64,000 nucleotides of DNA from Archangium lipolyticum (GTDB lineage: Bacteria > Myxococcota > Myxococcia > Myxococcales > Myxococcaceae), in NCBI RefSeq assembly GCF_024623785.1, contig NZ_JANKBZ010000022.1, positions 124,001 to 188,000 of the forward strand. Reading direction: 5' to 3'. A model generated the notes under the pieces. It saw only the letters and a list, made by a program, of their open reading frames with translations. It ran no database searches and was not told where the DNA came from. The translations under genes were made by a program, and so were the position numbers. Shown here in pieces: positions 1 through 64,000 of this stretch; positions within the stretch are counted from its first letter, which is position 1, and every line of letters begins with the position of its first letter.

Positions 1-765
<765 letters not shown>

Positions 766-768
766 GAT

Positions 769-948
769 CTAGAGCTCGTCGAAAGAGGCCTGCCCGGGCA
801 GCTGCGCCTTGTACTTCTCCAGCACGAGATCGATCCCCTGCCGGATGTACTCGGCCACCGGGACCTTGGTCTTCTGGTTCAACGCCTTGAGCAGATCGTT
901 CTGCTCCGGCGTGATGTAGATGGTCGTGCTGATCTTCTTTCGGGCCAT
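769..948 (-). CDS. Small ribbon-helix-helix DNA-binding protein
   Basis: A 59-residue protein with the CopG/Arc-like pattern: a short beta strand (KISTTIYIT) followed by two helices (PEQNDLLKALNQKTK and VAEYIRQGIDLVLEKYKAQL). Such proteins bind DNA as dimers through the paired strands and often repress their own promoters. It sits 3 bp before the decarboxylase-like gene on the same strand. There is no obvious Shine-Dalgarno before the ATG, and the likely -10 (TATATT on the minus strand, 962-967) would give a very short leader. No toxin gene is visible beside it, so a stand-alone regulator is more likely than an antitoxin. Confidence 0.85.
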   Translation of the reverse strand: MARKKISTTIYITPEQNDLLKALNQKTKVPVAEYIRQGIDLVLEKYKAQLPGQASFDEL

Positions 949-949
949 G

Positions 950-1000
950 GCGATATGTGAAAATATATGGACTTACATGGCCATTGAAGCGCTGTTTTTC
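950..1000. promoter_or_regulatory. AT-rich divergent promoter pocket
   Basis: A short AT-rich stretch in otherwise GC-rich DNA between the ribbon-helix-helix gene and the divergent lipoprotein gene. On the minus strand it contains TATATT (plus-strand positions 962-967), a good -10 box. The 8-bp palindrome ATGGCCAT lies at about 977-984. The site is a plausible operator for the adjacent regulator, but this is inference. Confidence 0.4.
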
Positions 1001-1042
1001 GGGGCCCGTGAACCGGCCGTCGAAATGGCGCCAGGAGTGGTG

Positions 1043-1657
1043 ATGTCCTCGATGAGCAAGTGGGTGGTGGGGCTCGCCCTGGTGGGTCTCTGTGGGTGCG
1101 CGTCCGACAAGGGAGCGAAGCAACCGGAGGCGGCGAAGAAGGAGGCCGGGCAACCGGCACCGGAGCCCATCCGCCCCCAGCCGGCGTCCAACGAGAAGGT
1201 GTCGGAGAGGGACACCAACACCGACGACAAGGCGGACGTGTGGGTCTACTCGGTGGAGGAGCGAGGGGCGGAGGGGGAGACGCGCCTGCGGATGGTCCGC
1301 AAGGAGCTGGACATCAACTGGGACGGCCGGGTGGACCTGACCACGTACTACGACGCCCGCGGGGAGCGTGAGCGCGAGGCGATGGACCTGGACTTCGACG
1401 GGAAGGTGGACTCGGTCGCCTTCTACGAGAAGGGCGTCAACGTCCGGAAGGAGCGGGATCTGAACGGGGATGGCCGGACGGACGAGTGGGCGTACTACGA
1501 GCGGGGCAAGCTGGCGCGCAAGGAGCGGGACTCCACGGGCGACGGCCGCGTGGACTACTGGGAGTACTGGGAGAAGGACCAGGTGGATCGCATCGGCGAG
1601 GACCTGGACGGTGACGGCAACGTGGACAAGTGGAGCCGCAACGCCCAGGCCGAGTGA
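1043..1657 (+). CDS. Lipoprotein with Asp-rich D-x-N/D-x-DG repeats
   Basis: 204 residues. The chosen ATG has AGGAG five bases upstream; the longer reading from 920 crosses the promoter region. The signal peptide ends in a lipobox with Cys19. A short Lys/Glu/Pro-rich linker is followed by about six repeats of the form E-R/x-D-x-N/D-x-DG-x-V/T-D, each followed by Trp/Tyr-rich residues (for example DLNGDGRTDEWAYYERG). These resemble calcium-binding EF-hand or dockerin loops. The protein is probably anchored in the envelope and may bind Ca2+; no enzymatic motif is visible. Its stop lies three bases from the stop of the convergent manA gene. Confidence 0.8.
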   Translation: MSSMSKWVVGLALVGLCGCASDKGAKQPEAAKKEAGQPAPEPIRPQPASNEKVSERDTNTDDKADVWVYSVEERGAEGETRLRMVRKELDINWDGRVDLTTYYDARGEREREAMDLDFDGKVDSVAFYEKGVNVRKERDLNGDGRTDEWAYYERGKLARKERDSTGDGRVDYWEYWEKDQVDRIGEDLDGDGNVDKWSRNAQAE

Positions 1658-1660
1658 GGC

Positions 1661-2860
1661 TCAGACGCCGGAGGTCGCGCGGAACACGACCCCGTCGCCC
1701 TCGAGCGACCAGGCGCCATCCGCCGCGCTCACGAACACCGACGCGCCCCGGGGCAGCGCGAGCGCCTGTCCGCCCACCGACAGCCGGGCGGCGCCGCTGG
1801 TGCACAGGAGGATCTCCGGCCCCCGCCGCTCCGGCCGCGAGACAACCCCTGGGCGGAGCTGGATGCGCGAGAGGCGGAACTCCTCGGTGGGCGTGGGATA
1901 GACGAACTCCACCCCATCCGTGGAGGACTCCGGGACGAGGGCGATGGGGCCACACCGGAAGTCCAGCACGCGGAGCAGCTCCGGGACGTCCACGTGCTTG
2001 GGCGTGCACCCGCCCCGCAGCACGTTGTCCGAGTTGGCCATGATCTCCACGCCGACGCCCCGCAGGTACGCATGGAGGTTGCCGGCCGACAGGTAGATGG
2101 CCTCCCCCGGTTGCAGGCGCACGAGGTTGAGCAGCAGCGCGCCGATGACGCCGGGATCGCCCGGGTAGAGCTCGCCGAGCCGCACGGCCCAGCGCAGCTC
2201 CCCGGCGAAACGGCTCCCCTGCTCCGCGCGCGCCGCACAGGCCGAGACCACCGCGTCCACCAGGGGCCCGCGCTGCTCGCGGGGGAACGTCATCAACGCC
2301 TCGAACATGCGCGCGATCCCCCGCGCGTCGGGCTCCGCGCGCAGCGGGGCGAGCAACGGCTCGAGGGCCGCCACGCCGAGCGAGTCGAGGAGCACGAGCG
2401 TCTCGTCCGCGCGGCGAAAGCCGCAGAGCGCATCGAACGGGGTCAGCGCGCAGATGAGCTCGGGCTTGTGGTTGGCGTCCTTGTAGTTGCGGTGCGGGGC
2501 GTTGAGCGGAACGCCGAGCGCGTTCTCCCGCGCATACCCCTCGCGGGCCTGGACGAGGCTCGGGTGGGTCTGAAGGGACAGCGGAGTCTCCGCGGCGAGC
2601 ACCTTGAGCAGGAAGGGCAGGTCCTGCCCGAACCGGCGGGCCACGGCCTCACCGAGCTCGCGCTCCGGCGCGGACCGGATGGCCTCCAGCAGCGTCCGCA
2701 CATCCGAGCCCCGGCGCACGCGCGACGGGGCTCCAGGGTGGGCTCCCATCCACAGCTCCGCCTGACAGGAGGCAGAGGGAGACGGCTGCCCGAGCAGCTC
2801 GGCGATGGCGGTCCGAGAGCCCCAGGCGTACGGCTGGATGACGTTGTCGAGGAGATCCAT
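1661..2860 (-). CDS. manA: Mannose-6-phosphate isomerase, class I
   Basis: 399 residues, the usual size for type I phosphomannose isomerase, which interconverts fructose-6-P and mannose-6-P using zinc. Family features are visible: the N-terminal YAWGSRTAIAELLG, AELWMGAHPGAPS with a metal-binding His, ETPLSLQTHPS, and NHKPELICAL with metal-ligand His and Glu. A C-terminal cupin-like region contains YLSAGNLHAYLRG and EIMANSDNVLRGG. The start was placed at MDLLDNVIQPYAWG because residues upstream in the open frame are low-complexity and unlike the family. It supplies mannose for surface glycans. The SPOR gene is 52 bp upstream on the same strand. Confidence 0.95.
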   Translation of the reverse strand: MDLLDNVIQPYAWGSRTAIAELLGQPSPSASCQAELWMGAHPGAPSRVRRGSDVRTLLEAIRSAPERELGEAVARRFGQDLPFLLKVLAAETPLSLQTHPSLVQAREGYARENALGVPLNAPHRNYKDANHKPELICALTPFDALCGFRRADETLVLLDSLGVAALEPLLAPLRAEPDARGIARMFEALMTFPREQRGPLVDAVVSACAARAEQGSRFAGELRWAVRLGELYPGDPGVIGALLLNLVRLQPGEAIYLSAGNLHAYLRGVGVEIMANSDNVLRGGCTPKHVDVPELLRVLDFRCGPIALVPESSTDGVEFVYPTPTEEFRLSRIQLRPGVVSRPERRGPEILLCTSGAARLSVGGQALALPRGASVFVSAADGAWSLEGDGVVFRATSGV

Positions 2861-2912
2861 TGCAGGGGCGCCCAATAGCACTCCGGGCGCCACCCCGCCA
2901 CCGACCCTCCGT

Positions 2913-3764
2913 CTAGTTGGCGCCGGCCACGAAGGCCTGGAGCTGGGTCTCGCGCTTGAAGTCGGCCAGGTACCGGGAGGCGGCGTCCTTGGAGGGGAAG
3001 CTGCCCATGCGGACGCGGTACCAGGTGCCCTTGTTGGGGACCTCGGCGGAGACGATGTACGGCGCGTAGCCCCGGTCACGCAGCTTCGCGGCGAAACGCT
3101 CGGCCTCCGGACGGTTCTGGAAGGCGGAGATCTGCAGGGTGAAGGCACCACCGGGGACGGCCTCGGTGGGCTTCTGGGTGGCCCGGGCGATGGCATCCTT
3201 CAGGCCGCTGCCCTGGGTCGTGGTGCGGGTAGGCACGGGAGCGGGCTCCACCTTGCCCGGAGAGGGAGCGGGCTTGCTCTCGGCGACCTTGGTCTCGGCG
3301 GGCTTGGGAGCGGCCGGCTTGGACGCGGGGGCGTAGTCGTCATCCGTGGGGCTGGGAGCGGGCTCGACGGCCTCGGCGGACGCGGAATCGGCCACCTTCG
3401 GAGCCTCGGCAGGCTCGGGCGGCTTGGGCTTGGGAGCGGGCGGAGGGATGGCGACCGTGACGGTGCCGGGCTTGGAGTTGGAGGGAGCGGGCTCGGAGCC
3501 GCTCCTCTTGGTGAGCTCGTCCTGGAAGGTGAGCGGAGACTCGGCCTCGCGGGCCTGCTGGAGGGCCTGGGCGTTGGCGTCGAGCGCGGAGAGGAGATCG
3601 GGCGCGGCGGCGGCCTGGGCATTGCCGGCGAGCTGCTTGCCCACCACGACGCCGAGCACGAACACGGCTCCCATCACGATGATCCCCGCGATCAACAGGC
3701 TGACGATCTGCCGGTTGTCGAGCGAGACGTCGAACTTCTCTTTCATCCGGTGGGCATCGCGCAT
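2913..3764 (-). CDS. SPOR-domain inner-membrane protein
   Basis: 283 residues. A short cytoplasmic N-terminus (KEKFDVSLDNRQ) precedes one membrane helix (IVSLLIAGIIVMGAVFVLGVVVG) and a long Pro/Ala/Lys-rich periplasmic linker. A C-terminal SPOR domain begins at FTLQISAFQNRPEAERF and ends at YLADFKR. SPOR domains bind denuded septal peptidoglycan, so the protein probably acts at the division site. Of three in-frame ATGs the middle one was chosen because GAGGAA lies about nine bases upstream; the third would shorten it by six residues. It lies in the same direction as mnmA and manA. Confidence 0.88.
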   Translation of the reverse strand: MRDAHRMKEKFDVSLDNRQIVSLLIAGIIVMGAVFVLGVVVGKQLAGNAQAAAAPDLLSALDANAQALQQAREAESPLTFQDELTKRSGSEPAPSNSKPGTVTVAIPPPAPKPKPPEPAEAPKVADSASAEAVEPAPSPTDDDYAPASKPAAPKPAETKVAESKPAPSPGKVEPAPVPTRTTTQGSGLKDAIARATQKPTEAVPGGAFTLQISAFQNRPEAERFAAKLRDRGYAPYIVSAEVPNKGTWYRVRMGSFPSKDAASRYLADFKRETQLQAFVAGAN

Positions 3765-3918
3765 GGCGTGGTGTTCCTCGCGTGTACGGCGCCCCGGCGC
3801 GGCCACACGAGTGTGTCGCGGCCTGTAGCGTCGAGGTGCGCCGGAAGGTACGCCCCGCCTACAGGTCGGTCAAATTCAGTGCGCGCGATGCGTTACGCCG
3901 GGAGCGTTGCGGCACGGC

Positions 3919-4965
3919 TCAAACAATCCACCCGCCGCCGAGCACGCGATCGCCGTCGTACACCACGGCGGCCTGACCGGGCGTCACGGCGCGGGCGGGG
4001 TCATCGAGCCGGATGGACACGAGACCATGGGGAGAGACCTCCACGCGGCCGGGAGCACCGGGGTGGCGGTGGCGGATGCGGATCAGCACGGACTTGTCGG
4101 AAGGAGGAGGCCCATCCACCCAGTGGGGCTGGAGAAGACCGAAGGAGTCGCGCGAGGCCTCATCGGCGGGGCCCACGACGACGCGGCGGGTCTCGGGCTC
4201 GATGCGCTGGACGTAGCGGACCTCCCCTCCCCCGAGGTTGAGCCCGCGGCGCTGGCCCACGGTGTAGCGGTGCACACCGGAGTGGGTGCCGAGCACATGA
4301 CCCTCGGAGTCGACGATTTCACCACCGGGCTGGGGGCCGGCGACCTTCTCGACGAAGCCGGCGTAGTCACCATCGGGCACGAAGCAGATCTCCATGCTCT
4401 CGGGCTTGTGGCTGGTGGGGAGCGAATGGCGCTCGGCGACGGCGCGGACCTCGGGCTTGGTCATACCGCCGACGGGGAAGACGATGTCGGCGAGCTCCTG
4501 CTGACCGAGGGTGAAGAGGAAGTAGCTCTGGTCCTTGGAGGAGTCGACGGCGCGGCGGAGGACATAGCGGCCGTCCTGCTGCTCGACGCGGGCATAGTGG
4601 CCGGTGGCGAGGCGGGCGCCGAGGGCGCGGGCGCGCTTGAGGAGGAAGTTGAACTTCACGTCGCGGTTGCAGGCCACGCAGGGGATGGGGGTGCGGCCGC
4701 CGAGATAGGACTGGACGAAGGGGTTGATGACCCTGTCCTTGAAGAGGTCCTCGGCGTTGGCGACGTAGAAGGGGATGCCGAGCGTCTGGGCGACGGCGCG
4801 GGCGTCATCGATGTCATCGGGACTGCAGCAACTGCCGCACTGGGCCTTGCCCTCGTAGGACCAGACCCTGAGGGTGATACCGATGACTTCGTGACCCTGC
4901 TCCTTGAGGAGGGCGGCGGCGGCGGAGGAATCGACTCCACCGCTCATGGCAACGACGACTCGCAT
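3919..4965 (-). CDS. mnmA: tRNA-specific 2-thiouridylase MnmA
   Basis: 348 residues. The enzyme adds sulfur to U34 of tRNA-Lys, -Glu and -Gln using ATP. The PP-loop SGGVDSS is at residues 8-14. The nucleophilic Cys lies in [12 protein letters not shown] and the persulfide Cys in [15 protein letters not shown]. Other family blocks are [14 protein letters not shown], and the C-terminal barrel starting [13 protein letters not shown]. An additional CGSCCSPDD near residue 50 is common in this family. The gene lies between the SPOR gene and the orphan methyltransferase. Confidence 0.97.
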
Positions 4966-5038
4966 GATGTCCCTATGTACACGCCGGCCGGTCCGGGTGC
5001 GACAACACCGACGAACCGATCCCCCACTCCGGACAAAT

Positions 5039-5070
5039 CCCCTCTCCCTCTGGGAGAGGGACGGGGTGAG
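5039..5070. repeat. REP-like palindrome (CCCTCTCCC stem)
   Basis: A perfect 9-bp stem (CCCTCTCCC / GGGAGAGGG) with a TCT loop at 5040-5060, followed by a G-rich tail ACGGGGTGAGGG. A longer form of the same C/T-rich palindrome occurs at 49906-49938. Both are intergenic, as expected for a dispersed REP-type element. It sits in the 234-bp gap upstream of mnmA and downstream of the methyltransferase gene. Confidence 0.6.
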
Positions 5071-5199
5071 GGTCTATCAACCCTGTCCTAAATACCCGTA
5101 ACCCCAAGAGAATCCCGTCCCACCCGAGCAAGCCACCGTGCCACGGCCATGTCCGAGCCCCACCAGGCCGGCAGGCAGCCCGAAGGGCAGCGGCGCCCC

Positions 5200-6636
5200 T
5201 CAAGAAACGAGGCGGCGCTGAAGCAGGTCCAGATCCAACCTGTTCAAAATCTCGGCGGTGATGGGCCGCTTGGAGTCCCAGAAGATGAGCGACTCGAAGA
5301 ACTCGCGAGCGGGCCGCGAGTCCAGCAGACGCATCACCTGCATCGCCCGCGCTTCCGTCTCACAGCCCACGAAGTAGACGGTGTCATCGAAGACGACGGG
5401 CTTCTGGCCCATGGGAGGAACGACGCGGAAGTTCAATTTCTTGTAGAGGCCAGAGATGGCGACCTTCCAGGGCAAGAAGGTGTACTCCCCTACCCCGAAC
5501 ACGGAGAAGCGAGGCCTGTTGCGGTAGATGCTGCTCGAGCGGGCATCCAACAGACCGCCGTGTTCGCACAGATACCTCCAGGTCCTGGGGGCAATCCGCG
5601 CGATGGGGGCGGTGTCCTCCCCCACCCTGCGTTGAGGCACGAGCACCCAGGTGCGCGGAGCTTCGGCCTTCGCGGAAGCGACGTGAGAGCTCTTGAAGAG
5701 AGGATACAGGTAATCCTGTTCGATCCTCACCGCCTCACCCAGACCATTGACGAGCGTGCCGTCGGACTCGCGCAGTTCCATGACCCTGGCGCAGTCATGC
5801 TTCAATCCCGAGCGCCAGAGGGGCACACCGCCCCTGCTGTCCAACTCCACCCAGCGGTCATATTTCGACGTATCGGAGACGAGGGTCTCTCCGCGAACGC
5901 CGAACGAAGAGGATGGAGCCTCCGCATCCAGGGAATCGAACTCAGCACAGATGGGAGAATCAGCCCCATCGAATCGGCAGTAGAGCAGACACGCATCCAC
6001 ACTGACGCCAAAGAAGCGCTGCGCATCCAGACGGAAGAGAGCCGCCTTCGACAGACCCAGCTTCGTCGACCATGCGTGGAGCAGGACCTTCCTGGCCACG
6101 GAAGTCTTGCACAACATCGCCAGGCGTCCACGCCGCTCCGAAAGCAGCTCGAACAGCCGCACCAGCATCCATTCGGAGATATCGAAATTGCTCTTGCCCG
6201 TGATGGCCTGGATGCCGCTGCGTCCCTGGAAGTTGACCTTCGCTGGCAGATTCGATCCCCCCACCAGCGAAATCCCCGCATTGGTGACCCAAGGGGGGTT
6301 CCCGATCACCAGGACGGGGTCCGGCAGGTCGCGCAGCAGTTCCCGCCAGTGGAACGTGAAGAAATCACCTTGCAGGACGCTCGACCTGGCGCTCCTGGGA
6401 ACCCTCGCGAGCGCTTCACGCGCGCGGGCGGCGTAGTCGACGTTGATCTCGACCCCCACCGCCGCCTCGAGCTGGCGGAATCCCTCGAGCGCGGCCACGA
6501 GGAGGTTCCCCACGCCACACGTCGGCTCCAGGACGGAAGCCGGCGCTTCACCCAGCGCGATCAGCCGGGCGACGACCCGCCCGGCAAGCTCCGCCGGGGT
6601 CTGGAAGTCTCCAAATTCGACTCTCGCCTTTTTGAT
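5200..6636 (-). CDS. Orphan adenine-specific DNA methyltransferase (start codon uncertain)
   Basis: A class I SAM-dependent DNA methyltransferase of the N6-adenine type. Motif I is VLEPTCGVGNLLVAAL and the catalytic motif IV is GNPPW; the C-terminal half looks like a target-recognition domain (for example YFVGCETEARAMQVMRLLD). No restriction or specificity gene is adjacent. The conserved N-terminus (VEFGDFQTPAELAGRVVARL) lies upstream of the first canonical start (GTG at 6513, inside motif I). Between that GTG and the in-frame TGA that ends the upstream gene (6658-6660) there is no ATG, GTG or TTG. I placed the start at ATC 6636, which has a GAGGGG about six bases upstream; ATC 6642 or read-through from the upstream gene are alternatives. 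Confidence 0.75.
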   Translation of the reverse strand: MKKARVEFGDFQTPAELAGRVVARLIALGEAPASVLEPTCGVGNLLVAALEGFRQLEAAVGVEINVDYAARAREALARVPRSARSSVLQGDFFTFHWRELLRDLPDPVLVIGNPPWVTNAGISLVGGSNLPAKVNFQGRSGIQAITGKSNFDISEWMLVRLFELLSERRGRLAMLCKTSVARKVLLHAWSTKLGLSKAALFRLDAQRFFGVSVDACLLYCRFDGADSPICAEFDSLDAEAPSSSFGVRGETLVSDTSKYDRWVELDSRGGVPLWRSGLKHDCARVMELRESDGTLVNGLGEAVRIEQDYLYPLFKSSHVASAKAEAPRTWVLVPQRRVGEDTAPIARIAPRTWRYLCEHGGLLDARSSSIYRNRPRFSVFGVGEYTFLPWKVAISGLYKKLNFRVVPPMGQKPVVFDDTVYFVGCETEARAMQVMRLLDSRPAREFFESLIFWDSKRPITAEILNRLDLDLLQRRLVS

Positions 6637-6657
6637 ACGGATCCCCTCGAGGCGGGC

Positions 6658-7932
6658 TCAGGAGCCGCGAGCCTTCATCCAGCCCCCAAGAAGCTCCTTC
6701 AACTTCTCCGGAGCATTGAGGGAGGGCTCGTCCAGGACCTGCTCGACGAGGAAGCGCGTGGCCTCTCCCACGATGGGCGAAGGACCCACTCCGAGGGCGG
6801 CCATGATCGCCCCGCCGTTGAGCGCGAGGTCCTTGCTCGTCAGCGGCGGCTTCGATGCGGCCAGGGCCAGCAAACGGCCGATGAGGACCTCCACGTCCGC
6901 CAGACGCTCCGGACTCCGAGCCTGAACACGGGCGCGGGCGACCGCGGTGAGGGCCTCGATGTTCGCGAGCCCCGCCTTCGCGAGCAGCCGGCGGAGCGCG
7001 GGATCCGGGTCCCCGACATGCGCCTCGAGCCGGGCGAGCCCGACGAGGAGGCGCACGCGCTCGATGACCTTGGTGGGGAACTTGAGCCGGACACCGATCT
7101 CCTCGGCGCCCTGGGGGTCGACGAGATCCGCCAGCAGGGCCGCGAGACGGATCTCCACATCCGCGGGAGCGGAGGCAGCGGCGGTCCGAGCCAGGCGGGC
7201 GGCCTCGGCGTCGGCGCGGGCGAGCTCGGGCAGGAACACGTCCAGGAGCCCGGTGTCGGCCAGCAGCTCGAGCCCGAAGGAGGCGCGCTTGGAGAGGAGC
7301 AGCTTGACGAACTCCTCGCGGACGCGCTCGTGGGCCACCTTGCGGAACACGGGGAGCGTGGGCGGGATGGCGGCCTGGGTATCGGGGTCGAGCCTGAAGT
7401 CGAGCACCGCGGCGAAGCGCACGGCACGCAGGGGGCGCAGACCGTCCTCGGAGAAGCGCTCGAGGGCCGAGCCCACGCAGCGCACCAGCCGGGCCTTCAA
7501 GTCCTCCTGGCCGCCGAAAGGATCCACGAGCTCATGGCCGACGGGATTCCAGGCCATGGCGTTCATGGTGAAGTCGCGGCGCGAGAGATCCTTGACGATG
7601 TCCTTCTCGAAAGCGACGGCGCTGGGGCGGCGGCCGTCGTGGTAGTCGCTCTCGCTGCGGAAGGTGGTGACCTCGACGTGGGTGTTCCCCGCGAGCACGG
7701 TGACGGTGCCGTGCTGGATGCCGGTGGGGATGACCTTGCGGAAGGCGCGCTGGACCTCCTCGGGGAGGGCGCTGGTGGCGACGTCGAAGTCCTTGGGGTG
7801 CACTCCCCGGAGACTGTCACGCACGCAGCCGCCCACGAGGTAGGCGGCGTGGCCCAGTTCACGAAGGCGGGCGATGACGTCCAGGACGGGGCGCGGAACG
7901 TCGGCGTCGAGCAGGGAGGCAGGCGTCGTCAT
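6658..7932 (-). CDS. CCA tRNA nucleotidyltransferase / poly(A) polymerase family
   Basis: 424 residues. The nucleotidyltransferase head is clear: AYLVGGCVRDSLRGVHPKDFDVATSA carries the GG and DxD (PKDFDV) motifs, followed by GTVTVL, RRDFTMNAMAW and DPFGGQEDL. The rest is the helical neck/body and tail. These enzymes add or repair the 3' CCA of tRNA, which fits because the tRNA genes seen in this window do not encode CCA. The bacterial poly(A) polymerase branch is an alternative. The stop codon TGA is directly followed, in the same frame, by the methyltransferase reading frame. Confidence 0.92.
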   Translation of the reverse strand: MTTPASLLDADVPRPVLDVIARLRELGHAAYLVGGCVRDSLRGVHPKDFDVATSALPEEVQRAFRKVIPTGIQHGTVTVLAGNTHVEVTTFRSESDYHDGRRPSAVAFEKDIVKDLSRRDFTMNAMAWNPVGHELVDPFGGQEDLKARLVRCVGSALERFSEDGLRPLRAVRFAAVLDFRLDPDTQAAIPPTLPVFRKVAHERVREEFVKLLLSKRASFGLELLADTGLLDVFLPELARADAEAARLARTAAASAPADVEIRLAALLADLVDPQGAEEIGVRLKFPTKVIERVRLLVGLARLEAHVGDPDPALRRLLAKAGLANIEALTAVARARVQARSPERLADVEVLIGRLLALAASKPPLTSKDLALNGGAIMAALGVGPSPIVGEATRFLVEQVLDEPSLNAPEKLKELLGGWMKARGS

Positions 7933-8017
7933 CCGAGGGAATCCGGCGGGTACGAGAGGCGCGCGAGCGTGTCACAGGCCCTCCCGCGCGAGCAAGGGAA
8001 AGGGGCGCCGGAAGGCC

Positions 8018-10462
8018 TCATTCGCCGTGCCCGGAAGACGGCTCGGGCAACACGGTGAGAATGGGGCGCGCATTCGCCAGTGACGGAGCGAAGAGGGAGG
8101 GCTGCCCGGGATCGGCGAACACCGCCGCGAAGTCCTCGGGCGTCAGCGCGCGCACCAGACGGGCCGCGAACGTCTCGCGCAACAGCCGGACATAGTAGTC
8201 GACGTCGTAGTCCCTCGGATCGGCCACGGCTCCACCCTTGGAGTCCTCCCGCGAACCGAGCCGGGCGCTGCCATCGTCCCCGGCGTCCGGATCGGGCAGC
8301 AGCCCTGCCCTCCCCCGCACCGCGCGATAGACCCGGACCTGCTCGCCGGCGGCCCAGTGTGTTCGCCCGCTCGCCAGCACGGCCTCATAGGGCAGCTCGC
8401 GCCTGCGCTCGCGCACGGCGTGGTACTCCGACGGAGTCTTCTTCAGCCGGACATGTGCCGCCACGTCGAGCGTCGGGATGGCCCGCCGGCGCAACGCGGC
8501 CACCGTCGCGACATAGGCATCCTGAACGCCCGGAATGTCACCCGCGAGAAGGCAGCGCAGCGCCCGGCGCAGGAACTCCTCGCCGAAGGGCTCCGCCCGG
8601 CTGGAGCGGAACGCCACGCCACGCAGGATGAGCTCTCCCTCGTAGGACTGCAGCACGTAGTTCTTCGGCTCGTGCGAGAGCATCGCGGCGTAGCGTCCAT
8701 CGAACTCGAGGCGGACCCGGGAAGGCAGCAGCGCCGCGACCTCGGAGACCACCCGGCGCTCGTCGGCCTCGCGCCAGTCGTCCGGGACGGCGAAGTACAC
8801 GCCATCTGTGTCGGCCTCCAGCAACGTGACGCCCCGCCGGGCCAGCTCGCGGCACAGCAGCCCCAGCACCTCGCGCCCGCGCCGCGTCACCTCGTTGGCG
8901 GCGTGCACGTCCGCGAAGCGCGTGAGTCCCACCGCGCCGAGGTACCCGTACGCCGAGTTGACGACGATCTTCATCGCCGCGGAGAGCGCCTCGTTCGTGT
9001 GCCGCTCCGGTGACCCGGGTGCCGCGGAACGCGCCCGTGCCTTGGCCGCCAGCCGATGATCCACGAGCCGGTCCACCAGCGCGAGCAGCACGCCCAGCCG
9101 GTCCCGCCGAGGCCCGATCCGGTACTCGCGCATCAACGAGGGATACAGGCTCGCGACATCGGCCTTCACGACGTGCCGCGCCACCCCCGTGGCGAACAGA
9201 TGCAGCGCCGCCCCACTGTGCGACGTGCCATCCCCTTCTTCGTGAGCGGGCAGCGCGGCCCCAGATCGGACGTAGGCGCGCACGAGGAGCGGGTCGAGCA
9301 CGCCGGTGGCGGGACCCGCGTCGGCGAGGCGCTCGTAGCGACGCGGTGCCATGCGAGCGAGCGCGAAGGCCGCCCCGCCGAGAAGGCGCGCGAGGCCGGC
9401 GGCTTCCGTCACGTCGTCGCGAGCGTAGCGCCGCACGCGCTCGGGATCCTTTCGGTAGACCTCGTACACGCGGGCACCCGGAATGTGCTCACGCTCGGGA
9501 CCCGCGAGACCGAAGTGCCGCGCGACGGCCTTGAGCCCGTGGCCCGGCAGATCCCGGGCAGAGAAATCGTGCCGAAGCACTGCGTCCAGGGTGTCGATCA
9601 GCTCGCGGCCGGGAAGCGTGTACCGCATGCGGCGCATCGGGTCGGGGGTGCGCCCCATCGAGCCACCTCCGAGCGAGGCCCCTCGAGAGGCGGGGCGCTG
9701 CCGCAGCCCGGGCAGGCCGGCGCGCCCCAATGCGAGCGGCACGCGGAGCACCCGTGCACGGCGGGCAACGAACGGCAGGTCGAAGCCGTGCAGGTTGTGG
9801 TTCTCGATCACATCCGGATCGATGGCACGGACACGCGCGACCAGACGCTGGAGGAGCTCGGCCTCGGCGGCATCGCCATCGCCGTGCGCCTCGAGGACGT
9901 CGGTCCGGCCATCGGGCTCTCGGATGGCCACGAGGAAGATCCGGTCGCGGCCGGGATCGAGCCCGGTGGTCTCGAGGTCGAACTGCATGCGGCGCAGGTC
10001 GTCGAACCCGAGATCGCGAAAATACGTGCGCCCCGAGGCCATGAGGTACTGCTCCTCCGGGGGAAGCGAGAGCACCGCGCTCTCACCCAGCTCACGCACG
10101 TGCCCGAGCTGGCGGCCGAGTCGCCGTGCGGCACCCTGGAGCACGGCAGCGGCCAGGGCGCGCCCATCGTCCGCGCGGACCACGTAGCGAAGCGCACCGG
10201 GCCCCTCGAGCTCCTGGTAGGTCACACAGCGCGGCGCGGGCCCCTGGGACTCAGGCCGAAGCCTCTCCCCGAGGTGCGTCAGGTCGTCCAATGACGCGAG
10301 CAGCAACCAGGGGCGGAAGCGCACGTCCTCCCGCACGAGCGCGCCGGTCTCGGGGAGCCGCCGCCAGACGAACGCGCGGCCATCGGGCTCCGCCCACACC
10401 GAGACGATGCCCGGCGTGGGATCCCACCCCCAGAGCCATTCGTCCTCCATCAGGTGGGCCAT
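8018..10462 (-). CDS. Family B DNA polymerase with 3'-5' exonuclease
   Basis: About 814 residues, close to the size of E. coli Pol II (783). Exonuclease motifs are present: Exo I FDLETTGLD, Exo II NHNLHGFDLPF, Exo III YARDDV. Polymerase motifs are also intact: A, KADVASLYPSLM; B, KIVVNSAYGYLG; C, EADTDGVYF (Asp-Thr-Asp). All catalytic acidic residues are therefore present. The likely role is translesion or repair synthesis. The first ATG (10462) has no clear ribosome site and a second lies four codons later. The tetR gene ends 30 bp upstream on the same strand, so the two could be co-transcribed. Confidence 0.92.
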   Translation of the reverse strand: MAHLMEDEWLWGWDPTPGIVSVWAEPDGRAFVWRRLPETGALVREDVRFRPWLLLASLDDLTHLGERLRPESQGPAPRCVTYQELEGPGALRYVVRADDGRALAAAVLQGAARRLGRQLGHVRELGESAVLSLPPEEQYLMASGRTYFRDLGFDDLRRMQFDLETTGLDPGRDRIFLVAIREPDGRTDVLEAHGDGDAAEAELLQRLVARVRAIDPDVIENHNLHGFDLPFVARRARVLRVPLALGRAGLPGLRQRPASRGASLGGGSMGRTPDPMRRMRYTLPGRELIDTLDAVLRHDFSARDLPGHGLKAVARHFGLAGPEREHIPGARVYEVYRKDPERVRRYARDDVTEAAGLARLLGGAAFALARMAPRRYERLADAGPATGVLDPLLVRAYVRSGAALPAHEEGDGTSHSGAALHLFATGVARHVVKADVASLYPSLMREYRIGPRRDRLGVLLALVDRLVDHRLAAKARARSAAPGSPERHTNEALSAAMKIVVNSAYGYLGAVGLTRFADVHAANEVTRRGREVLGLLCRELARRGVTLLEADTDGVYFAVPDDWREADERRVVSEVAALLPSRVRLEFDGRYAAMLSHEPKNYVLQSYEGELILRGVAFRSSRAEPFGEEFLRRALRCLLAGDIPGVQDAYVATVAALRRRAIPTLDVAAHVRLKKTPSEYHAVRERRRELPYEAVLASGRTHWAAGEQVRVYRAVRGRAGLLPDPDAGDDGSARLGSREDSKGGAVADPRDYDVDYYVRLLRETFAARLVRALTPEDFAAVFADPGQPSLFAPSLANARPILTVLPEPSSGHGE

Positions 10463-10492
10463 ATCACGGGCAACCAGGAGGTGGGGAAACCC

Positions 10493-11110
10493 TCACCCTC
10501 TGAGAACGAGGCAGATGCGCACGGCGGCGTCGACGACCTCGGGAATCGGTTGCGAATAGCCGCTCGCGATCCAAATCAAGGCGATGTGGATGACACCGCC
10601 GACCACGCCCGCGCGCAACAGCGGTTCGCCCGCCGCGCGGCTCTCCCCATCCGGATCGAGCGTCCGCGCGATCAGCTCGCCGAGGGCCCGGCGGGATGTA
10701 TCGAGGGCCTGGTCGACCGCGGGGCTCACGCCGGAGATCTCGACGAGGAACACTCGCGCCGACTGGGGACTGCGCTTGAGCGCCTCGTAATAGGCGCCGA
10801 GCATCGCGCGAGCCCGCTCGACGGGGCCCCCCGGAGTCTCCGCGCGGGCCTTCTCCAACTCACCCAGGAGGACCTGCATCACGGCCTGGAACGAGGCGAC
10901 GAGCAGCTCCTCGCTGTTGGAGAACGACTCGTAGAAATAGCGCTCGGTCAGCCCGGCCGCCTCGCAGACGGCCTTCACCGTCGCGTTGCGATAGCCCTGC
11001 TCGCCATAGACCTGGATGGCCGCACCGAGGAACTGCTCACGCCGCTGCGCTCGACGCTCCTCGGCCGAGGAGCCGCGATAGCGTCGGTTGGCCACGGAAG
11101 AGGAAGGCAT
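10493..11110 (-). CDS. TetR-family transcriptional regulator
   Basis: 205 residues. The N-terminal helix-turn-helix is typical of TetR: RREQFLGAAIQVYGEQGYRNATVKAVCEAAGLTERYFYESFSNSEELL, about residues 24-72, followed by an all-helical ligand domain. The start was chosen for TAGGAG four bases before the ATG. It is divergent from an EthA-like monooxygenase gene, and the 82-bp gap contains two identical-geometry inverted repeats, so it most likely represses both genes and responds to a monooxygenase substrate or product. This matches the EthR/EthA arrangement known in mycobacteria. Confidence 0.92.
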   Translation of the reverse strand: MPSSSVANRRYRGSSAEERRAQRREQFLGAAIQVYGEQGYRNATVKAVCEAAGLTERYFYESFSNSEELLVASFQAVMQVLLGELEKARAETPGGPVERARAMLGAYYEALKRSPQSARVFLVEISGVSPAVDQALDTSRRALGELIARTLDPDGESRAAGEPLLRAGVVGGVIHIALIWIASGYSQPIPEVVDAAVRICLVLRG

Positions 11111-11121
11111 ACGACTCCTAT

Positions 11122-11139
11122 TGACATGATCCGTTGTCA
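11122..11139. promoter_or_regulatory. Putative TetR operator 1 (TGACA-N8-TGTCA)
   Basis: An inverted repeat TGACA (11122-11126) and TGTCA (11135-11139) with eight bases between the arms, directly upstream of the tetR ribosome site. It has the same arms and spacing as the second site 27 bp away. Confidence 0.6.
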
Positions 11140-11148
11140 GTTCCAAAT

Positions 11149-11166
11149 TGACAATGTGTAGTGTCA
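11149..11166. promoter_or_regulatory. Putative TetR operator 2 (TGACA-N8-TGTCA)
   Basis: The second copy of the inverted repeat, arms at 11149-11153 and 11162-11166, 27 bp before the monooxygenase start. Two sites on one face-to-face intergenic region suggest cooperative binding of two dimers. Confidence 0.6.
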
Positions 11167-11192
11167 CTTACTCCGGTGTACGGGAGATCTCC

Positions 11193-12767
11193 ATGGCTGA
11201 CGGGACAGTACCCGACCAACAGACGTCTGGCGGCTCGGCCGCGAGGACGGAACCCCCGACGGAGCACTTCGACGTGCTCATCATCGGCGCGGGCCTGTCC
11301 GGCATCGGCGCGGCGTACCACCTGCAGACGAACTGCCCGGGCAGGACCTACGCCATCCTCGAGGGCCGCGAAGCCATTGGCGGGACATGGGATCTGTTCC
11401 GCTATCCGGGCATCCGCTCGGACTCGGACATGTACACGCTGGGCTACTCGTTCCGGCCGTGGACCGACCCGAAAGCGATCGCCGACGGGCCGTCGATCCT
11501 GCGCTACGTGCGTGAGACCGCGCGCGATCATGGAATCGACCAGCACATCCGCTTCCGCCACCACGTCAAACGAGCTGCCTGGTCCTCGGAGGAGGCGCGC
11601 TGGACGGTCGAGGCCGAGCGCGGGCCCGAGAAGGAGCGCGTCCGCATCAGCTGCAACTTCCTGCTCATGTGCAGCGGGTACTACAACTACGCCGAGGGCT
11701 ACCGGCCTGAGTTCCCCGGTGAGGCGCGCTTCCAAGGCACCATCGTCCATCCGCAGTTCTGGCCGGAGGACCTGGACTACAAGGGCAAGCGCGTCGTCGT
11801 GATCGGCAGCGGCGCGACCGCCGTCACCCTCGTCCCCGAGATGGCCAGGACGGCCGCGCACGTCACCATGCTGCAGCGCTCGCCGACCTATGTCGTCTCG
11901 CGCCCGGCCCAGGATGTCATCGCCAACGTGTTGCGCCGCTTCCTGCCGGCGAAGCTCGCCTATGGAATCACGCGGTGGAAGAACGTGATGCTCGGCATGC
12001 TCTTCTACATTCTGTCGCGGAAGAGGCCCGAGCGGGTGAAGGAGTACATCGTTGGACTGGTGCGGGAGCACCTCGGTCCCGACTATGACGTCGCGACCCA
12101 CTTCACGCCGGGCTACAAGCCGTGGGACCAGCGCGTCTGCCTCGTTCCCGACGCCAACCTGTTCGATGCGGTCAAGCAGGGCCACGCCTCGGTCGTCACC
12201 GATCAGATCGAGACGTTCACCGAGAAGGGAATCAAGCTCCGCTCGGGCAAGGAGCTCGAGGCGGACGTCGTCGCGACCGCCACGGGACTCAAGCTGCAAC
12301 TGCTGAGTGACATCGAGTTCAGCATCGACGGCGAGCGGCGCGACCTGTCGAAGACCCTCTGCTACAAGGGCATGATGTTCAGCGAGGTGCCGAACCTCGC
12401 CTACTTGTTCGGCTACACCAACGCGTCGTGGACGCTGAAGGTGGACCTCACCGCCGGCTATGTCTGCCGGCTGCTCAACCACATGGCGAAGCACGGCGAC
12501 ACGACCTGCATGCCGCGTCACGATCCCACGGTCGAGGAGCTGCCGTTCCTCGACCTGGCGTCGGGCTACGTCCAGCGGGCGTTCGACCAGATGCCGAAGC
12601 AAGGCTCGAAGCGGCCATGGCGGCTCTACCAGAACTACGTGCTCGATCTGTTCACGCTGCGCTTCGGCAACGTCGATGATGGCACGATGCGGTTCTCACG
12701 CGCGCCGAAGCCGGTGACGACCGGACGACCCCAGCTCGAGGCGGCGAATACGTTCGAGGCCGCCTGA
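11193..12767 (+). CDS. FAD-dependent Baeyer-Villiger monooxygenase, EthA-like
   Basis: 524 residues. FAD-binding motif DVLIIGAGLSGIGAAYHL at about residues 26-43, the GGTWDLFRYPGIRSDSDMYTLG block characteristic of EthA/MymA-type flavin monooxygenases, and the NADPH-binding VVVIGSGATAVTLVP. Further blocks shared with mycobacterial EthA include FLLMCSGYYNYAEGY, HPQFWPEDLDY, PWDQRVCLVP, and GYTNASWTLK. It probably oxidises ketones or thioamide/sulfide compounds using NADPH and O2. The start was set at the ATG preceded by GGGAGA; the longer frame would run through the second operator. It is divergent from tetR. Confidence 0.93.
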   Translation: MADGTVPDQQTSGGSAARTEPPTEHFDVLIIGAGLSGIGAAYHLQTNCPGRTYAILEGREAIGGTWDLFRYPGIRSDSDMYTLGYSFRPWTDPKAIADGPSILRYVRETARDHGIDQHIRFRHHVKRAAWSSEEARWTVEAERGPEKERVRISCNFLLMCSGYYNYAEGYRPEFPGEARFQGTIVHPQFWPEDLDYKGKRVVVIGSGATAVTLVPEMARTAAHVTMLQRSPTYVVSRPAQDVIANVLRRFLPAKLAYGITRWKNVMLGMLFYILSRKRPERVKEYIVGLVREHLGPDYDVATHFTPGYKPWDQRVCLVPDANLFDAVKQGHASVVTDQIETFTEKGIKLRSGKELEADVVATATGLKLQLLSDIEFSIDGERRDLSKTLCYKGMMFSEVPNLAYLFGYTNASWTLKVDLTAGYVCRLLNHMAKHGDTTCMPRHDPTVEELPFLDLASGYVQRAFDQMPKQGSKRPWRLYQNYVLDLFTLRFGNVDDGTMRFSRAPKPVTTGRPQLEAANTFEAA

Positions 12768-12783
12768 GGCAAGCACCCTCGCG

Positions 12784-12812
12784 TTGACACGGGTACAATT
12801 GGAAACTAGTTT
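12784..12812 (+). promoter_or_regulatory. Promoter with palindromic operator before rrf2-type gene
   Basis: TTGACA (12784-12789) is a consensus -35 box; exactly 17 bases later lies TAGTTT (12807-12812) as a weak -10. The -10 is the right half of a perfect 10-bp palindrome AAACTAGTTT (12803-12812). A site overlapping the -10 suggests auto-repression by the Rrf2-family product. Confidence 0.5.
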
Positions 12813-12833
12813 AGTTACAGTTCGAGCCCGCCG

Positions 12834-13259
12834 ATGAACACCAGCAGCCGCTTCACAGTCGCCATCCACATCCTCACCCTGCTCGCCCACGGCGGGGGGG
12901 AGCAGATGACGTCGGAGTACATCGCGGGGAGCGTGAACACCAACCCGGTCGTCATCCGGCGGCTGCTGGCGCTCCTGCGCGAGGCCCGGCTGGTCACCTC
13001 CCAGGTCGGCGCGGGAGGAGGCTGGCAGCTTGCCCGGCCTCCCAAGGGAATCACCTTGAGGGACATCTACCGTGCGGTGGAGGGTGGAACCCTCTTTCCC
13101 CTCCACAGCAACACGCCCAATCCCCTCTGTCCCGTGGGGAGTACCATCCAGTCCGCGCTCACCGGGCACTTCGAGGAGGCCCAGCTCGCGATGGAGAAGG
13201 ACCTCGAGCGCACGACCGTCGCGGACCTCGTCAAGGAGATAGGCACGCTCCGCCCGTGA
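12834..13259 (+). CDS. Rrf2-family transcriptional regulator
   Basis: 141 residues with the Rrf2 winged helix: SSRFTVAIHILTLLA, then TSEYIAGSVNTNPVVIRRLLALLREARLVTSQVGAGGGWQLARPPKGITLRDIYRAVE. The three clustered cysteines that hold the Fe-S cluster in IscR/NsrR are absent; only one Cys is seen (NPLCPVG). It is therefore more like the YwnA-type branch, which may sense redox state through a thiol. No ribosome site stands out. It follows the monooxygenase gene by 66 bp but has its own promoter-like sequence. Confidence 0.88.
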   Translation: MNTSSRFTVAIHILTLLAHGGGEQMTSEYIAGSVNTNPVVIRRLLALLREARLVTSQVGAGGGWQLARPPKGITLRDIYRAVEGGTLFPLHSNTPNPLCPVGSTIQSALTGHFEEAQLAMEKDLERTTVADLVKEIGTLRP

Positions 13260-13291
13260 CAAACGCTCCAGCACCAGCGCGCCACGGTGAC

Positions 13292-15310
13292 CTACTGCGT
13301 GCCGCCAGTCGGAGGCTGAAGAAGACGGGGCTCGTGGCGGCCCGGTCCGGTAAATAGAGCTCGCTCCGACACCTCCCCGGCCTCATGGGTATGGGCCACT
13401 CCCAAGCGGAAGAAGCTCACCGTTTGCTGCAGGCTCTGCGCCTGCGCCGCCATCTCCTCGGCGGTGCTCGACAACTCCTCCGCCGACGTCGCGTTCCGCT
13501 GCGTCACCTCGTTCAGCTCGACCATCGCCTTGTTGATCTGGCCGACGCTCGACGACTGCGCGCTCGAGGTGGCGGCAACGCCCTTCAGCAGCTGCGACGT
13601 CGTGCCGATCGCCGGGACGAGCTCTCGCAGCCGTTGGCTCGACTTCTCGGCGATCTTCACGCTGTTCGACGCGACCGTGACGATCTGCTTCGCGGCGCCC
13701 TGGCTTCCCTCCGCGAGCTTGCGAACCTCGGACGCGACGACCGCGAAGCCCCTTCCCTGCACACCCGCCCGCGCGGCCTCGATGGAGGCATTCAGCGCGA
13801 GCAGGTTCGTTTGATAGGCGATCTCCTCGATGACGGAGATACGCGAGGCGATCTGCTTCATCGCCTCCACCGTCTCGGCCACCGCCCGGCCGCTCTCCTC
13901 GGCATCGACCGCTCCCTTGTGAGCGATCGCCTCCACCTGGCGGCTGCCGTCGGCGTTCTTGATGATGGACGCGCTCATGAACTCGAGGCTGGTCGTCATC
14001 TCCTCGAAGGTCGCGGCCTGCTCGCTCGTACTGCTCGCGAGGGACTGTGATGTCGTCGATACCTGCGATGCGGCCGACGCGAGCGCCGCTGCGCCTTCGC
14101 GGACCTCGCCAATCACCTGCGCCAGCCGATCGCGCATCGAGCGGAACGCATCGGCGAGAATGCCAATCTCATCCTCGGACCGGTGGTCGAGAGCGACGGT
14201 CAGGTCGCCGTTCGCGATACGGGTGGCGACGGAGGAGATCGTCTCGAGCGGCTTCGTGATGCGGCGGATCACGAGGAGGACGGCGATGCCGAGCGCGAGG
14301 AGCGAGATCGCTCCGAGAGCAAGCGTGAACCGCCTCAGCTCATGAGCCGGCGCGAGCACCTTGTCGAGGGGAGCGAAGACGGCGAGCGCCCAGGGCGTCA
14401 CGGTCTCACCGACGCGGAGCGGAACCACCACCTCGATCGTCCCGGTGCCGAGCACCTCCGATGGGACCTGTGCGGTGAGCGCGCCCTCGCTCGAGAGAGC
14501 GGTCTTCATCAGGTTCTCGGCGGGAGAGGTGCCGAGTTGCTTCCCGCGTCGCGCCGCGGACGGGTGCGCGACGAATGTGCTGTTGTTCGAGACGAGCACC
14601 GCATACCCCGTATCGAAGGGGGTGATCTCCGAAACCTGCTTCTGGACCTGCTCGAGCGCGAGATCGGCACCGACGACGCCAATGACCTTGCCCTCGAGCA
14701 GGATCGGCACGGACACACTCGTCATCAGCACCGGCCTTCCGGCCACGGTGTAGGCGTAGGGATTGATGAGCGTCTCGTTCCCGCTCCTGCGCGCGAGGAG
14801 GTAGAAATCGCCCGCGCCGTCCTTCTCGTAATCGACCACTGGCTCCAGCTTGAGCTGTCCGTCGCCGCGGTTCCAATACGGGATGTAGCGTCCGGTGGAG
14901 TCCGTGCCGGGCGTGTTCACGTACTTCGCATCGAGCCCGTCGAACGCGTTCGGCTCCCACACCGACCAGAGGCCGATGAGCTTGGGGTTCTCCGCGAGAA
15001 CCTTCTGGAGCGATGCGTCGGCGAGGCGGCGATCGGCCAGACCGGCGACCTTCTGGGCCGCGAACGCCTGCGCGAGCGTCCGGACGGGGATGAGCGCGGC
15101 GTCGAGCTCCGCGTTGATGATCCGCGCATGGCGCTCGGCCATCTGCATGACGGTCTGAGTCGCCTGCTCCTCGGCGACACGCGAGGACTGGTGATTGACG
15201 ACGAGAACGAGAACGCAGAGCGCGATGCTGATGACACCGCAGAGGGCGACGAGGAGTTTCGCCGCCAGGCTCCGGGTGAATCGCAGGGCGGTGGAAGTTT
15301 CTTGGTTCAT
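13292..15310 (-). CDS. Methyl-accepting chemotaxis protein with periplasmic Cache domain
   Basis: 672 residues. A first membrane helix ([19 protein letters not shown], about residues 20-38) is followed by a roughly 280-residue double-Cache sensor ([45 protein letters not shown]). A second helix ([17 protein letters not shown]), a HAMP segment and an MCP signalling domain follow, with the hairpin tip [44 protein letters not shown]. The Cache group often binds amino acids or small carboxylates; the ligand here is unknown. No other che genes are nearby. The start was set at MNQETS to put the helix at a normal distance from the N-terminus. Confidence 0.95.
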
Positions 15311-15475
15311 CCACCCAGAAGTAGAGCATGGGGCGCGTGGTTGGCTTCGAGCACGCCGTAGGAGCCAGGGCTCGGCTGGTTCCTTCGACCACCTTCCAAC
15401 CAAGAGGAGCGAGAGCGGTTCCAGGCAGTCCGGGCCTCACCCATTGGCCGCTCGTAAGGCGGCTGGACGCCCGCG

Positions 15476-15850
15476 TCAGGAGCCGGTCGCGGGCGTCTTG
15501 TCCCGGGGCAGCATGCGGCCGCCAATCATGCTCACGCGCCGCTCCAGCAGGCGCTGGCGCGCGTCGGAGCAGATGTCCTCGGGCTTCCACTCGAAGGCCC
15601 GATCGAACTCCACCTGGACCGACGCGACACCCTCCTCCGCCATCAGGCGCTGCTCGATTTCGCGCATGAAGTAGGCGGCCATCATGCACATGGGCGAGGT
15701 GAGCTGCATGCGCACCGTCACCCGCCCCGCGTCGTTCTCCACCTTCTGGAGCAGTCCCATCTCCCCGATGCTCAGCGGCACCCCGGCGCCGTAGCTGCAC
15801 GGGTCCGGGATGGACTGGATGCGAGCCAGCAACTCCGCTTCAGTCGGCAT
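15476..15850 (-). CDS. MIP18/DUF59-family metal-sulfur cluster assembly protein
   Basis: 124 residues. The pattern IPDPCSYGAGVPLSIGEMGLLQKVENDAGRVTVRMQLTSPMC followed by a helix with MREIEQRL matches the MIP18/PaaD/SufT fold. These proteins help mature Fe-S or other metal enzymes. The gene overlaps the end of the upstream amidohydrolase gene by 11 bp, so the two are translationally coupled and the protein may serve that enzyme. The start was chosen at the ATG in that overlap; the longer reading lies within the amidohydrolase frame and is Pro/Ser-rich. Confidence 0.82.
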   Translation of the reverse strand: MPTEAELLARIQSIPDPCSYGAGVPLSIGEMGLLQKVENDAGRVTVRMQLTSPMCMMAAYFMREIEQRLMAEEGVASVQVEFDRAFEWKPEDICSDARQRLLERRVSMIGGRMLPRDKTPATGS

Positions 15851-16919
15851 GGTGCTCCTCCCGGAAGCTGTAGGGACCCGGCGTCCCGTTGGCGCGCTCC
15901 TTGGAGAAGGCGTCATGGGCGATGCGGGCTTTGGCGGCGGCGATATCGATGCCCGCGTACCGGGCATAGTTCTCGCCGAGAATCATCCGCTTGACCTCGG
16001 GCGTTACCTGCATGCCCGCCACGCTCACCAGATCGTCCGGGAGCTGGAAGTCGTTCCAGAACTTCCGCAGCGCCGGCTGCGGGTGGCAGAACACCGAGCC
16101 GGAGCCCCACATGATCTTGGAAGGCCCCGCCCATTTGAGCAGCCCGGCCAGGGCCTCGGCGAACCAGCGCTCGCGCTTCACGATGAGCGCCCCCGTCACC
16201 TCGAGGTTCACGTACACGTTGGGGAACAGGGAGAGCTGCATCCCCGTCTCGTCGAGGAACGCCATGCCCCCGTGGACGATCTCGAAGTTCAGCTCGGGGA
16301 AGGCATCCGCCGCGCCGCCGATGTCGTCCACCTTGTAGGGCTCGAGCGGCACGGCGCCCATCGGCAGGCCCTTGTGGACCGCGATGTTCTTGATGCCCAG
16401 CTTGCGCGCGCGCTCGAAGAGCGGGAACGCGATGGTCGGGTCATCCATGCGCCAGCCCGTGTGGCGGAACGACTCGCCCAGCCAGGCCGCGGGATAGAGC
16501 TTCAGCCCGCTCGGCTTCAGCGCTTCCACCTGTTGCTCCAGCTCCTCCAGCGCCGCGGTGCCACGCAGCGGGTCCACTCCGGCATAGACGAGGAAGCGGT
16601 CCGGGTAGAGCTTACGAAGCGCCAGTGTCTTCTCGAACGAGCACAGCCCGTCGCTGTAGAGCGTCTGCAACGGCAGCACGTGGTGCACCGCGAGATCGAT
16701 GTCGCTCTCCACGAAGAGGATGCGGGCCAGCTCCTTGACGGACCAGTCCTTGAGGAAACGCTCCGCCTGCTCGATCCGGTAGCCATCCCCCGAGAAACCG
16801 GTGTGAAGCCCGAAGATCAGCTGCGCCAGGGACTCGGCGTACCTCCCCGCACGGTAGTTGGACGGATGGAGGTTGTAGGCATGTGTTACCGCATCGACAA
16901 CGAAGGCGTCACCAATCAC
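15840..16919 (-). CDS. Amidohydrolase-2 family TIM-barrel protein
   Basis: 359 residues related to the decarboxylase/hydrolase branch of the amidohydrolase superfamily. Visible features are DAVTHAYNLHPSNY at the N-terminus (a His but not the classical HxH), SGLKLYPAAWLG with a barrel Lys, KNIAVHKGLPMG, FEIVHGGMAFLDETG, and KIMWGSGSVFCHPQPAL near the last strand. The C-terminus has MILGENYARYAGID, the usual ending of this family. The substrate is not evident. Similar amidohydrolase/MIP18-type pairs accompany propane/ketone monooxygenase clusters in actinobacteria (from memory); no such monooxygenase is in this window. Confidence 0.85.
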   Translation of the reverse strand: MIGDAFVVDAVTHAYNLHPSNYRAGRYAESLAQLIFGLHTGFSGDGYRIEQAERFLKDWSVKELARILFVESDIDLAVHHVLPLQTLYSDGLCSFEKTLALRKLYPDRFLVYAGVDPLRGTAALEELEQQVEALKPSGLKLYPAAWLGESFRHTGWRMDDPTIAFPLFERARKLGIKNIAVHKGLPMGAVPLEPYKVDDIGGAADAFPELNFEIVHGGMAFLDETGMQLSLFPNVYVNLEVTGALIVKRERWFAEALAGLLKWAGPSKIMWGSGSVFCHPQPALRKFWNDFQLPDDLVSVAGMQVTPEVKRMILGENYARYAGIDIAAAKARIAHDAFSKERANGTPGPYSFREEHHAD

Positions 16920-16979
16920 CAGGGAGTCCTTTTCGAGTGAAAGGACAGATTACCACCACCGGAGGAGTGGCCGCGCAGC

Positions 16980-19421
16980 TCACTCCGACGAGACGCCGAT
17001 TTTCGGACGGGGACGTACCCCAAAGCTCGTGAGGACGTTTTTCACGACGCGCCCCCACAGGTCCTGGTGGTCACTCGGCTGCGCGGCATTTGGATTGTCA
17101 GCGCGGTACAGCGACCAGCTCGCACCAATGGTGCCGGCGTAGAACACCTCACCGCCCTCTGGACGCTTCCAGTAGATCACCTGGCTGTTGAGGTACTCTG
17201 CCTTCAGGCTTTTTTTGTCGATGGTCTCGACCTTGTAGTTCCAGACGGTGTCTGTCTTGTTGGGGTCCTCGGCCGTGTGCACCTGGCTGGACGCCAGGAT
17301 CTCCAGGTTCTCGAGCGGTGGAATGCCGGAGTCCTGCTGCTCCTCACTGACGAGGATGTCCCACTCGTGCCCCACGGCCCTGTCCGCGAAGGTGGCGCCA
17401 TGGGTGAGGCCGGTGCCCTCGAAGAAAGGATGGTTCGGGTTCGTGCAGCTGTAGGGACGACGAGCGTCGTTGGTCTCGTTATCGGAAATGAAACCCGAGC
17501 TCTCCATGCCGAGAAGCTTCCAGCACGGGTAGCCGCTCTTGCGCATCAGGCTGCCGTACTTGCCATCCGTGCTATGGTAGCACTCCCATTGCGCGGCGTA
17601 CGCGCCCGCCCCCGCGTTTTCAAATTGCGAGGGCTTGCGGCACTCCATCACCGACAGGCCCTCATCGAAGCTCACGCGCCAGAACATCGTATTGCCCGAC
17701 AGCACGATGACCTTGCCGCCACGCCCGAGGTAGCGCTCCAGCCCCTGGTAGACCTCGGCCGACCAGTACTCGCTGTGCCCGTTGATGATGACGACCGGAT
17801 AGGCCTGCAGGATGTCCGGCTTGCGCTGCAGGTCGAAGTCGGAGAGGACGTCGAAGTCGTAGCCCTGCTGCTTCAGCCAGCGGTGCAGGAAGCGTTCGGC
17901 TCGGGTCAGATGGCTGTAGCCGACCGTGTCCTCGGGACTGTAGACGTAATACGGGGCCGCGGCTGGCCAGGGCAGGTTCAGGCCCATCCTGTACGTGGGC
18001 TGGCCGTTGCAGAGCAGGCCTCCCACGCTCTCGTAATGGTGGTTCCGGTAGAAGTTGTAGTTCGGGGCTTCGGGCGGGCCGTCCAGTCCCTCGGGCTGAC
18101 CCGGATACCACCGCTGGCGCGGGTTGCTCATCGCCGTGTCATTCTTCACGAAGGGCGTGCAGCTATAGGCGAGCCAGCTATTGGTGGCGGCGAGCACGAG
18201 GATGGGGTTCTTGGGCGCTTCCGCGGGCTTCCGGACCACGAAGGTCACGTCGTAGAGGTCCTTGTAGAAGCCTGCCTTCTCCTTGTCGTCCTCGTACCGC
18301 TGACCCGTGTCATCCTTGTTGTAGCGGATCCGTCCCACGTAGATGCCCGGCTCAAGGTTGGAGGGCAGCGGAAAGGAGTGGGAGACCTCCCAGCCGGCGT
18401 CGTACAGGTCGTCCGAGGCGAAGCGCAGGCCGTGGCCTCGCGTCTTGTCCTGGGCCGGGTCATAATCCTTATTGAACTTCGAGTCGTCGTTGGGGTCGAT
18501 GGTCGGCCCGAGGCTCGGGCCGCCAATCTGCCAGGTGGCACCGTTGATGATGCGCCCATGGAAGCCATTGTCGCTGATGTCCTGGAGGGTGGTGCCCCGC
18601 TCCTCGCTCATGGGCCAGCAGGCCAGCACACCGGTCATGTCGTCGGGCGGCTGCACGCCGTTGTCGGTGTCGCGCTGGGCGCAACGCCGGGCAATCTCCT
18701 CGGGGGTGAGTGCCCGTGTGTAGATGACGGGAACGGCCAGGTCCCCGTCGAGGAAATTGCAGGTGCGCCCGTCCTTCCCGTAGGCGGCCAACCGGAGCGG
18801 CGCGGTGCCCGGCCGGACGGAGCGGCTCGTGGAGCTGGGTGTGGACTCGTCCACCTTCTGGCCGTCGATCCAAAGCGACATGACCTGGCCGTTCCAGACG
18901 CCGACGACGTGGTACCAGGGGGCCGGGGTGTCATCACAGAAGGCGAGCGGAGCCGGACTGAGGAGCTCCCACTCCGCGTTGTAGAGGCCTCCGTCCCCAC
19001 AGTAAAACAAGACATTGCCCTTGTCCGTGAGGAACAGACCAAAGCCACACTGGGTCGAGTACGAGTAGCTCGTCAGCAACCCCTGCCAGCTCTTACGATT
19101 GCTCAACTTGTTCGTCCAGGGGCGGACCCAGCACTCGAGCGTCAGGGCCGCGAGGTTCTCGTTGGGCAGGGTCTTGGTCACCGTCACGTATGAGCCGGGG
19201 GTGATGGGCTGCTGCCGCGGCCCACTCGTGAAGGCGGGCGGCAGCTCTTTGTCGTCTTCATCCGGGCCATCCAGGTTGGGCCCCAGCTGTACGACCGAGA
19301 GTTTGTAGGGAACGTCGCTGCTGACCCGGAAGTGGATGGTGTCGCCTGCGGCAACGCTCTTCTCCGCGTACGCATGGACTCCGGGTGGGATGAACTCGAG
19401 CGGTTTCTCTTCTTGTGCCAT
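16980..19421 (-). CDS. N,N-dimethylformamidase large-subunit-like protein
   Basis: 813 residues, slightly longer than the roughly 760-residue beta subunit of bacterial dimethylformamidase. An N-terminal beta domain is followed by a LamG/ConA-like region (about 85-255: ALTLECWVRPW, WYHVVGVWNGQVMSLWIDGQ, LDGDLAVPVIYTRALTPEEI). A C-terminal part resembles a degenerate glutamine-amidotransferase fold (VVIINGHSEYWSAEVYQGLERYLGRGGKVIVLSGN). Known DMFase binds one Fe through Tyr-Tyr-Glu; plausible equivalents here are Tyr419, Tyr458 and Glu551. The small alpha subunit gene was not found next to it. No signal peptide. An amide hydrolase is likely but the substrate is open. Confidence 0.8.
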   Translation of the reverse strand: MAQEEKPLEFIPPGVHAYAEKSVAAGDTIHFRVSSDVPYKLSVVQLGPNLDGPDEDDKELPPAFTSGPRQQPITPGSYVTVTKTLPNENLAALTLECWVRPWTNKLSNRKSWQGLLTSYSYSTQCGFGLFLTDKGNVLFYCGDGGLYNAEWELLSPAPLAFCDDTPAPWYHVVGVWNGQVMSLWIDGQKVDESTPSSTSRSVRPGTAPLRLAAYGKDGRTCNFLDGDLAVPVIYTRALTPEEIARRCAQRDTDNGVQPPDDMTGVLACWPMSEERGTTLQDISDNGFHGRIINGATWQIGGPSLGPTIDPNDDSKFNKDYDPAQDKTRGHGLRFASDDLYDAGWEVSHSFPLPSNLEPGIYVGRIRYNKDDTGQRYEDDKEKAGFYKDLYDVTFVVRKPAEAPKNPILVLAATNSWLAYSCTPFVKNDTAMSNPRQRWYPGQPEGLDGPPEAPNYNFYRNHHYESVGGLLCNGQPTYRMGLNLPWPAAAPYYVYSPEDTVGYSHLTRAERFLHRWLKQQGYDFDVLSDFDLQRKPDILQAYPVVIINGHSEYWSAEVYQGLERYLGRGGKVIVLSGNTMFWRVSFDEGLSVMECRKPSQFENAGAGAYAAQWECYHSTDGKYGSLMRKSGYPCWKLLGMESSGFISDNETNDARRPYSCTNPNHPFFEGTGLTHGATFADRAVGHEWDILVSEEQQDSGIPPLENLEILASSQVHTAEDPNKTDTVWNYKVETIDKKSLKAEYLNSQVIYWKRPEGGEVFYAGTIGASWSLYRADNPNAAQPSDHQDLWGRVVKNVLTSFGVRPRPKIGVSSE

Positions 19422-19682
19422 GGACAGAGCCCCTACGGGCGGCGGTGCTTCCCGTCCGCCTCATGCCGGTCCGGGGCCGCGCCACGGCATCATCAGAGCA
19501 CTGCGCGTCCGGGCAAGCTGTGAGCAACCTCTCAGCAACCGGGAGAAGCCCGTCACAGCCCCCCAGCGGCGGCACCCGGGGGGCGCCCGGTGCGCCGCCG
19601 AGACGCATAGGAGGGGCTGGACGGGACTCCTCACCGAAAGGAAGTAGCATTCCGGGATGTCGTCATTGATCTGGAGAGCCGG
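19422..19682. other. Divergent intergenic region, no feature recognised
   Basis: A 261-bp gap between the dimethylformamidase-like gene and grpB, transcribed away from each other. It must hold both promoters; I see no convincing promoter pair, repeat or RNA. Confidence 0.5.
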
Positions 19683-20165
19683 ATGGACACCGTTCACTTC
19701 CACCCCCACGAGCAGGTCCGCGAGCGAGCGGAAGAGGCCTTTCGCGAGCACCACGCGCGCCTCTCCTCCTTGCTGCCATACGCGGACATCCAGCACGTGG
19801 GGAGCACGGCGGTTCCAGGGGTTCGGACGAAGGGGGACCTGGACATCCAGGTGCGAGTGCCGAAGGAGCGCTTCGCGGAAGCAGACGCGCTCCTGGCCAC
19901 GCGCTACGCGAGGAACGAGGGCAGCGAGCGAACGCCCGAGTTCGCAAGCTTCCACGACGAGTCCCTCCCGGTGCCACTGGGAATCCAGCTCACCGCCATG
20001 AGGGGCAGCCATGACTTCTTCTCCCGGGCGAGGGATGTGCTGCTGGCGAGCCCCGAGCGCGTCGCGGAGTACGACGCGCTGAAGGAGCGGTGGAAAGGCG
20101 GGTCGATGGAGGCCTACCGCGAGGAGAAGTCGGCGTTCTTTGCAAAGCTGCTGGGCTCGCGGTAG
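19683..20165 (+). CDS. GrpB/UPF0157-family nucleotidyltransferase-like protein
   Basis: 160 residues. The GrpB signature is clear: LSSLLPYADIQHVGSTAVPGVRTKGDLDIQVRV, which carries the GS and D-x-D of the nucleotidyltransferase fold, then LPVPLGIQLTAM and the C-terminal YREEKSAFFAKLL. The biochemical role of this family is not settled; members are sometimes fused to CoaE. CTGGAGAG lies just before the ATG. It is convergent with the downstream enhancer-binding protein gene. Confidence 0.88.
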   Translation: MDTVHFHPHEQVRERAEEAFREHHARLSSLLPYADIQHVGSTAVPGVRTKGDLDIQVRVPKERFAEADALLATRYARNEGSERTPEFASFHDESLPVPLGIQLTAMRGSHDFFSRARDVLLASPERVAEYDALKERWKGGSMEAYREEKSAFFAKLLGSR

Positions 20166-20229
20166 CGAGTGAGCATGCGCATTCGCGAACCTGGTCTCGC
20201 GCGCCACGGTGGCCCCCCTGCTGGCGCGC

Positions 20230-21828
20230 TCACCTCATCTCCAACGCCCTCATCCGGGCCTTGAGCGTATTGACCGCGATGCCCAGCTCCTGAGCGGCCC
20301 GGGTCTTGTTGCCCTGGTGCTTCTCCAGAGCGGCCTGGAGCTCCTCCCGGGTCAGGTCCGCGGGCCGCTTGCGCGAAGGCACGGGCAGCTCCGGGATCGT
20401 CATCGTCGCCCTGGACGCGGAGACGGGCTCCACCCCCGAGAAGCCCACCTGCCTCTGGACCAGATAGCTCTTCACCGCCTCCAGCGTGATGACGGTCCGC
20501 CGGTGCTCGATGCCCTCGAGCGATTGGAGCGCCACCTCGCGGGCCACCACCGTCCGCACCGTCGACTCCAGCTCGCGGATCTGCCCCGGCCAGCTCGCCT
20601 TCTGCAGGAAGGCGATGGCATCGCTGGTGAGCTCGGCGTCGTACTGCTGCTCCACCTTCAGCCGGTGCAGGAAGGTTTCCACCAGATTCGGGATGTCCTC
20701 GCGCCGCTCCTCGAGCGTGGGAAGGAGGATGACGTCTCCCGTCGCCAGCCGCTGCGTGAGATCCGGCCGGAGACCGGTTTGCTTGAGCGGCACCTTGGAG
20801 GCGGAGATGAGCCGGAAGCGGGGCGGTGGCTCACGGTAGTCCGCGGGGGCGCCCAGCGGCGCCAGGCTGCCCGTGCCCTCCAGCACGTCGATGAGGAAGT
20901 CCTGTGCGAGACGCGGCAGGAACTCCACCTCGTCCAGGAAGAGCGTGCCCCGGTTGGCGCTGTAGAGCTTGCCCACCCGGGAGATGGCATCCGTGAAAGC
21001 GCCCTTCACGTGTCCGAGCAGCTCGCTGGTGAGCGCGTTCGTGTCCTGCGGCAGCCGGCCGCAGTTGAGGATGACGAAGTTGCCCTCGAGCCGGCTGCGG
21101 CTGTGGATCTCCCGCGCGATGAAGGTCTTCCCCGTGCCCGACTTGCCCAGCAGGAACACCGGGAGCTGGTGCCGGGCACAGACGTTGATGGCACGCTCGA
21201 GCCGGACCGTCTCGGGCGACCCCGCCTGATGGGAGCGAGGGCCCGCCACCAGTCCGTGCGGCACCTCCTCCAGGAGGGTGATGCGGCTGCGGCTGTTGCC
21301 CAGCAGGATGACGTCACCTGCCTCCAGCACGTGGTCCCTCGAGGCCCAGATCTCCTGGAAGTGCCTGCGCTCGTCCCCCTCCACCTGGACATCGCTGCGG
21401 CCCAGGAAGCTGTGGTTGCGCGAGTTGAGATCGCGGTACACCCAGCGGTGATCCTCGCGGAACGACAGCCGCCCGTGCTGCCGTGACACCGCGTCGTGCG
21501 GGAAGACGACCGTGGACTCGGGCGCCCTCCCGAAGACATACGAGCGATCCGGGTACAGGGGGACGATCAGATCCTCGACGCCCTCACGCTGGACACGCAA
21601 CGCCCGGGGCTCTCGGTACGGAGCATCCTCCACGTCCCGCCCGGAGGCTGGCTCCCCCTGCACGCGCAACCGGCCACCACCGTTGGTGGTGGACAGGTCG
21701 GGCGTCCAGTGGACAGGCGGGCCGAGGGAGGGCTCCGTGAGCGCCTGGATGAAGATGCTGGTCTTCTCGAGCGATGGGCCGCGCGCCTCCTCTTCCTCGT
21801 CATCGCCTGGCCACTCCCGGGTCGTCAT
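20230..21828 (-). CDS. FHA-domain sigma-54 enhancer-binding protein (GAFTDA variant)
   Basis: 532 residues. An FHA domain (about 85-190: YVFGRAPESTVVFPHDAVSRQHGRLSF, DLNSRNHSFL) replaces the usual receiver. The AAA+ domain has Walker A GKSGTGKT (228-235), Walker B GTLFLDE (294-300), an arginine-finger region (RPDLTQRLATGDVILLP) and a Fis-type helix-turn-helix at the C-terminus (NKTRAAQELGIAVNTLKARM). The sigma-54 contact loop reads GAFTDA (276-281) instead of GAFTGA. FHA-type activators are common in myxobacteria and are switched by Ser/Thr kinases. A second FHA protein gene is divergent from it. Confidence 0.93.
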   Translation of the reverse strand: MTTREWPGDDEEEEARGPSLEKTSIFIQALTEPSLGPPVHWTPDLSTTNGGGRLRVQGEPASGRDVEDAPYREPRALRVQREGVEDLIVPLYPDRSYVFGRAPESTVVFPHDAVSRQHGRLSFREDHRWVYRDLNSRNHSFLGRSDVQVEGDERRHFQEIWASRDHVLEAGDVILLGNSRSRITLLEEVPHGLVAGPRSHQAGSPETVRLERAINVCARHQLPVFLLGKSGTGKTFIAREIHSRSRLEGNFVILNCGRLPQDTNALTSELLGHVKGAFTDAISRVGKLYSANRGTLFLDEVEFLPRLAQDFLIDVLEGTGSLAPLGAPADYREPPPRFRLISASKVPLKQTGLRPDLTQRLATGDVILLPTLEERREDIPNLVETFLHRLKVEQQYDAELTSDAIAFLQKASWPGQIRELESTVRTVVAREVALQSLEGIEHRRTVITLEAVKSYLVQRQVGFSGVEPVSASRATMTIPELPVPSRKRPADLTREELQAALEKHQGNKTRAAQELGIAVNTLKARMRALEMR

Positions 21829-21964
21829 GCCTGCCCCCCTCCCGATTGATTGCCGTCAGCCTTGATAGCAGTTTTGACGAGTCGATGCCGACAGGCTCCC
21901 GGATGACGGGTAGCAACCGGGCGCAACCCCTTGAAATGACTTGGAGCCGGGCTGACAGGGGGCC

Positions 21965-21980
21965 CGGCACGCGCCGTGCT
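21965..21980 (+). promoter_or_regulatory. Possible sigma-54 (-24/-12) promoter
   Basis: The sequence CGGCACG-N4-GTGCT fits the sigma-54 consensus at the essential GG (21966-21967) and GC (21978-21979), which are 12 bases apart as required; the first T and one T of the -12 box differ. It lies 64 bp before the FHA protein gene and is next to an enhancer-binding protein gene. Confidence 0.4.
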
Positions 21981-22043
21981 CTGGGTGGAACCCATCAACC
22001 CATCGAACCGGTTGATGACCACGCCTCGCCATCAGGAGCACAC

Positions 22044-22499
22044 GTGTTCTTCATCACTGTCAGACGCATTGGAAAGAAGGGCAGGCAGACGGGGACGCTG
22101 GCGTCGCGCGAAGTCAGCATCGGCCGCGCGGCGGAGAACGATCTGGTCCTCGAGGACGCGCGCGTCTCGCGCCTGCACTGCCGGCTGTTGTCGGTCGAGG
22201 GTGGGGCCGTCGTGATGGACGAGCGCTCGCGCAACGGCACCTGGCTCAATGGCGAGCCCCTGGCCCATCCCACGTTCTTCACCTTCCACGACGAGCTGGT
22301 CGTTGGCCCCTATGCGTTGAGGGTCCAGTCGCTCGTCGGACGCTGCACCACCGGGCAGCCCCACCTCCACGCGGGACTGCTCGAGCTGGACGGGAACGAG
22401 CGCCAGGCGCACTTCTTCAACCGGGCCCACCTCGAGCGGTTGCCGGTGCGGCTCCCCCGCTTCGTCACTCGATGCCGAGCGCCTGCATCCGTGCCTTGA
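22044..22499 (+). CDS. Small FHA-domain protein
   Basis: 151 residues. The FHA core is complete: REVSIGRAAENDLVLEDARVSRLHCRLLSVEGGAVVMDERSRNGTWLNGEPL, with the GR, S-x2-H and NG phosphothreonine-binding residues. No other domain is recognisable in the C-terminal 60 residues. The start is GTG with AGGAG five bases upstream; the track of the same frame upstream of this has no coding character. It probably acts in Ser/Thr phospho-signalling with the divergent FHA enhancer-binding protein. Confidence 0.85.
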   Translation: MFFITVRRIGKKGRQTGTLASREVSIGRAAENDLVLEDARVSRLHCRLLSVEGGAVVMDERSRNGTWLNGEPLAHPTFFTFHDELVVGPYALRVQSLVGRCTTGQPHLHAGLLELDGNERQAHFFNRAHLERLPVRLPRFVTRCRAPASVP

Positions 22500-22520
22500 C
22501 GTACAAGTAGAGGCCGGCGC

Positions 22521-23993
22521 TCAGCCCTCCTCGACGATCCGACGGCCCGTCCGCACCACCGCCTCGACCAGCGCGTCGATGTCCTCGAAGCGGGTGCGGT
22601 GGTTCACGAAGCAGCAGCGCAGCGCGAACCTGCCTCCGAGCACGGTGCTCGAGGGGACGGCGAGCCCCGACTCCTGGAGCCGCAACAGGAGCTCCTGGTT
22701 CACGCGGTTCAGTGCATCGCCGTCCCGTCCCTCGCGCTTGAAGCGGAAGCACACGATGTTGAGGGGCACCGGTGCGAGGAACTCCAGCTCGGGGTGCGCC
22801 GACACCCGCTCCGCCAGGTATCGCGCCTGTTCGACATTCTGCTCGATGAGCCCCGCGAGGAGCCCGACGCCGTGCGCCTTGAGGGCCATCCACACCTTGA
22901 GGGCTCGGAAGCCGCGCGTGAGGTCGATGCCCCGGTCCGCGAAGGGCAGCCCTCCGGAGATGACACCGCGCTCCAGGGTGGCCAGGTAGCTCGCGCTGCT
23001 CGCGAAGGCCGCGCGATGGACCGCCGCGTCCCGGACGAGGACACAGGCCACGTCGAAGGGCTGGTACATCCACTTGTGGAGATCGAACGCGAGCGAGTCG
23101 GCCTGCTCGAGGCCCTGGACGACGGGACGGAGCGCGTCGCTCATCGCCGCGAGCGCGCCGAAAGCTCCATCGATGTGGAACCAGAGCCCCTCCTCCTGGC
23201 AGAGCGCCGCGAGCCCCGGCAGATCATCGGTCGCGCCCGTGTTGACGGTGCCAGCGGTGCCGATGACGCAGAGGGGGTGAAGACCCTCGCGGCGATCCGC
23301 ACGGATGGCCTGGCGCAGGGCACCCAGGTCCATGCGAAACGCCGCGTCCACGGGGATGAGGCGCAGCGAGCGCCGCCCCAGGCCGAGCAGCTCCACGCTC
23401 TTGGTGGCCCACCCGTGAGTCTCCGTCGACGCGTAGACGACGAGCCGCGGCCCCTCCCGCTGCAGCCCGTGCTCCCGCACATCGAAGCCCGCCCTCGCGT
23501 GCCGGGCGACCGCGAGGCCGAGCACGTTCGCCATCGTGCCCCCGAGCACGAGCAGGCCACTGGCGGAGTCCGGGAAGCCCACGAGCCGGGTGAGCCAGGC
23601 AAGGACCTGGGACTCGACGAGGGCCGGCGCCTGGTCGAAGCCCGCCATGTGCGGATTCATGCCCGCGGCGAGCATGTCGGCCATCATGCCGAGCGGCGTA
23701 CCGTTTCCCTGCACCCAGCCGAAGAAGCGCGGGTGACGATTGCCATTGGAATAGGGCAGGACGTACTCGAGGAACTCACGGTAGGTGGCCTCGGCGCCCT
23801 GCCCTTCGCGGGGGAGCGGCTCGCGCAGGTGGTGCCGCACGTCGCCAGACATGGGCTGCCAGGCGGGCTGGTCGTGCAGCGTCCGCAGATGCTCGACCAT
23901 GTCATCGACCATCTGGTGCGCGAGCCGGCGGAAGGAGTCCCAGTCCGCTGGATCCAACGTCAGCTCAGGTGTCGGGGTCTTTCGCGTCGTCAT
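22521..23993 (-). CDS. PLP-dependent group II decarboxylase
   Basis: 490 residues, the normal length for aromatic-L-amino-acid/glutamate decarboxylase relatives. Family blocks: NGNRHPRFFGWVQGNGTP, LVLGGTMANVLGL, the cofactor Asp in WFHIDGAFGA and the Schiff-base Lys in SLAFDLHKWMYQPFDVA. The substrate amino acid cannot be told from sequence alone. The start at MTTRKTPTPEL follows a region that contains unrelated fragments; the longer open frame upstream includes a chemoreceptor remnant and is not part of the gene. It is convergent with the small FHA gene (21 bp apart). Confidence 0.92.
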   Translation of the reverse strand: MTTRKTPTPELTLDPADWDSFRRLAHQMVDDMVEHLRTLHDQPAWQPMSGDVRHHLREPLPREGQGAEATYREFLEYVLPYSNGNRHPRFFGWVQGNGTPLGMMADMLAAGMNPHMAGFDQAPALVESQVLAWLTRLVGFPDSASGLLVLGGTMANVLGLAVARHARAGFDVREHGLQREGPRLVVYASTETHGWATKSVELLGLGRRSLRLIPVDAAFRMDLGALRQAIRADRREGLHPLCVIGTAGTVNTGATDDLPGLAALCQEEGLWFHIDGAFGALAAMSDALRPVVQGLEQADSLAFDLHKWMYQPFDVACVLVRDAAVHRAAFASSASYLATLERGVISGGLPFADRGIDLTRGFRALKVWMALKAHGVGLLAGLIEQNVEQARYLAERVSAHPELEFLAPVPLNIVCFRFKREGRDGDALNRVNQELLLRLQESGLAVPSSTVLGGRFALRCCFVNHRTRFEDIDALVEAVVRTGRRIVEEG

Positions 23994-24058
23994 CACGCGG
24001 CACTCATAGCGTGGACGCGTGCCCCTGTCTGGCCGTTTCCGGACCCCGGAGCGGCGCT

Positions 24059-24115
24059 CATCGCCTTGTTGAGCTGGCCGACGCTCGACGACTGCTCGCT
24101 CGATGTGGCGGCAAC
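24059..24115 (-). pseudogene. Remnant of a chemoreceptor gene (57 bp)
   Basis: These 57 bp match 13523-13579, inside the chemoreceptor signalling domain of this same window, with three mismatches, and translate to VAATSS-QSSSVGQ-NKAM in both places. Sequence on either side does not match. It is a leftover of an MCP gene or a partial duplication, now stranded in the gap upstream of the decarboxylase gene. Confidence 0.7.
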
Positions 24116-24129
24116 ATCCGGCGGGCAAA

Positions 24130-24146
24130 ATGCAACTATGTTGCAT
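24130..24146. promoter_or_regulatory. Perfect palindromic operator candidate upstream of ABC exporter
   Basis: ATGCAACTATGTTGCAT is a perfect inverted repeat with 7-base arms around TAT. It is unusually AT-rich for the neighbourhood and sits 148 bp before the ABC ATPase gene. It looks like a repressor dimer site; no regulator gene is adjacent. Confidence 0.5.
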
Positions 24147-24232
24147 AAGCATATCTGTTTCCGGGCCGGGGAAACCCCCGTGATCGCCGCGAACATCTGT
24201 GCGTCTCGTGGTTGAAGCCATGCGAGAGTACG

Positions 24233-24252
24233 CATCGTCCATGGGGACGATG
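24233..24252 (+). other. Hairpin in leader of ABC operon
   Basis: CATCGTCC-ATGG-GGACGATG forms a perfect 8-bp stem with a 4-base loop, 41 bp before the ATPase start and downstream of the palindromic operator. There is no T-run after it, so it is not a classic terminator; it could affect message stability or translation. Confidence 0.35.
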
Positions 24253-24293
24253 GGGCCTGGCGAGCCGTCACAGTTGAGAGCAGCGAGGAGAGC

Positions 24294-25034
24294 ATGTCCG
24301 AAGTCGTGAGTACCGGGGCCCTGGAAGCGATCGGGCTCGAGCACCGCTACGAGTCGAAGACCGTTCTGCGGGGGTTGAACTTCACCGTGGAGCCCGGCCA
24401 GATCTATGCCCTGCTCGGCGGCAATGGCGCGGGTAAGTCGACGACGCTCAGCATCTTCCTGGGCCTGGTTCGCCCGACGGCGGGGCAGGCCAGGGTCTGT
24501 GGTCACGACGTGGCGGTCGATCCCCGGGCCGCACGGTCGCGGCTGGCCTATGTCCCCGAGAACGTGGCCCTCTACGAGCATCTCAGCGCGCGGGAGAACA
24601 TCGACTACTTCTTGACCATCGCGGGAAGCGAGCAGCGGTCATTGTCGGACATCGACGAGGCGCTGGAGGCGGTCGGACTGGCGCGCGAGGCGTGGGGAAA
24701 GCGCGTGGGCGGGTTCTCCAAGGGCATGCGCCAGAAGGTGGCGATCGCTCTCGCCATCGCCCGGCGCGTGCCGGTGCTCCTGCTGGACGAACCGACCTCT
24801 GGCCTGGATCCGCGAGCGACCGGCGACTTCAACCGGCTGCTGGACACGGCTCGCGCGCGCGGCGTCGCCACCCTGATGGTGACGCACGACCTGCTGAGCG
24901 CCGTCGAGATCGCCGACCGGATCGGCTTCCTGGCGCGGGGCCGGCTCGAGGAGGAACTGGCCGCCACCGGCCAGGAGCGGTTCGATGTCAGGGCCCTGCA
25001 TCAGCGCTATGCTCACGCAGGGGAGGCCTCATGA
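24294..25034 (+). CDS. ABC transporter ATP-binding protein
   Basis: 246 residues. Walker A GGNGAGKST, signature-like GGFSKGMRQKV, Walker B VLLLDEPTSGLDP and the switch His in MVTHD are all present, with Q-loop region VPENVALYEHLSARENI. The protein resembles ATPases of ABC-2 exporters such as NosF or CcmA types. A ribosome site (GAGGAG) precedes the ATG. Its stop overlaps the start of the first permease gene by an ATGA, the first of two such overlaps in this three-gene operon. Confidence 0.94.
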   Translation: MSEVVSTGALEAIGLEHRYESKTVLRGLNFTVEPGQIYALLGGNGAGKSTTLSIFLGLVRPTAGQARVCGHDVAVDPRAARSRLAYVPENVALYEHLSARENIDYFLTIAGSEQRSLSDIDEALEAVGLAREAWGKRVGGFSKGMRQKVAIALAIARRVPVLLLDEPTSGLDPRATGDFNRLLDTARARGVATLMVTHDLLSAVEIADRIGFLARGRLEEELAATGQERFDVRALHQRYAHAGEAS

Positions 25035-26467
25035 GCCTCCGAAGCGCGAGGGTGCTGAGGGTCTCCGCCGAGGAGTGGCGGGCCCTGGTGCGAAACCGGG
25101 TGGCGATGATCGCCAGTCTCACGCTTGCGGCCCTGAGCGTGACCTCGGCCATCCTGGGAATGGAGCAGCGTAACGCCACGGAGGCGGCCAGGGCCCGCTA
25201 TCAGGCCACGGCGGACGAGGCGTTCGACGCTCAGCCGGACCGCCATCCGCACCGGATGGTGCACTATGGACAATTCGTCTTCCGGCCGCTCTCGGCGCTG
25301 GCTTTCTTCGATCCGGGGGTGGACGGCTTCACCGGTAACACGGTGTTCCTGGAGGGGCACAGGCAGAACAGCGCCAACTTCAGCGAAGCGCGGCAATCCT
25401 CGCTGCTGCTGCGGTTCGGCCAGCTGACGCCGGCCTTCGTGCTGCAGACCCTGGCGCCACTGCTCATCATCTTCCTTGCCTTCGGTGCCATCGCGCGGGA
25501 GCGCGAGCAGGGAACCCTGCGGCTGCTCCTGGCCCAGGGATTGCGGCCGTCCGAGCTCGCCGCGGGCAAGCTGTTGGCTCATGCCGGTGTGGTGGCCGCG
25601 GTCGCCGCGCCGGCCCTTCTGGTGCTGGCGATCGCGGCACTCGCCGGCTGGGCGCCGCCAGTCCCAAGCCTGCTGATGGTATCCGGCTATCTTGTCTATC
25701 TGACCATCTGGGCGGTCGCGGCCCTGTTCGTGTCGCTGCTGGTGCGGCGCGCCCGGGACGCTCTGCTCATCCTGGTCGCGGCCTGGATGGGGGGCGTCAT
25801 CCTCGCTCCGCGGATCCTTCCCGAGATCGCGGTGGCGCGGATTCCGACGCCGACGCGTATCGAGACGGACGTGGCGATCCATCGTGAGCTCAAGCAGATC
25901 GGCGACAGCCACAATCCGGACGACCCCTACTTCTCCGAGTTCAAGGCGAAGACCCTCGCTAGATATGGCGTCGAGAAGGTCGAGGAGTTGCCAGTCCAAT
26001 GGGCGGGTCTGGTCGGCATGGAAGGAGAGCGCCTGACGAGCGGCCTGTTCGACCGCTACGCGCGGGAAGCCTTCGCAAGAGAGGCCGAGCAGAACCGGCT
26101 CGTGCGCCAGTTCGGTGTCCTCAGCCCGCTCATCGCCGTGCGCCAGCTCTCCATGAGCCTGGCCGCCACCGACACCGAGAGCCACCAGGACTTCCTCGAG
26201 CAGGTGGAGCAACACCGCTATCGCTTCGTCCAGGCGCTGAACCTCATGCAGGTGATGAAGATCCCCAACCGGAACGCCGGAGAGGACCCCCGGATATCCG
26301 CCGATCATTGGAAGACGTTGCCGAGCTTCACCTATCGGGCGCCGGACGTGCTCCAGCTCGCGAGCGAACGGATCCGGGCCAACCTTCTGGTTCTGGTCTG
26401 CTGGCTGGCGGTCTTTCTCGTGGGTTGCGGTCTGGCGGCCCGTCGTCTGGAGGAGGCCGCGCGATGA
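25031..26467 (+). CDS. ABC-2 permease, DUF3526 type (first)
   Basis: 478 residues. One membrane helix near the N-terminus (VAMIASLTLAALSVTSAILG), a large external loop of about 110 residues, then a block of helices (LQTLAPLLIIFLAFGAIAREREQGTLRLLLAQG is the usual ABC-2 coupling region; then AVAAPALLVLAIAALAG, LTIWAVAALFVSLLV, ALLILVAAWMGGVIL). A second extracytoplasmic loop and a last helix (LLVLVCWLAVFLVGCGLAARRLEEAAR) follow. This arrangement matches the DUF3526 permease group, which usually occurs as pairs. The exported substrate is unknown. ATGA overlaps at both ends. Confidence 0.88.
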   Translation: MSLRSARVLRVSAEEWRALVRNRVAMIASLTLAALSVTSAILGMEQRNATEAARARYQATADEAFDAQPDRHPHRMVHYGQFVFRPLSALAFFDPGVDGFTGNTVFLEGHRQNSANFSEARQSSLLLRFGQLTPAFVLQTLAPLLIIFLAFGAIAREREQGTLRLLLAQGLRPSELAAGKLLAHAGVVAAVAAPALLVLAIAALAGWAPPVPSLLMVSGYLVYLTIWAVAALFVSLLVRRARDALLILVAAWMGGVILAPRILPEIAVARIPTPTRIETDVAIHRELKQIGDSHNPDDPYFSEFKAKTLARYGVEKVEELPVQWAGLVGMEGERLTSGLFDRYAREAFAREAEQNRLVRQFGVLSPLIAVRQLSMSLAATDTESHQDFLEQVEQHRYRFVQALNLMQVMKIPNRNAGEDPRISADHWKTLPSFTYRAPDVLQLASERIRANLLVLVCWLAVFLVGCGLAARRLEEAAR

Positions 26468-27837
26468 GTGCCTGGAAAGCTGATTTCAGATTGCTGTTCC
26501 GGGCACCGTTGAGTGTGGGCGCGCTCCTGCTGCTCTTCATCCTGTCCGCCCTGTCGGTGGCGGCGGGCCTCGCGGCGACCGCTCGGCAGGAGGCCGTCAT
26601 CGACCGGGTGGAAGCCGCTCAGCGGATGGATCTGGCCTCGGTGGCCAAGGATCATGGCAAGCCCGACGGCAACGCGGGCTCCGCTGCCTACTACACCTTC
26701 CATCTCACCTCGGACCCGCCGTCGCCCCTGGCCTTCGCCGCACTTGGCCAGCGGGATGTGCAGCCCTATGTCCTGCGGGTGCGGCTGCTGGGCCTGCAGT
26801 CACAGCTCTACGAATCCGAGACCTTGAACCCGGAGCTCGCGCTTCCAGGCGCCTTCGACTTCGCCTTCGTGCTGATCTACCTGGCTCCGTTGATCATCAT
26901 CGCCCTGATGCACGACTTGGTGTCGGGCGAACGTGAGGCGGGGCGGCTCCGGCTTCTGGTCTCCTTGCCGGCGTCCGGTCGTGGGGTGTGGATGCGTCGC
27001 AGTGCCCTGCGCTATCTGCTGGTCCTGGGCGCCCTGCTCGTGCCGTTCGTGATCGGCGCCGCGCTCACCAGGGCCCCGGTGGCGGGGACCTTCGCGATCG
27101 CCCTGGCGACGGCGCTCTATGTGGCGTTCTGGTTGGGGCTGGCGCTTCGTGTCACCACCTGGGGCCGGAGCTCGGCGGCCAACGGCGCCGCGCTGGTCGG
27201 ATGTTGGATCGTGCTGACCCTGCTGGCGCCCGCGCTGGCCAACGCAGTGATCTCCCGTGCCATCCCCGTGGCCAAGGGCATCGACCTGACCCTGGCCCAG
27301 CGCGAGCTGGTGCACCGCGCCTGGGACATCCCCAAGGAGGAGACCTTCCGTCCCTTCTTCGCCAAACATCCGGAGTGGCGCGACACGCCGCCGGTACCCG
27401 GTCGCTTCCATTGGAAGTGGTACTACGCCATGCACGAGGTGGGCGATGACGGGGTCGCAACCGAGGTCACGGAATACCGCCGGAGCCTGACGGCCCGCGA
27501 GGTGTGGACCGCCCGGCTCGGCTGGTTCCTACCGGCGGCCGCCGTGCAGACCATCCTCCACAGGACCGCGGACAGCGACCTGTGGGCGCATCTGGCGTAC
27601 CAGCGCAGCATCGAACAATTTCACACGCGGCTTCGTGACTTCTACTACCCGTACATGTTCCATGAACGGCCGTTCCAGATGGCCGACTTCGAGCAGATGC
27701 CCCGCTACCAGCCCAGGCCGTCGAGCGCCTCCCTGCCGATGTCACCGATGGTCGGGCTGCTGGTGCTGGCGGCACTCGTCTCCGGGGCCGCCGTCACCGG
27801 CGTGCGGACCCTGTCGTCGTCAGCGGCCCGGGAGTGA
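26464..27837 (+). CDS. ABC-2 permease, DUF3526 type (second)
   Basis: 457 residues with the same plan as the first permease: N-terminal helix (VGALLLLFILSALSVAAGLAA), a loop of about 100 residues, helices starting FDFAFVLIYLAPLIIIALMHDLVSGEREAGRLRLLVSLP, then LLVLGALLVPFVIGAA, FAIALATALYVAFWLGLAL and CWIVLTLLAPALANAVI. A second loop and a final helix (VGLLVLAALVSGAAV) end the protein. The two permeases probably form a heterodimer with two copies of the ATPase. It ends 21 bp from the convergent desaturase stop. Confidence 0.88.
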   Translation: MSAWKADFRLLFRAPLSVGALLLLFILSALSVAAGLAATARQEAVIDRVEAAQRMDLASVAKDHGKPDGNAGSAAYYTFHLTSDPPSPLAFAALGQRDVQPYVLRVRLLGLQSQLYESETLNPELALPGAFDFAFVLIYLAPLIIIALMHDLVSGEREAGRLRLLVSLPASGRGVWMRRSALRYLLVLGALLVPFVIGAALTRAPVAGTFAIALATALYVAFWLGLALRVTTWGRSSAANGAALVGCWIVLTLLAPALANAVISRAIPVAKGIDLTLAQRELVHRAWDIPKEETFRPFFAKHPEWRDTPPVPGRFHWKWYYAMHEVGDDGVATEVTEYRRSLTAREVWTARLGWFLPAAAVQTILHRTADSDLWAHLAYQRSIEQFHTRLRDFYYPYMFHERPFQMADFEQMPRYQPRPSSASLPMSPMVGLLVLAALVSGAAVTGVRTLSSSAARE

Positions 27838-27858
27838 GCAGGCGGGGCCTGGTGATGA

Positions 27859-28806
27859 TTACACATACGACGTGTAACGCGAGCGCCCCGTCGCATGTGC
27901 ATAGGCGCCGCGCACCGTGGTCTCGATGGGGATGCCCTCCCGCTCGAAGAAGCCCTGTTCGGCCAGGTAGCGATGGACCGAGGGCAGGCGGTAGCAGGGG
28001 ATGGCGGGATAGAGGTGGTGCTCCAGGTGGAAGTTGTTTCCCATGAAGAGCACCGTCATGAACTTCGAGGAGCACGTGCGGGCATCCCGGCCCTGTCCCA
28101 CCCCCGTCCCCGCGTGCTCCACGTAGGGCCTTGGGCCGCTGAAGAAGAACCCCAGCACGTGCGGCAGCAGGATGCCCACCAGCCCCGCCAGCGGGCTCCG
28201 CACGGTGATGGTCACGTACACCGACAACCACAGCAGAGCGCAGGCGATGTTCACCCACGCGAGTGCCCGTAGCTCCGCGGGCCGGAACGGCACGACGTGG
28301 GGGAAGTCCAGCTCCCGGCCGAGGGCCACCTCGAGCAGGTTCCGCAGGAAGACGCGGTTCGCCCGAGCCCGCCCCAGGAGGAGCCGCCGCCCCAGCGTCT
28401 GGTAGCGCGAGAAGATGCGCCAATCCGGATCCTCGGGCCGGTTGGTGTACCGGTGGTGCACCCAGTGCGTCGGCCCCACGCCCACCTGGAAGAAGGACAG
28501 CACCATCGAGGAGAAGAAGATGCCCAGCAGGGCACTGATGTACCGGTTGCGGTGCAGGTTGAAGTGGAACCCCTCATGTCCCACCCACCCCAGCAGGTGG
28601 ATCCCCTGCTGCGCCACGAGCAGGAGGGCCAGCACGCCGGGGATGCGCAGGGCCAGCGCCACCGGGCTCGATACGAGCTTCACGGCCAGCCACGCGGGAA
28701 CGACGAACAGCCCCACCGCGTAGCCGATGCAGCTGGCCGCGCCCACGAGTGACGGGGTGTACAGCTCGCGCGGCAGGCGTGGAAGCGCCGGGGCCGTGTC
28801 GCTCAT
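27859..28806 (-). CDS. Membrane fatty acid desaturase
   Basis: 315 residues with the three histidine boxes of di-iron membrane desaturases: GHEGFH, HWVHH and HLEHHLYP. Four or so membrane helices are seen (SLVGAASCIGYAVGLFVVPAWLAV, IPGVLALLLVAQQGI, ALLGIFFSSMVLSFF, NIACALLWLSVYVTI). It should introduce a double bond or hydroxyl into an acyl chain. It is the last gene of a five-gene operon and its start overlaps the stop of the alpha/beta hydrolase gene (ATGA). The longer open frame upstream lies inside that hydrolase gene and was not used. Confidence 0.9.
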   Translation of the reverse strand: MSDTAPALPRLPRELYTPSLVGAASCIGYAVGLFVVPAWLAVKLVSSPVALALRIPGVLALLLVAQQGIHLLGWVGHEGFHFNLHRNRYISALLGIFFSSMVLSFFQVGVGPTHWVHHRYTNRPEDPDWRIFSRYQTLGRRLLLGRARANRVFLRNLLEVALGRELDFPHVVPFRPAELRALAWVNIACALLWLSVYVTITVRSPLAGLVGILLPHVLGFFFSGPRPYVEHAGTGVGQGRDARTCSSKFMTVLFMGNNFHLEHHLYPAIPCYRLPSVHRYLAEQGFFEREGIPIETTVRGAYAHATGRSRYTSYV

Positions 28807-29717
28807 GGCCGGCCCTCCGTCCGCGGGTCCTGGCCGGCGCCTGCCTCCCCCGCGAGCACCTCCCCCACCCACCCCGCGATACGCGCCGCCACGGGCGCAC
28901 CGTGGCGTACCCAGCGGAAGTGATCCAAGTGCGCCCCCCCGGCATCGGACTGCGTGAAGTGCCACCGCACCACCCGGGCCCGCGGCATCTTCCCGGACAG
29001 ATGCTCCACCGCTGCCGGTGGCGCCAGCGAATCCCCATCCACGGAGATGGCCAGCACCGGCCGCTCCACCCGGGCGAGCAGCGCCTCGAAGTCCTGCGCG
29101 GCCCCGGAGAGCACGTAGCGCCCCCTTCTCGCCTGGCGCGCCCAGTCCTGTATCACCCGGACCGACTCGTTATCCGCGAACCGCAGCCTCCGCCCTGGGA
29201 AGTACCCCCACACCGCGGCGATGACCGCCGCGAGCTGCGTGCCGAGCAGCACCTTCACACCGCCCAGTGCCCCGTAGTTCCGGTAGTACACCGAAGAGGC
29301 CGCCACGAGGACGAGCCCTCGTACTCCCTCGCCCTCCAGGCCCAGGTAGAGCGAGCCGAGCTGCCCGCCCAGGCTGTGCCCCACCAGGAACAGGGGGCTG
29401 TCCTGGAAGGCCGCGCGCACCGCCCGCACCACCGCCCCCAGGTCCCGCGCCACCATCTCGTAGTAGCCGAAGTCCGTCCCCCGGCCCACGCGTACGGAAC
29501 TCGCCCCGTGCCCGCGCAGGTCACTCGTGACGACGTGGAAACCCCGCCGGTGCAGCTCGAGCGCGAACGGCTCGTAGTACCGCGCTGGGACTCCCATCGC
29601 CGGCAGGCACAGGAGGACCGGTGCCCCCCTTCCCTCCTCCTGCTCGAAGATCTCCAGTTCCAGCCGCGTACCATCCTCCACCGGCACGACCTCGCTCCTG
29701 CGCACCACGTCGACCAT
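28803..29717 (-). CDS. Alpha/beta hydrolase
   Basis: 304 residues. Oxyanion region LLCLPAMGVPARYY, nucleophile elbow GHSLGG, an acid in AISVDGDSLAPP and a His in GGAHLDHFRW complete the triad. The DLRGHGAS segment is typical of the family. The substrate is not known; in this operon it may release or trim an acyl product (thioesterase or lactonase role). The gene overlaps the desaturase by 4 bp and follows the radical SAM gene by 19 bp. Confidence 0.9.
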   Translation of the reverse strand: MVDVVRRSEVVPVEDGTRLELEIFEQEEGRGAPVLLCLPAMGVPARYYEPFALELHRRGFHVVTSDLRGHGASSVRVGRGTDFGYYEMVARDLGAVVRAVRAAFQDSPLFLVGHSLGGQLGSLYLGLEGEGVRGLVLVAASSVYYRNYGALGGVKVLLGTQLAAVIAAVWGYFPGRRLRFADNESVRVIQDWARQARRGRYVLSGAAQDFEALLARVERPVLAISVDGDSLAPPAAVEHLSGKMPRARVVRWHFTQSDAGGAHLDHFRWVRHGAPVAARIAGWVGEVLAGEAGAGQDPRTEGRP

Positions 29718-29736
29718 CGAGCCCCCCCTTCCCTGG

Positions 29737-31212
29737 CTACTTCATCAGCTTCGGGTACTTGTCGATGTGCTTCGCGATGAACCGGGTCGCCTTGTTCACC
29801 TTGAAGCGATCCTCTCGATCGAAGTGGCTCTCCTTCTCCGAGATGACCTTCAGGAGGACCTTCCCCTGCAGGTTCAGCGAACGCTCCATGTAGTCCGTCT
29901 GCAGGTTGCCGTGCCAGATGACGCCCAGCTTGTTGACGACGTACCGGTCCTCCTGCTCCTCCACGCACCCCACCTCGATGTGCGAGCGCAGGACGTCCTC
30001 CACCTGCTCGAAGTGCTCCACGTCCGAGTAGCGGGCGAGCAGCTCCTTGGAGAGTTCCTTGTAACGCGGGAACATCACCATGATCCGGTCCAGCACTCCG
30101 CCCCGTCCGATGCTCTGCAGCGTCTGCGTGGACGCCCCGTACTGGTCGATGTTGTTCATCCAGACATCGACCTTGTCCGGGTTGATGGACACCATGTCCT
30201 TGATGTTGCCGCGCGCCGCGCAGCCGATGCCGATGATGTCCTGCCGCGCGCAGTGCGCCGTCTGGTACATGCTGCGCTGGGGCTTGCGCGAGTACGTCTC
30301 GGCGATGGTGTTGTGGTAGCCGTTCTCCAGCAGGTAGTCATACAGGTGCTCGCGCATCCGCAGGAGCTGCCAGATGCTCCCCGGCTGTGGCACCCGCCCG
30401 TCGAGGATGAGCTTGTGCAGCGGCCGGTACGGCAGGTACACCGTCCCGAATGCGTCGATCTCGTCCGGCCGGTAGTGCGCCACCAGCGTCGCCAGCTCCT
30501 CCTGGAAGCCCACCAGCGACTGCCCCGGCAGGTCATACATGAGGTCGACGCAGCGGTCGCCCTTGTACCCCAGCTTCTCCAGCCCCTCGAACACCGCGTC
30601 CACGTCGCTCGGAGAGTCCCACCGGCCTATCTTCTTGTGGATCTCCGGGTTGAGCGTCTCGATGCCGAACGTCACGCGGTCGAAGCCGTAGTCGTGGATG
30701 ACCTTCAGCAGGTCCGGCTTGCGCAGCGTGCGCGGCTCGCCCGTGAAAGTCTTCTCGATGGTGTCGAACCCCGGCACGACCTTCGCCAGGTGCCCGAACA
30801 GCCGCTCCACCGCCGAGACCGGGAGCGTGGAGGGGCTTCCCCCCCCAATGTAGATGGCCGTGAACCTCCGCGCCTGCACGTAGGGGAGCGACAGGTAGTA
30901 GTCGATCTCCTTGAGGAGGTAGTCCGTGTATCGCTGTAGCCGCTCCTCGTCCTGCCAGGGATAGTGGTTCTTGTTGAAGTTGCAGTAATGGCAGAACGAC
31001 TGACAGTACGGCACGTGGATGTACATCATCAGCTCGTCGTTCAGCGCCCCCCCCGGGTCCCGCAGCGAGCGCAGGTTCTCGTCCACCTGCTCGCGCGAGA
31101 CCCGATCCCAATCCATCGTGGCGAAGTTGGGCATGATGTAGTGGGAGATCGCCAGGAGCTTCTTGAACGGCACTTCATGGCTGGCCTCCGGCCCCAGATA
31201 GTATTTCCGCAT
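29737..31212 (-). CDS. HemN-like radical SAM enzyme
   Basis: 491 residues. The [4Fe-4S] motif is C70-x3-C74-x2-C77 in YIHVPYCQSFCHYCNFNK. Also seen are YIGGGSPSTLP (SAM-binding GGGxP-like), FTGEPRTLRKPDL, GIETLNPEIHKKIGR and DLMYDLPGQS. These are HemN/HutW-like features. HemN itself is coproporphyrinogen dehydrogenase, but relatives act as cyclopropanases and methyltransferases, and the lack of other heme genes here favours a special role. AAGGAGAGG precedes the ATG. Third gene of the AfsA operon, 47 bp after the FAD protein gene. Confidence 0.9.
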   Translation of the reverse strand: MRKYYLGPEASHEVPFKKLLAISHYIMPNFATMDWDRVSREQVDENLRSLRDPGGALNDELMMYIHVPYCQSFCHYCNFNKNHYPWQDEERLQRYTDYLLKEIDYYLSLPYVQARRFTAIYIGGGSPSTLPVSAVERLFGHLAKVVPGFDTIEKTFTGEPRTLRKPDLLKVIHDYGFDRVTFGIETLNPEIHKKIGRWDSPSDVDAVFEGLEKLGYKGDRCVDLMYDLPGQSLVGFQEELATLVAHYRPDEIDAFGTVYLPYRPLHKLILDGRVPQPGSIWQLLRMREHLYDYLLENGYHNTIAETYSRKPQRSMYQTAHCARQDIIGIGCAARGNIKDMVSINPDKVDVWMNNIDQYGASTQTLQSIGRGGVLDRIMVMFPRYKELSKELLARYSDVEHFEQVEDVLRSHIEVGCVEEQEDRYVVNKLGVIWHGNLQTDYMERSLNLQGKVLLKVISEKESHFDREDRFKVNKATRFIAKHIDKYPKLMK

Positions 31213-31259
31213 CCGTCCTCTCCTTTGCTTGCACTCGTCAGGTGGGGCGCCAGCGCAGC

Positions 31260-32561
31260 TCACTGGCTCCTCAGCATCCGCCCCGCGGATTCCTTCGCCG
31301 CGCGGAAGCAGGCCTCGATGGAGGAGCCCCGCAGGTAGTCCCCGGCGAGCTGGAGGCCGCGGAGCCTCCCCAGGCCAGCATCCAGCTCGCGCCGCAGGCG
31401 GGCATGGTGGGGCGAGTAGGCGCACAATCCCGGCTCGAAGCGCCGCGCGACGTAGGCCACCCGCTCGGCGGGGTGGACGGGGAAGTGGCGGCCGAGCAGC
31501 TCCTCCCCCGCGCGCAGCAGCGCCTCCGCGTCCGCCCCGGCCTCCAGGGCCCGGCGTGCGGTGCGCCCGCTGAACGTGTAGCGCACCACGTCCAGGGCGT
31601 TGATGCCGTATGCCCCCGCGTTGCTCAGCGGGTGCTCCGGGCCGAAGACGAGCGCGCGGGTGGAGTGGGAGAAGACCTCCCGCGCGTACCGGGCCACCAC
31701 CACCAGCACCGGGAAGTAGCGCACGTGGCCGAGAGCCTGGGCCAGACCCGGCTCGTGCGGAGCCAGCAGCGCGGCGCTGGTGTGCGCGGGCATGGCGAGC
31801 ACCACCCCATCACACGTGCGCTCCTCGCGGGCGCCCCCAGGCCCCTCCAGCTCCAGGGCCGCTACGCGCCCGCCCCGCACCACCAGCCCTCGGGCGCGAG
31901 TGCCTCGCGTCACCCGCACAGTCTTCGCGAAGCGATCGAAGAGGGCCCGCATGCCGCGCTTCGGCTGCTCGTACGTGTCCAGCAGCATCCGGAGGTTGGT
32001 GCCAACGTTGCCGGGGAAGACCTCGTCCGGCTCGGCGCCATTCATCCGGACCACCATGGGGCGGAGCACGGCCTCGCTGAAGGCCTCGCTGAAGTACGCG
32101 CTCAGCGGGCGATCATCCCGGCGCTCGCCGAGGACATCGAAGCGGACGGAGCCCAGGTAGCCATTCTCCGGGAGAGAGACCGCGCGCGCGCAGAGCGTGG
32201 CGAAGCGGAGCAGGTCCGAGGGAGGACCGGCCCGCATCAGCTCCCGCACACTGCTCCACCGGCGCGAGCTGTCCACGGTCATCAACCGGCCGTTGGGCCG
32301 CACGCGCGAGGAGTTGATGCCGAATGGCTCGAAGTCCGTCTCCCCCATCTTCCGCGCGAACTCGCGGAAGAGGTGGTAGCGCCGGCCGATGTTCTTGCCC
32401 CCCAGCTCGATGGGCTGGCCGTCGAGCAGCGCTGGCGCCACGCGCCCGCCCAGCGTGTCCTCCTGCTCGACGAGCTCCACCTCGGCCCCTTCCTGCCGGA
32501 GATAGTGTGCCGCGGCGATGCCGGATACTCCGCCCCCCACCACCACATAGCGCTTCGTCAT
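31260..32561 (-). CDS. FAD-dependent amine oxidase / protoporphyrinogen oxidase-like protein
   Basis: 433 residues. FAD motif YVVVGGGVSGIAAAHYLRQEGAEVELVEQEDTLGGRV at the N-terminus, and the C-terminal FAD-contact block LAGDYLRGSSIEACFRAAKESAGRML. This is the layout of flavin amine oxidases, phytoene-desaturase-type and protoporphyrinogen-oxidase-type enzymes. A middle region (PLSAYFSEAFSEAVLRPMVVRMNGAEPDEVF) matches none that I can name. It probably oxidises or isomerises an intermediate made by the neighbouring AfsA-like protein. It starts 5 bp after the AfsA-like gene ends. Confidence 0.87.
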   Translation of the reverse strand: MTKRYVVVGGGVSGIAAAHYLRQEGAEVELVEQEDTLGGRVAPALLDGQPIELGGKNIGRRYHLFREFARKMGETDFEPFGINSSRVRPNGRLMTVDSSRRWSSVRELMRAGPPSDLLRFATLCARAVSLPENGYLGSVRFDVLGERRDDRPLSAYFSEAFSEAVLRPMVVRMNGAEPDEVFPGNVGTNLRMLLDTYEQPKRGMRALFDRFAKTVRVTRGTRARGLVVRGGRVAALELEGPGGAREERTCDGVVLAMPAHTSAALLAPHEPGLAQALGHVRYFPVLVVVARYAREVFSHSTRALVFGPEHPLSNAGAYGINALDVVRYTFSGRTARRALEAGADAEALLRAGEELLGRHFPVHPAERVAYVARRFEPGLCAYSPHHARLRRELDAGLGRLRGLQLAGDYLRGSSIEACFRAAKESAGRMLRSQ

Positions 32562-32566
32562 GGGCT

Positions 32567-33217
32567 TCACTCCGCGGCGGGGGCCGTCATCGGGAGGGAA
32601 GCGGCCGGCCCATCCTCCGGCCGCAGCCGGCGCCGGAGCCGCTCCAGGGTCCGCCGGTCGTACACGCTCCAGCTCCCCTCCATCGAGCCGAGGAGCTCGC
32701 CCCGCTGGATGAAGAGCCCCGCCTGGCGCATCGACATGAGGCGCCCCCGCCGGTACACCTTCTCGCGCACGGCCGAGTACACGAAGACGGGCTCGCCCAG
32801 CTCCGCGAAACGGCGGAAGCGGGCATTCACGTCGTTGAGCACGAACATGGCGTCCAGCGGTACCCCGTAGAACAGGTGCGTCACCGCCAGCCCGAGCTGC
32901 CGACCTGCCTCCATGAGCATCATCCCCGGGACGTGGTCCTGCGGGTGCTCGAAGTGGTACGGGTGGGTCGGGTCGAAGATGAGCTGCGCCGCGAGCTCGT
33001 CTGGCCGTGCCTCCGAGACGCGTTCGAGTCGGGCAATGAAGACGTTGCGTGGATCTCTCTTGTGGACCAGGTGCTGTGGAATCTGGAGCCGGGCGGAAGG
33101 GTCGAACGTCTCCACCCACTCCGTCAGCTTCTCGAGCACTCCCGCGGGGACCGCGTCCAGCACCCCCGGAGCGTCCCGTCCGTCAACCCCATCTCCGATG
33201 ATCATGGCTTCTTGCAT
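32567..33217 (-). CDS. AfsA-like hotdog protein (single domain)
   Basis: 216 residues. The AfsA hot-dog motifs are clear: HLVHKRDPRNVFIA (His52, Lys53), then HPYHFEHPQDHVPGMMLMEAGRQ with the catalytic-type Glu103 and the R-Q pair. AfsA proteins condense a beta-ketoacyl thioester with dihydroxyacetone phosphate on the way to butyrolactone autoregulators, and normally carry two such domains in about 300 residues; here there is one. It is the first gene of the operon. A second in-frame ATG follows four codons later. Confidence 0.85.
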   Translation of the reverse strand: MQEAMIIGDGVDGRDAPGVLDAVPAGVLEKLTEWVETFDPSARLQIPQHLVHKRDPRNVFIARLERVSEARPDELAAQLIFDPTHPYHFEHPQDHVPGMMLMEAGRQLGLAVTHLFYGVPLDAMFVLNDVNARFRRFAELGEPVFVYSAVREKVYRRGRLMSMRQAGLFIQRGELLGSMEGSWSVYDRRTLERLRRRLRPEDGPAASLPMTAPAAE

Positions 33218-33377
33218 ACAGACACCATCCGTCAGTGTGGCTTGTTCGCGGGATCGGCCCAGCGCATTCCGAGGCCAACTGGATGGACATGGCTGCGACC
33301 CGATGTGACGCGACGGCCCGGCTGAGAAGAGCCCCCTGGTTCTCGGCTAGCAGGCCAAGGGAGCGCGGAAGGCGTCA
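33218..33377. other. Upstream region of the AfsA operon
   Basis: Non-coding. It should hold the promoter of the five-gene minus-strand operon. I see no consensus -35/-10 pair; a sigma-54-like TGGCC...TGC candidate has the wrong spacing by one base. Confidence 0.4.
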
Positions 33378-33640
33378 GATTGCTACAGCAGCCCGCCGCC
33401 CGGTCCTTCCGGGCGATGAGCAGCAACACCCCGCCGTCGCGCCCGGCGTGGCCGATGCTCCACGCGAGGAAGAGCTCGTTGGCGAAGGCCCGTGGGTGGC
33501 GCTCGTCCGTCGAGTCCACCACCACGAAGAGCTGCCCGGCCCCCACCGCGTCCACCTCCCGGGCCCACTGGTTCACCGTGACCACCGCCACGGCGGACAG
33601 CTTCCCAGTGGTGTCCACCAGCCAGGTCCCCGGTGGCGGC
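33378..33640 (-). pseudogene. TPM-domain protein fragment
   Basis: On the minus strand the segment reads WLVDTTGKLSAVAVVTVNQW followed by GQLFVVVDSTDERHPRAFANELF and WSIGHAGRDGGVLLLIARKDR, the core of a TPM (YgcG/Psb32-like) domain. There is no signal peptide or start before it and the frame runs into unrelated low-complexity sequence after it, so both ends are missing. It is a decayed remnant. Confidence 0.5.
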
Positions 33641-33719
33641 CAGGGACCGGCTTGCGCGCAGCCCAGGCGGCACCCGTCAGCAACCCTCCTCCGCCCCTCG
33701 GGCGCCCGCCCGCTGCCCT

Positions 33720-33829
33720 TAACAGTGCCCCAATCCCTCCTACCCAACACCGAGTTGGAGTTGCGCCTGCGCAAGGCGATGCGCCAGCGGTTTGGCCGCA
33801 CCAGCGAGAAGCTACCCGCTGCGACCTGA
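33720..33829 (+). pseudogene. Possible IS66-type transposase N-terminal remnant
   Basis: The frame ends with ELELRLRKAMRQRFGRTSEKL and then a stop. The phrase FGRxSEKL is characteristic of the N-terminal region of IS66 transposases. Nothing else of the transposase follows. Evidence rests on this short motif. Confidence 0.35.
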
Positions 33830-34118
33830 ACGCCGCTCCTCCCGGCCAGGCTGGCGGCGCGCTCGTTATCACATCTACATCGCCTCGCCGCACCAATCCA
33901 CTGAGCGGATACGTTAGCACCAAGTCTCTCGGCAGAGCTCAAGGGCGTCTCCACATGCCATTTCGGCCTCGGGGGTGATGCGTGTGACAGGCACCGCGCA
34001 ATGACAGCATTCAAAGTGCGACTTGCAACAGCGCGAGACTACCGACGATGTCGGAAGGAGCTGCCGCAGGGGTAGATAGACTGGCTGTGGATTCATCCGC
34101 ACAAGGAGAGTCACACTC
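33830..34118. other. Non-coding stretch in the accessory strip
   Basis: 289 bp with no supported gene on either strand. It contains the promoter of the secreted-protein gene that follows; no repeat or RNA recognised. Confidence 0.4.
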
Positions 34119-34673
34119 ATGTCTTCTGTCTCATCGAAGCAAGGTATTCGAGGGCTCCAGCTCGTTTTCGGGGCCCTGTTGCTCGGGCTCGCGCTCATCC
34201 CGTCTCCCGCACGAGCGCAGAAGGAGGCCTGCATCAGCCTACTGGTGGGCGCTGGTTACGCCGGTTGGGCGCGGGTCGTCTCGGGCGACGTCGCGACCGG
34301 TTGGACCGACAGCATTTCCGTTGGCCAGACCGATTGCATATCGCTCGAGTCCTTCGCCAATGGCGCGGAGTACACCATGCAGATCAGTGCCGCGTTGGGC
34401 TCGAGCCAGGTGCCCTGTAACCCCACCCTCAAACGTGACTCGAACTTCACCGGCAGCGTCACCTTCCAGGCTTGGGGCACGACGTTCAACGTCAAGTGCG
34501 AGATGCCCACCAGCAGCACAGCCCAGGTCTTCCAGAGTCCGAAACCAAGCGAGGAAGGCCTGAAAGCGGCTGCCCAGGTGAAGAAGCTGAAGCCGCCGCC
34601 CGACGAGAAGGGCACGAAGGGTGAGAAGGGCACGAAGGGCGAGAAGGGCACGAAGAGCGAGAAGACGAAATAG
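34119..34673 (+). CDS. Secreted protein with GEKGTK-repeat C-terminus
   Basis: 184 residues. A typical signal peptide ends at PSPARA-QK (about residue 33). The mature part has four cysteines (CISLL, DCISLE, PCNPT, KCEMP), which could form two disulfides, and a beta-rich look. The last 30 residues are a Lys/Glu/Gly tail with three GEKGTK-like units, encoded by an 18-bp tandem repeat. No family is recognised. The tail recalls collagen-like Gly-x-Lys repeats but with a six-residue period. The upstream GGAGAGTC lies before the ATG. Confidence 0.75.
   Translation: MSSVSSKQGIRGLQLVFGALLLGLALIPSPARAQKEACISLLVGAGYAGWARVVSGDVATGWTDSISVGQTDCISLESFANGAEYTMQISAALGSSQVPCNPTLKRDSNFTGSVTFQAWGTTFNVKCEMPTSSTAQVFQSPKPSEEGLKAAAQVKKLKPPPDEKGTKGEKGTKGEKGTKSEKTK
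34605..34670 (+). repeat. 18-bp tandem repeat in secreted-protein tail
   Basis: Three full copies and one partial copy of GAGAAGGGCACGAAGGG(C/T), at 34605, 34623, 34641 and 34659. In-frame copy number change would lengthen or shorten the GEKGTK tail. Confidence 0.85.
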
Positions 34674-34796
34674 CCGCAGCATGAAACCAGCGCGGGCGCA
34701 CACCGCTGCGTCAGGTCCAGGTCCTTGGACACCTGGGGCAGGTCCTTGCTGCGCTCGCGCTGCGTTCGGGCGCACGGCGGCCGATGCTGTGGACCG

Positions 34797-35240
34797 GTTG
34801 CTGAGGGACTACATGGTCCGCGTGGCCCTGGAGGGGAAGGAGGAGGGCGAGCTGGCGCGGGTAGCGAAGAATCTGGAGGTGTACCGCCTGAGGTGCGTCA
34901 TCCAGGACACGACGGCGGCACTCGCCATCGGGGAGGCGATGGGGGCCGACCTGCTCCTGTGGGGGGATGCGGTGTGTCCGTTGTGGACTGGGCAGGGGGC
35001 TCCGTTGGTGAACATCATCACGACGATCGAGGTGCACTTCTACAAGAGGAAGGATTATCCGCGTGCGCTGCGCTTGTTCCGGAGCGCCTCGGAGAAGCTG
35101 CGGACGGATTCGAGGAGCAGGCCGTCCGCAACCAGCTCGGCCTGCAAGGCTCCGTGCTCCAGGATCTCCAGCAGGGTCTCGCCGTGTTCGCGCCCTTCAT
35201 CGCGAGCATCTCCTCGCTGGCTCTTGGCACGGGCGGGTAG
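34797..35240 (+). pseudogene. Frameshifted gene remnant, unknown family
   Basis: One frame encodes YMVRVALEGKEEGELARVAKNLEVYRLRC followed by ALAIGEAMGADLLLWGDAV and ALRLFRSASEKLRTD. At about 35100-35112 the coherent protein passes to another frame (FEEQAVRNQLGLQGSVLQD, ending FIASISSLALGTGG). The shift equals loss of one base. No start codon with a ribosome site is evident upstream, so the 5' end is also damaged. RALRLF followed by SASEKL looks like a TPR-type helix pair; the family is not identified. Confidence 0.55.
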
Positions 35241-35478
35241 CCCCGGCGGCCGTCAGGGCCAGGAATGTGCTGAGGGTCCCGTCCTGCCGCCCACCACGCA
35301 GAGGCCTCAGCGCCCCTTGCGCGCGCCGTAGTCCGCGAGCCCGTGCGCGAAGGCAGCGAAGGCCACGTCAATGCCCGCGAGCGTCTCCGCATGGCTCCTG
35401 AGTATGGACGGGATAGAGGCCATGTTGAGGGTGAGGGCTGGAGCGGAGGGGCCGAGGATGCGTGCACCGGACGGACCA
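35241..35478. other. Non-coding stretch before IS21 remnant
   Basis: Contains a short minus-strand reading (SIPSILRSHAETLAGIDVAF... ending at 35307) that may be the tail of another dead gene; no start or homologue is recognised. Confidence 0.35.
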
Positions 35479-35943
35479 TGTGGAACACCGATTCCGGGCA
35501 AGTGGAATGCACCCGGAAGGTAGGCCCAGGAAGGGGAAACCCAGTGGAGCGTTGACGGTGCTGGACGAGCCGCCACCTCTGACCTCCCCAAAGGAGGACT
35601 TGATGGCGGCAGAGAGGCTGTCCATGCGCAAGCTGGGAGAGTTGTTGAGGCAGAGGTTGGAGCTGAAGCTGTCGGTGCGGGAGATTGCCCGGAGCGTGGG
35701 CACGGTGAATCGCTACCTGTACCGGGCGCAGGCGGCGAAGCTGACGAGCTGGCCGCTGCCGCCGGAGCTCGACGATGATGCGGCGCTCACGGCGTTGTTG
35801 TTCGCGGACGAGGGCAAGGTGGTGGCGAGTCGGCCCAAGCCGGACTGGGCGCATGTGCACGCGGAGCTCAGGAGGAAGGGCGTCACCAAGCTGCTGTTGT
35901 GGCAGGAGTACCGGGAGACGCACCCGGAGGGCTACCAGTTCAC
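35479..35943 (+). mobile_element. IS21-family element remnant (left part)
   Basis: Starts near TGTGGAACACCG, followed by short internal repeats (ATTCCGGGCAAGTGGAA) like those in IS21 termini, then the start of an istA gene. The element is cut off after about 465 bp; no istB or right end is present. Confidence 0.6.
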
Positions 35944-35983
35944 GATGCCGGACCTGCCGGGCATGCGAATATTGTTAAGCTAG
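35603..35983 (+). pseudogene. istA: Truncated IS21 transposase IstA (N-terminus)
   Basis: AAAGGAGG precedes the ATG. The first 113 residues carry the IstA helix-turn-helix (LGELLRQRLELKLSVREIARSVG) and the next block KPDWAHVHAELRRKGVTKLLLWQEYRETHPEGYQF. After that the frame becomes unrelated (TMPDLPGMRILLS) and stops at 35983. The DDE catalytic domain is absent, so it is inactive. Confidence 0.8.
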
Positions 35984-36015
35984 CATGTCGGTTTCGCTGA
36001 TGCCCAGGAGGCCTC

Positions 36016-37683
36016 TTGAAGCTGTCCTTGTCCGTCCTGCTGCTGGCCTGCGCGCCGGCATGCATTGCCCAGACTGTCGCGCCCGCACCTGCGCCCGCAT
36101 CTGCAACAGTTCGCGCAACCATCATGATGCGCGACCCGGCCGCGCTCGAGGTCAGCTACCAGATCCCGCCCTCCTGCGCGGCGCTGGACTTCCGCAACGA
36201 CGGCATGCGGGCCGAGACCATCGCCAGCCTGCGCAGCGACTGGACCGCCGCCGACGAGTGCACCGTGTTCGACGGCCGGCAGATCCGCCGCAAGAACGCT
36301 TCCTGCAGCACGCTGCGCCTGCGCGTACCCGCCACCAACCGCAGCGCGGACCGTGTCTATCCCTGGGCCTATCCGGTCGAGCGGGGTCTGTACGTGCACA
36401 CCAGCGCCTATGCCATCACGGACTCCTGCGGCCCGGTCGACTGGACATTCTCCGTGCCCGGCGGGACGGTCGTTGTCGACGGCGTAATCACGGCGCAGCA
36501 AGGGGCACGCAGCGCGGCCGCGGGCGGCGGCGATGCGATGCCGACCGTCCTGATCCAGCAGGCCTTCACGCCTGGCGCGGTGCCCCGGGTCCACGCCAGC
36601 GCCAGCTTCGGACCGCAGACCCTGGCCGTCCTGAACACCACGCTGGACAGCATCGAAGGGCTGCTCAAGGCGGAACTGCCCGGCCTGCCCTTCTCCAGGC
36701 CCTTCATCGTCGCCACGCCTTCCGACCACTCGCTCACCTATTGGGGCGATGTTGCCAACCGCACGGTGATGCGCCTGGCCTTCCCGCCCGCGCCCGGCCC
36801 TGAACAGGAAACGCTGCTGCATTCCTTCGTGACGCACGAGATGGCCCACCTCACCCAGCCCACGGACTGGAACGACAGCTGGAAGGAAGACGAGGCGACC
36901 ATCGGCGAAGGCGGCGCCGAGTTCCTGCGCGTGGTGACCGCCGCGCGACTCGGCTGGTTCGATCGCGCCGGCCTCAGGGACGAACTGGAAAAAGCTGTCA
37001 ACAGCTGCCTCCTCGCGGCCGACGGCAAGTCCTGGAAGGGTATGCGCAACCGCGGCTGGGGCCGCAATCCTTATGACTGCGGCCTGACCTTCTACGCGAT
37101 CGGCTTGTCGTCGAAGCTGGTGTCCACGACGCCCCTGCTGCGGGTGCGCGATTACCACCGCAAGGGCAAGCAGGGCGAGCGCACCGATTTCGCCCGCGAG
37201 CTCGAATGCGGCGGCGCGCAGGCTTGCGAGCCGCGCTGGCTGCCCCGCCTTGCCGGCAGCGAGACCCTGGAGAGCGTGCTGCTGGACCATGCCCGCCAGC
37301 CCGATTCCCTGCTGCGCCCGACCACGGAATGGACCCAGGCCCTGGTCAAGCCGATGGCCTTCCGCCACCTCGCCCTGCTGATGCGCGCCGACTGCAACGG
37401 TTCCGTCAGCATGTATCATGAAGCAGCGGCGGCGCGCATTGCCTCCGGGCCGACGTGCGGCGTGCTGCGCGCAGACATGGTGGTGACCGGCGCGGAAGGC
37501 TTGCCGTTGTTCGATAACGCCAACGCGGTCAAGGCCTCGGTCAAGGCTTGCCGGGAACAGGGCAAGACCGTGCTGGGACTGCGGGATGGCCGCAGCGTCA
37601 CGCTGGCCTGCGGTGCCTCGGTCAGCCTGCCGGCGCGTCTCTTCAGTGTGGACCTCGAGCAGGCACAGGCGCTGGCGAGATAA
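36016..37683 (+). CDS. Secreted gluzincin-like metallopeptidase, TTG start
   Basis: 555 residues. TTG start with AGGAGG six bases upstream. Signal peptide MKLSLSVLLLACAPACIA. The zinc motif HEMAH is at 274-278 and GEGGAEF (Glu298/Glu302) about 20 residues later could give the third ligand, as in gluzincins. The N-terminal 150 residues form a separate beta-rich part with several Cys. I do not recognise a named peptidase family. The style of the protein recalls those of beta-proteobacteria such as Massilia (impression only). It directly follows the broken IS21 element, so recent acquisition is plausible. Confidence 0.75.
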   Translation: MKLSLSVLLLACAPACIAQTVAPAPAPASATVRATIMMRDPAALEVSYQIPPSCAALDFRNDGMRAETIASLRSDWTAADECTVFDGRQIRRKNASCSTLRLRVPATNRSADRVYPWAYPVERGLYVHTSAYAITDSCGPVDWTFSVPGGTVVVDGVITAQQGARSAAAGGGDAMPTVLIQQAFTPGAVPRVHASASFGPQTLAVLNTTLDSIEGLLKAELPGLPFSRPFIVATPSDHSLTYWGDVANRTVMRLAFPPAPGPEQETLLHSFVTHEMAHLTQPTDWNDSWKEDEATIGEGGAEFLRVVTAARLGWFDRAGLRDELEKAVNSCLLAADGKSWKGMRNRGWGRNPYDCGLTFYAIGLSSKLVSTTPLLRVRDYHRKGKQGERTDFARELECGGAQACEPRWLPRLAGSETLESVLLDHARQPDSLLRPTTEWTQALVKPMAFRHLALLMRADCNGSVSMYHEAAAARIASGPTCGVLRADMVVTGAEGLPLFDNANAVKASVKACREQGKTVLGLRDGRSVTLACGASVSLPARLFSVDLEQAQALAR

Positions 37684-37756
37684 GGAACGCCAGAACCTTC
37701 AGGCGCCGCCGACGTCGCTCAAGGGACACTCCACGCTCTTCGTCACTGCCTCGCAA

Positions 37757-38224
37757 ATGCTGCTCGACCTGAGCGGCCAGGAGTCCGCTCGCGGCCTGGA
37801 CCTTCCCATCTTCTTCGAACACCAGCGCGACCCAGAAGCGCTGCGCATGGCCGCATTTCCATCGCGGGAGCGCGACGCGTTCATGACCCACTGGCGCACA
37901 AAGGTTCTCCGCCCTGAAAACGTCACCCGCACCATCGTCATGGGCCGCGTGGTCGTTGGGAACATCGGCAGTTGGGAACAGGATGCCAAGCGCCTCGTCG
38001 GCTATTGGATTGGTCGCGAGCATTGGGGCAAAGGCATCGCCACTCGGGCCCTCTCTGAGTTTCTCCTGCTCGAGCCCGCCCGGCCGCTTCATGCGTGGGT
38101 CGCTCTCCACAACCTCGCCTCGATCCGCGTCCTCGAGAAGTGTGGCTTCCACACCATGATCAACGAGAACCAGCATCACCCGGGTGGAGTTGCCGAAGTC
38201 CTCATGAGGCTTGGTTCGACGTAG
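37757..38224 (+). CDS. GNAT-family N-acetyltransferase
   Basis: 155 residues from the chosen ATG. The acetyl-CoA motif is seen in VGYWIGREHWGKGIATRALSEFL, followed by LHAWVALHNLASIRVLEKCGFHTM, typical of RimJ/RimL-like GNATs. The segment LPIFFEHQRDPEALRMAAFPSRERDAFMTHW matches the start of similar short acetyltransferases. No ribosome site is obvious before the ATG, so the 5' end may have been altered when the upstream gene arrived. The substrate is unknown. Confidence 0.75.
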   Translation: MLLDLSGQESARGLDLPIFFEHQRDPEALRMAAFPSRERDAFMTHWRTKVLRPENVTRTIVMGRVVVGNIGSWEQDAKRLVGYWIGREHWGKGIATRALSEFLLLEPARPLHAWVALHNLASIRVLEKCGFHTMINENQHHPGGVAEVLMRLGST

Positions 38225-38449
38225 TGAGTGTGGCTCGCGCTACGACGACTTCCGGTCCAAATTCCGGCGCTTCGTCATGCCCGCCAACATCCTGCCGCTT
38301 CTTTGTGCCCTCGGGCCAGCTGCGTGGGCGCAGATGCGTAGGACGAGTTGCAGGCGACAGCTCGGACGGAGGAAAACTGAACGGGAGCGCGACTCAGCGT
38401 GACGAGCGAGCCCGTGCGACCCGGATAGCGTCCTCCTCGGCCGCACGAA
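38225..38449. other. Non-coding stretch in accessory strip
   Basis: 225 bp between the GNAT gene and the SDR remnant. The minus strand may carry a decayed continuation of the SDR gene in another frame (AAEEDAIRVARARSS), but this is too weak to call. Confidence 0.35.
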
Positions 38450-38638
38450 TCATAAATGGATGCGCCCCGCGAGCGACACGTCGGCGGCCACCAGCTCGTC
38501 GACCCGACGGCGGGCCAATCCGGCGAACTTGGGTTGCACCAGGCAGGTGGCGGTGTCGTCGGGCGACCGGCGCAACACCCGGGGCAGCAGCTCGACACCG
38601 AGGAACCCGGGGAAACTGGTGTAGAAGATGGTGCTCAT
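38450..38638 (-). pseudogene. Truncated SDR / thioester-reductase-like gene (N-terminus)
   Basis: 62 codons with a good start (AACAGGAG before the ATG): MSTIFYTSFPGFLGVELLPRVL, then LVQPKFAGLARRRVDELVA, ending AGRIHL and a TGA. This is the Rossmann N-terminus of a NAD-binding short-chain dehydrogenase of the male-sterility type (TGFPGFxG motif). The rest, over 250 residues, is missing. Confidence 0.6.
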
Positions 38639-38924
38639 GGGACTCCTGTTCGGTTGCGGGTATCCGAACGCTAGCCAGGCGCCCCTCAAAGCTTCGGGGC
38701 CAGCCACCCGCCTCACGAACCGGTGAACGCCGATCGCTCCCCCGGCCACACCTCGCCAGGGCACACGCTACGGAGGGGGCTCCCACGGGCTTCCGTGGAG
38801 CCCCTGGCTGCTCGGGTGATTCGAGGCGCGACCAGGACAGCGCGTCAGGAGGGGCGGACCTAGTACCAAACGGATACCAAATCGGGCGAACATTCCTGAA
38901 CGCCGCTGAACGCCACCAGACAGA

Positions 38925-38960
38925 AAAAAGCCCTGCTTCCCCGGACTTGGAAAGCAGGGC
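38925..38960 (-). terminator. Rho-independent terminator of tRNA-Arg
   Basis: Read on the minus strand, a stem GCCCTGCTT / AAGCAGGGC (one mismatch when extended) is followed by six T residues (plus-strand A at 38925-38930). It lies immediately 3' of the tRNA-Arg gene. Confidence 0.8.
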
Positions 38961-38963
38961 GAG

Positions 38964-39037
38964 TGGCCCCGGCTGGAATCGAACCAGCGGCCTGCGGTTT
39001 AGGAAACCGCCGCTCTATCCAACTGAGCTACGGGACC
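38964..39037 (-). tRNA. tRNA-Arg (CCT)
   Basis: 74 nt. Acceptor GGTCCCG / CGGGGCC with one G-T pair, D-arm GCTCAGTTGGATAGAGC, anticodon arm GCGGT-TTCCTAA-ACCGC with anticodon CCT, T-arm GCTGG-TTCGATT-CCAGC, discriminator A. CCA is not encoded. The AGG-reading tRNA-Arg is a common integration site, and the DNA on its 3' side is full of gene remnants. Confidence 0.95.
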
Positions 39038-39217
39038 AGGAGATGTGAGGGCTATCTAGCGCAACCGCTTCCCAGGAAGCAACGACGACGATGCGTCCAA
39101 GGGGCTGACGGGCGGACTCCGAACACTCCAACCGCCCCGCCTGCCCCCTCCCCGGGCTCCCGCCCAGGGTGCCTCGTCCCATCCCGACGCCCCGGCCCCC
39201 TCGCGCTGGATGCGCTT

Positions 39218-40771
39218 CTAGGCCGCGGAATGCTGGAAGCGGGAGCCATCCTCGGGACGCGTCTCCTCGTCGCGCGCCTCGTCCACCACGGACAGGAAGA
39301 CGCGGAAGGTGCTCCCCTCCCCCACGACGCTGTCCACGGACATGCTGCCTCCGAGCCCGCGGATGATGTCGTGGCTGATGGACAACCCCAGGCCCGTGCC
39401 CTCGCCCACCGGCTTGGTGGTGAAGAAGGGCTCGAAGACGCGCTCGAGGTTCTCGGCGGGGATGCCACAGCCGTTGTCGTGCACCTCCACCACCGCCTGG
39501 GTGGTGCCCTGCATGCGCGTCACCAGCCGGATCTCCCCGCCCGACCTGGGCAGCGCCTGCGCCGCGTTGATGAGCAGGTTGGTGAAGACCTGCGCCAGCT
39601 GCACGGAGTTGCCAAGCACCTGGGGCAGTTCCCCATAATCACGCACCAGCCGCCCCCGGCTGCGCAGCCGGCCCCAGGCCAGGTGCACCGAGTTCTCCAG
39701 CACCTCGTGCAGATCCAACGGGTGCGTGGTCGTCTGATCTCCCCTCGAGAGCGCCCGGAGGCTCTCCACGATGAGCCGCATGCGCTCGGTGCCCTCGCGC
39801 GCCTCGGTGAGCGCCTCCAGCAGCTCGCGCTGATCCTCCTCCGGCAGCGCCAGCCGGCGCAGCTCGGTGGCGAGGAAGCCCAGGTTGCTGGAGACGAACG
39901 CCAGCGGGTTGTTGATCTCGTGCGCCACCCCCGCGGCGAGCATCCCGATGGAGGCCATGCGCTCGTTGAGCCGCAGGCGCAGCTCGTTCTCGCGCTGCTC
40001 GGTGATGTCGCGCAGGGTGATGGCCATGCAGTCGCCCACCGCGCTCAGCTGGCGGCGGAACCAGCGCCGGCCCTGTCCCGGCCGCACCTGCTCCACCTCG
40101 TCGTCATGGGGCCGGCCGGTCCGCCAGATCTGCTCGCACAGCGCCCGGGTCGCGAGAAAGGCCGCGTGCGGGAAGTCGGACAGCGGGCGTCCCTCGGCCT
40201 GGCGTGCCTCGCAACCCAGCAGGGACTCGGCGTGGGCGTTGATGCGCAGCAGCCGCAGGTGCTCCTGCTCGCCCCGGACGATGAAGAACGCGTCGAAGCT
40301 GCTGCTGGCCGCCGCCCGGAAGAGCGCCTCGCTCTGGCGCTGGGCCGCCTCGTTGCGCCGGTGGGTCGACAGATCCCTCGCGATGCCGAACAGCCCCACC
40401 ACCTGCCCGTCAGGCCGGCGGAGCACCCCCTTCGTGGACAGCCACTCGCGAGGCACTCCCGCCATGTGCTCGTGCATCTCCGCATGGATCGTGCGCCCCG
40501 CCAGCAGCGTCTGCCGATCGAACTCCAGCGTGCGCTGCGCCTCCTCGGCGGATATCAGCTCGCCGTCCTTGCGGCCGAGGATCCGCTCCACGGGCAGGCC
40601 AAGGTAGCTCGCCCCCGCGCCATTGATGAAGGTGTAGCGCCCCTGCAGATCCTTGGTGAAGACCGCGTCCGGCAGTTCCTCGACGACGGACAGGAACAAC
40701 TCACGGTAGGGCAGATCCGACGGGGCCGGAGTTCCCTCTTCCACCCCAGGTGCGCTCCCTTCATCTTTCAT
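39218..40771 (-). CDS. PAS-domain sensor histidine kinase
   Basis: 517 residues, no membrane helix. Two PAS-type sensor regions (about 20-145, ELPDAVFTKDLQGRYTFINGAG; and 155-290, less conserved). The kinase core has the H box MLAAGVAHEINNPLAFVSSNL, N box NLLINAAQALP, G1 DNGCGIP, F box FEPFFTTKP and G2 GTGLGLSIS. No response regulator gene is adjacent, so it is an orphan kinase. The start was set at MKDEGSAPG, since the residues before it are Arg/Ser-rich and unlike the family. Confidence 0.92.
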   Translation of the reverse strand: MKDEGSAPGVEEGTPAPSDLPYRELFLSVVEELPDAVFTKDLQGRYTFINGAGASYLGLPVERILGRKDGELISAEEAQRTLEFDRQTLLAGRTIHAEMHEHMAGVPREWLSTKGVLRRPDGQVVGLFGIARDLSTHRRNEAAQRQSEALFRAAASSSFDAFFIVRGEQEHLRLLRINAHAESLLGCEARQAEGRPLSDFPHAAFLATRALCEQIWRTGRPHDDEVEQVRPGQGRRWFRRQLSAVGDCMAITLRDITEQRENELRLRLNERMASIGMLAAGVAHEINNPLAFVSSNLGFLATELRRLALPEEDQRELLEALTEAREGTERMRLIVESLRALSRGDQTTTHPLDLHEVLENSVHLAWGRLRSRGRLVRDYGELPQVLGNSVQLAQVFTNLLINAAQALPRSGGEIRLVTRMQGTTQAVVEVHDNGCGIPAENLERVFEPFFTTKPVGEGTGLGLSISHDIIRGLGGSMSVDSVVGEGSTFRVFLSVVDEARDEETRPEDGSRFQHSAA

Positions 40772-41015
40772 GATGAGAAGACGGATACCGACAAGCGGGC
40801 GCACAGACGAGCGGCTCCCCCGTCCAGCCCCGGATCGATCCGTCCAACAGCACACGCTCGGCATGCCGGAGGTCCCGGCTCACGTCCGCTGCCACACACA
40901 CCGGACCTACCCCGGCACAGAAGGTGCGGAGACCCCTCCGCCGCTCCATGCCGGGCATCCAGAGGCCCCCAACGACGGGATTCCCTGATATGGGAGGCCT
41001 CCAGGTTCGAAAAAG

Positions 41016-41783
41016 ATGATGCGACCGTCCAACCCGCCCGTGAATCCCTGGTTTCCCCTTCGCCAGCCCAATCCCCACGCCCGCCTGAGGGTGTTCTGCT
41101 TCCCGTACGCGGGAGGAGGCGCCTCCATCTACAACAACTGGGGCGCGGCGCTCCCGGCGAGTGTGGAGGTGTGCGCCGTGCAGCTGCCGGGCCGCGAGCG
41201 GCGCATCCTGGAGCAGCCCTTCCGGCAGATCCCCACCCTGCTGGATGCGCTGGAGCCGGCCCTGTCGCCACTGCTGGACAAGCCCTTCGTCTTCTTCGGC
41301 TACAGCATGGGCACGCGGATCGCGCTGGCGCTCACGCAGCGCTGGCAGGCCCGTGGCGCCCGCCTGCCGCTCGGGCTGGTCATGGCCGCCGCCGGCGCGC
41401 CCCACCGCGACCGTCCGTCCCGGGACGAGCTCGATGACGCGAAGTTCATCGAGCTGCTGCGCAGCTACGAGGGCACGCCCCCCGAGCTCTTCGCTCACAA
41501 GGAGCTGCTGGAGATGGTGCTACCGTCGCTGCGCGCCGACTTCGCCATCGCCGACAGCGTGCTGCCCGCCACGAAGGTGAGCTGCCCCATCTCGGCCTGG
41601 TCGGGCGAGGAGGATCCTCACGTCACCCAGGAGGGCTTCGACGGCTGGGGCGAGCTGACGACGGGAGACATCCGGCTGCGCCGTTTCCCCGGCAAGCACT
41701 TCTTCCTGCGCACGGCCCGCGAGCCGCTGCTGGCGGCGCTGCGCGAGGAGCTGATCCGCTGGTGCCCCGAGGTGGGCCGCTAG
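41016..41783 (+). CDS. Type II thioesterase (GrsT/RifR-like)
   Basis: 255 residues. RVFCFPYAGGGASIYNNW, LPGRERRILEQPF, the nucleophile in FFGYSMGTRIAL, the Asp in SGEEDPHV and the His in GKHFFL form the hydrolase pattern of stand-alone thioesterases that clear stalled acyl chains from PKS/NRPS carrier proteins. No megasynthase is in the window, so it acts elsewhere or in trans. It shares its stop codon bases with the convergent phosphopantetheinyl transferase gene. Confidence 0.93.
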   Translation: MMRPSNPPVNPWFPLRQPNPHARLRVFCFPYAGGGASIYNNWGAALPASVEVCAVQLPGRERRILEQPFRQIPTLLDALEPALSPLLDKPFVFFGYSMGTRIALALTQRWQARGARLPLGLVMAAAGAPHRDRPSRDELDDAKFIELLRSYEGTPPELFAHKELLEMVLPSLRADFAIADSVLPATKVSCPISAWSGEEDPHVTQEGFDGWGELTTGDIRLRRFPGKHFFLRTAREPLLAALREELIRWCPEVGR

Positions 41784-42568
41784 CCGGCGGTGACGAACCA
41801 GGGCGGCTCATCGCCCGCCAGCGGCACGGTCCGCTGGCACCGCACCGTCAGGGGCAGGCTCCAGGCCCGGCGCACCGCCACCGCCGCCGGGTGCCGCTCC
41901 GAGAGCTGGAGCTGCACGAAGCGCCATGCGCCGGGCTCGTCCGCCAGCCGCGAATCGAACGAGATGCGCGGGGGCTGCCCCGGCTCCAGATGGAAGGCGA
42001 ACCGATCCAACGGCAGGCTCAGCCCCATGCCACGCGCCTTGATGTAGGACTCCTTCAGCGTCCAGTACGCGAAGAAGCGCTCATGCTGGCGCTCGGGGGG
42101 CAGCGCGCGCAGGGCCGCCACCTCCGAGGGAGCGAAGAAGGAATCGGCCAGCTCCACGGTCTGACCCTGGCGCCCGGAGTCCTCCACGTCCGCGCCCACG
42201 TCCGTGTCGAGCGCCACCGCGCACACCGCCATGCCGTCCGTGTGCGAGAGGTTGAAGCGCAGCCCGAGCGGGGCCGCGCCGGTGAGGTCCGGGCGCCCGT
42301 ACGCGTTGGTGGCGAAGCGCCAGGCCTGGGGCGGCACCGGCGCGTAGCGTGACAGGGTGACGCGCACCAGCGCGTGCGACACCAGGAACTGGTGCTGGTG
42401 CTTCTCGAAGCGGAAGCGCAGGCGCCGCGCCCGCTCGTTCTCGTCGAGCAGCGCCAGGTAGGCCCCGAGCAACCGGGGATCGGTCACACGCTCCGGCTCC
42501 ACCACCCAGAGGTGGACCTCGTCATGGCGGATCGTCAGGGGCGGCGAGGAAGGGGGGCTCGGCGTCAT
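41780..42568 (-). CDS. 4'-phosphopantetheinyl transferase, Sfp type
   Basis: 262 residues. The motifs are complete: FNLSHTDGMAVCAVA, VGADVED (Mg-binding Asp and Glu) and FFAYWTLKESYIKARGMGLSLPL with the catalytic Glu and Lys. The enzyme moves phosphopantetheine from CoA to carrier proteins of PKS, NRPS or fatty acid synthase. It forms a convergent pair with the thioesterase; the palindrome CTAG at 41780-41783 supplies the TAG stop on both strands. Confidence 0.95.
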   Translation of the reverse strand: MTPSPPSSPPLTIRHDEVHLWVVEPERVTDPRLLGAYLALLDENERARRLRFRFEKHQHQFLVSHALVRVTLSRYAPVPPQAWRFATNAYGRPDLTGAAPLGLRFNLSHTDGMAVCAVALDTDVGADVEDSGRQGQTVELADSFFAPSEVAALRALPPERQHERFFAYWTLKESYIKARGMGLSLPLDRFAFHLEPGQPPRISFDSRLADEPGAWRFVQLQLSERHPAAVAVRRAWSLPLTVRCQRTVPLAGDEPPWFVTAG

Positions 42569-42646
42569 GGGCGGAATCCAGCCCCCTCACCTAACGCGTT
42601 GTGAGCGGACGCGCCAGCCCGGTGAGTCGTGCGCCCGCCCGCCGGT

Positions 42647-45355
42647 TCACTGTCCGGTGACGATGCCGAGCCGCAGTTCGAGGTCGAACGATAGATCCGG
42701 CGAGGTCGCGCCTGTCTGCTTGACCACCACCGCGAGGGTATTCTCCCCCTGGACGAACACTCCGGCGGGGATGGAATCGGCGACGAGCTCGTTCTCCGTG
42801 CCGGCGCTCGCGTACCTGTCGTGGGCGAGGCCCTTGCCCACGTTCCGGGTGAACACCTGCGTGCCGTTGACGAACACCGCCACACCGTCGTCGAAGAGGA
42901 CACGCAGGCTGGCCTCGGTGACGGCGCCGTTCACGAGGATCTTCTTGCGGAAGTAGACGCTGGGCTGGGACACGGCGCCCCGGGTGAGCACCGTGGCCTC
43001 GTCGCCGTCGCCGTACCCGAGCTGGCCCGCGCCGGACTTCCACGCCGAGTCATCGAAGTCCGGCATGTTCCAGTGCATGCCCGGATCCACCCCGCTGTCC
43101 TCGTACTTCCACACGGACCGGAAGGAGATGGGAGTGCTCACCGTCTGCTGGCTGATGGTGAAGGGAGCGTTGCTCACGTCCGACAGCGCGGGCTCACCAG
43201 CGCGCGACACGCGCACCAGCGCCTGGGAGGTGCTCACCTGCGGCACCATCCACGCGTGCACGCCGGTGTTGGGCACGCCGGAGGCGATGGGCGTCCAGCT
43301 CACGCCATTGTCCGTGGAGAGCGCCAGGTCCACGCTCGCCATGGTGCCGGTGCTGGACCAGGTGATGGACGTGGAAGCGCCCGGCAGGAAGATCTCCCCT
43401 GCGTTGGGCGCGGTGAGCACCAGCGTGTCCGGCACCGGGCCCGAGAGCTGCTCCACCTCCAGCGAGAGCGCGAAGGTGAGATCATCCGAGTTGGCGGACA
43501 CCTGCTTCACGATCGCCGTCACCACGTTCTCCCCCACCCGGAACGGATTGGCTTCGAGCGGGAGCGGAACGCGCTCGTACGCGTTGGTCGTCGAACCGGA
43601 AGCCCAGACGGCGAAGCCCGTGCCGTTGCCCATGTTGCGGGAGAAGACGGGGACGCCGTTGATCCACACGGCGATGGCATCGTCGTACAGCACCTCGAGG
43701 TGGGCCGCGGTGACGATGTTCTCCAGGGTGATCTTCTTGCGGAAGTAGACGGTGGGAATGCCAGAGGAGATGACGGTGCCCTCGTCCTCGTCTCCGTAGC
43801 CGAGCTGACCCGAGCCGGTCTTCCACGCGGAGTCATCGAAGTCCCGGTCCAGCCAGGCGGTGCCCTGATCGATGCCCCGGTCGTCATACTTCCACGTGTC
43901 GCCGAGGACGATCTTCTTCCGCGCGGTGGGCGTCACCTGGGCCACCCGCACCATGCGCGCCACCGAGGGCACCCCCTGCCCGTCCACGATGAAGAGCATG
44001 TAGTAGCCCGGGGGCGCGGTGAGGTTGCTCGCGGGCGCGGTCACGCTCAGGCCACCGTTCGTCTGGGAGAAGGCCAGCTTGAGGAAGCGCTGGTTCTGAT
44101 CGAAGGCATGCGTCACCGAGCCGAGGGCGAGCAGCGTCACCTTCGCCACCCGCGACGCATCCAGGGTCTGCACGAGGAAGCTCGTCCCGGGAGTGATGAC
44201 GGCCGGCGCCTCCTGGATGGCGGGTCGGGTGCCATCCTGCTCGAGATACGGCGGCGAGAAGATCTCCACCGTGCGCAGGTTGCGGCCACCGCCGGTCAGC
44301 ACGCGCCCGTCCGGCAACAGGAGCGCCGCCGAGTGATAGCCCCGGTAGTCCGCCGCGGGGGCGAGCTTCGTCCAGGTGTTGGTGTCGGGATCGTAGAGCT
44401 CCGGCACCTTGACGGGCAGGGTCTCGTCATCGAAATCCGAGCCGCTGCTGCCGCCCGACACCAGCACCTTGCCATCCGGCAGCAGGGTGGCGTTGAGCTG
44501 GCGCCTCGGCCAGGCCATCGGGGCGCGGGCCCGCCAGACTGGCGCCGGCGCCGCGAGATCGATCTCCTCCACGGTGGCGGTGGGCGGCGAGCCCCCTCCA
44601 ATGAGGAGCACCTTGGAGTCGATCATCACCGCCGAGCCATAGGCGCGGCCGTTGTATGCGCTCCGGGGGCCCTCGAACCAGGTGCCGGTCCCCTCCGTGT
44701 CCAACCAGCGGGAGGTACGCTGGGGGCCGGAGTAGAAGATCTTGCCGTTGGGTGCCAGGAACACCCGCGGGTAGTAGGGCACATCGCGCACGGCGGTCGT
44801 GAGGTCGCGGAACGTGCCCGTGCTGGACTGCCACACCTGTGGCAGCTCGTTGCAGGTGCCGGACGCGTGGGTTTCGCCCGAGAGCACCACCACGTCTCCG
44901 TTGGGGAGCGTGGTGTTGGTGGGGTACCACCGGTTATCATTCATGTCCGGGCCGCGGCTCCACGTGAGCGTGAAGGGATTGAAGATGCTCACGTAGGGGT
45001 AGCCCACGTGGGACTCCTCGTGGCCGCCCGTCACCAGCAGCCGCCCGTCCGGCAGGAAGGAGTGACCCGCGCAGAAGATGTTGTAGTCCGCCCGTGGCAG
45101 GGCCGAGAGCGCTCCCGTGGCCGGGTCCCACAATTGAGGTGGTAGCAGGCCCTCGTCGAACTCGCCGAAGAACATCACCTGCCCCGTGGGCAGCAGGTGG
45201 GCGTGGGTCATGGACACGGGAAAGGTCGTCAGCGGAGACCACTCCCCCGCGACTTTTGGATCCGCCGCTTCCACCGCCAACGGGACCAGGGACAACAGCA
45301 GGCCCGCGAACAGCAGGCACCTTCTCCAGCTCTCAAAGCATGACCGCACCATCAT
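42647..45355 (-). CDS. fbfB: Secreted copper-radical (galactose/glyoxal) oxidase, FbfB-like
   Basis: 902 residues with a signal peptide (to about residue 31). The Kelch-type propeller carries the galactose/glyoxal oxidase site: Cys95 (IFCAGHS) and Tyr144 (NRWYPT) as the thioether pair, Tyr340-His341 (YRGYHS) and His416 (VTHAFDQ). The DUF1929 Ig-like domain follows. Residues 486-634 and 747-897 are two copies of a galactose-binding-like module (W-K-Y-x-D, DFDDSAWKxGxGQLGYGD, VYFRKK) with a third Ig-like domain between them. FbfB of Stigmatella aurantiaca, needed for fruiting bodies, is a galactose-oxidase homologue of about 58 kDa; this protein is longer by the added modules. Divergent from fbfA. 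Confidence 0.88.
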   Translation of the reverse strand: MMVRSCFESWRRCLLFAGLLLSLVPLAVEAADPKVAGEWSPLTTFPVSMTHAHLLPTGQVMFFGEFDEGLLPPQLWDPATGALSALPRADYNIFCAGHSFLPDGRLLVTGGHEESHVGYPYVSIFNPFTLTWSRGPDMNDNRWYPTNTTLPNGDVVVLSGETHASGTCNELPQVWQSSTGTFRDLTTAVRDVPYYPRVFLAPNGKIFYSGPQRTSRWLDTEGTGTWFEGPRSAYNGRAYGSAVMIDSKVLLIGGGSPPTATVEEIDLAAPAPVWRARAPMAWPRRQLNATLLPDGKVLVSGGSSGSDFDDETLPVKVPELYDPDTNTWTKLAPAADYRGYHSAALLLPDGRVLTGGGRNLRTVEIFSPPYLEQDGTRPAIQEAPAVITPGTSFLVQTLDASRVAKVTLLALGSVTHAFDQNQRFLKLAFSQTNGGLSVTAPASNLTAPPGYYMLFIVDGQGVPSVARMVRVAQVTPTARKKIVLGDTWKYDDRGIDQGTAWLDRDFDDSAWKTGSGQLGYGDEDEGTVISSGIPTVYFRKKITLENIVTAAHLEVLYDDAIAVWINGVPVFSRNMGNGTGFAVWASGSTTNAYERVPLPLEANPFRVGENVVTAIVKQVSANSDDLTFALSLEVEQLSGPVPDTLVLTAPNAGEIFLPGASTSITWSSTGTMASVDLALSTDNGVSWTPIASGVPNTGVHAWMVPQVSTSQALVRVSRAGEPALSDVSNAPFTISQQTVSTPISFRSVWKYEDSGVDPGMHWNMPDFDDSAWKSGAGQLGYGDGDEATVLTRGAVSQPSVYFRKKILVNGAVTEASLRVLFDDGVAVFVNGTQVFTRNVGKGLAHDRYASAGTENELVADSIPAGVFVQGENTLAVVVKQTGATSPDLSFDLELRLGIVTGQ
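42665..43117 (-). repeat. fbfB C-terminal module, copy 2
   Basis: Encodes residues 747-897 of the oxidase. It matches the upstream module at 43454-43900 in the shared phrases DFDDSAWK, GQLGYGD and VYFRKKI. This is an internal gene duplication. Confidence 0.7.
43454..43900 (-). repeat. fbfB C-terminal module, copy 1
   Basis: Encodes residues 486-634 of the oxidase, the first copy of the duplicated galactose-binding-like module. It is separated from copy 2 by an Ig-like spacer of about 110 residues. Confidence 0.7.
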
Positions 45356-45449
45356 TCTTCCCCCTCCCCGACGACGCCCATCTGTTGCTGGCGGCTGAAC
45401 CTAGGGCCCACGCGAGCGCGAACAAGGCGAGCCCGGGTCGTGTCGGTGT

Positions 45450-45557
45450 GATGACGAAAGGACAACGAGTGTCATCGAGGTGACCGACCACCCGACATCG
45501 GGGGCGGAAGCGCAGTCGGTGAAGGGCACTCCCCATACCCCCCGGGGCAGTTGTCCT
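45450..45557. promoter_or_regulatory. Divergent fbfB/fbfA control region
   Basis: The 367-bp gap (45356-45722) contains two inverted-repeat signals: GATGAC...GTCATC (45450-45476, 15-base spacer) and a matching heptamer pair AGGACAA (45459-45465) and TTGTCCT (45551-45557). They could be shared sites for a developmental regulator. No complete promoter was recognised on either strand. Confidence 0.35.
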
Positions 45558-45722
45558 GGGATTGGCACGGTCCGAGTTTCACGCCGCCCCGAAGAACCGT
45601 GAGGAGTGGGCGCGGTGGGTCGGGGGACGAGGGGGGCGGCAGGGCGAGGCAGGGCCAGGAGCGAGCGTCCGAAGTGTGTGGAGCGAGGGCGCCACGGGCT
45701 CGGTCGAGCCACCGGGAGGGAC

Positions 45723-46994
45723 ATGGAACTCTTCCCCATTCACCTGTTGGTATTGGTGGTGATGATGAACCGGTACGTGCTCGGTCCGCTGCTGCGGCGG
45801 ATCCGGGGCCGCCGGGTGGACGCCACGAATGACGGCTATCAGCCAACCGTCACGGTGGTCATTCCCCTCTTCAACGAGGGCGAGGGCATCCATCACGCCG
45901 TCCGGAGCCTGCTGGAACAGGACTACCCGGCGGACAAGCTGAGCATCTGCGTGGTGGACGACTGCTCCACCGACGACAGCCATGCCTGGGCGCTGCGCGC
46001 GGCCGAGGGGCATCCGAACGTGAAGGTGATGCGCAACCCGTACAACATGGGCAAGCGCAAGGGCATCGCCCGGGCGGTGCGTGAGGCGACGGCGGAGCTC
46101 ATCGTCTCGGTGGACTCGGACGTGGTGGTGCACCCGAGCGCCGTGCGCGAGCTGGTGCGGCGCTTCGTGAGCCCGCGCATCGCCGCGGTGGGAGGCCGCA
46201 CCTACGTGGCCAACCGTCATCAGAACTGGATGACGCGGATGATCGAGATCAAGTTCTACTTCGCCCAGGAGTGGCTCAAGGATCTGGAGCGGAGCTTCCG
46301 CTCGGTGCTGTGCCTGTCCGGGTGCCTCACCGCGTACCGGCGCCACGTGCTGCTGGAGCTGGAGCCCATCCTCGAGACGCGCAACATCGCCGGGGTCCCC
46401 ATCAAATACGGAGAGGATCGTTTCCTCACGCGGCAGATCGTCAAGGCGGGCTACGAGACGGTCTACACCACGGCGGCCTGGTGCCAGACGGCCGCGCCGG
46501 CCACGCTGGCGGGCTACTTCTCGCAGCAGCTGCGGTGGCGGCGCTCCAACCTCGTGGACATGATCTGCGGGCTGAGCCACGCCTGGAGGCTGCATCCGGT
46601 GGTGTGCATCCACTACGTGTCCCAGCTGGCGCTGCTGCTCTCCTATCCCGTCATCATCATCCACAACCTGATCAACGGGCAGTTCTGGGGCGTGCTGCTG
46701 CTGCACATGCTCGTCATGGGAGCCATGGGGCTCATCTACCGGATCGACAAGAGGGACCTGCCCGCGGACATGCGCGTCCCGGCGATCTCCTTCCTTCCCA
46801 TGGGGCTGCTGATGCCCATCACCTACGCACTCTTCACTCCGCTGGCGCTGCTCACGCTGGACTCGGGGAGCTGGGAGACGCGGGGCAAGCCGAGCACGGC
46901 GCCTGGCGTACCGCCCGCGGACGTACCGCCCGCCGAGCGGGCTCCCAGCATCATCCCCCCCACGCGGACGGCCGGAGGGAGCACGACGCCATGA
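45723..46994 (+). CDS. fbfA: Processive family-2 glycosyltransferase, FbfA/NodC-like
   Basis: 423 residues. The four motifs of hyaluronan/chitin/cellulose-type synthases are present: VVDDCSTDDS, VSVDSDVVV, KYGEDRFLTRQ and QQLRWRRSN. One N-terminal and about four C-terminal membrane helices (SQLALLLSYPVIIIHNLI, GVLLLHMLVMGAMGLIY, FLPMGLLMPITYALFTPLALL) would form the pore. The start was chosen for GGGAGGGAC before the ATG. FbfA of Stigmatella aurantiaca, about 45 kDa, is a NodC/chitin-synthase homologue needed for fruiting; size and context agree. First gene of a four-gene operon, next to the oxidase as in Streptomyces cslA-glxA. Confidence 0.9.
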   Translation: MELFPIHLLVLVVMMNRYVLGPLLRRIRGRRVDATNDGYQPTVTVVIPLFNEGEGIHHAVRSLLEQDYPADKLSICVVDDCSTDDSHAWALRAAEGHPNVKVMRNPYNMGKRKGIARAVREATAELIVSVDSDVVVHPSAVRELVRRFVSPRIAAVGGRTYVANRHQNWMTRMIEIKFYFAQEWLKDLERSFRSVLCLSGCLTAYRRHVLLELEPILETRNIAGVPIKYGEDRFLTRQIVKAGYETVYTTAAWCQTAAPATLAGYFSQQLRWRRSNLVDMICGLSHAWRLHPVVCIHYVSQLALLLSYPVIIIHNLINGQFWGVLLLHMLVMGAMGLIYRIDKRDLPADMRVPAISFLPMGLLMPITYALFTPLALLTLDSGSWETRGKPSTAPGVPPADVPPAERAPSIIPPTRTAGGSTTP

Positions 46995-48076
46995 ACCAGC
47001 GCATCGTCAACAAGCTCAACACCCTCGCGGTCAACGCCTACAAGGCCCTGGGCTCGGTGTTGCTGGCCCTCATCCTGGTGGGGCTCGTCTCGTACCTGGG
47101 GATGCAGGCCTTCTTCTTCGTGGGCCATGCCTGGCTGACACCCACGGTGGTGTCGCCGACGGATCCGCAGATCCTCCAGCTCAACGCCCAGCTGGCGCAG
47201 CAGGCGGCGGCGCGGGACAAGCTGCTCGCGGACCGGCGGGACATGGAGGCACGGCTGGAGCAGGCCGAGCGGCTGCTCGGCTCGGAGAAGGACTTCCAGG
47301 AGCGCTTCCGGCTGGCGCTGAGCAGTGAGCGGGAGGCCCGGGCGAAGTCGCTGCGGCGGCTGGCGGTGCTGCGCCAGGAGTACCGGGAGGCGGCCGAGGA
47401 GATCGCCAAGTCCAACCGGGCCTACGCGGGGATGGCGCGCACGCGCACCGAAGCGCTCTACAACGCGCGGATGCTGGAGCGGGAGGAGCGGCTCACCGCG
47501 AACCACCAGCTGGCGCAGATGGCGCAGACGAACCTGTCGCTGTCGGAGGGCTCGGCGGAGTTGCAGACGAAGCTGGAGGCGCTGAAGCGGGAGCTGGACG
47601 GCTTCGACGCCTCGATGGCGGGCAGGTCCGCGGGCCTCACCACGGAGGTGCTGCTGCTGGAGCGGGAGTACACGCGCTCGGTGCTGGAGGTGGCGCGGGC
47701 GGAGAGCGAGCGGCGCCACCTGAAGGAGAGCCTGCACTCACTGGATGAGGCGGTGGCGCGCTACGACGCGCTGCTGGCGTCCATCCGGAGCTCGCCATGG
47801 CTGGAGGCCATCGAGCGGGGGCTGACGGTGGGCTTCGTGCCGTACGAGAACCTGGGGAACGCGAGGGCGGGCATGCCGCTCTACCGGTGCGCGCTGAAGC
47901 TGCTGTGGTGCCGGGAGGTGGGCATGGTGGGCCAGCCGCTGCAGGGTGAGGTGACGGTGAAGCACCCGGTACGCCAGACGCTGCTGCGGGGCGTGATGGT
48001 GGAGCTGGAGCTGCGGGACGAGCGCTGGGCGCGCGAGGAACTGCTGCACCTGGGGCGGCCGCCGCTGCTGCTGTAG
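46991..48076 (+). CDS. Membrane-anchored coiled-coil protein, HlyD-like adaptor
   Basis: 361 residues. One membrane helix (SVLLALILVGLVSYLGMQAFFFV, about 22-44), then a coiled coil of about 200 residues rich in Ala/Glu/Arg/Leu (with LRRLAVLRQEYREAAEEIA and similar), and a small C-terminal beta domain (YENLGNARAGMPLYRC, QPLQGEVTVKHPVRQTLLRGVMVELELRD). This is the plan of a periplasmic adaptor that links an inner-membrane synthase to an outer-membrane exit. Two Cys (YRCALKLLWC) could form a disulfide. ATGA overlap with fbfA. Confidence 0.8.
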   Translation: MNQRIVNKLNTLAVNAYKALGSVLLALILVGLVSYLGMQAFFFVGHAWLTPTVVSPTDPQILQLNAQLAQQAAARDKLLADRRDMEARLEQAERLLGSEKDFQERFRLALSSEREARAKSLRRLAVLRQEYREAAEEIAKSNRAYAGMARTRTEALYNARMLEREERLTANHQLAQMAQTNLSLSEGSAELQTKLEALKRELDGFDASMAGRSAGLTTEVLLLEREYTRSVLEVARAESERRHLKESLHSLDEAVARYDALLASIRSSPWLEAIERGLTVGFVPYENLGNARAGMPLYRCALKLLWCREVGMVGQPLQGEVTVKHPVRQTLLRGVMVELELRDERWAREELLHLGRPPLLL

Positions 48077-48100
48077 CGCGGGAGCCTGGAAGGAGACGCT

Positions 48101-49204
48101 ATGCGGTGGGCGGTTGCATGGGGCGTACTGGCGGGCCTGGGCGCTGGGACCGCGGAGGCCCAGGAGCCGGCGGAAGAGGCACGCGAGCCGGGCTACTGCG
48201 CCTTCGTGCGCGGGGTGGGCGACGCGGAGTCGGCGGTGCTGCTGGCACCGGACGTGTTCGCGAACGTGGGCGTGGTGAACGCGGGCGAGGCCGGCGGGGG
48301 TGGAGGCGTGCCACTGGGCGGCCCCACGCCGAGAGTCACGGCGGGCCTGGACTATGACTTCGTGGGGCTGTACCGGGGCCTGGGGATCCGCCGCCGGGCG
48401 GAGGCGGAGTGCGAGCGCTACCGGGCGCTCTCGGCGCTGCGAGCGGCCGTGAAGAGGGGCCCGGACGTGGGCGCGGAAACGGCGCTGGCCGCACGAGCCC
48501 AGGTGCTGGAGGCCATCCTCCCCGAGGCCGAGCAGCTCCTGACGTCCCTGGGAGAGGACGTGAAGGAGGGCCGGGCCACGGTGGAGGAGCTCAACGCGCT
48601 GCGGTTGCGGATGGACGCCCTGAGGGCGCTGGCGCACGAGACGGCGAGGGAGCGGGAGCGGCTGGCCGCCCTGCCCCGCCCGGCCGAGCGTCCGTTGTCC
48701 GCGTACCTGGGGGAGATGAGGGCGGCGGATGCTCGGGTGGAAGAGGAGTCCGCGGGCCTGAGACGCGCGTCGGCGTGGACGGTGCGGCTGCGAGGCGGGT
48801 ACGACGAGCTGATCGACGTGAGGCAGGACGTGCCACTCTTCGGGATGTTGACGGTCTCGTACAACCTGGGGAGCCTGTGGCAGCCGTCGGCGAACGCGAA
48901 GGCGCGCGAGGGCCGCCGGCGGTGGCTCGAGGAGGACGTCGAGGGGGTGAGCCAGGAGGTGGCCCGGCTGCTGCGCGAGCTGAGGGCGGCACACGGGACG
49001 GAGGAGACGCGGCTGCGCGAGGTGTCGGTACTGGTCTCGGACCTGGAGGGGCAGTTGAGGGAGCTCCAGGCGATGGAGACGGCGAAGGTGCGCCGTTACC
49101 GCGACTACCTGGTGCTGGAGCTGGCGCGGCTGAGGGCGGAGCAGGCCTGGCTGAAGGCGCACGTGGCGGAGCTGGGCCGGTTCCTGGGAGAAGAGCGGCC
49201 GTGA
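48101..49204 (+). CDS. Periplasmic/outer-membrane coiled-coil protein
   Basis: 367 residues. Signal peptide to AEA-QE (about residue 20). A Gly-rich stretch (GEAGGGGGVPLGG) near 85-100 is followed by DYDFVGLYRGL and long helices (LRAAVKRGP..., LRLRMDALRALAHETARERERLAAL, VAELGRFLGEER). VPLFGMLTVSYNLGSLWQ in the middle is like the beta segments between helical pairs in TolC-type outer-membrane proteins. I read it as a divergent outer-membrane export partner; it lacks a clear family match. It starts 24 bp after the adaptor gene. Confidence 0.7.
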   Translation: MRWAVAWGVLAGLGAGTAEAQEPAEEAREPGYCAFVRGVGDAESAVLLAPDVFANVGVVNAGEAGGGGGVPLGGPTPRVTAGLDYDFVGLYRGLGIRRRAEAECERYRALSALRAAVKRGPDVGAETALAARAQVLEAILPEAEQLLTSLGEDVKEGRATVEELNALRLRMDALRALAHETARERERLAALPRPAERPLSAYLGEMRAADARVEEESAGLRRASAWTVRLRGGYDELIDVRQDVPLFGMLTVSYNLGSLWQPSANAKAREGRRRWLEEDVEGVSQEVARLLRELRAAHGTEETRLREVSVLVSDLEGQLRELQAMETAKVRRYRDYLVLELARLRAEQAWLKAHVAELGRFLGEERP

Positions 49205-49902
49205 TCGTCCGGCCGGTCCTGGTGGCCTCGCTGCTGGGACTGCTCGCGCCTCCCGCGTCTTCTGGCAGGGGCATGAAGACGGATGACACGCTCCCCATGG
49301 TGCAGCCGAAGCGGATGAAGGTGACCCAAGGGAAGCTGGAGCCACTTCCGGATGGGCGCCTGGTCATCGACTCGCCCAAGGTCCGGGCGGTGGTTCCCTC
49401 CAGGGAGGAACCGAAGACACGAGCCCTGATGGCATCAACGAGGGCGCCGGAGGAAGCCCGGGTAGCGGAGCTGCGCTTCACCTACCTGGGGGCGACACGA
49501 GAGCAGGAGCCCTTGCAATCGGGGGAGCTGCGGCGGCAGGTGGGGCTGAAGCTGCGGGCGCGGGACGGCTGCAACGTCGTCTACGTGATGTGGCGCATCG
49601 AGCCGAAGGCGGGGCTGGTGGTGTCGGTGAAGCACAATCCTGGGATGCGCCGCTCGGACGACTGCGGCAACAGCGGCTACCAGACGGTGAAACCACGGAG
49701 CAAGGCACCGGTACCAAGGCTCGAGCCAGGAGACGACCACACCCTGAGAGCGGAGCTCGAGGGTACGGCCCTGACGGTGCGAGTCGACGGCAAGCCCGTG
49801 TGGGAAGGGACGCTCCCCGAGGAAGTGCTCACGTTCGACGGGCCGGTGGGTCTGCGAAGCGACAACGGTCGTTTCCAGGTGGAGCTACGAGTCCACCCAT
49901 GA
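49201..49902 (+). CDS. Secreted ConA-like/DUF1080-type glycan-binding protein
   Basis: 233 residues from GTG, which overlaps the previous stop as GTGA. Signal peptide IVRPVLVASLLGLLAPPASS. The C-terminal part has the beta-sandwich run KLRARDGCNVVYVMWRIEPK, HTLRAELEGTALTVRVDGKPVWEGTLP, GPVGLRSDNGRFQVELRVHP, as in 3-keto-disaccharide-hydrolase/laminin-G-like domains. It most likely binds the polymer made by the operon. Last gene; a strong hairpin follows. Confidence 0.75.
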   Translation: MIVRPVLVASLLGLLAPPASSGRGMKTDDTLPMVQPKRMKVTQGKLEPLPDGRLVIDSPKVRAVVPSREEPKTRALMASTRAPEEARVAELRFTYLGATREQEPLQSGELRRQVGLKLRARDGCNVVYVMWRIEPKAGLVVSVKHNPGMRRSDDCGNSGYQTVKPRSKAPVPRLEPGDDHTLRAELEGTALTVRVDGKPVWEGTLPEEVLTFDGPVGLRSDNGRFQVELRVHP

Positions 49903-49905
49903 CCC

Positions 49906-49938
49906 CACTCCCCCTCTCCCTCCGGGAGAGGGGGAGTG
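49906..49938. terminator. Bidirectional hairpin between convergent genes (REP-like)
   Basis: A perfect 15-bp stem (CACTCCCCCTCTCCC and its complement) with a TCC loop fills the 39-bp gap between the last fbf-operon gene and the Rieske gene. It is a longer version of the palindrome at 5039-5070. It lacks a T-run but could block transcription from both sides. Confidence 0.65.
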
Positions 49939-49941
49939 AGC

Positions 49942-51546
49942 TCACACCGAAGGCCGCTGTTCAGGCACGGCGACTGGCTTGTCCTCCTCCTTGCCCGAGG
50001 AGGGCTCGGCCTGGATGGAGCAACCATTCGCGGAGCAGACCCCGCCGTCGCGCAGATCGAAGCGCCAGCGATGACGGGGGCACACGAGGTAGCGGCCCTC
50101 CTCGATCCAGCCTTCCTGGAGATCGGCGCCCTGGTGGGGGCAGAAGCGGTTGACGGAGTAGCGCTGCCCGCCGGCGGAGACGAGGGTGCGCTCCTTGCGA
50201 GACTCGGTGTCCAGCGTACCGTCGCACATGGTGCGCAGGTCCTCGATCTCGGCGGCGAGGAAGTTGTGCAGGGTGGCGTCGTAGATGTCGGGTTGGCGCG
50301 AGGCGCGGAAGCGGAAGGACAGCAGGAAGTCCTCCCAGTTCAGTTTGCGATCCAGGACGCGGACGATGTCGGCCGCGCTCGCGATGAGGGTGTACCGGCT
50401 CAGGTCGCGCACCTCGCCGACGACGTCCACGCGGCGGGTGCGGAAATCCACGCGGATGAGCTGTCCGGGGAGCTCGAGGAGGCCGAGGTAGAGGGGCATC
50501 ATCACGCGCTCCGCCAGGGAGAAGACATCCAGCTTGTGCTGCAACTCCTCGCGAAGCCGCAGGTGGATGCGATCCACCTCCTCCAACATCATGTTGCGGC
50601 GGCGCTCGCGGAAGACGCGCGTCTGGAGGGCCGCGTACGAGCGCAGGTACTGTGAGACGTTCTCGTCGGTGACGCGCTCGGGAGCGAGGGACACCATCTC
50701 CGCGAGCTCCACATCGAGCACGTCACCGGGCATGGGCTCGAAGAGGCGTGGAGTCTTCCCGGCGAGGCGATGGTGGAGGAAGGAGAAGAGCTCCGAGGCG
50801 CGCGGGAAGATGTTCACCGGCTCCAGGTTGATGTGGAAGAGGGACGGATCCAGGAAGCAGGCCGGACCCGCCGAGGCCAGGTAGGCGCGAGGCTGGACGA
50901 TCTCGATGGCACGCGCCACCGCCTCGAACTTGCTGGCGCGTTTCTGCCGCGAGTGCTCGGCGTACTCCTCACGCGAGTAGTCGTAGCAGGTGGGGTGCCA
51001 GATGGCGCCGGAGAACTGGGCGGTGAAGACATCGATGGGCCCCTCCTCCGCCACGATGCGCTGCAGCCGGTCATGGACCTTGCAATCGTTGAGGTTGAGG
51101 AAGCTCCGCCCCCGCTCCTGGACGAGCAGCGCCGAGTCGCGGTTGGTGCCCGAGTCGGTCAGATAGAGCTTCAGGTAGCCCCCCTTGAAGGGCACCTCCT
51201 GCTGGTCCTCGCAGGTGAGGATCCGCCTGGCCCCGTAGGCCTCGAACGCGTCGCGGAGCGCGGTGCGGCGGAAGCGGCCGATGACGACGGTGAAGTCGCG
51301 CTTCGTGAGGGTGCGCAGGAAGTCGGGATCGTAGTGATCCTTGTGCTCGTGGCTGATGTAGAGGAAGCGCTCCTTCGTCGAGAGCTCCAGCTTCTCGCGC
51401 ACGAAGGGAGCCAGCTGGTGGTTGCGTGGGAATTGCATCCAGGCCGAGTCGAACGCCCCTTGAGGGGAGAGCCACGGATCGGCGACCACCAGGGCGTGTT
51501 GGGTTTCGATCAGGAAGCCGGCATGCCCGAGGAACGTGATCTGCAT
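49942..51546 (-). CDS. Metallo-beta-lactamase-fold / Rieske fusion protein
   Basis: 534 residues. The N-terminal half is a UlaG-like metallo-beta-lactamase domain (ITFLGHAGFLIET, YISHEHKDHYDPDFL with the H-x-H-x-D-H motif, IWHPTCYDYS). The last 100 residues form a Rieske domain with Cys-x-His (FCPHQGADL) and Cys-x2-His (VCPRHRWRFD). This order occurs in CMP-N-acetylneuraminate hydroxylase-type proteins. The substrate may be a sugar nucleotide or another acid, but this is inference. The start at MQITFLGHAG is standard for the domain. Confidence 0.87.
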   Translation of the reverse strand: MQITFLGHAGFLIETQHALVVADPWLSPQGAFDSAWMQFPRNHQLAPFVREKLELSTKERFLYISHEHKDHYDPDFLRTLTKRDFTVVIGRFRRTALRDAFEAYGARRILTCEDQQEVPFKGGYLKLYLTDSGTNRDSALLVQERGRSFLNLNDCKVHDRLQRIVAEEGPIDVFTAQFSGAIWHPTCYDYSREEYAEHSRQKRASKFEAVARAIEIVQPRAYLASAGPACFLDPSLFHINLEPVNIFPRASELFSFLHHRLAGKTPRLFEPMPGDVLDVELAEMVSLAPERVTDENVSQYLRSYAALQTRVFRERRRNMMLEEVDRIHLRLREELQHKLDVFSLAERVMMPLYLGLLELPGQLIRVDFRTRRVDVVGEVRDLSRYTLIASAADIVRVLDRKLNWEDFLLSFRFRASRQPDIYDATLHNFLAAEIEDLRTMCDGTLDTESRKERTLVSAGGQRYSVNRFCPHQGADLQEGWIEEGRYLVCPRHRWRFDLRDGGVCSANGCSIQAEPSSGKEEDKPVAVPEQRPSV

Positions 51547-51794
51547 GAGAAGATTCCCCCCGCGAGATCCGGGTCCGTCGGAGGCACGGCCCGGAATGGC
51601 GCCACCCGGACGTACGAATACGTTCAGTGGCGCCGGAAGGCTGGTGTGGCGCGGGAAATGAGGCCATGGGCCCCGGGTGCGAGCCCAGGGTCCAACACCG
51701 TGCAGACCTCTCGCATCCCCCCTGAAAAAGGAGGGAGGAGGCTGGAAATCCTCACCTCCCACCCATCATCGCAGGTAGGGCATGGCGACCCGAC

Positions 51795-52811
51795 TCATTC
51801 CGTGATTTCACGGACGCTGAGCCACTTGAAGTCCACGTCCGTGGCGCTGTCCCAGCGGAAGGTGGCGATGGGACCACCCCAGGTGATGGGCATGGCCGGT
51901 ACGGAGCCACCGCAGTGGTCCGCGTCTCCGCCCCACGAACCGTCATCCAGTTTCTCGTAGACCTTCTTCCACGTCAGCTTGTCGGCAGTGTCGTTGAGCC
52001 AGAGCTCGAGCCGCACCGCGGGCTTGCCGTTGGCGGTGGTGTTGCGCATGACGGACTTGAAGCCCACCCAGCGGCCCTTGAGAGACCCGGTGGCCGCCTT
52101 GTAGGGCACGTTGTCGTAGCTCACGTGCCAGGTCTCCTTCTCCCAGCGGACGCGGCCGTCGTAGTGCAGGCCGCCCTTGTAGGAGGAGCCCTCGCAGGCG
52201 ATCGAGTCGGTGTGGCGGCCACCGCGGGCGTACCAGGCGAAGTTGTCACCGTTGTTGCCGGTGGCGTTCACCTTCACGAAGCCCGTCATCTCCACGTTCT
52301 TCCAGTCGTTGGGCGACTGCATGTAGCCGCGGCCCGCGAGGACATCCCGATCGTAGGTGGGGATCTTCCTCGAGTCGTAGCCGGTGGAGGTGAACACCTC
52401 CATGCGAACCTTGGTGCTCCGCATCTTCCAGGAGCCATCCGCGTTACGCGTGATGGTCTGCTGCGGATCGAAGCGCGCGTCACGCAGTGCATCGCTCGCG
52501 AGCATCCAGGACTCACCGCCCGGCTTCGTCGGGTAGAGCATGGTGACGCCGAACACGTCCTTGTCCTGCGCGGGAGCTGGGGCGGACTCGAGCGAGGGCC
52601 GCGCCTCCGAAGTGGGCCGCGGCGCCGGCACGGGAGAGGAAGCCGGAGTGGGCTCGGGCGTTGGAGCGGTCGCGTCCGGAGGGGAAGCGGGAGTCCCAGC
52701 CGATGGTTCGATCGCCAGGTCCTGTGCATCACAGCCGGCGAGCGAGAACAGGAGGAAGGGAGCGCAGAGGGCGGAAAGGAGTCGGAGTCGGATCAACGAG
52801 GCAAGCTCCAT
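51795..52811 (-). CDS. Lipoprotein with polysaccharide-lyase-like beta domain
   Basis: 338 residues. The start was set so that the signal peptide ends in a lipobox (FSLAGC, Cys27). A Pro/Thr/Ser/Ala-rich linker of about 60 residues follows, then a beta-rich domain (FGVTMLYPTKPGGESWML, MEVFTSTGYDSRKIPT, GDNFAWYARGGRHT, LKGRWVGFKSVM, VRLELWLNDT). That pattern recalls jelly-roll polysaccharide lyases, but no catalytic set is confirmed. It is likely an outer-membrane carbohydrate-binding or -cleaving protein. An earlier in-frame ATG at 52886 would place residues before the signal peptide. Confidence 0.7.
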   Translation of the reverse strand: MELASLIRLRLLSALCAPFLLFSLAGCDAQDLAIEPSAGTPASPPDATAPTPEPTPASSPVPAPRPTSEARPSLESAPAPAQDKDVFGVTMLYPTKPGGESWMLASDALRDARFDPQQTITRNADGSWKMRSTKVRMEVFTSTGYDSRKIPTYDRDVLAGRGYMQSPNDWKNVEMTGFVKVNATGNNGDNFAWYARGGRHTDSIACEGSSYKGGLHYDGRVRWEKETWHVSYDNVPYKAATGSLKGRWVGFKSVMRNTTANGKPAVRLELWLNDTADKLTWKKVYEKLDDGSWGGDADHCGGSVPAMPITWGGPIATFRWDSATDVDFKWLSVREITE

Positions 52812-53032
52812 CTGAGAGAGAAGGCCGGTGGACATTCGGAGTCCCACGGCGACAGACCCTCTGAACAGAAGGAGACAGTTCCTCATCCCCGCCCGGGGGT
52901 ATGACTCCTCGAATCCGCCCGCCCGAGCGTCAGGCGCGGGAGACGAGCGCCCGCCCGACTTCGGTTTTTCCGAAGGGACGCATCTCGATTACCTATTTGC
53001 CTAAGTATCGGCGGGCTCTTAATTCAGGGAGC

Positions 53033-53932
53033 ATGAAGAATCAGATCAAGACCCTGCTGTTGCTCGGCGTGTTGTCCGTGGTGCTGATCAGCATCGGTGG
53101 AGCTCTGGGCAAGGGCTTCCTCATCGGCGCGCTGGTGCTGTCGCTGGCGATGAACGTCGGGGCCTATTTCTTCTCGGACAAGCTGGTGCTGACCATGCAC
53201 GGGGCGCAGGAGGTGAGCCCCCAGCAGGCGCCTGGACTGCACCGCATGGTGGAGGAGCTGTCGCAGCGGGCGGGCATCCCCAAGCCCCGCGTCTTCTTGA
53301 TGAACGAGGCCCAGCCCAACGCCTTCGCCACGGGCCGCAATCCGGAGCATGGCGTGGTGGCGGTGACGGCGGGCATCCTGGAGGTGCTCGACGAGCGGGA
53401 GCTGCGCGGGGTGCTGGCGCACGAGCTGGCGCACATCAAGAACCGGGACATCCTGGTGTCCACCATCGCCGCCGCGGTGGCCTCGGCGGTGACGTACCTG
53501 GCGCACGCGGTGGGCTTCTTCGGCTCGATGCTGACGGGCCGTGACGAGGACGGGGACGAGGGCCTGTCGCCGATGCAGGCGCTGGCGCTGGCGCTGGTGG
53601 CGCCCATCGCGGCCACGCTCATCCAGATGGGCATCTCGCGTTCGCGCGAGTACCTGGCGGACCAGTCGGGCGGGGAGATCTCCGGGGATCCGGAGGCGCT
53701 GGCGCGTGCGCTGCAGAAGCTGGAGGCCGGGGCCATGGCGATGCCGGTGGAGGGGCGGCCCGCGACCGCGAGCCTGTTCATCGTGAGCCCCTTCGCGGGG
53801 ATGCAGAGCATCCTGTCGCTCTTCTCGACGCACCCGCGCACCGAGGAGCGCGTGCGCAGGCTGCGGGAGCAGGCCGCGCGGATGTCCAGCGGTACCCGGG
53901 GTTGGAGCGGCGCCCTGCCCTTCCCCCAGTAA
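53033..53932 (+). CDS. htpX: HtpX-type membrane zinc protease (M48)
   Basis: 299 residues. Two N-terminal helices (LLLLGVLSVVLISIGGALG, FLIGALVLSLAMNVGAYFF), the zinc motif LAHELAHIKNRD, two further helices (IAAAVASAVTYLAHAVGFF, ALALALVAPIAATLIQMG) and SREYLADQSGGEISG with the third ligand. HtpX degrades damaged inner-membrane proteins. The start was chosen for CAGGGA before the ATG. It is 37 bp upstream of the terC-type gene and probably co-transcribed. Confidence 0.95.
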   Translation: MKNQIKTLLLLGVLSVVLISIGGALGKGFLIGALVLSLAMNVGAYFFSDKLVLTMHGAQEVSPQQAPGLHRMVEELSQRAGIPKPRVFLMNEAQPNAFATGRNPEHGVVAVTAGILEVLDERELRGVLAHELAHIKNRDILVSTIAAAVASAVTYLAHAVGFFGSMLTGRDEDGDEGLSPMQALALALVAPIAATLIQMGISRSREYLADQSGGEISGDPEALARALQKLEAGAMAMPVEGRPATASLFIVSPFAGMQSILSLFSTHPRTEERVRRLREQAARMSSGTRGWSGALPFPQ

Positions 53933-53969
53933 CGGCGTTTCAACCCCCTAGAGAGAAAGATCCGGACAT

Positions 53970-54962
53970 ATGGAGATGCAGAGCATAGGAAGCCCCCTCC
54001 TCTGGGGGGGGTTCATTGCGTTCGTGCTGTTGATGCTGGCGCTGGACCTGGGCGTATTCCACCGCAAGACGCACGAGGTGAAGTTCAAGGAAGCGCTGGC
54101 ATGGAGCGGGGTGTGGGTCTCGCTGGCGCTGGTGTTCAACCTGGGCATCTGGTGGAAGTTCGGCGCCACGCCGGCCATGCAGTTCCTCACCGGATACCTC
54201 ATCGAGAAGTCGCTCTCGATCGACAACATCTTCGTCTTCGTCGTCATCTTCTCGGCGCTGAGGATTCCCTCGCTGTACCAGCACCGGGTGCTCTTCTGGG
54301 GCATCCTGAGCGCGCTGGTGTTGCGCGCGGCGATGATCTTCGCCGGCGTGGCGATGCTCGAGCGCTTCCACTGGCTCATCTACGTCTTCGGCGCCTTCCT
54401 CATCTTCACGGGCGTGAAGCTCTTCCTGCAGCGCAACAAGGAGGAGCACCCGGAGGACGGCTTCGTCATGAAGGCGGCGCGGCGGATCATCCCCTCCACG
54501 AACCGCTTCGATGGGGACCACTTCTTCACGCTGGAGAACGGCCGGAAGCTGGCCACGCCGCTGTTCATGTCGCTGGTGCTGGTGGAGCTGACGGACGTGC
54601 TCTTCGCGCTCGACTCCATCCCGGCCATCTTCGCGGTGACGACGGATCCCTTCCTCGTCTTCACCTCGAACATCTTCGCCATCCTCGGCCTGCGCTCGCT
54701 CTTCTTCGTGCTGGCGGGAGCAGTGGAGAAGTTCTCCTACCTGAAGGTGGGCCTGTCCGCGGTGCTGGTGTTCGTGGGCGCGAAGATGGCGCTGGTGGAC
54801 GTGGTGAAGGTGCCGCCCGCGCTCTCCCTGGGTGTCATCAGCCTGCTGCTGGGCGGCTCCATCGTGGCCTCGCTGATGAAGGCGAGGGCGCAGGAGCGGC
54901 TCCAGGCCGCCTCGGGTGAGGGCGCGCCTTCACGGGGCCGGCCGGCGCCCGCCGCCGACTAG
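53970..54962 (+). CDS. TerC/Alx-family membrane protein
   Basis: 330 residues with about nine membrane helices. Family markers are LDLGVFHRKTHEVKFKEAL, GYLIEKSLSIDNIFVFVVIFSAL and VELTDVLFALDSIPAIFAVTTDPFLVFTSNIFAILGLRSLFF, with the paired acidic residues thought to bind Mn2+ or other metals. TerC/Alx proteins export manganese or help fold membrane proteins. No yybP-ykoY riboswitch is possible in the short gap upstream. A strong terminator follows. Confidence 0.93.
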   Translation: MEMQSIGSPLLWGGFIAFVLLMLALDLGVFHRKTHEVKFKEALAWSGVWVSLALVFNLGIWWKFGATPAMQFLTGYLIEKSLSIDNIFVFVVIFSALRIPSLYQHRVLFWGILSALVLRAAMIFAGVAMLERFHWLIYVFGAFLIFTGVKLFLQRNKEEHPEDGFVMKAARRIIPSTNRFDGDHFFTLENGRKLATPLFMSLVLVELTDVLFALDSIPAIFAVTTDPFLVFTSNIFAILGLRSLFFVLAGAVEKFSYLKVGLSAVLVFVGAKMALVDVVKVPPALSLGVISLLLGGSIVASLMKARAQERLQAASGEGAPSRGRPAPAAD

Positions 54963-54967
54963 GACCT

Positions 54968-55006
54968 GGCGCCGGGGGGCCCCGTGCTCCCCGGCGCCGT
55001 CGTTTT
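54968..55006. terminator. Terminator of htpX-terC operon
   Basis: A 10-bp stem GGCGCCGGGG / CCCCGGCGCC (54968-54977 and 54989-54998) with an 11-base loop, then GTCGTTTTC. It lies between convergent genes and may work both ways. Confidence 0.75.
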
Positions 55007-55008
55007 CG

Positions 55009-55425
55009 CTAGGCGTTGCTGATCATCCAGCTGGAGCCCGGCACCCGGGCCACGGCCCCGTCGAAGGCCTTGGCGTAGACGGGCCTGTCCACGGAGGCCG
55101 CGAGCGTGAAGGAGAACGCCGAGCCGGCCCTGCCATCCAGCCGCCCGCCGATCCACTCCAACCCACCATCCAGCGCGTCCACCACCAGCTCGTGCTTCTC
55201 CGCGATCTCGGGCGGCATGCGGAACCAGATGCACAGGTTTCCACCCGGCTTCAGGATGCGGTAGCCCCGGGGATCCGCGTCGGAGAGCTCGAACTCGTCC
55301 TCGGCGGCCAGCCCGGGCACCCACAGCGGCGCGCTCAGCAGCCGGTAGCGGTTGGGTCCGAGCTCCTGTACGGAGAGCACCTCTTCCTTCGACTCACCCG
55401 GAACGCGCAGCTTCACCTGACTCAT
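55009..55425 (-). CDS. DUF4265-like small protein
   Basis: 138 residues. SVQELGPNRYRLLSAPLWVPGLAAEDEFEL, then DPRGYRILKPGGNLCIWFR and the ending AFDGAVARVPGSSWMISNA look like DUF4265 proteins, whose role is unknown. No signal peptide or membrane helix. AGGA lies before the ATG at 55425; the longer open frame runs back through a tRNA gene and is not coding. Confidence 0.7.
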   Translation of the reverse strand: MSQVKLRVPGESKEEVLSVQELGPNRYRLLSAPLWVPGLAAEDEFELSDADPRGYRILKPGGNLCIWFRMPPEIAEKHELVVDALDGGLEWIGGRLDGRAGSAFSFTLAASVDRPVYAKAFDGAVARVPGSSWMISNA

Positions 55426-55456
55426 CGTCTCGAATCCTCCTGGGGCCCGGAAAAGC

Positions 55457-55497
55457 AAAAGGCCGTGAGCCCTGGGATTGTCCCCGAACTCACGGCC
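55457..55497 (-). terminator. Terminator of the tRNA-Val pair
   Basis: On the minus strand GGCCGTGAG...CTCACGGCC (55489-55497 and 55461-55469) is followed by TTTTGCTTTT. It lies just 3' of the first tRNA-Val gene. Confidence 0.75.
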
Positions 55498-55508
55498 TCT
55501 CGTCTGTG

Positions 55509-55580
55509 TGGGCGCACCAGGATTCGAACCTGGGACCCCTGCCGTGTGAAGGCAGTGCTCTACCGCTGAGCTATGCGCCC
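55509..55580 (-). tRNA. tRNA-Val (CAC), copy 1
   Basis: 72 nt. Acceptor GGGCGCA / TGCGCCC, D-arm GCTCAGCGGTAGAGC, anticodon arm CTGCC-TTCACAC-GGCAG with anticodon CAC, T-arm CCAGG-TTCGAAT-CCTGG, discriminator A. No encoded CCA. Confidence 0.96.
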
Positions 55581-55605
55581 GACCGCGTATCGACTTTCGT
55601 AGGAG

Positions 55606-55677
55606 TGGGCGCACCAGGATTCGAACCTGGGACCCCTGCCGTGTGAAGGCAGTGCTCTACCGCTGAGCTATGCGCCC
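55606..55677 (-). tRNA. tRNA-Val (CAC), copy 2
   Basis: Identical over all 72 nt to the copy 25 bp away. The two form a tandem array, probably one transcript ending at the terminator near 55460. Confidence 0.96.
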
Positions 55678-55729
55678 CGACGAAGCGACGGGCGGGTAAA
55701 TGCCACCCGCGATGCCCCCCTGTCAACGC

Positions 55730-56008
55730 CTATTGTCGCGCGATTTCTTCCAGTTTCTCGTCCAGCTCGCGCAGTCGGCGCTTGAGGCCCGAGAGCTTCT
55801 TGCCCACGGCCTTGAAGTCGCTCCGGGGCGCGAAGCTGAGCACCCGCATCAGCTCCTCCTGGCCCCGGTCCAGCGCCTGCTTGCCCCGCTGCACGGAGCC
55901 GAGCGCCTGGGCAATGGCCATGGCCCGCTTCTCGTCGGCCATGAGCTTCTCCACCGCCATTTGCGACATACCCAACGCCTGCTTCTTCAGGTCCTGCCGG
56001 ATGCCCAT
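55730..56008 (-). CDS. Small coiled-coil protein, unknown function
   Basis: 92 residues, almost wholly helical and charged: LKKQALGMSQMAVEKLMADEKRAMAIAQAL and KKLSGLKRRLRELDEKLEEIARQ could form two coiled-coil segments. No family recognised. It is the last gene of a four-gene minus-strand operon and begins 22 bp after the SCP2-like gene. Confidence 0.72.
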   Translation of the reverse strand: MGIRQDLKKQALGMSQMAVEKLMADEKRAMAIAQALGSVQRGKQALDRGQEELMRVLSFAPRSDFKAVGKKLSGLKRRLRELDEKLEEIARQ

Positions 56009-56030
56009 GATGGCCTGCCCCCCACTGGCT

Positions 56031-56456
56031 TCACTGCTCGTCCAGGTACTCCGTCTTCAACTGGGCGAAGACGCGATCCGCGATGCCCTTGAACCGCAAG
56101 CGCTCGATGAGCTGCTGCAAGTCACCCTTCACCGCGATGCGCCGCCGAAGCACCGCCTCCACGGGATCCAGGCTGCCCTTGAGCAGCTCCTTCCACACCG
56201 TGTACGGCGCCCGGGCCAGGTAGGCCGGCTCGATCTCGTCCAGATCGTCCGGATCATCCAGCACCCGAAGCTTCTCGATACGAGCGTCGCGCGGCACCAC
56301 GTGCACCACGAAGGGGCGCGGCAACTTGCCCGGCTCGGCGTCGACGATGATCCCGATCTCACCGATCCAGCCCTGGGCGGCCAGCGAGCGCTCCGGATCC
56401 TCGTTCACCAGCCGTACCGCCTCCTCACACCACTGCTTGGACGGGAACGTCGCCAT
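56031..56456 (-). CDS. SCP2-like domain protein
   Basis: 141 residues. FPSKQWCEEAVRLVNEDPERSLAAQGWIGEIGIIVDAEP, then VWKELLKGSLDPVEAVLRRRIAVKGDLQQLIERL has the pattern of SCP2 sterol/lipid-binding domains (a buried cavity closed by a C-terminal helix; GDxxxL near the end). A lipid ligand is likely but unproven. It follows the short DnaK gene by 8 bp and precedes the coiled-coil gene. Confidence 0.75.
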   Translation of the reverse strand: MATFPSKQWCEEAVRLVNEDPERSLAAQGWIGEIGIIVDAEPGKLPRPFVVHVVPRDARIEKLRVLDDPDDLDEIEPAYLARAPYTVWKELLKGSLDPVEAVLRRRIAVKGDLQQLIERLRFKGIADRVFAQLKTEYLDEQ

Positions 56457-56464
56457 GCCGCCCG

Positions 56465-58093
56465 CTACCCCCTACGGAAGATGCTCTTGATGCTGGAGAA
56501 CAATCCGCTGCCCTCCTGCTGGGATGACGGCGAGGCCGCCGCCTGCTCGGCCTTCTGGGCCTTTTCCTCGGCCAGCCGGGCCAGTTCCTTCTTGAGCAGC
56601 TCCGGGGTGTCCCGGGTAGCCAGCTCGATGCGCCGGGGGCCGCTGGGCTCCTCGACGATCACCTGCAGCAGACACTCCTCGTTGAGCCGGAAGTCGATCT
56701 TCCGCCCCGCCGACTCGGCCGGAACCTTCAGGGTGCCCAGGTACTCGTTGTCCACCATCAGGTCGCTGTCGCCCTGGAAGATGTCCATCTCGATGAAGGG
56801 CGCGCCCGGCTCCTTCGGCGGTGGCAGCCGGAAGCTCTTCACCAGCGGGATGAGGGAGTTCTTCTCGATGACCCGGCGCACGCGCCCGTTGGGCAGCGCA
56901 TAGCCGATGGGCATGGACACCGCATCCAGCAGCGTCACCGAGTCGATGGAGCCCAGCGAGTCCGCCAGCAGCGCGGCGCCCAGGGCCACGCACTCGTCCG
57001 GGTGCACGCCCTTGCGAGGCGGCTTGCCGAAGTGCTCCTGGATGCGCTGCTGCACCAGGGGCATGCGGCTCTGCCCGCCCACGAGGATGATCTCGTCGAT
57101 CTCCGAGCGGCTGATGCTCTTCTCCGCCAGGACCCGGTCGCAGATCTCGAAGGTGCGGTCGACCAGGTCCATGGTGAGCGCGTTGAGGTTCTCGCGCGTG
57201 AGGGGGATGCGCAGGTCGATCGGCTTGCCCTTGCGCTCCTCGATGTAGGGCAGGTCGATGACCACGTTGGGGATGAGCGTGAGGTCGATCTTCGCCGCCT
57301 CGGCCGCGTTCTTGATGCGCTGCATGGCGATGGGGCTCTGCGAGAGATCGATCCGGGTCTCCTCCCAGAACTTCTCGAGCACGTAGTCCATCACCCGGTT
57401 GTCGAAGTCGACACCGCCCAGGAAGGTATCGCCGCCGGTGGCCAGCACCTCGAAGACGTTGCCCGTCAGGTGGAGCACGGAGACGTCGAAGGTGCCGCCG
57501 CCCAGGTCGTAGACGAGGATCTTCTGATCCAGCCCGCGGTTGAAGCCATAGGCCAGCGCGGCCGCGGTGGGCTCGTTGACGATGCGCTTGACGTTGAAGC
57601 CCGCCAGCTTGCCGGCCTCCTTCACCGCCTGCCGCTGGCTGTCCGTGTAGTACGCCGGCACGGAGATGACGGCCTCGTCGATGGGGCCGCCAAGGAACTG
57701 TTCGGCGATCGTCTTGAGCTGCTTGAGGATGAAGCTGGACACCTCGGGCAGCGAGTACACCTTGCCACCCAGCATCACGGCCGCTTCCCCGTCCGCGCCC
57801 TCGACGATGTCGTACTTGAAGTAACCCTTCAGGTCATCGACGACCTTGGACTGGTACTTGCGGCCGATGAGCCGCTTGGTCCCGTAGAGCGTGTTCTTCG
57901 GGTTGGTGACCATCTGGTCCTTGGCCACGCCGCCGACCAGCAGGTCCCCCTTGGCGGAGAGCGCCACCACGGAAGGCAGGATCAGATTGCCGCGATCCGT
58001 GGGGACGATCTTCGGGATGCGGTTCTTCACGGACGCGACCAGAGTATTGGTCGTTCCCAGATCAATCCCGATGATTCGAGGTCTGTCCGCCAT
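56465..58093 (-). CDS. Short Hsp70/DnaK-family protein
   Basis: 542 residues versus 610-640 for DnaK. The ATPase domain is intact: [43 protein letters not shown]. The substrate domain ([14 protein letters not shown]...) is present, but the helical lid is reduced to one charged helix ([21 protein letters not shown]). The C-terminus ends in [13 protein letters not shown], an amphipathic, basic stretch that could bind membrane. It is a DnaK paralogue, a type known to be frequent in myxobacteria. It lies between the helicase gene (22 bp) and the SCP2-like gene (8 bp). The start at [11 protein letters not shown] was preferred over one seven codons earlier. Confidence 0.9.
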
Positions 58094-58115
58094 TGGAGTC
58101 CTACTCTGTATCACG

Positions 58116-60143
58116 TCAGGGGGCGTCTTGCTCAGTTCTCGTCTCCAGGATCAACCGGTCATACGGCGCCTCCTCGCCTGCCGGTAGTTCCTCGATGAAG
58201 CGGGAAAGCCGGAGGATCGCCCGCTCTCCCGCCCGGAGAACCGCCGAGATAGGGTAGGTCAACGCCAGCTCATCCCTGGCTCGGGTAGCGGCCACGTAGA
58301 ACAGCCGGCGCTCCTCTTCTTCTTCATCCGGTGTACTGGCCGCGCCCGGGAACGGGAAGCGGCCCTCCGCCAGGGAGATGACGAAGACCGCCCGCCATTC
58401 CAGACCCTTGGATTGGTGGATGGTGGAGAGCGTGAGGCTCTCGTCCGGAGCCTCGCCGGTGGCCTCCCGGGCCGAGAACTCGGCCACCAGGGCGATCTCC
58501 GACAGGAAGCGAGGCAGGTCCTCGAAGCGCCCGGCGAACTCGGCCAGCTGGCGGATGTCGTCCTCCCGCCGCTCCTCCTCGGGAAACCCGGTCCGCAAGT
58601 ACTCGCCGTAGCCACCGGCCAGCACGTCCTGGATCATCTGCCCCGGGGTCGGAATTGACCCTGGCTGTGTCAGCCGCTCCATCAGGCGGATGAGCCGCTC
58701 GAAGCCGGGCGCGGCCTTCCGAGGCACCTGGGATTGGATCTCCGGACAGGCCAGGGCCTCCACCAGGGACAGCTCGGGAGGCAGGGCGATCAGGGCCTCC
58801 CAGAGGGACTCGGCCCTGGCGGGGCCAATGCCAGGCACCAACTTGACGATCCGTTTGAGGGCGAGCTCGTCGCGCGGGTTACCAGCGAGCCGGAGGTGGG
58901 CGAGCACGTCCTTGACGTGGACCTGCTCGAAGAAGCGCACGCCCGAGCGCACCCGGAAGGGGATGCCCCGGCGGGTCAGCTCCAGCTGAAGCTCCAGGGA
59001 GTGGCTGTGCGCGCGGTACAGCACGGCCATCTGCTCCAGCGGCACGCCCGTGTCGCGCAGCTCGAGCACGCGTTGGGCGACGAAGGAGGCCTGTTGATCC
59101 ACGTCCAGGGTGGGGACCAGCACCGGCACCGGCCCCGGGGGACGCGAGGAGATGAGCTGCTTGGGGAACTGGCGCTGGTTGAGCGAGATGGAGGCGTTGG
59201 CCAGCTGGAGGATCTCCGGTGTCGAGCGGTAGTTGCGGGTGAGGTGGTAGATGGCGCAGCCGGGATGGCGCTGGGGGAAGTCGATGATGTTGGTGAAGTC
59301 CGCGCCCCGGAAGCTGTAGATGGACTGGCAGTCGTCGCCCACCACGGTGAGGTTGCGGCGCTCGCCGGCGAGCAGATCCACGAGGTCGCCCTGCAGCCGG
59401 TTGGTGTCCTGGTACTCGTCGACGAGCACGCAGTGGAACCGGTCCACGAGCCGCTCGCGGAGGATGGGGTTCTCGACGAGCAGGCGCTTGAGCAGCACCA
59501 GCAGATCATCGAAGTCCATCAGGTGCATGCGCGCCTTGCGCTCGGCGAAGCGGCGGGTGACGGCGAGCACCTCCTCGAGGAGCGGGAGGAATTGGGGCCT
59601 GTGCTCCACGAGCACCTCGGCCACCGAGCGTTGGAGGTTGGCGGCCATGGAGACGAGGTCCAACACCACCTCGGCCCTGGGGAAGCGCCGCTCCCGAGGC
59701 AGTTTGCGCTCGGCGATACAGGAGGACATCAGATCGCGCGCGTCCTCGCGGTCCAGCACGGTGAAGTCGCGCGAGAAGCCGAGCGCCCCGGCATGCTGGC
59801 GCAGCAGCACATGGGCCGCGTGGTGGAAGGTGCCGCCGAGCAGCTTCCCCACGTCCGCGAAGGCCCCTGTCAGCTCCTCGACCCGCCGAGTCATCTCCCG
59901 CGCGGCCTTGTTGGTGAAGGTGAGCAGCAGCACGCCCTCGGGGGGAGTCCCGCGCTCCAGGAGCCGAGCCACCCGGAACGTCAGCGTGCGTGTCTTGCCC
60001 GTGCCCGCGCCCGCGATGACCAGCACCGGCCCCTCCCCCGCTTCCACCGCTCGCAACTGCTCCTCGTTGAGCAGCTGCTCGTAGTCGATGCGCGGCGAGT
60101 GGGTCGCCGTCGCGGCCTTCAGCGTGTACGTACGGGTGGCCAT
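58116..60143 (-). CDS. UvrD/Rep-family DNA helicase
   Basis: 675 residues, similar in size to UvrD/Rep/PcrA. Motifs: Q motif LNEEQLRAVEAGEG, Walker A AGAGTGKT, Ia LTFTNKAAREM, II VLVDEYQDTN, III VVGDDCQSIYSFRGAD, IV LTRNYRST, V TIHQSKGLEWRAVFVI and VI VAATRARDELAL. It unwinds DNA 3'-5' with ATP and probably acts in repair or replication restart. First gene of the operon with the short DnaK. Confidence 0.93.
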   Translation of the reverse strand: MATRTYTLKAATATHSPRIDYEQLLNEEQLRAVEAGEGPVLVIAGAGTGKTRTLTFRVARLLERGTPPEGVLLLTFTNKAAREMTRRVEELTGAFADVGKLLGGTFHHAAHVLLRQHAGALGFSRDFTVLDREDARDLMSSCIAERKLPRERRFPRAEVVLDLVSMAANLQRSVAEVLVEHRPQFLPLLEEVLAVTRRFAERKARMHLMDFDDLLVLLKRLLVENPILRERLVDRFHCVLVDEYQDTNRLQGDLVDLLAGERRNLTVVGDDCQSIYSFRGADFTNIIDFPQRHPGCAIYHLTRNYRSTPEILQLANASISLNQRQFPKQLISSRPPGPVPVLVPTLDVDQQASFVAQRVLELRDTGVPLEQMAVLYRAHSHSLELQLELTRRGIPFRVRSGVRFFEQVHVKDVLAHLRLAGNPRDELALKRIVKLVPGIGPARAESLWEALIALPPELSLVEALACPEIQSQVPRKAAPGFERLIRLMERLTQPGSIPTPGQMIQDVLAGGYGEYLRTGFPEEERREDDIRQLAEFAGRFEDLPRFLSEIALVAEFSAREATGEAPDESLTLSTIHQSKGLEWRAVFVISLAEGRFPFPGAASTPDEEEEERRLFYVAATRARDELALTYPISAVLRAGERAILRLSRFIEELPAGEEAPYDRLILETRTEQDAP

Positions 60144-60212
60144 GGGCGACTCACTCTACTGGTCGGTCTGACCTGTCGGATCCGGTGGGTTCGCCGGACG
60201 GGGAAGATCCGC

Positions 60213-61901
60213 TCAGGGGCTCCCGAGGGCCGACAGTTGGGTGGAGGCCTCGGCGCGGATCTCCGGGGAAGGATCCCGCTCCCGCGCCGCCCCGAGCAGC
60301 AGGGGCGCGAGCCGAGGCAGCTTCGTGCCCACCGAGCGCAGCGCGTCACGGCGCTGGGACACGGCGCTCTCCAGGCGCTCGCGGACCGCGTCGTCTCCGC
60401 ACGTGCGAGCCCCGGGCGTCTTCTCGCGCAGCAGCAGCTCCGCGTCCGCCAGCCGCGCCTCCGCCAGCTTCAGCGCCTCGGCCGCCGTCAGCGCGAAGCT
60501 GTCGAGATCCTCGGGGAATTCGGTGTTCGCCTTCCGGGCCCGGGTGATGGTCTCCGACGCGAAGCGGGCGTTCTCCACCGCCGCGCACAGCTGCCGCGCC
60601 GCCGCCAGCGGGATGCCTCCCTCGGGGGAGATGGACTCCTCGCGCGCCACCCGCAGCGACCACAGCGAGAGCTGCCGGGCCGCCACCGCCGCCGAGAAGG
60701 ACTGGCGCCGCTCCTCGCGCACCTGCACCCAGCGCCGCAGCACCACCGGATCCGGATCCTCCGGCACGAAGGCCCGCTGGTACTCGGCGGTCGCCTCTCC
60801 CATCCGCCCTGACAGGTCCAACAGCGCCGCCATCGTCAGGTACAGCTCCGGGCTGCCCGCCTTCTCGCGCAGCGACTCCAACCGCACCGCCACCTCGTAA
60901 TCCGCTACCGGCTTCGGCAGGGTGCGCAACACCGTCTGGAGGCTCGCCAGGGCCCGCTGCCGCACGAGCGGGTTGCGTCCCGAGCGGAACGCCTCCACCA
61001 GCGGCTCCAGAGCCTTCACCGACACGTGTTGGCCCAGCTCCTCCGCCGCCTGCCACCGGTCCATCGGATCCGGCGCCAGGAGCGCACGCCGCAGGTCGTC
61101 GATGCTCCGCAGGTAGTGCCCCACCTGCGCGAACTGGACCAGCGGCTCGGGATTCTTGAGTGCCACGCGCTCGGCGCGGGCCCGCGCCAGGCGAGCAGGG
61201 AAGTCCTTGAGCTTCGCCCCCAGCGGGTGAGCCGCCACACGCGCCTCGGCCTCTTCCAAGAGCCCGGAGACGAGCAGCCCCTCCATCTCGAGCTCCAGCA
61301 GCCTCACCTTCGCCTGCTCGCGGTACCGCCCGGCCGGGAAGTCACGCAGGTAGGCGAAGAGTTGCGAGGCCCCCGCCGTCTCCGCCCGCGCGAAGGTCTC
61401 GTCGTCCAGCCGCGACTCCACCTGCAACCGCCGGGGGTCGTCCGGAGCCTCCTGCAGGTACGCCCGGAGCTGCTGGGTGTCCGTCGTCGAGGACAGCTCC
61501 TTGAGCTCCGCCTCCTTCAACAGCCGCTGTGCCTCCTCGCGCTGTGCCCCGTCCGGATGATCCCGGAGGAACTGCCGCAGCGCCGCCGCCGTCCCCGCCT
61601 CCTTCGCCGCGTTGAATCGCAGGCCCTCGAGCAGGGCCCGGGCCGCACGAGACTGCGGCTCATCCGGGTGCGCCTCCAGGAAACGCTTGTAGGCCACCAC
61701 CGTGTGCAGCTTCGAGGCCTCCTCGAACTCGAGCTCGGTGATGCGCACCTCCACCGCCTCGGCCTCGTCCCCCACCGGGTACTCGCGCAGGAACGCGCGG
61801 TAGGCCTCCAGCGTGTCCGCGTCCCTGGCCCGTTGGAATGCCCGGGGCGCGCCACAGCCGGTCAACAGCAACAACAAGGAGAGGGCTCGGAGCTTGCGCA
61901 T
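60213..61901 (-). CDS. Lipoprotein with helical repeats (TPR/HEAT-like)
   Basis: 562 residues. The signal peptide ends in LLLTGC (Cys16). Repeats in the first 250 residues have the form L-x-A-Y-x-x-F-L-x-x-x-P-x-G-x-x-x-E-A (EAYRAFLREYPVGDEAEAV, VAYKRFLEAHPDEPQSRAA, AALRQFLRDHPDGAQREEA), TPR-like. A middle section is HEAT-like (DRWQAAEELGQHVSVKALEPLVEAF). It is probably a periplasm-facing scaffold; no enzyme motif. Specific partners cannot be inferred. Confidence 0.82.
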   Translation of the reverse strand: MRKLRALSLLLLLTGCGAPRAFQRARDADTLEAYRAFLREYPVGDEAEAVEVRITELEFEEASKLHTVVAYKRFLEAHPDEPQSRAARALLEGLRFNAAKEAGTAAALRQFLRDHPDGAQREEAQRLLKEAELKELSSTTDTQQLRAYLQEAPDDPRRLQVESRLDDETFARAETAGASQLFAYLRDFPAGRYREQAKVRLLELEMEGLLVSGLLEEAEARVAAHPLGAKLKDFPARLARARAERVALKNPEPLVQFAQVGHYLRSIDDLRRALLAPDPMDRWQAAEELGQHVSVKALEPLVEAFRSGRNPLVRQRALASLQTVLRTLPKPVADYEVAVRLESLREKAGSPELYLTMAALLDLSGRMGEATAEYQRAFVPEDPDPVVLRRWVQVREERRQSFSAAVAARQLSLWSLRVAREESISPEGGIPLAAARQLCAAVENARFASETITRARKANTEFPEDLDSFALTAAEALKLAEARLADAELLLREKTPGARTCGDDAVRERLESAVSQRRDALRSVGTKLPRLAPLLLGAARERDPSPEIRAEASTQLSALGSP

Positions 61902-62036
61902 CGCCGCAGCATTACCACCACGTCCCCGGGTGAAAAACCCGAGCCGCCGCGTCCGCCCGGTTGGGTGGTTTTTTTGACCACATGCCCATTGGACCGGACC
62001 ATCCGTCCCGTGGAATCGCTACAGGGAGGTCGCGAC

Positions 62037-62786
62037 ATGAGGCTCTGCGTGTTGCTCGCGGGACTGGCGGTGATGACGGGATGCGCCACCGGCGCGCCCC
62101 TGGGTGGACGGATGCTGGCCTCCAGCTACCGCTACAGCCCGCTGACGCCCGTCGCCGCGCCCCGGGCGCCGCCAGGCGAGGTCGCCTCCTCGCCCACCCC
62201 TCGCAAGCAGGTGCGCCCTCCCCCGCCCACGGCCCGCCGCCAGGACGTGCTCACCGCCGCACGCGAGCTCGTGGGCAGCCGCAAGGTGAAGCTCGCCGGG
62301 CGCACGTGGCCGGACGACTGCACTGGCTTCGTCGAGGCCGTGTACGCCCGGGCTGGCGTCTCGTTCCGCGGCGAGGGCCTGTCCGGGGACAACGGAGTCA
62401 CCGCGCTCTACCGGTACGCGAAGGCACATGGGCGCGTGTACACCCGAGGCCAGCCGAGACCGGGGGATCTGGTTTTCTTCCGCGAGACGTATGACCGGAA
62501 CCGCGACGGGCGGCGCAACGACGGGCTCACACACGTGGCACTGGTGGACGGCATCGAGGACGATGGCACCGTCATCGTCATCCACCGGGTGAAGCGTGGT
62601 GTGGTGCGCTACCGGATGAACCTGGCGAAGCCGGGCCTCCGGAGGGATCCACGCACCGGCGAGGTGCTGAACGACATGCTGCGAGCGCCCGGCGCCGGTA
62701 AGGCGCCTGCCCTCACCGGACAGCTCTTCGCCGCATTCGGCTCCGTGCTTCCCGAGACAGGACCCACGGCGGTGGCCCGAAGGTAG
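62037..62786 (+). CDS. NlpC/P60-family lipoprotein peptidase
   Basis: 249 residues. Lipobox VMTGC with Cys16, a Pro-rich linker, and an NlpC/P60 domain with catalytic Cys95 (PDDCTGFVEAVYARAG), His166 (LTHVALVDG) and His183 (IVIHRVKRG) as the third polar residue; PGDLVFF is the usual block between. It should cleave peptide cross-links in peptidoglycan. GGGAGG lies upstream of the ATG. It is divergent from the repeat lipoprotein gene. Confidence 0.9.
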   Translation: MRLCVLLAGLAVMTGCATGAPLGGRMLASSYRYSPLTPVAAPRAPPGEVASSPTPRKQVRPPPPTARRQDVLTAARELVGSRKVKLAGRTWPDDCTGFVEAVYARAGVSFRGEGLSGDNGVTALYRYAKAHGRVYTRGQPRPGDLVFFRETYDRNRDGRRNDGLTHVALVDGIEDDGTVIVIHRVKRGVVRYRMNLAKPGLRRDPRTGEVLNDMLRAPGAGKAPALTGQLFAAFGSVLPETGPTAVARR

Positions 62787-63032
62787 ACCCTCGTTTGCCC
62801 CCTCTCCTACCGAGGTAGCTGCTCGTTGCGAAGAGGCGGAGGAGACGGAGCGCGCCAGGGAGCCAGTCTGGACGCCCAGGCGGCAGGCGCCACGAATGTT
62901 CGTCGCGGAACGTCATGGGCGTCCTGTCACGTTGGTTGTTCCTCAGTTGTTCAAGGTACATCCAGAGTTGCCGGACTGGTTGGGGTACAGAGAGAAACAG
63001 CCCGCACCGTCAGCCTTGAGAGGATCTTCCCC
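62787..63032. other. Intergenic region before the MEDS kinase gene
   Basis: 246 bp with no supported gene. It must contain the kinase promoter; no consensus seen. Confidence 0.4.
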
Positions 63033-64000
63033 GTGCATGCGCAAGCGCTGATTCCGAGTGGTATTCCCGCAGTCGGCGCCATCCCGTGGGGAAGCCACTT
63101 CTGCAACTTCTATTCGACCGCGGAAGATCTGGTGGACTCACTGGTCCCGTTCTTCAAGGCGGGCCTCGAGCACAACGAGCAGTGCCTGTGGATCACTTCC
63201 GAGCCATTCGGCGTGGAGGACGCCAAGACCGCATTGCGCAACGCCGTGCCGCGGCTGGAGACGTATTTCGAGGAAGGCCGCATCGACATCCTCGATCACC
63301 GGGAATGGTACCTGCGCAGCGGCGGCACGGCTGCCATGGGCGTCCTCCAAGGGTGGATCGACCGCAAGGAGCAGGCGCGGGCGAGCGGTCGCACGGGGCT
63401 TCGCCTCACCGGCAACACCTTCTGGCTCGAGTCGAAGAACTGGAAGGACTTCGCCGACTACGAGGCCACGGTGAACGCGACCTTCCACCAGCATGAGATC
63501 GTCGCCATGTGCAGCTACTGCCTGCACCGCTGCGACCCGATGGGCATCCTCGATGTGGTGCGCAACCACCAGTTCGCGGTGGCGCGGCGCGAGGGCGAGT
63601 GGGAGGTCCTGGAGAGCGCCTCCTTGAAGATCGCCAAGGAGGAACTGCGCCGGCTCAACACACAGCTCGAGCAGCGCGTCATGGAGCGTACGGCAGCGCT
63701 CGAGGCGGCACTCCAGGAGCGAGCGCGAGCCGAGCAGGATGCGCTCGCCGCGGTGCGTGCCCGCGACGAGTTCCTCTCCCTGGCCTCGCACGAGCTCAAG
63801 ACGCCGCTCACCTCCCTCCGGCTGCAGCTCGAGTTGGTGAAATCGGCTGTGAACAGCGCCGACGGAGAGCTGGCCCACCGGCTGACGCCCAGGCTGCAGA
63901 CCATGGAACGCCAGTTGCTGCGACTCAACACGCTCAACGGCAGCCTGCTGGACGTGACGACGCTGGATGGCGGGCAGTTCCACCTGGACTGCCAGCAGCT
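63033..64000 (+). CDS. MEDS-domain sensor histidine kinase (partial, runs off right edge)
   Basis: 322 codons in the window with no stop. The start is GTG with GAGAGGA about eight bases upstream; the overlapping ATG at 63037 is out of frame and stops at once. The first 190 residues form a MEDS (DcmR-type) sensor (GSHFCNFYSTAEDLVDSLVPFFKAGL, CLWITSEP, RLTGNTFWLES, CSYCLHRCDPMGILDVV). A coiled coil (LNTQLEQRVMERTAALEAALQE) leads to the H box RDEFLSLASHELKTPLTSLRLQLELV. The ATPase part lies beyond the window. MEDS domains are thought to sense small hydrocarbons or their products. Confidence 0.88.
   Translation, partial: MHAQALIPSGIPAVGAIPWGSHFCNFYSTAEDLVDSLVPFFKAGLEHNEQCLWITSEPFGVEDAKTALRNAVPRLETYFEEGRIDILDHREWYLRSGGTAAMGVLQGWIDRKEQARASGRTGLRLTGNTFWLESKNWKDFADYEATVNATFHQHEIVAMCSYCLHRCDPMGILDVVRNHQFAVARREGEWEVLESASLKIAKEELRRLNTQLEQRVMERTAALEAALQERARAEQDALAAVRARDEFLSLASHELKTPLTSLRLQLELVKSAVNSADGELAHRLTPRLQTMERQLLRLNTLNGSLLDVTTLDGGQFHLDCQQ

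Follow-up and report, generated by a model that had tools for sequence, protein, structure and literature searches.

A candidate polysaccharide synthesis-and-export operon beside an FbfB-like oxidase gene in Archangium lipolyticum

Introduction

How might a polysaccharide made by an FbfA-type synthase leave a cell enclosed by two membranes? The question is raised by a compact gene cluster of Archangium lipolyticum. Fruiting in Stigmatella reportedly depends on fbfA, according to a report of 1996. In the literature that we searched we found no account of the fbfA product or of its export route, and no role for the genes downstream of fbfA, Myxococcus included. The cluster lies within a 64,000-nucleotide stretch of the genome, hereafter the window, and consists of five genes that we letter A (oxidase), B (synthase), C (adaptor-like), D (TolC-like) and E (exported accessory). 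Here we argue that B, C, D and E probably encode a machine that synthesises a polysaccharide and exports it across the whole envelope, and we discuss the place of the neighbouring oxidase.

Organisation and conservation of the locus

Gene A (42647..45355, minus strand; 902 aa) encodes, to judge from its Pfam matches and N-terminus, a secreted copper-radical oxidase of the galactose/glyoxal oxidase type, similar to FbfB and GlxA. A divergent intergenic region of 367 bases (45356..45722) separates it from four genes on the plus strand: B (45723..46994; 423 aa), by family and motifs an FbfA/NodC-like processive GT2 polysaccharide synthase; C (46991..48076; 361 aa), modelled as an adaptor-like, inner-membrane-anchored long coiled-coil hairpin with a small beta domain; D (48101..49204; 367 aa), a short outer-membrane channel protein of the TolC or outer-membrane factor (OMF) type, as judged by fold search and profile; and E (49201..49902; 233 aa, GTG start), an exported accessory protein that perhaps binds glycans. 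The list of open reading frames opens B at 45606; we place its start at 45723, where the conserved MELFP lies. In the window B and C overlap by four bases (ATGA), as do D and E (GTGA), and C and D are 24 bases apart. Pairwise dN/dS values against two other loci, L002 and L046, range from 0.16 to 0.45 for all five genes.

The five genes that the initial annotation had proposed for this locus are real and lie where it placed them. Its NodC-like glycosyltransferase at the head of an operon with C, D and E is upheld by the GT2/NodC-like family of B, by the tight spacing and by the gene order described below; its secreted galactose/glyoxal-type oxidase is indeed divergent from the synthase, on the opposite strand.

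Co-occurrence was analysed in 195 Myxococcota genomes. C, D and E give strong matches in the same 60 genomes and B is present in 59 of these, the sixtieth (G089) being cut by the end of a contig. In all 57 loci that could be read whole, B, C, D and E are collinear on one strand, which exceeds chance; outside this count fall G089, in which B is missing at the contig end, and G077 and G081, in which B is on another contig. The four genes constitute a tight operon and a single conserved unit. Viewed from the side of the synthase, an FbfA-like glycosyltransferase at E ≤ 1e-90 occurs in 60 genomes and is accompanied by C, D and E in 59, so that the absence of the downstream genes from other fbfA loci, which would have told against the initial annotation, is mostly not seen. 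The exceptions are G110, which has B without C, D and E, and the more remote loci L004 and L005, with a glycosyltransferase about 50% identical and a short C, where neither D nor E was found within the stretch fetched around each locus. A further locus, L006, has a short C without the glycosyltransferase. We set aside, as chance coiled-coil matches, the weak hits for C in G037 (1.1e-4) and for D in G015 (5.1e-4), left out a second weak C match in G130 (7.7e-4), and treated separately the distant C–D pair of G066 (5.2e-13 for C, 4.7e-8 for D).

The synthase

B carries the motif set of processive GT2 enzymes (D, DxD, ED, QxxRW): DxD, GED and QxxRW are retained in 61/61 copies and VVDD in 60/61. 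Among the NCBIfam models, that of the chitooligosaccharide synthase NodC fits B best (TIGR04242; E 2.1e-54, 185 bits, below the cut-off of 550) and the closest PDB match is hyaluronan synthase 1 (8e-20), while PilZ is absent from the six Pfam families matched at E ≤ 1. From these sequence features we infer that B is a processive GT2 synthase, and a polymer is its predicted product. The polymer probably contains N-acetylhexosamine, at which the neighbours faintly hint.

A predicted TolC-like outer-membrane protein

D is assigned to the TolC-like (OMF) fold class on the concordant evidence of a fold search with its predicted structure, a shuffle-tested profile, weak Pfam matches and a signature at the tip. 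The model (three near-identical sequences; mean pLDDT 65.7, strand regions 46–90 and 223–268 below pLDDT 50) retrieves chains that are OMFs by title at Foldseek ranks 1–41, with TM-scores of 0.25–0.41 and E < 0.001 at rank 1 only. The VIA comparison yields Z 12.9 to OprM (rmsd 9.4, 275 residues) and 10.1 to TolC, values below 13, the tool's warning level for helical proteins, and an unrelated row reaches 9.6. The Pfam OEP family matches D below threshold (E 0.0043; 17.3 bits against a gathering score of 22) and is found in 9 of 15 D members at E ≤ 0.1, the best at 3.7e-5. Compared with 13 OMFs of its own genome (15 picked open reading frames minus an RND pump and a kinase), the D profile scores 33.8 and the best of 60 shuffles 23.3 (0/60 as good), at a match probability of only 16.6%. 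Residues 157–168 form an OMF-like periplasmic tip signature of the G.AT..E.L..A type, a pattern derived from the OMFs of the same genome rather than a curated motif; 14 rows out of 15 contain it and the other one is closely alike, and in the profile comparison it is aligned to the OMF tips. By sequence, the D profile retrieved nothing useful from the PDB, and no relative of D was found in a scan of viral contigs. The periplasmic or outer-membrane coiled-coil protein of the initial annotation can thereby be given a predicted fold class, on the strength of Foldseek, VIA, profile and tip.

An adaptor-like protein and an exported companion

The model of C (mean pLDDT 79.7) comprises a helix (2–44), a hairpin of two arms of about 100 residues each (59–160 and 164–266) and a beta region (280–354; strands 280–284, 296–301, 306–324, 331–341 and 352–354, helix 285–290, pLDDT about 60–75), in which Cys300 and Cys307 are invariant in 20 rows. 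It combines an inner-membrane anchor with an alpha-helical hairpin, as an adaptor does. The initial description of C as a membrane-anchored coiled-coil adaptor is in keeping with the anchor, hairpin and beta domain of the model and with EmrA as its top Foldseek match (E 5.3e-4), at a low TM-score of 0.14; the second fold comparison, VIA, produced coiled coils only among the 50 matches listed. In periplasmic adaptors a lipoyl (barrel-sandwich hybrid) domain flanks the hairpin (PMC4446572). Such a domain is absent from the C model, which leaves approximately 14 residues on each side between the hairpin and the transmembrane helix or beta domain. The tip motif RLS was not found by eye in its canonical form in the C alignment, and adaptors such as CvaA likewise lack it (PMC4446572).

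Sequence comparisons provided no family for C: there is no Pfam or NCBIfam match for the window protein, no adaptor Pfam family in 20 C members or in 16 C beta domains, and no family in the PDB or Pfam for profiles of C or of its beta domain. When the beta-domain profile was aligned by hhalign with 22 adaptor open reading frames of the same genome singly, the best probability was 38%, the next 4.9% and the rest ≤ 1.2%. Against the adaptor barrels, located by pattern in 17 of the 22, it aligned in the expected register with a probability of 1.9%, and 1/100 shuffles was as good. C is adaptor-like in its modelled build and has no significant sequence homology to adaptors.

E has no Pfam or NCBIfam family, and its N-terminus reads by eye as a signal peptide. 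The initial annotation had labelled it ConA-like, a fold that we rejected for lack of support: the E profile brings up three PDB rows at E 0.42–0.75, including a laminin-G-type domain of a neurexin, and Laminin_G_2 matches 1 of 16 members (E 0.032), which does not confirm the label.

A divergent C–D pair with another synthase

In G066 a relative of C and a relative of D lie in an operon that also encodes a GT2 other than B, a nucleotide-sugar dehydrogenase and a polysaccharide deacetylase, and this company ties the pair to polysaccharide. The D relative is recognised by hhalign at 98.4% and has no OEP match; the G066 row was included in the profile of one search, and that match is not counted as evidence. 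The sole family match of the GT2 is the PNAG synthase PgaC/IcaA. The synthases that C and D accompany, B and the GT2 of G066 at the least, differ greatly, and the pair could represent a portable glycan-export cassette. It is quite possible, if short of probable, that the pair is such a cassette, that C stands for a new class of lipoyl-less adaptors with very long hairpin arms and that a polysaccharide synthase itself drives a TolC-type tripartite conduit from the inner membrane.

A proposed trans-envelope machine

A TolC-like channel and a long adaptor-like protein are encoded beside the synthase, and the polymer therefore probably crosses both membranes directly on its way out. As its family and motifs suggest, B would polymerise an NDP-sugar at the cytoplasmic face and extrude the chain through a membrane channel of its own. 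The build of C suggests that its anchor sits next to B in the inner membrane, with the beta domain near B and the hairpin spanning the periplasm, where the tip would meet D. D, presumably a trimer, would be the outer-membrane exit, its fold class resting on model and profile and its channel function being deduced. E might be an exported accessory, perhaps one that binds the polymer. A, added in some lineages, might oxidise primary alcohols of the polymer or assist the synthase. In the proposed B–C–D conduit the synthase would thus hold the position of the ABC, RND or MFS pump of classical TolC systems.

Alternatively, C might be a scaffold or a chain-length co-polymerase, D might have some other task at the outer membrane, and genes elsewhere might encode the exit route of the polymer. 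We regard this as unlikely, in view of the predicted OMF fold and tip signature of D, its presence in 60/60 genomes with a strong C and the recurrence of the pair with another synthase in G066, even though C has neither detectable adaptor homology nor a lipoyl domain, the short-C loci L004 and L005 are without D, and further OMF genes exist in the genome to which the window belongs (26 OEP matches). There is likewise little probability that, in the manner of NodC, B produces a short signal resembling a chito-oligosaccharide and that C and D export this signal rather than a matrix polymer. The NodC model is indeed the best for B, and the OMF of Nod-factor export is NodT; yet B also matches hyaluronan synthase, NodC systems use an ABC transporter whereas there is none among the operon products, and the C–D pair of G066 goes with a GT2 that matches only PgaC/IcaA.

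The copper-radical oxidase as an optional partner

Beside the export machine that we favour, A stands somewhat apart. It matches the Pfam families GO-like_E_set (9.2e-26), Glyoxal_oxid_N and Kelch, as well as the GlxA model NF052501 (2e-70; 237.8 bits, under the cut-off of 800). Its N-terminus reads by eye as a cleavable signal peptide, and its tail has two similar C-terminal domains that match each other. Alignment to galactose oxidase identifies Cys95, Tyr144, Tyr340, His341 and His416, which we take to be the copper-ligand and Tyr–Cys residues and which are kept in all 19 operon-adjacent copies. These copies, divergent from B, belong to 19 of the 60 B–C–D–E genomes and reach, in the same place and orientation, a distant family (G161); the matched starts of A and B are 271–456 bases apart in 18 loci, and G096 carries all five genes.

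The remaining 41 genomes have no adjacent A, and the oxidase is therefore an optional partner of B–C–D–E. That the five genes form one obligatory machine making, exporting and oxidising a single polymer is most improbable, since the recurrent divergent arrangement, its reach to G161, the intact ligand residues and the role of fbfB as a fruiting gene in Stigmatella (PMC3543389) are set against those 41 genomes, the 24/60 in which no relative was found at E ≤ 1e-40 among four candidates scored per genome, and the four changes that adjacency takes on the B+C+D tree; A as an obligatory part was rejected. Of the initial picture, in which the locus makes a single polymer, exports it and oxidises it, the export half survives, with the predicted OMF fold of D, the adaptor-like C and the conserved operon, whereas oxidation does not hold as part of a general system. 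The expected co-occurrence of all five genes is similarly seen for B, C, D and E (59/60) but not for A. The GlxA of Streptomyces is anchored in the membrane as a partner of the CslA synthase (PMC11022532), and A may therefore assist synthesis rather than oxidise the exported polymer.

Comparison with known systems

The closest known system is the cyanobacterial XcsA–XcsB–TolC model for cellulose, itself unproven, in which a synthase in the inner membrane, a TolC-type channel and an adaptor-like protein are proposed to build a tripartite conduit (PMC12430437), much as we propose here. The genes of that model do not form a single operon and, according to the same review, experimental validation is lacking, whereas the three components here share an operon and C is without a lipoyl domain; furthermore, XcsA has a PilZ domain, for which B has no match, and XcsC is an endoglucanase (PMC12430437). 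Our own literature search for synthase–adaptor–TolC systems led nowhere. TolC-based tripartite efflux systems and type 1 secretion systems resemble the present arrangement in combining a hairpin adaptor, itself anchored in the inner membrane, with a TolC-type channel, but in the inner membrane they have a pump of the ABC, RND or MFS kind instead of a glycosyltransferase, and their adaptors have a lipoyl domain (PMC8277102, PMC4446572).

On the side of the oxidase, fbfB of Stigmatella aurantiaca adjoins a divergently transcribed glycosyltransferase gene (PMC3543389), as A does B, and the Streptomyces cslA–glxA locus also places a GT2 synthase gene beside a copper-radical oxidase gene (PMC11022532). 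CslA–GlxA is, however, a two-protein complex of a Gram-positive organism with a transmembrane-anchored GlxA (PMC11022532), whereas A looks like a secreted protein, is transcribed divergently from the synthase gene and has no adjacent copy in most operon-bearing genomes.

Implications

The B–C–D–E operon represents a complete, gene-linked candidate export route for an FbfA-type synthase that is testable gene by gene. B, C and D supply the genetic linkage between synthase, adaptor-like protein and channel that is lacking in the cyanobacterial XcsAB–TolC proposal, and the lineages with and without the oxidase allow its possible contribution to be studied as a natural experiment.

Gene content and conservation of the operon

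The locus consists of the copper-radical oxidase gene A (42647-45355, minus strand) and a divergent plus-strand array encoding a GT2 synthase (B, 45723-46994), a membrane-anchored coiled-coil protein (C, 46991-48076), a TolC-like protein (D, 48101-49204) and a putative exported accessory protein (E, 49201-49902), in an assembly of 12.6 Mb. There is a four-base overlap in each of the pairs B/C and D/E, and C is separated from D by 24 bases. All five are real genes, since their dN/dS is 0.16 to 0.45 in comparison with the loci L002 (Archangium violaceum) and L046; L002 and L003 (A. lansinium) are the closest named loci for C, with 87% identity.

Among 195 Myxococcota genomes, C and D were each matched in 62 (strongly in 60), E in 60 (E-value <= 1e-3) and B in 60 (E-value <= 1e-90). 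The strong C, D and E sets are the same 60 genomes; B was found in 59 of these, and in the remaining one (G089) the contig stops 76 bases beyond C. In all 57 loci that have the four genes on a single stretch, B-C-D-E are collinear and on one strand. The operon unity proposed in the initial annotation thus holds for these loci but does not extend to every related synthase: a search of genome G110 found B and none of C, D or E, and two of three named, more distant loci recovered with C as query (L004 and L005) encode a short C (271-272 aa) and a glycosyltransferase sharing about 50% identity with B, with no match to D, E or A within 16.8 kb. The third, L006, has a short C, no match to B, and no D or E in the stretch. 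The short C of all three (about 7947-8780 in the named records) shares its C-terminal domain with full-length C. The G110 gene (L067, contig C639, 4437-5681) is FbfA-like, and several relatives of A lie elsewhere in that genome. At L059 (G030, contig C422, 2221-3280) D is split over two frames in a draft genome, through either a frameshift or misassembly.

Downstream of the operon, on the minus strand, lie genes for an MBL/Rieske protein (49942-51762) and a lipoprotein without family match (51795-52886), relatives of which recur near many B-C-D-E loci. Many loci have flanking genes of the same families: those for a thioesterase and a phosphopantetheinyl transferase stand before [A] and B-C-D-E, and those for the MBL/Rieske protein and the lipoprotein come after. 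The flanking-gene family clusters comprise 35, 37, 31 and 28 genes (64 loci).

D is a TolC-like protein

The fold class of D is TolC-like. Its profile, compared without recourse to any model with those of 13 outer-membrane factors (OMFs) of its own genome, aligned 154 columns in register with a score of 33.8 (probability 16.6%), against 23.3 for the best of 60 column shuffles, 23.5 for the reversed profile and 18.7 for the coiled-coil protein C. Residues 157-168 resemble the OMF tip (GxATxEELNAxQ), a pattern present in 14 of 15 rows. The Pfam family OEP matches 9/15 D members at an E-value <= 0.1 (best 3.7e-5), the window's own D falling below the cut-off. A model built from only three sequences (mean pLDDT 65.7, and below 50 in the strand regions) retrieved OMF chains, judged by title, at all Foldseek ranks 1-41, with an E-value under 0.001 in one and TM-scores of 0.25-0.41. 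In VIA, D aligned with OprM (Z 12.9, rmsd 9.4, 275 aligned) and TolC (Z 10.1, rmsd 9.2, 263 aligned), the first unrelated row following at Z 9.6; the tool cautions that values below about 13 may carry little meaning for helical proteins. At 367 aa, D is shorter than the TolC-type chains among the Foldseek matches listed, which mostly measure 400-490.

C resembles an adaptor

In the model of C (6 sequences, mean pLDDT 79.7, pTM 0.50) a hairpin, each arm about 100 residues long, accompanies a TM helix and a beta domain, and C probably works like an adaptor. We do not file it in the adaptor family because the sequence evidence is weak and the model contains no lipoyl domain. The top Foldseek match is EmrA (E-value 5.3e-4, TM-score 0.14). 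EmrAB-TolC chains also rank fourth and sixth, amid generic coiled coils, and the VIA matches listed are likewise coiled coils. Compared with adaptor barrels of its own genome, the beta domain aligned in the expected register at a probability of 1.9%, with 1/100 shuffles as good; its Cys300 and Cys307 are invariant (20 rows), and the hairpin turn (residues 150-175) is among the better-kept hairpin parts (6/182 windows as high). HlyD_3 matches in the window's own genome, G000, occur in four pairs about 0.6-0.9 kb apart (C37:36835-38016, C2:107695-108778, C6:76846-77987 and C23:91417-92540), which were adjacent adaptor genes wherever inspected.

The oxidase is a variable partner

A adjoins B divergently in 18 of the 57 whole loci, and in G139 it lies on a contig also bearing the start of B, giving 19/60 genomes with an adjacent A; genome G096 has all of A-E. 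In an alignment to galactose oxidase, Cys95, Tyr144, Tyr340, His341 and His416 fall opposite its copper ligands, and they are kept in 19/19 adjacent copies. When four candidates per genome were scored, relatives of A (E-value <= 1e-40) occurred in at least 45/195 genomes, namely at least 36/60 with B-C-D-E and at least 9/135 others (four of these nine via tail domains only), and 24/60 B-C-D-E genomes had none. The oxidase is therefore an optional part of the system. On a B+C+D tree, built from 57 rows by a quick method that flagged long branches, adjacency requires 4 changes, compared with a mean of 16 after shuffling. The count itself fits either repeated loss or repeated gain; repeated loss appears likelier because position and orientation agree even in a distant family (G161). 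The tail of A (42647-43920, minus strand) contains a pair of similar domains, each about 160 residues long, and the number of tail domains matched varies among adjacent copies in other genomes.

One study places fbfB (STAUR_4011) of S. aurantiaca beside a divergently transcribed glycosyltransferase gene (PMC3543389). In Streptomyces, GlxA and CslA are described as forming a complex able to make cellulose in vitro, in which GlxA is a TM-anchored partner (PMC11022532), whereas A, by eye, reads as secreted.

A putative glycan exporter

The closest NCBIfam model to B is NodC, and its closest PDB match is a hyaluronan synthase. In G157 (L061, contig C248, 1860-3730) E is followed on its own strand by genes for a WbqC-like protein and a PIG-L-type de-N-acetylase; together with a polysaccharide deacetylase neighbour in G066, these suggest a polymer containing N-acetylhexosamine. 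In G061 (L066, contig C1, 6017-13776) B is present in two copies, 94.7% identical over 1425 bases, and between them lie genes encoding two lyases, one chondroitinase-B-like and the other heparinase II/III-like, together with an MbnP-like protein. All of these are neighbouring genes and do not prove the polymer type.

No role for C, D or E was found in the literature searched, mostly without subscription papers. The closest model is XcsAB-TolC, described in a review as unvalidated and with genes not in one operon (PMC12430437), in contrast to the collinear B-C-D-E. A Chem Rev abstract lists ABC, RND and MFS as the energised transporters that serve tripartite systems at the inner membrane (PMC8277102).

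In G066 a five-gene operon (L063, contig C1123, 3-6006) encodes, in one direction, a nucleotide-sugar dehydrogenase, a D relative, a C relative, a GT2 and, at its end, the polysaccharide deacetylase; three of four joints overlap and the fourth measures 83 bases. The dehydrogenase exceeds the TIGR03026 cut-off, its next match, below cut-off, being the Vi-antigen UDP-GlcNAc dehydrogenase TviB. The C relative matches at 5.2e-13 and the D relative at 98.4% in hhalign, with no OEP match found. The GT2 is divergent, with only a partial PgaC/IcaA match (3.6e-7), QRVRW recognised by eye, and no Pfam GT or PDB match. The synthase differs from B, with the C-D pair retained. Gene content, conservation, collinearity, the fold class of D and the retention of catalytic residues are what the analysis shows directly; that C and D assemble into a conduit, that export runs outward, the type of polymer and the roles of E and A are inferred. 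The most compelling argument for C-D as a probable glycan exporter is its pairing with a different synthase in G066, a single genome.
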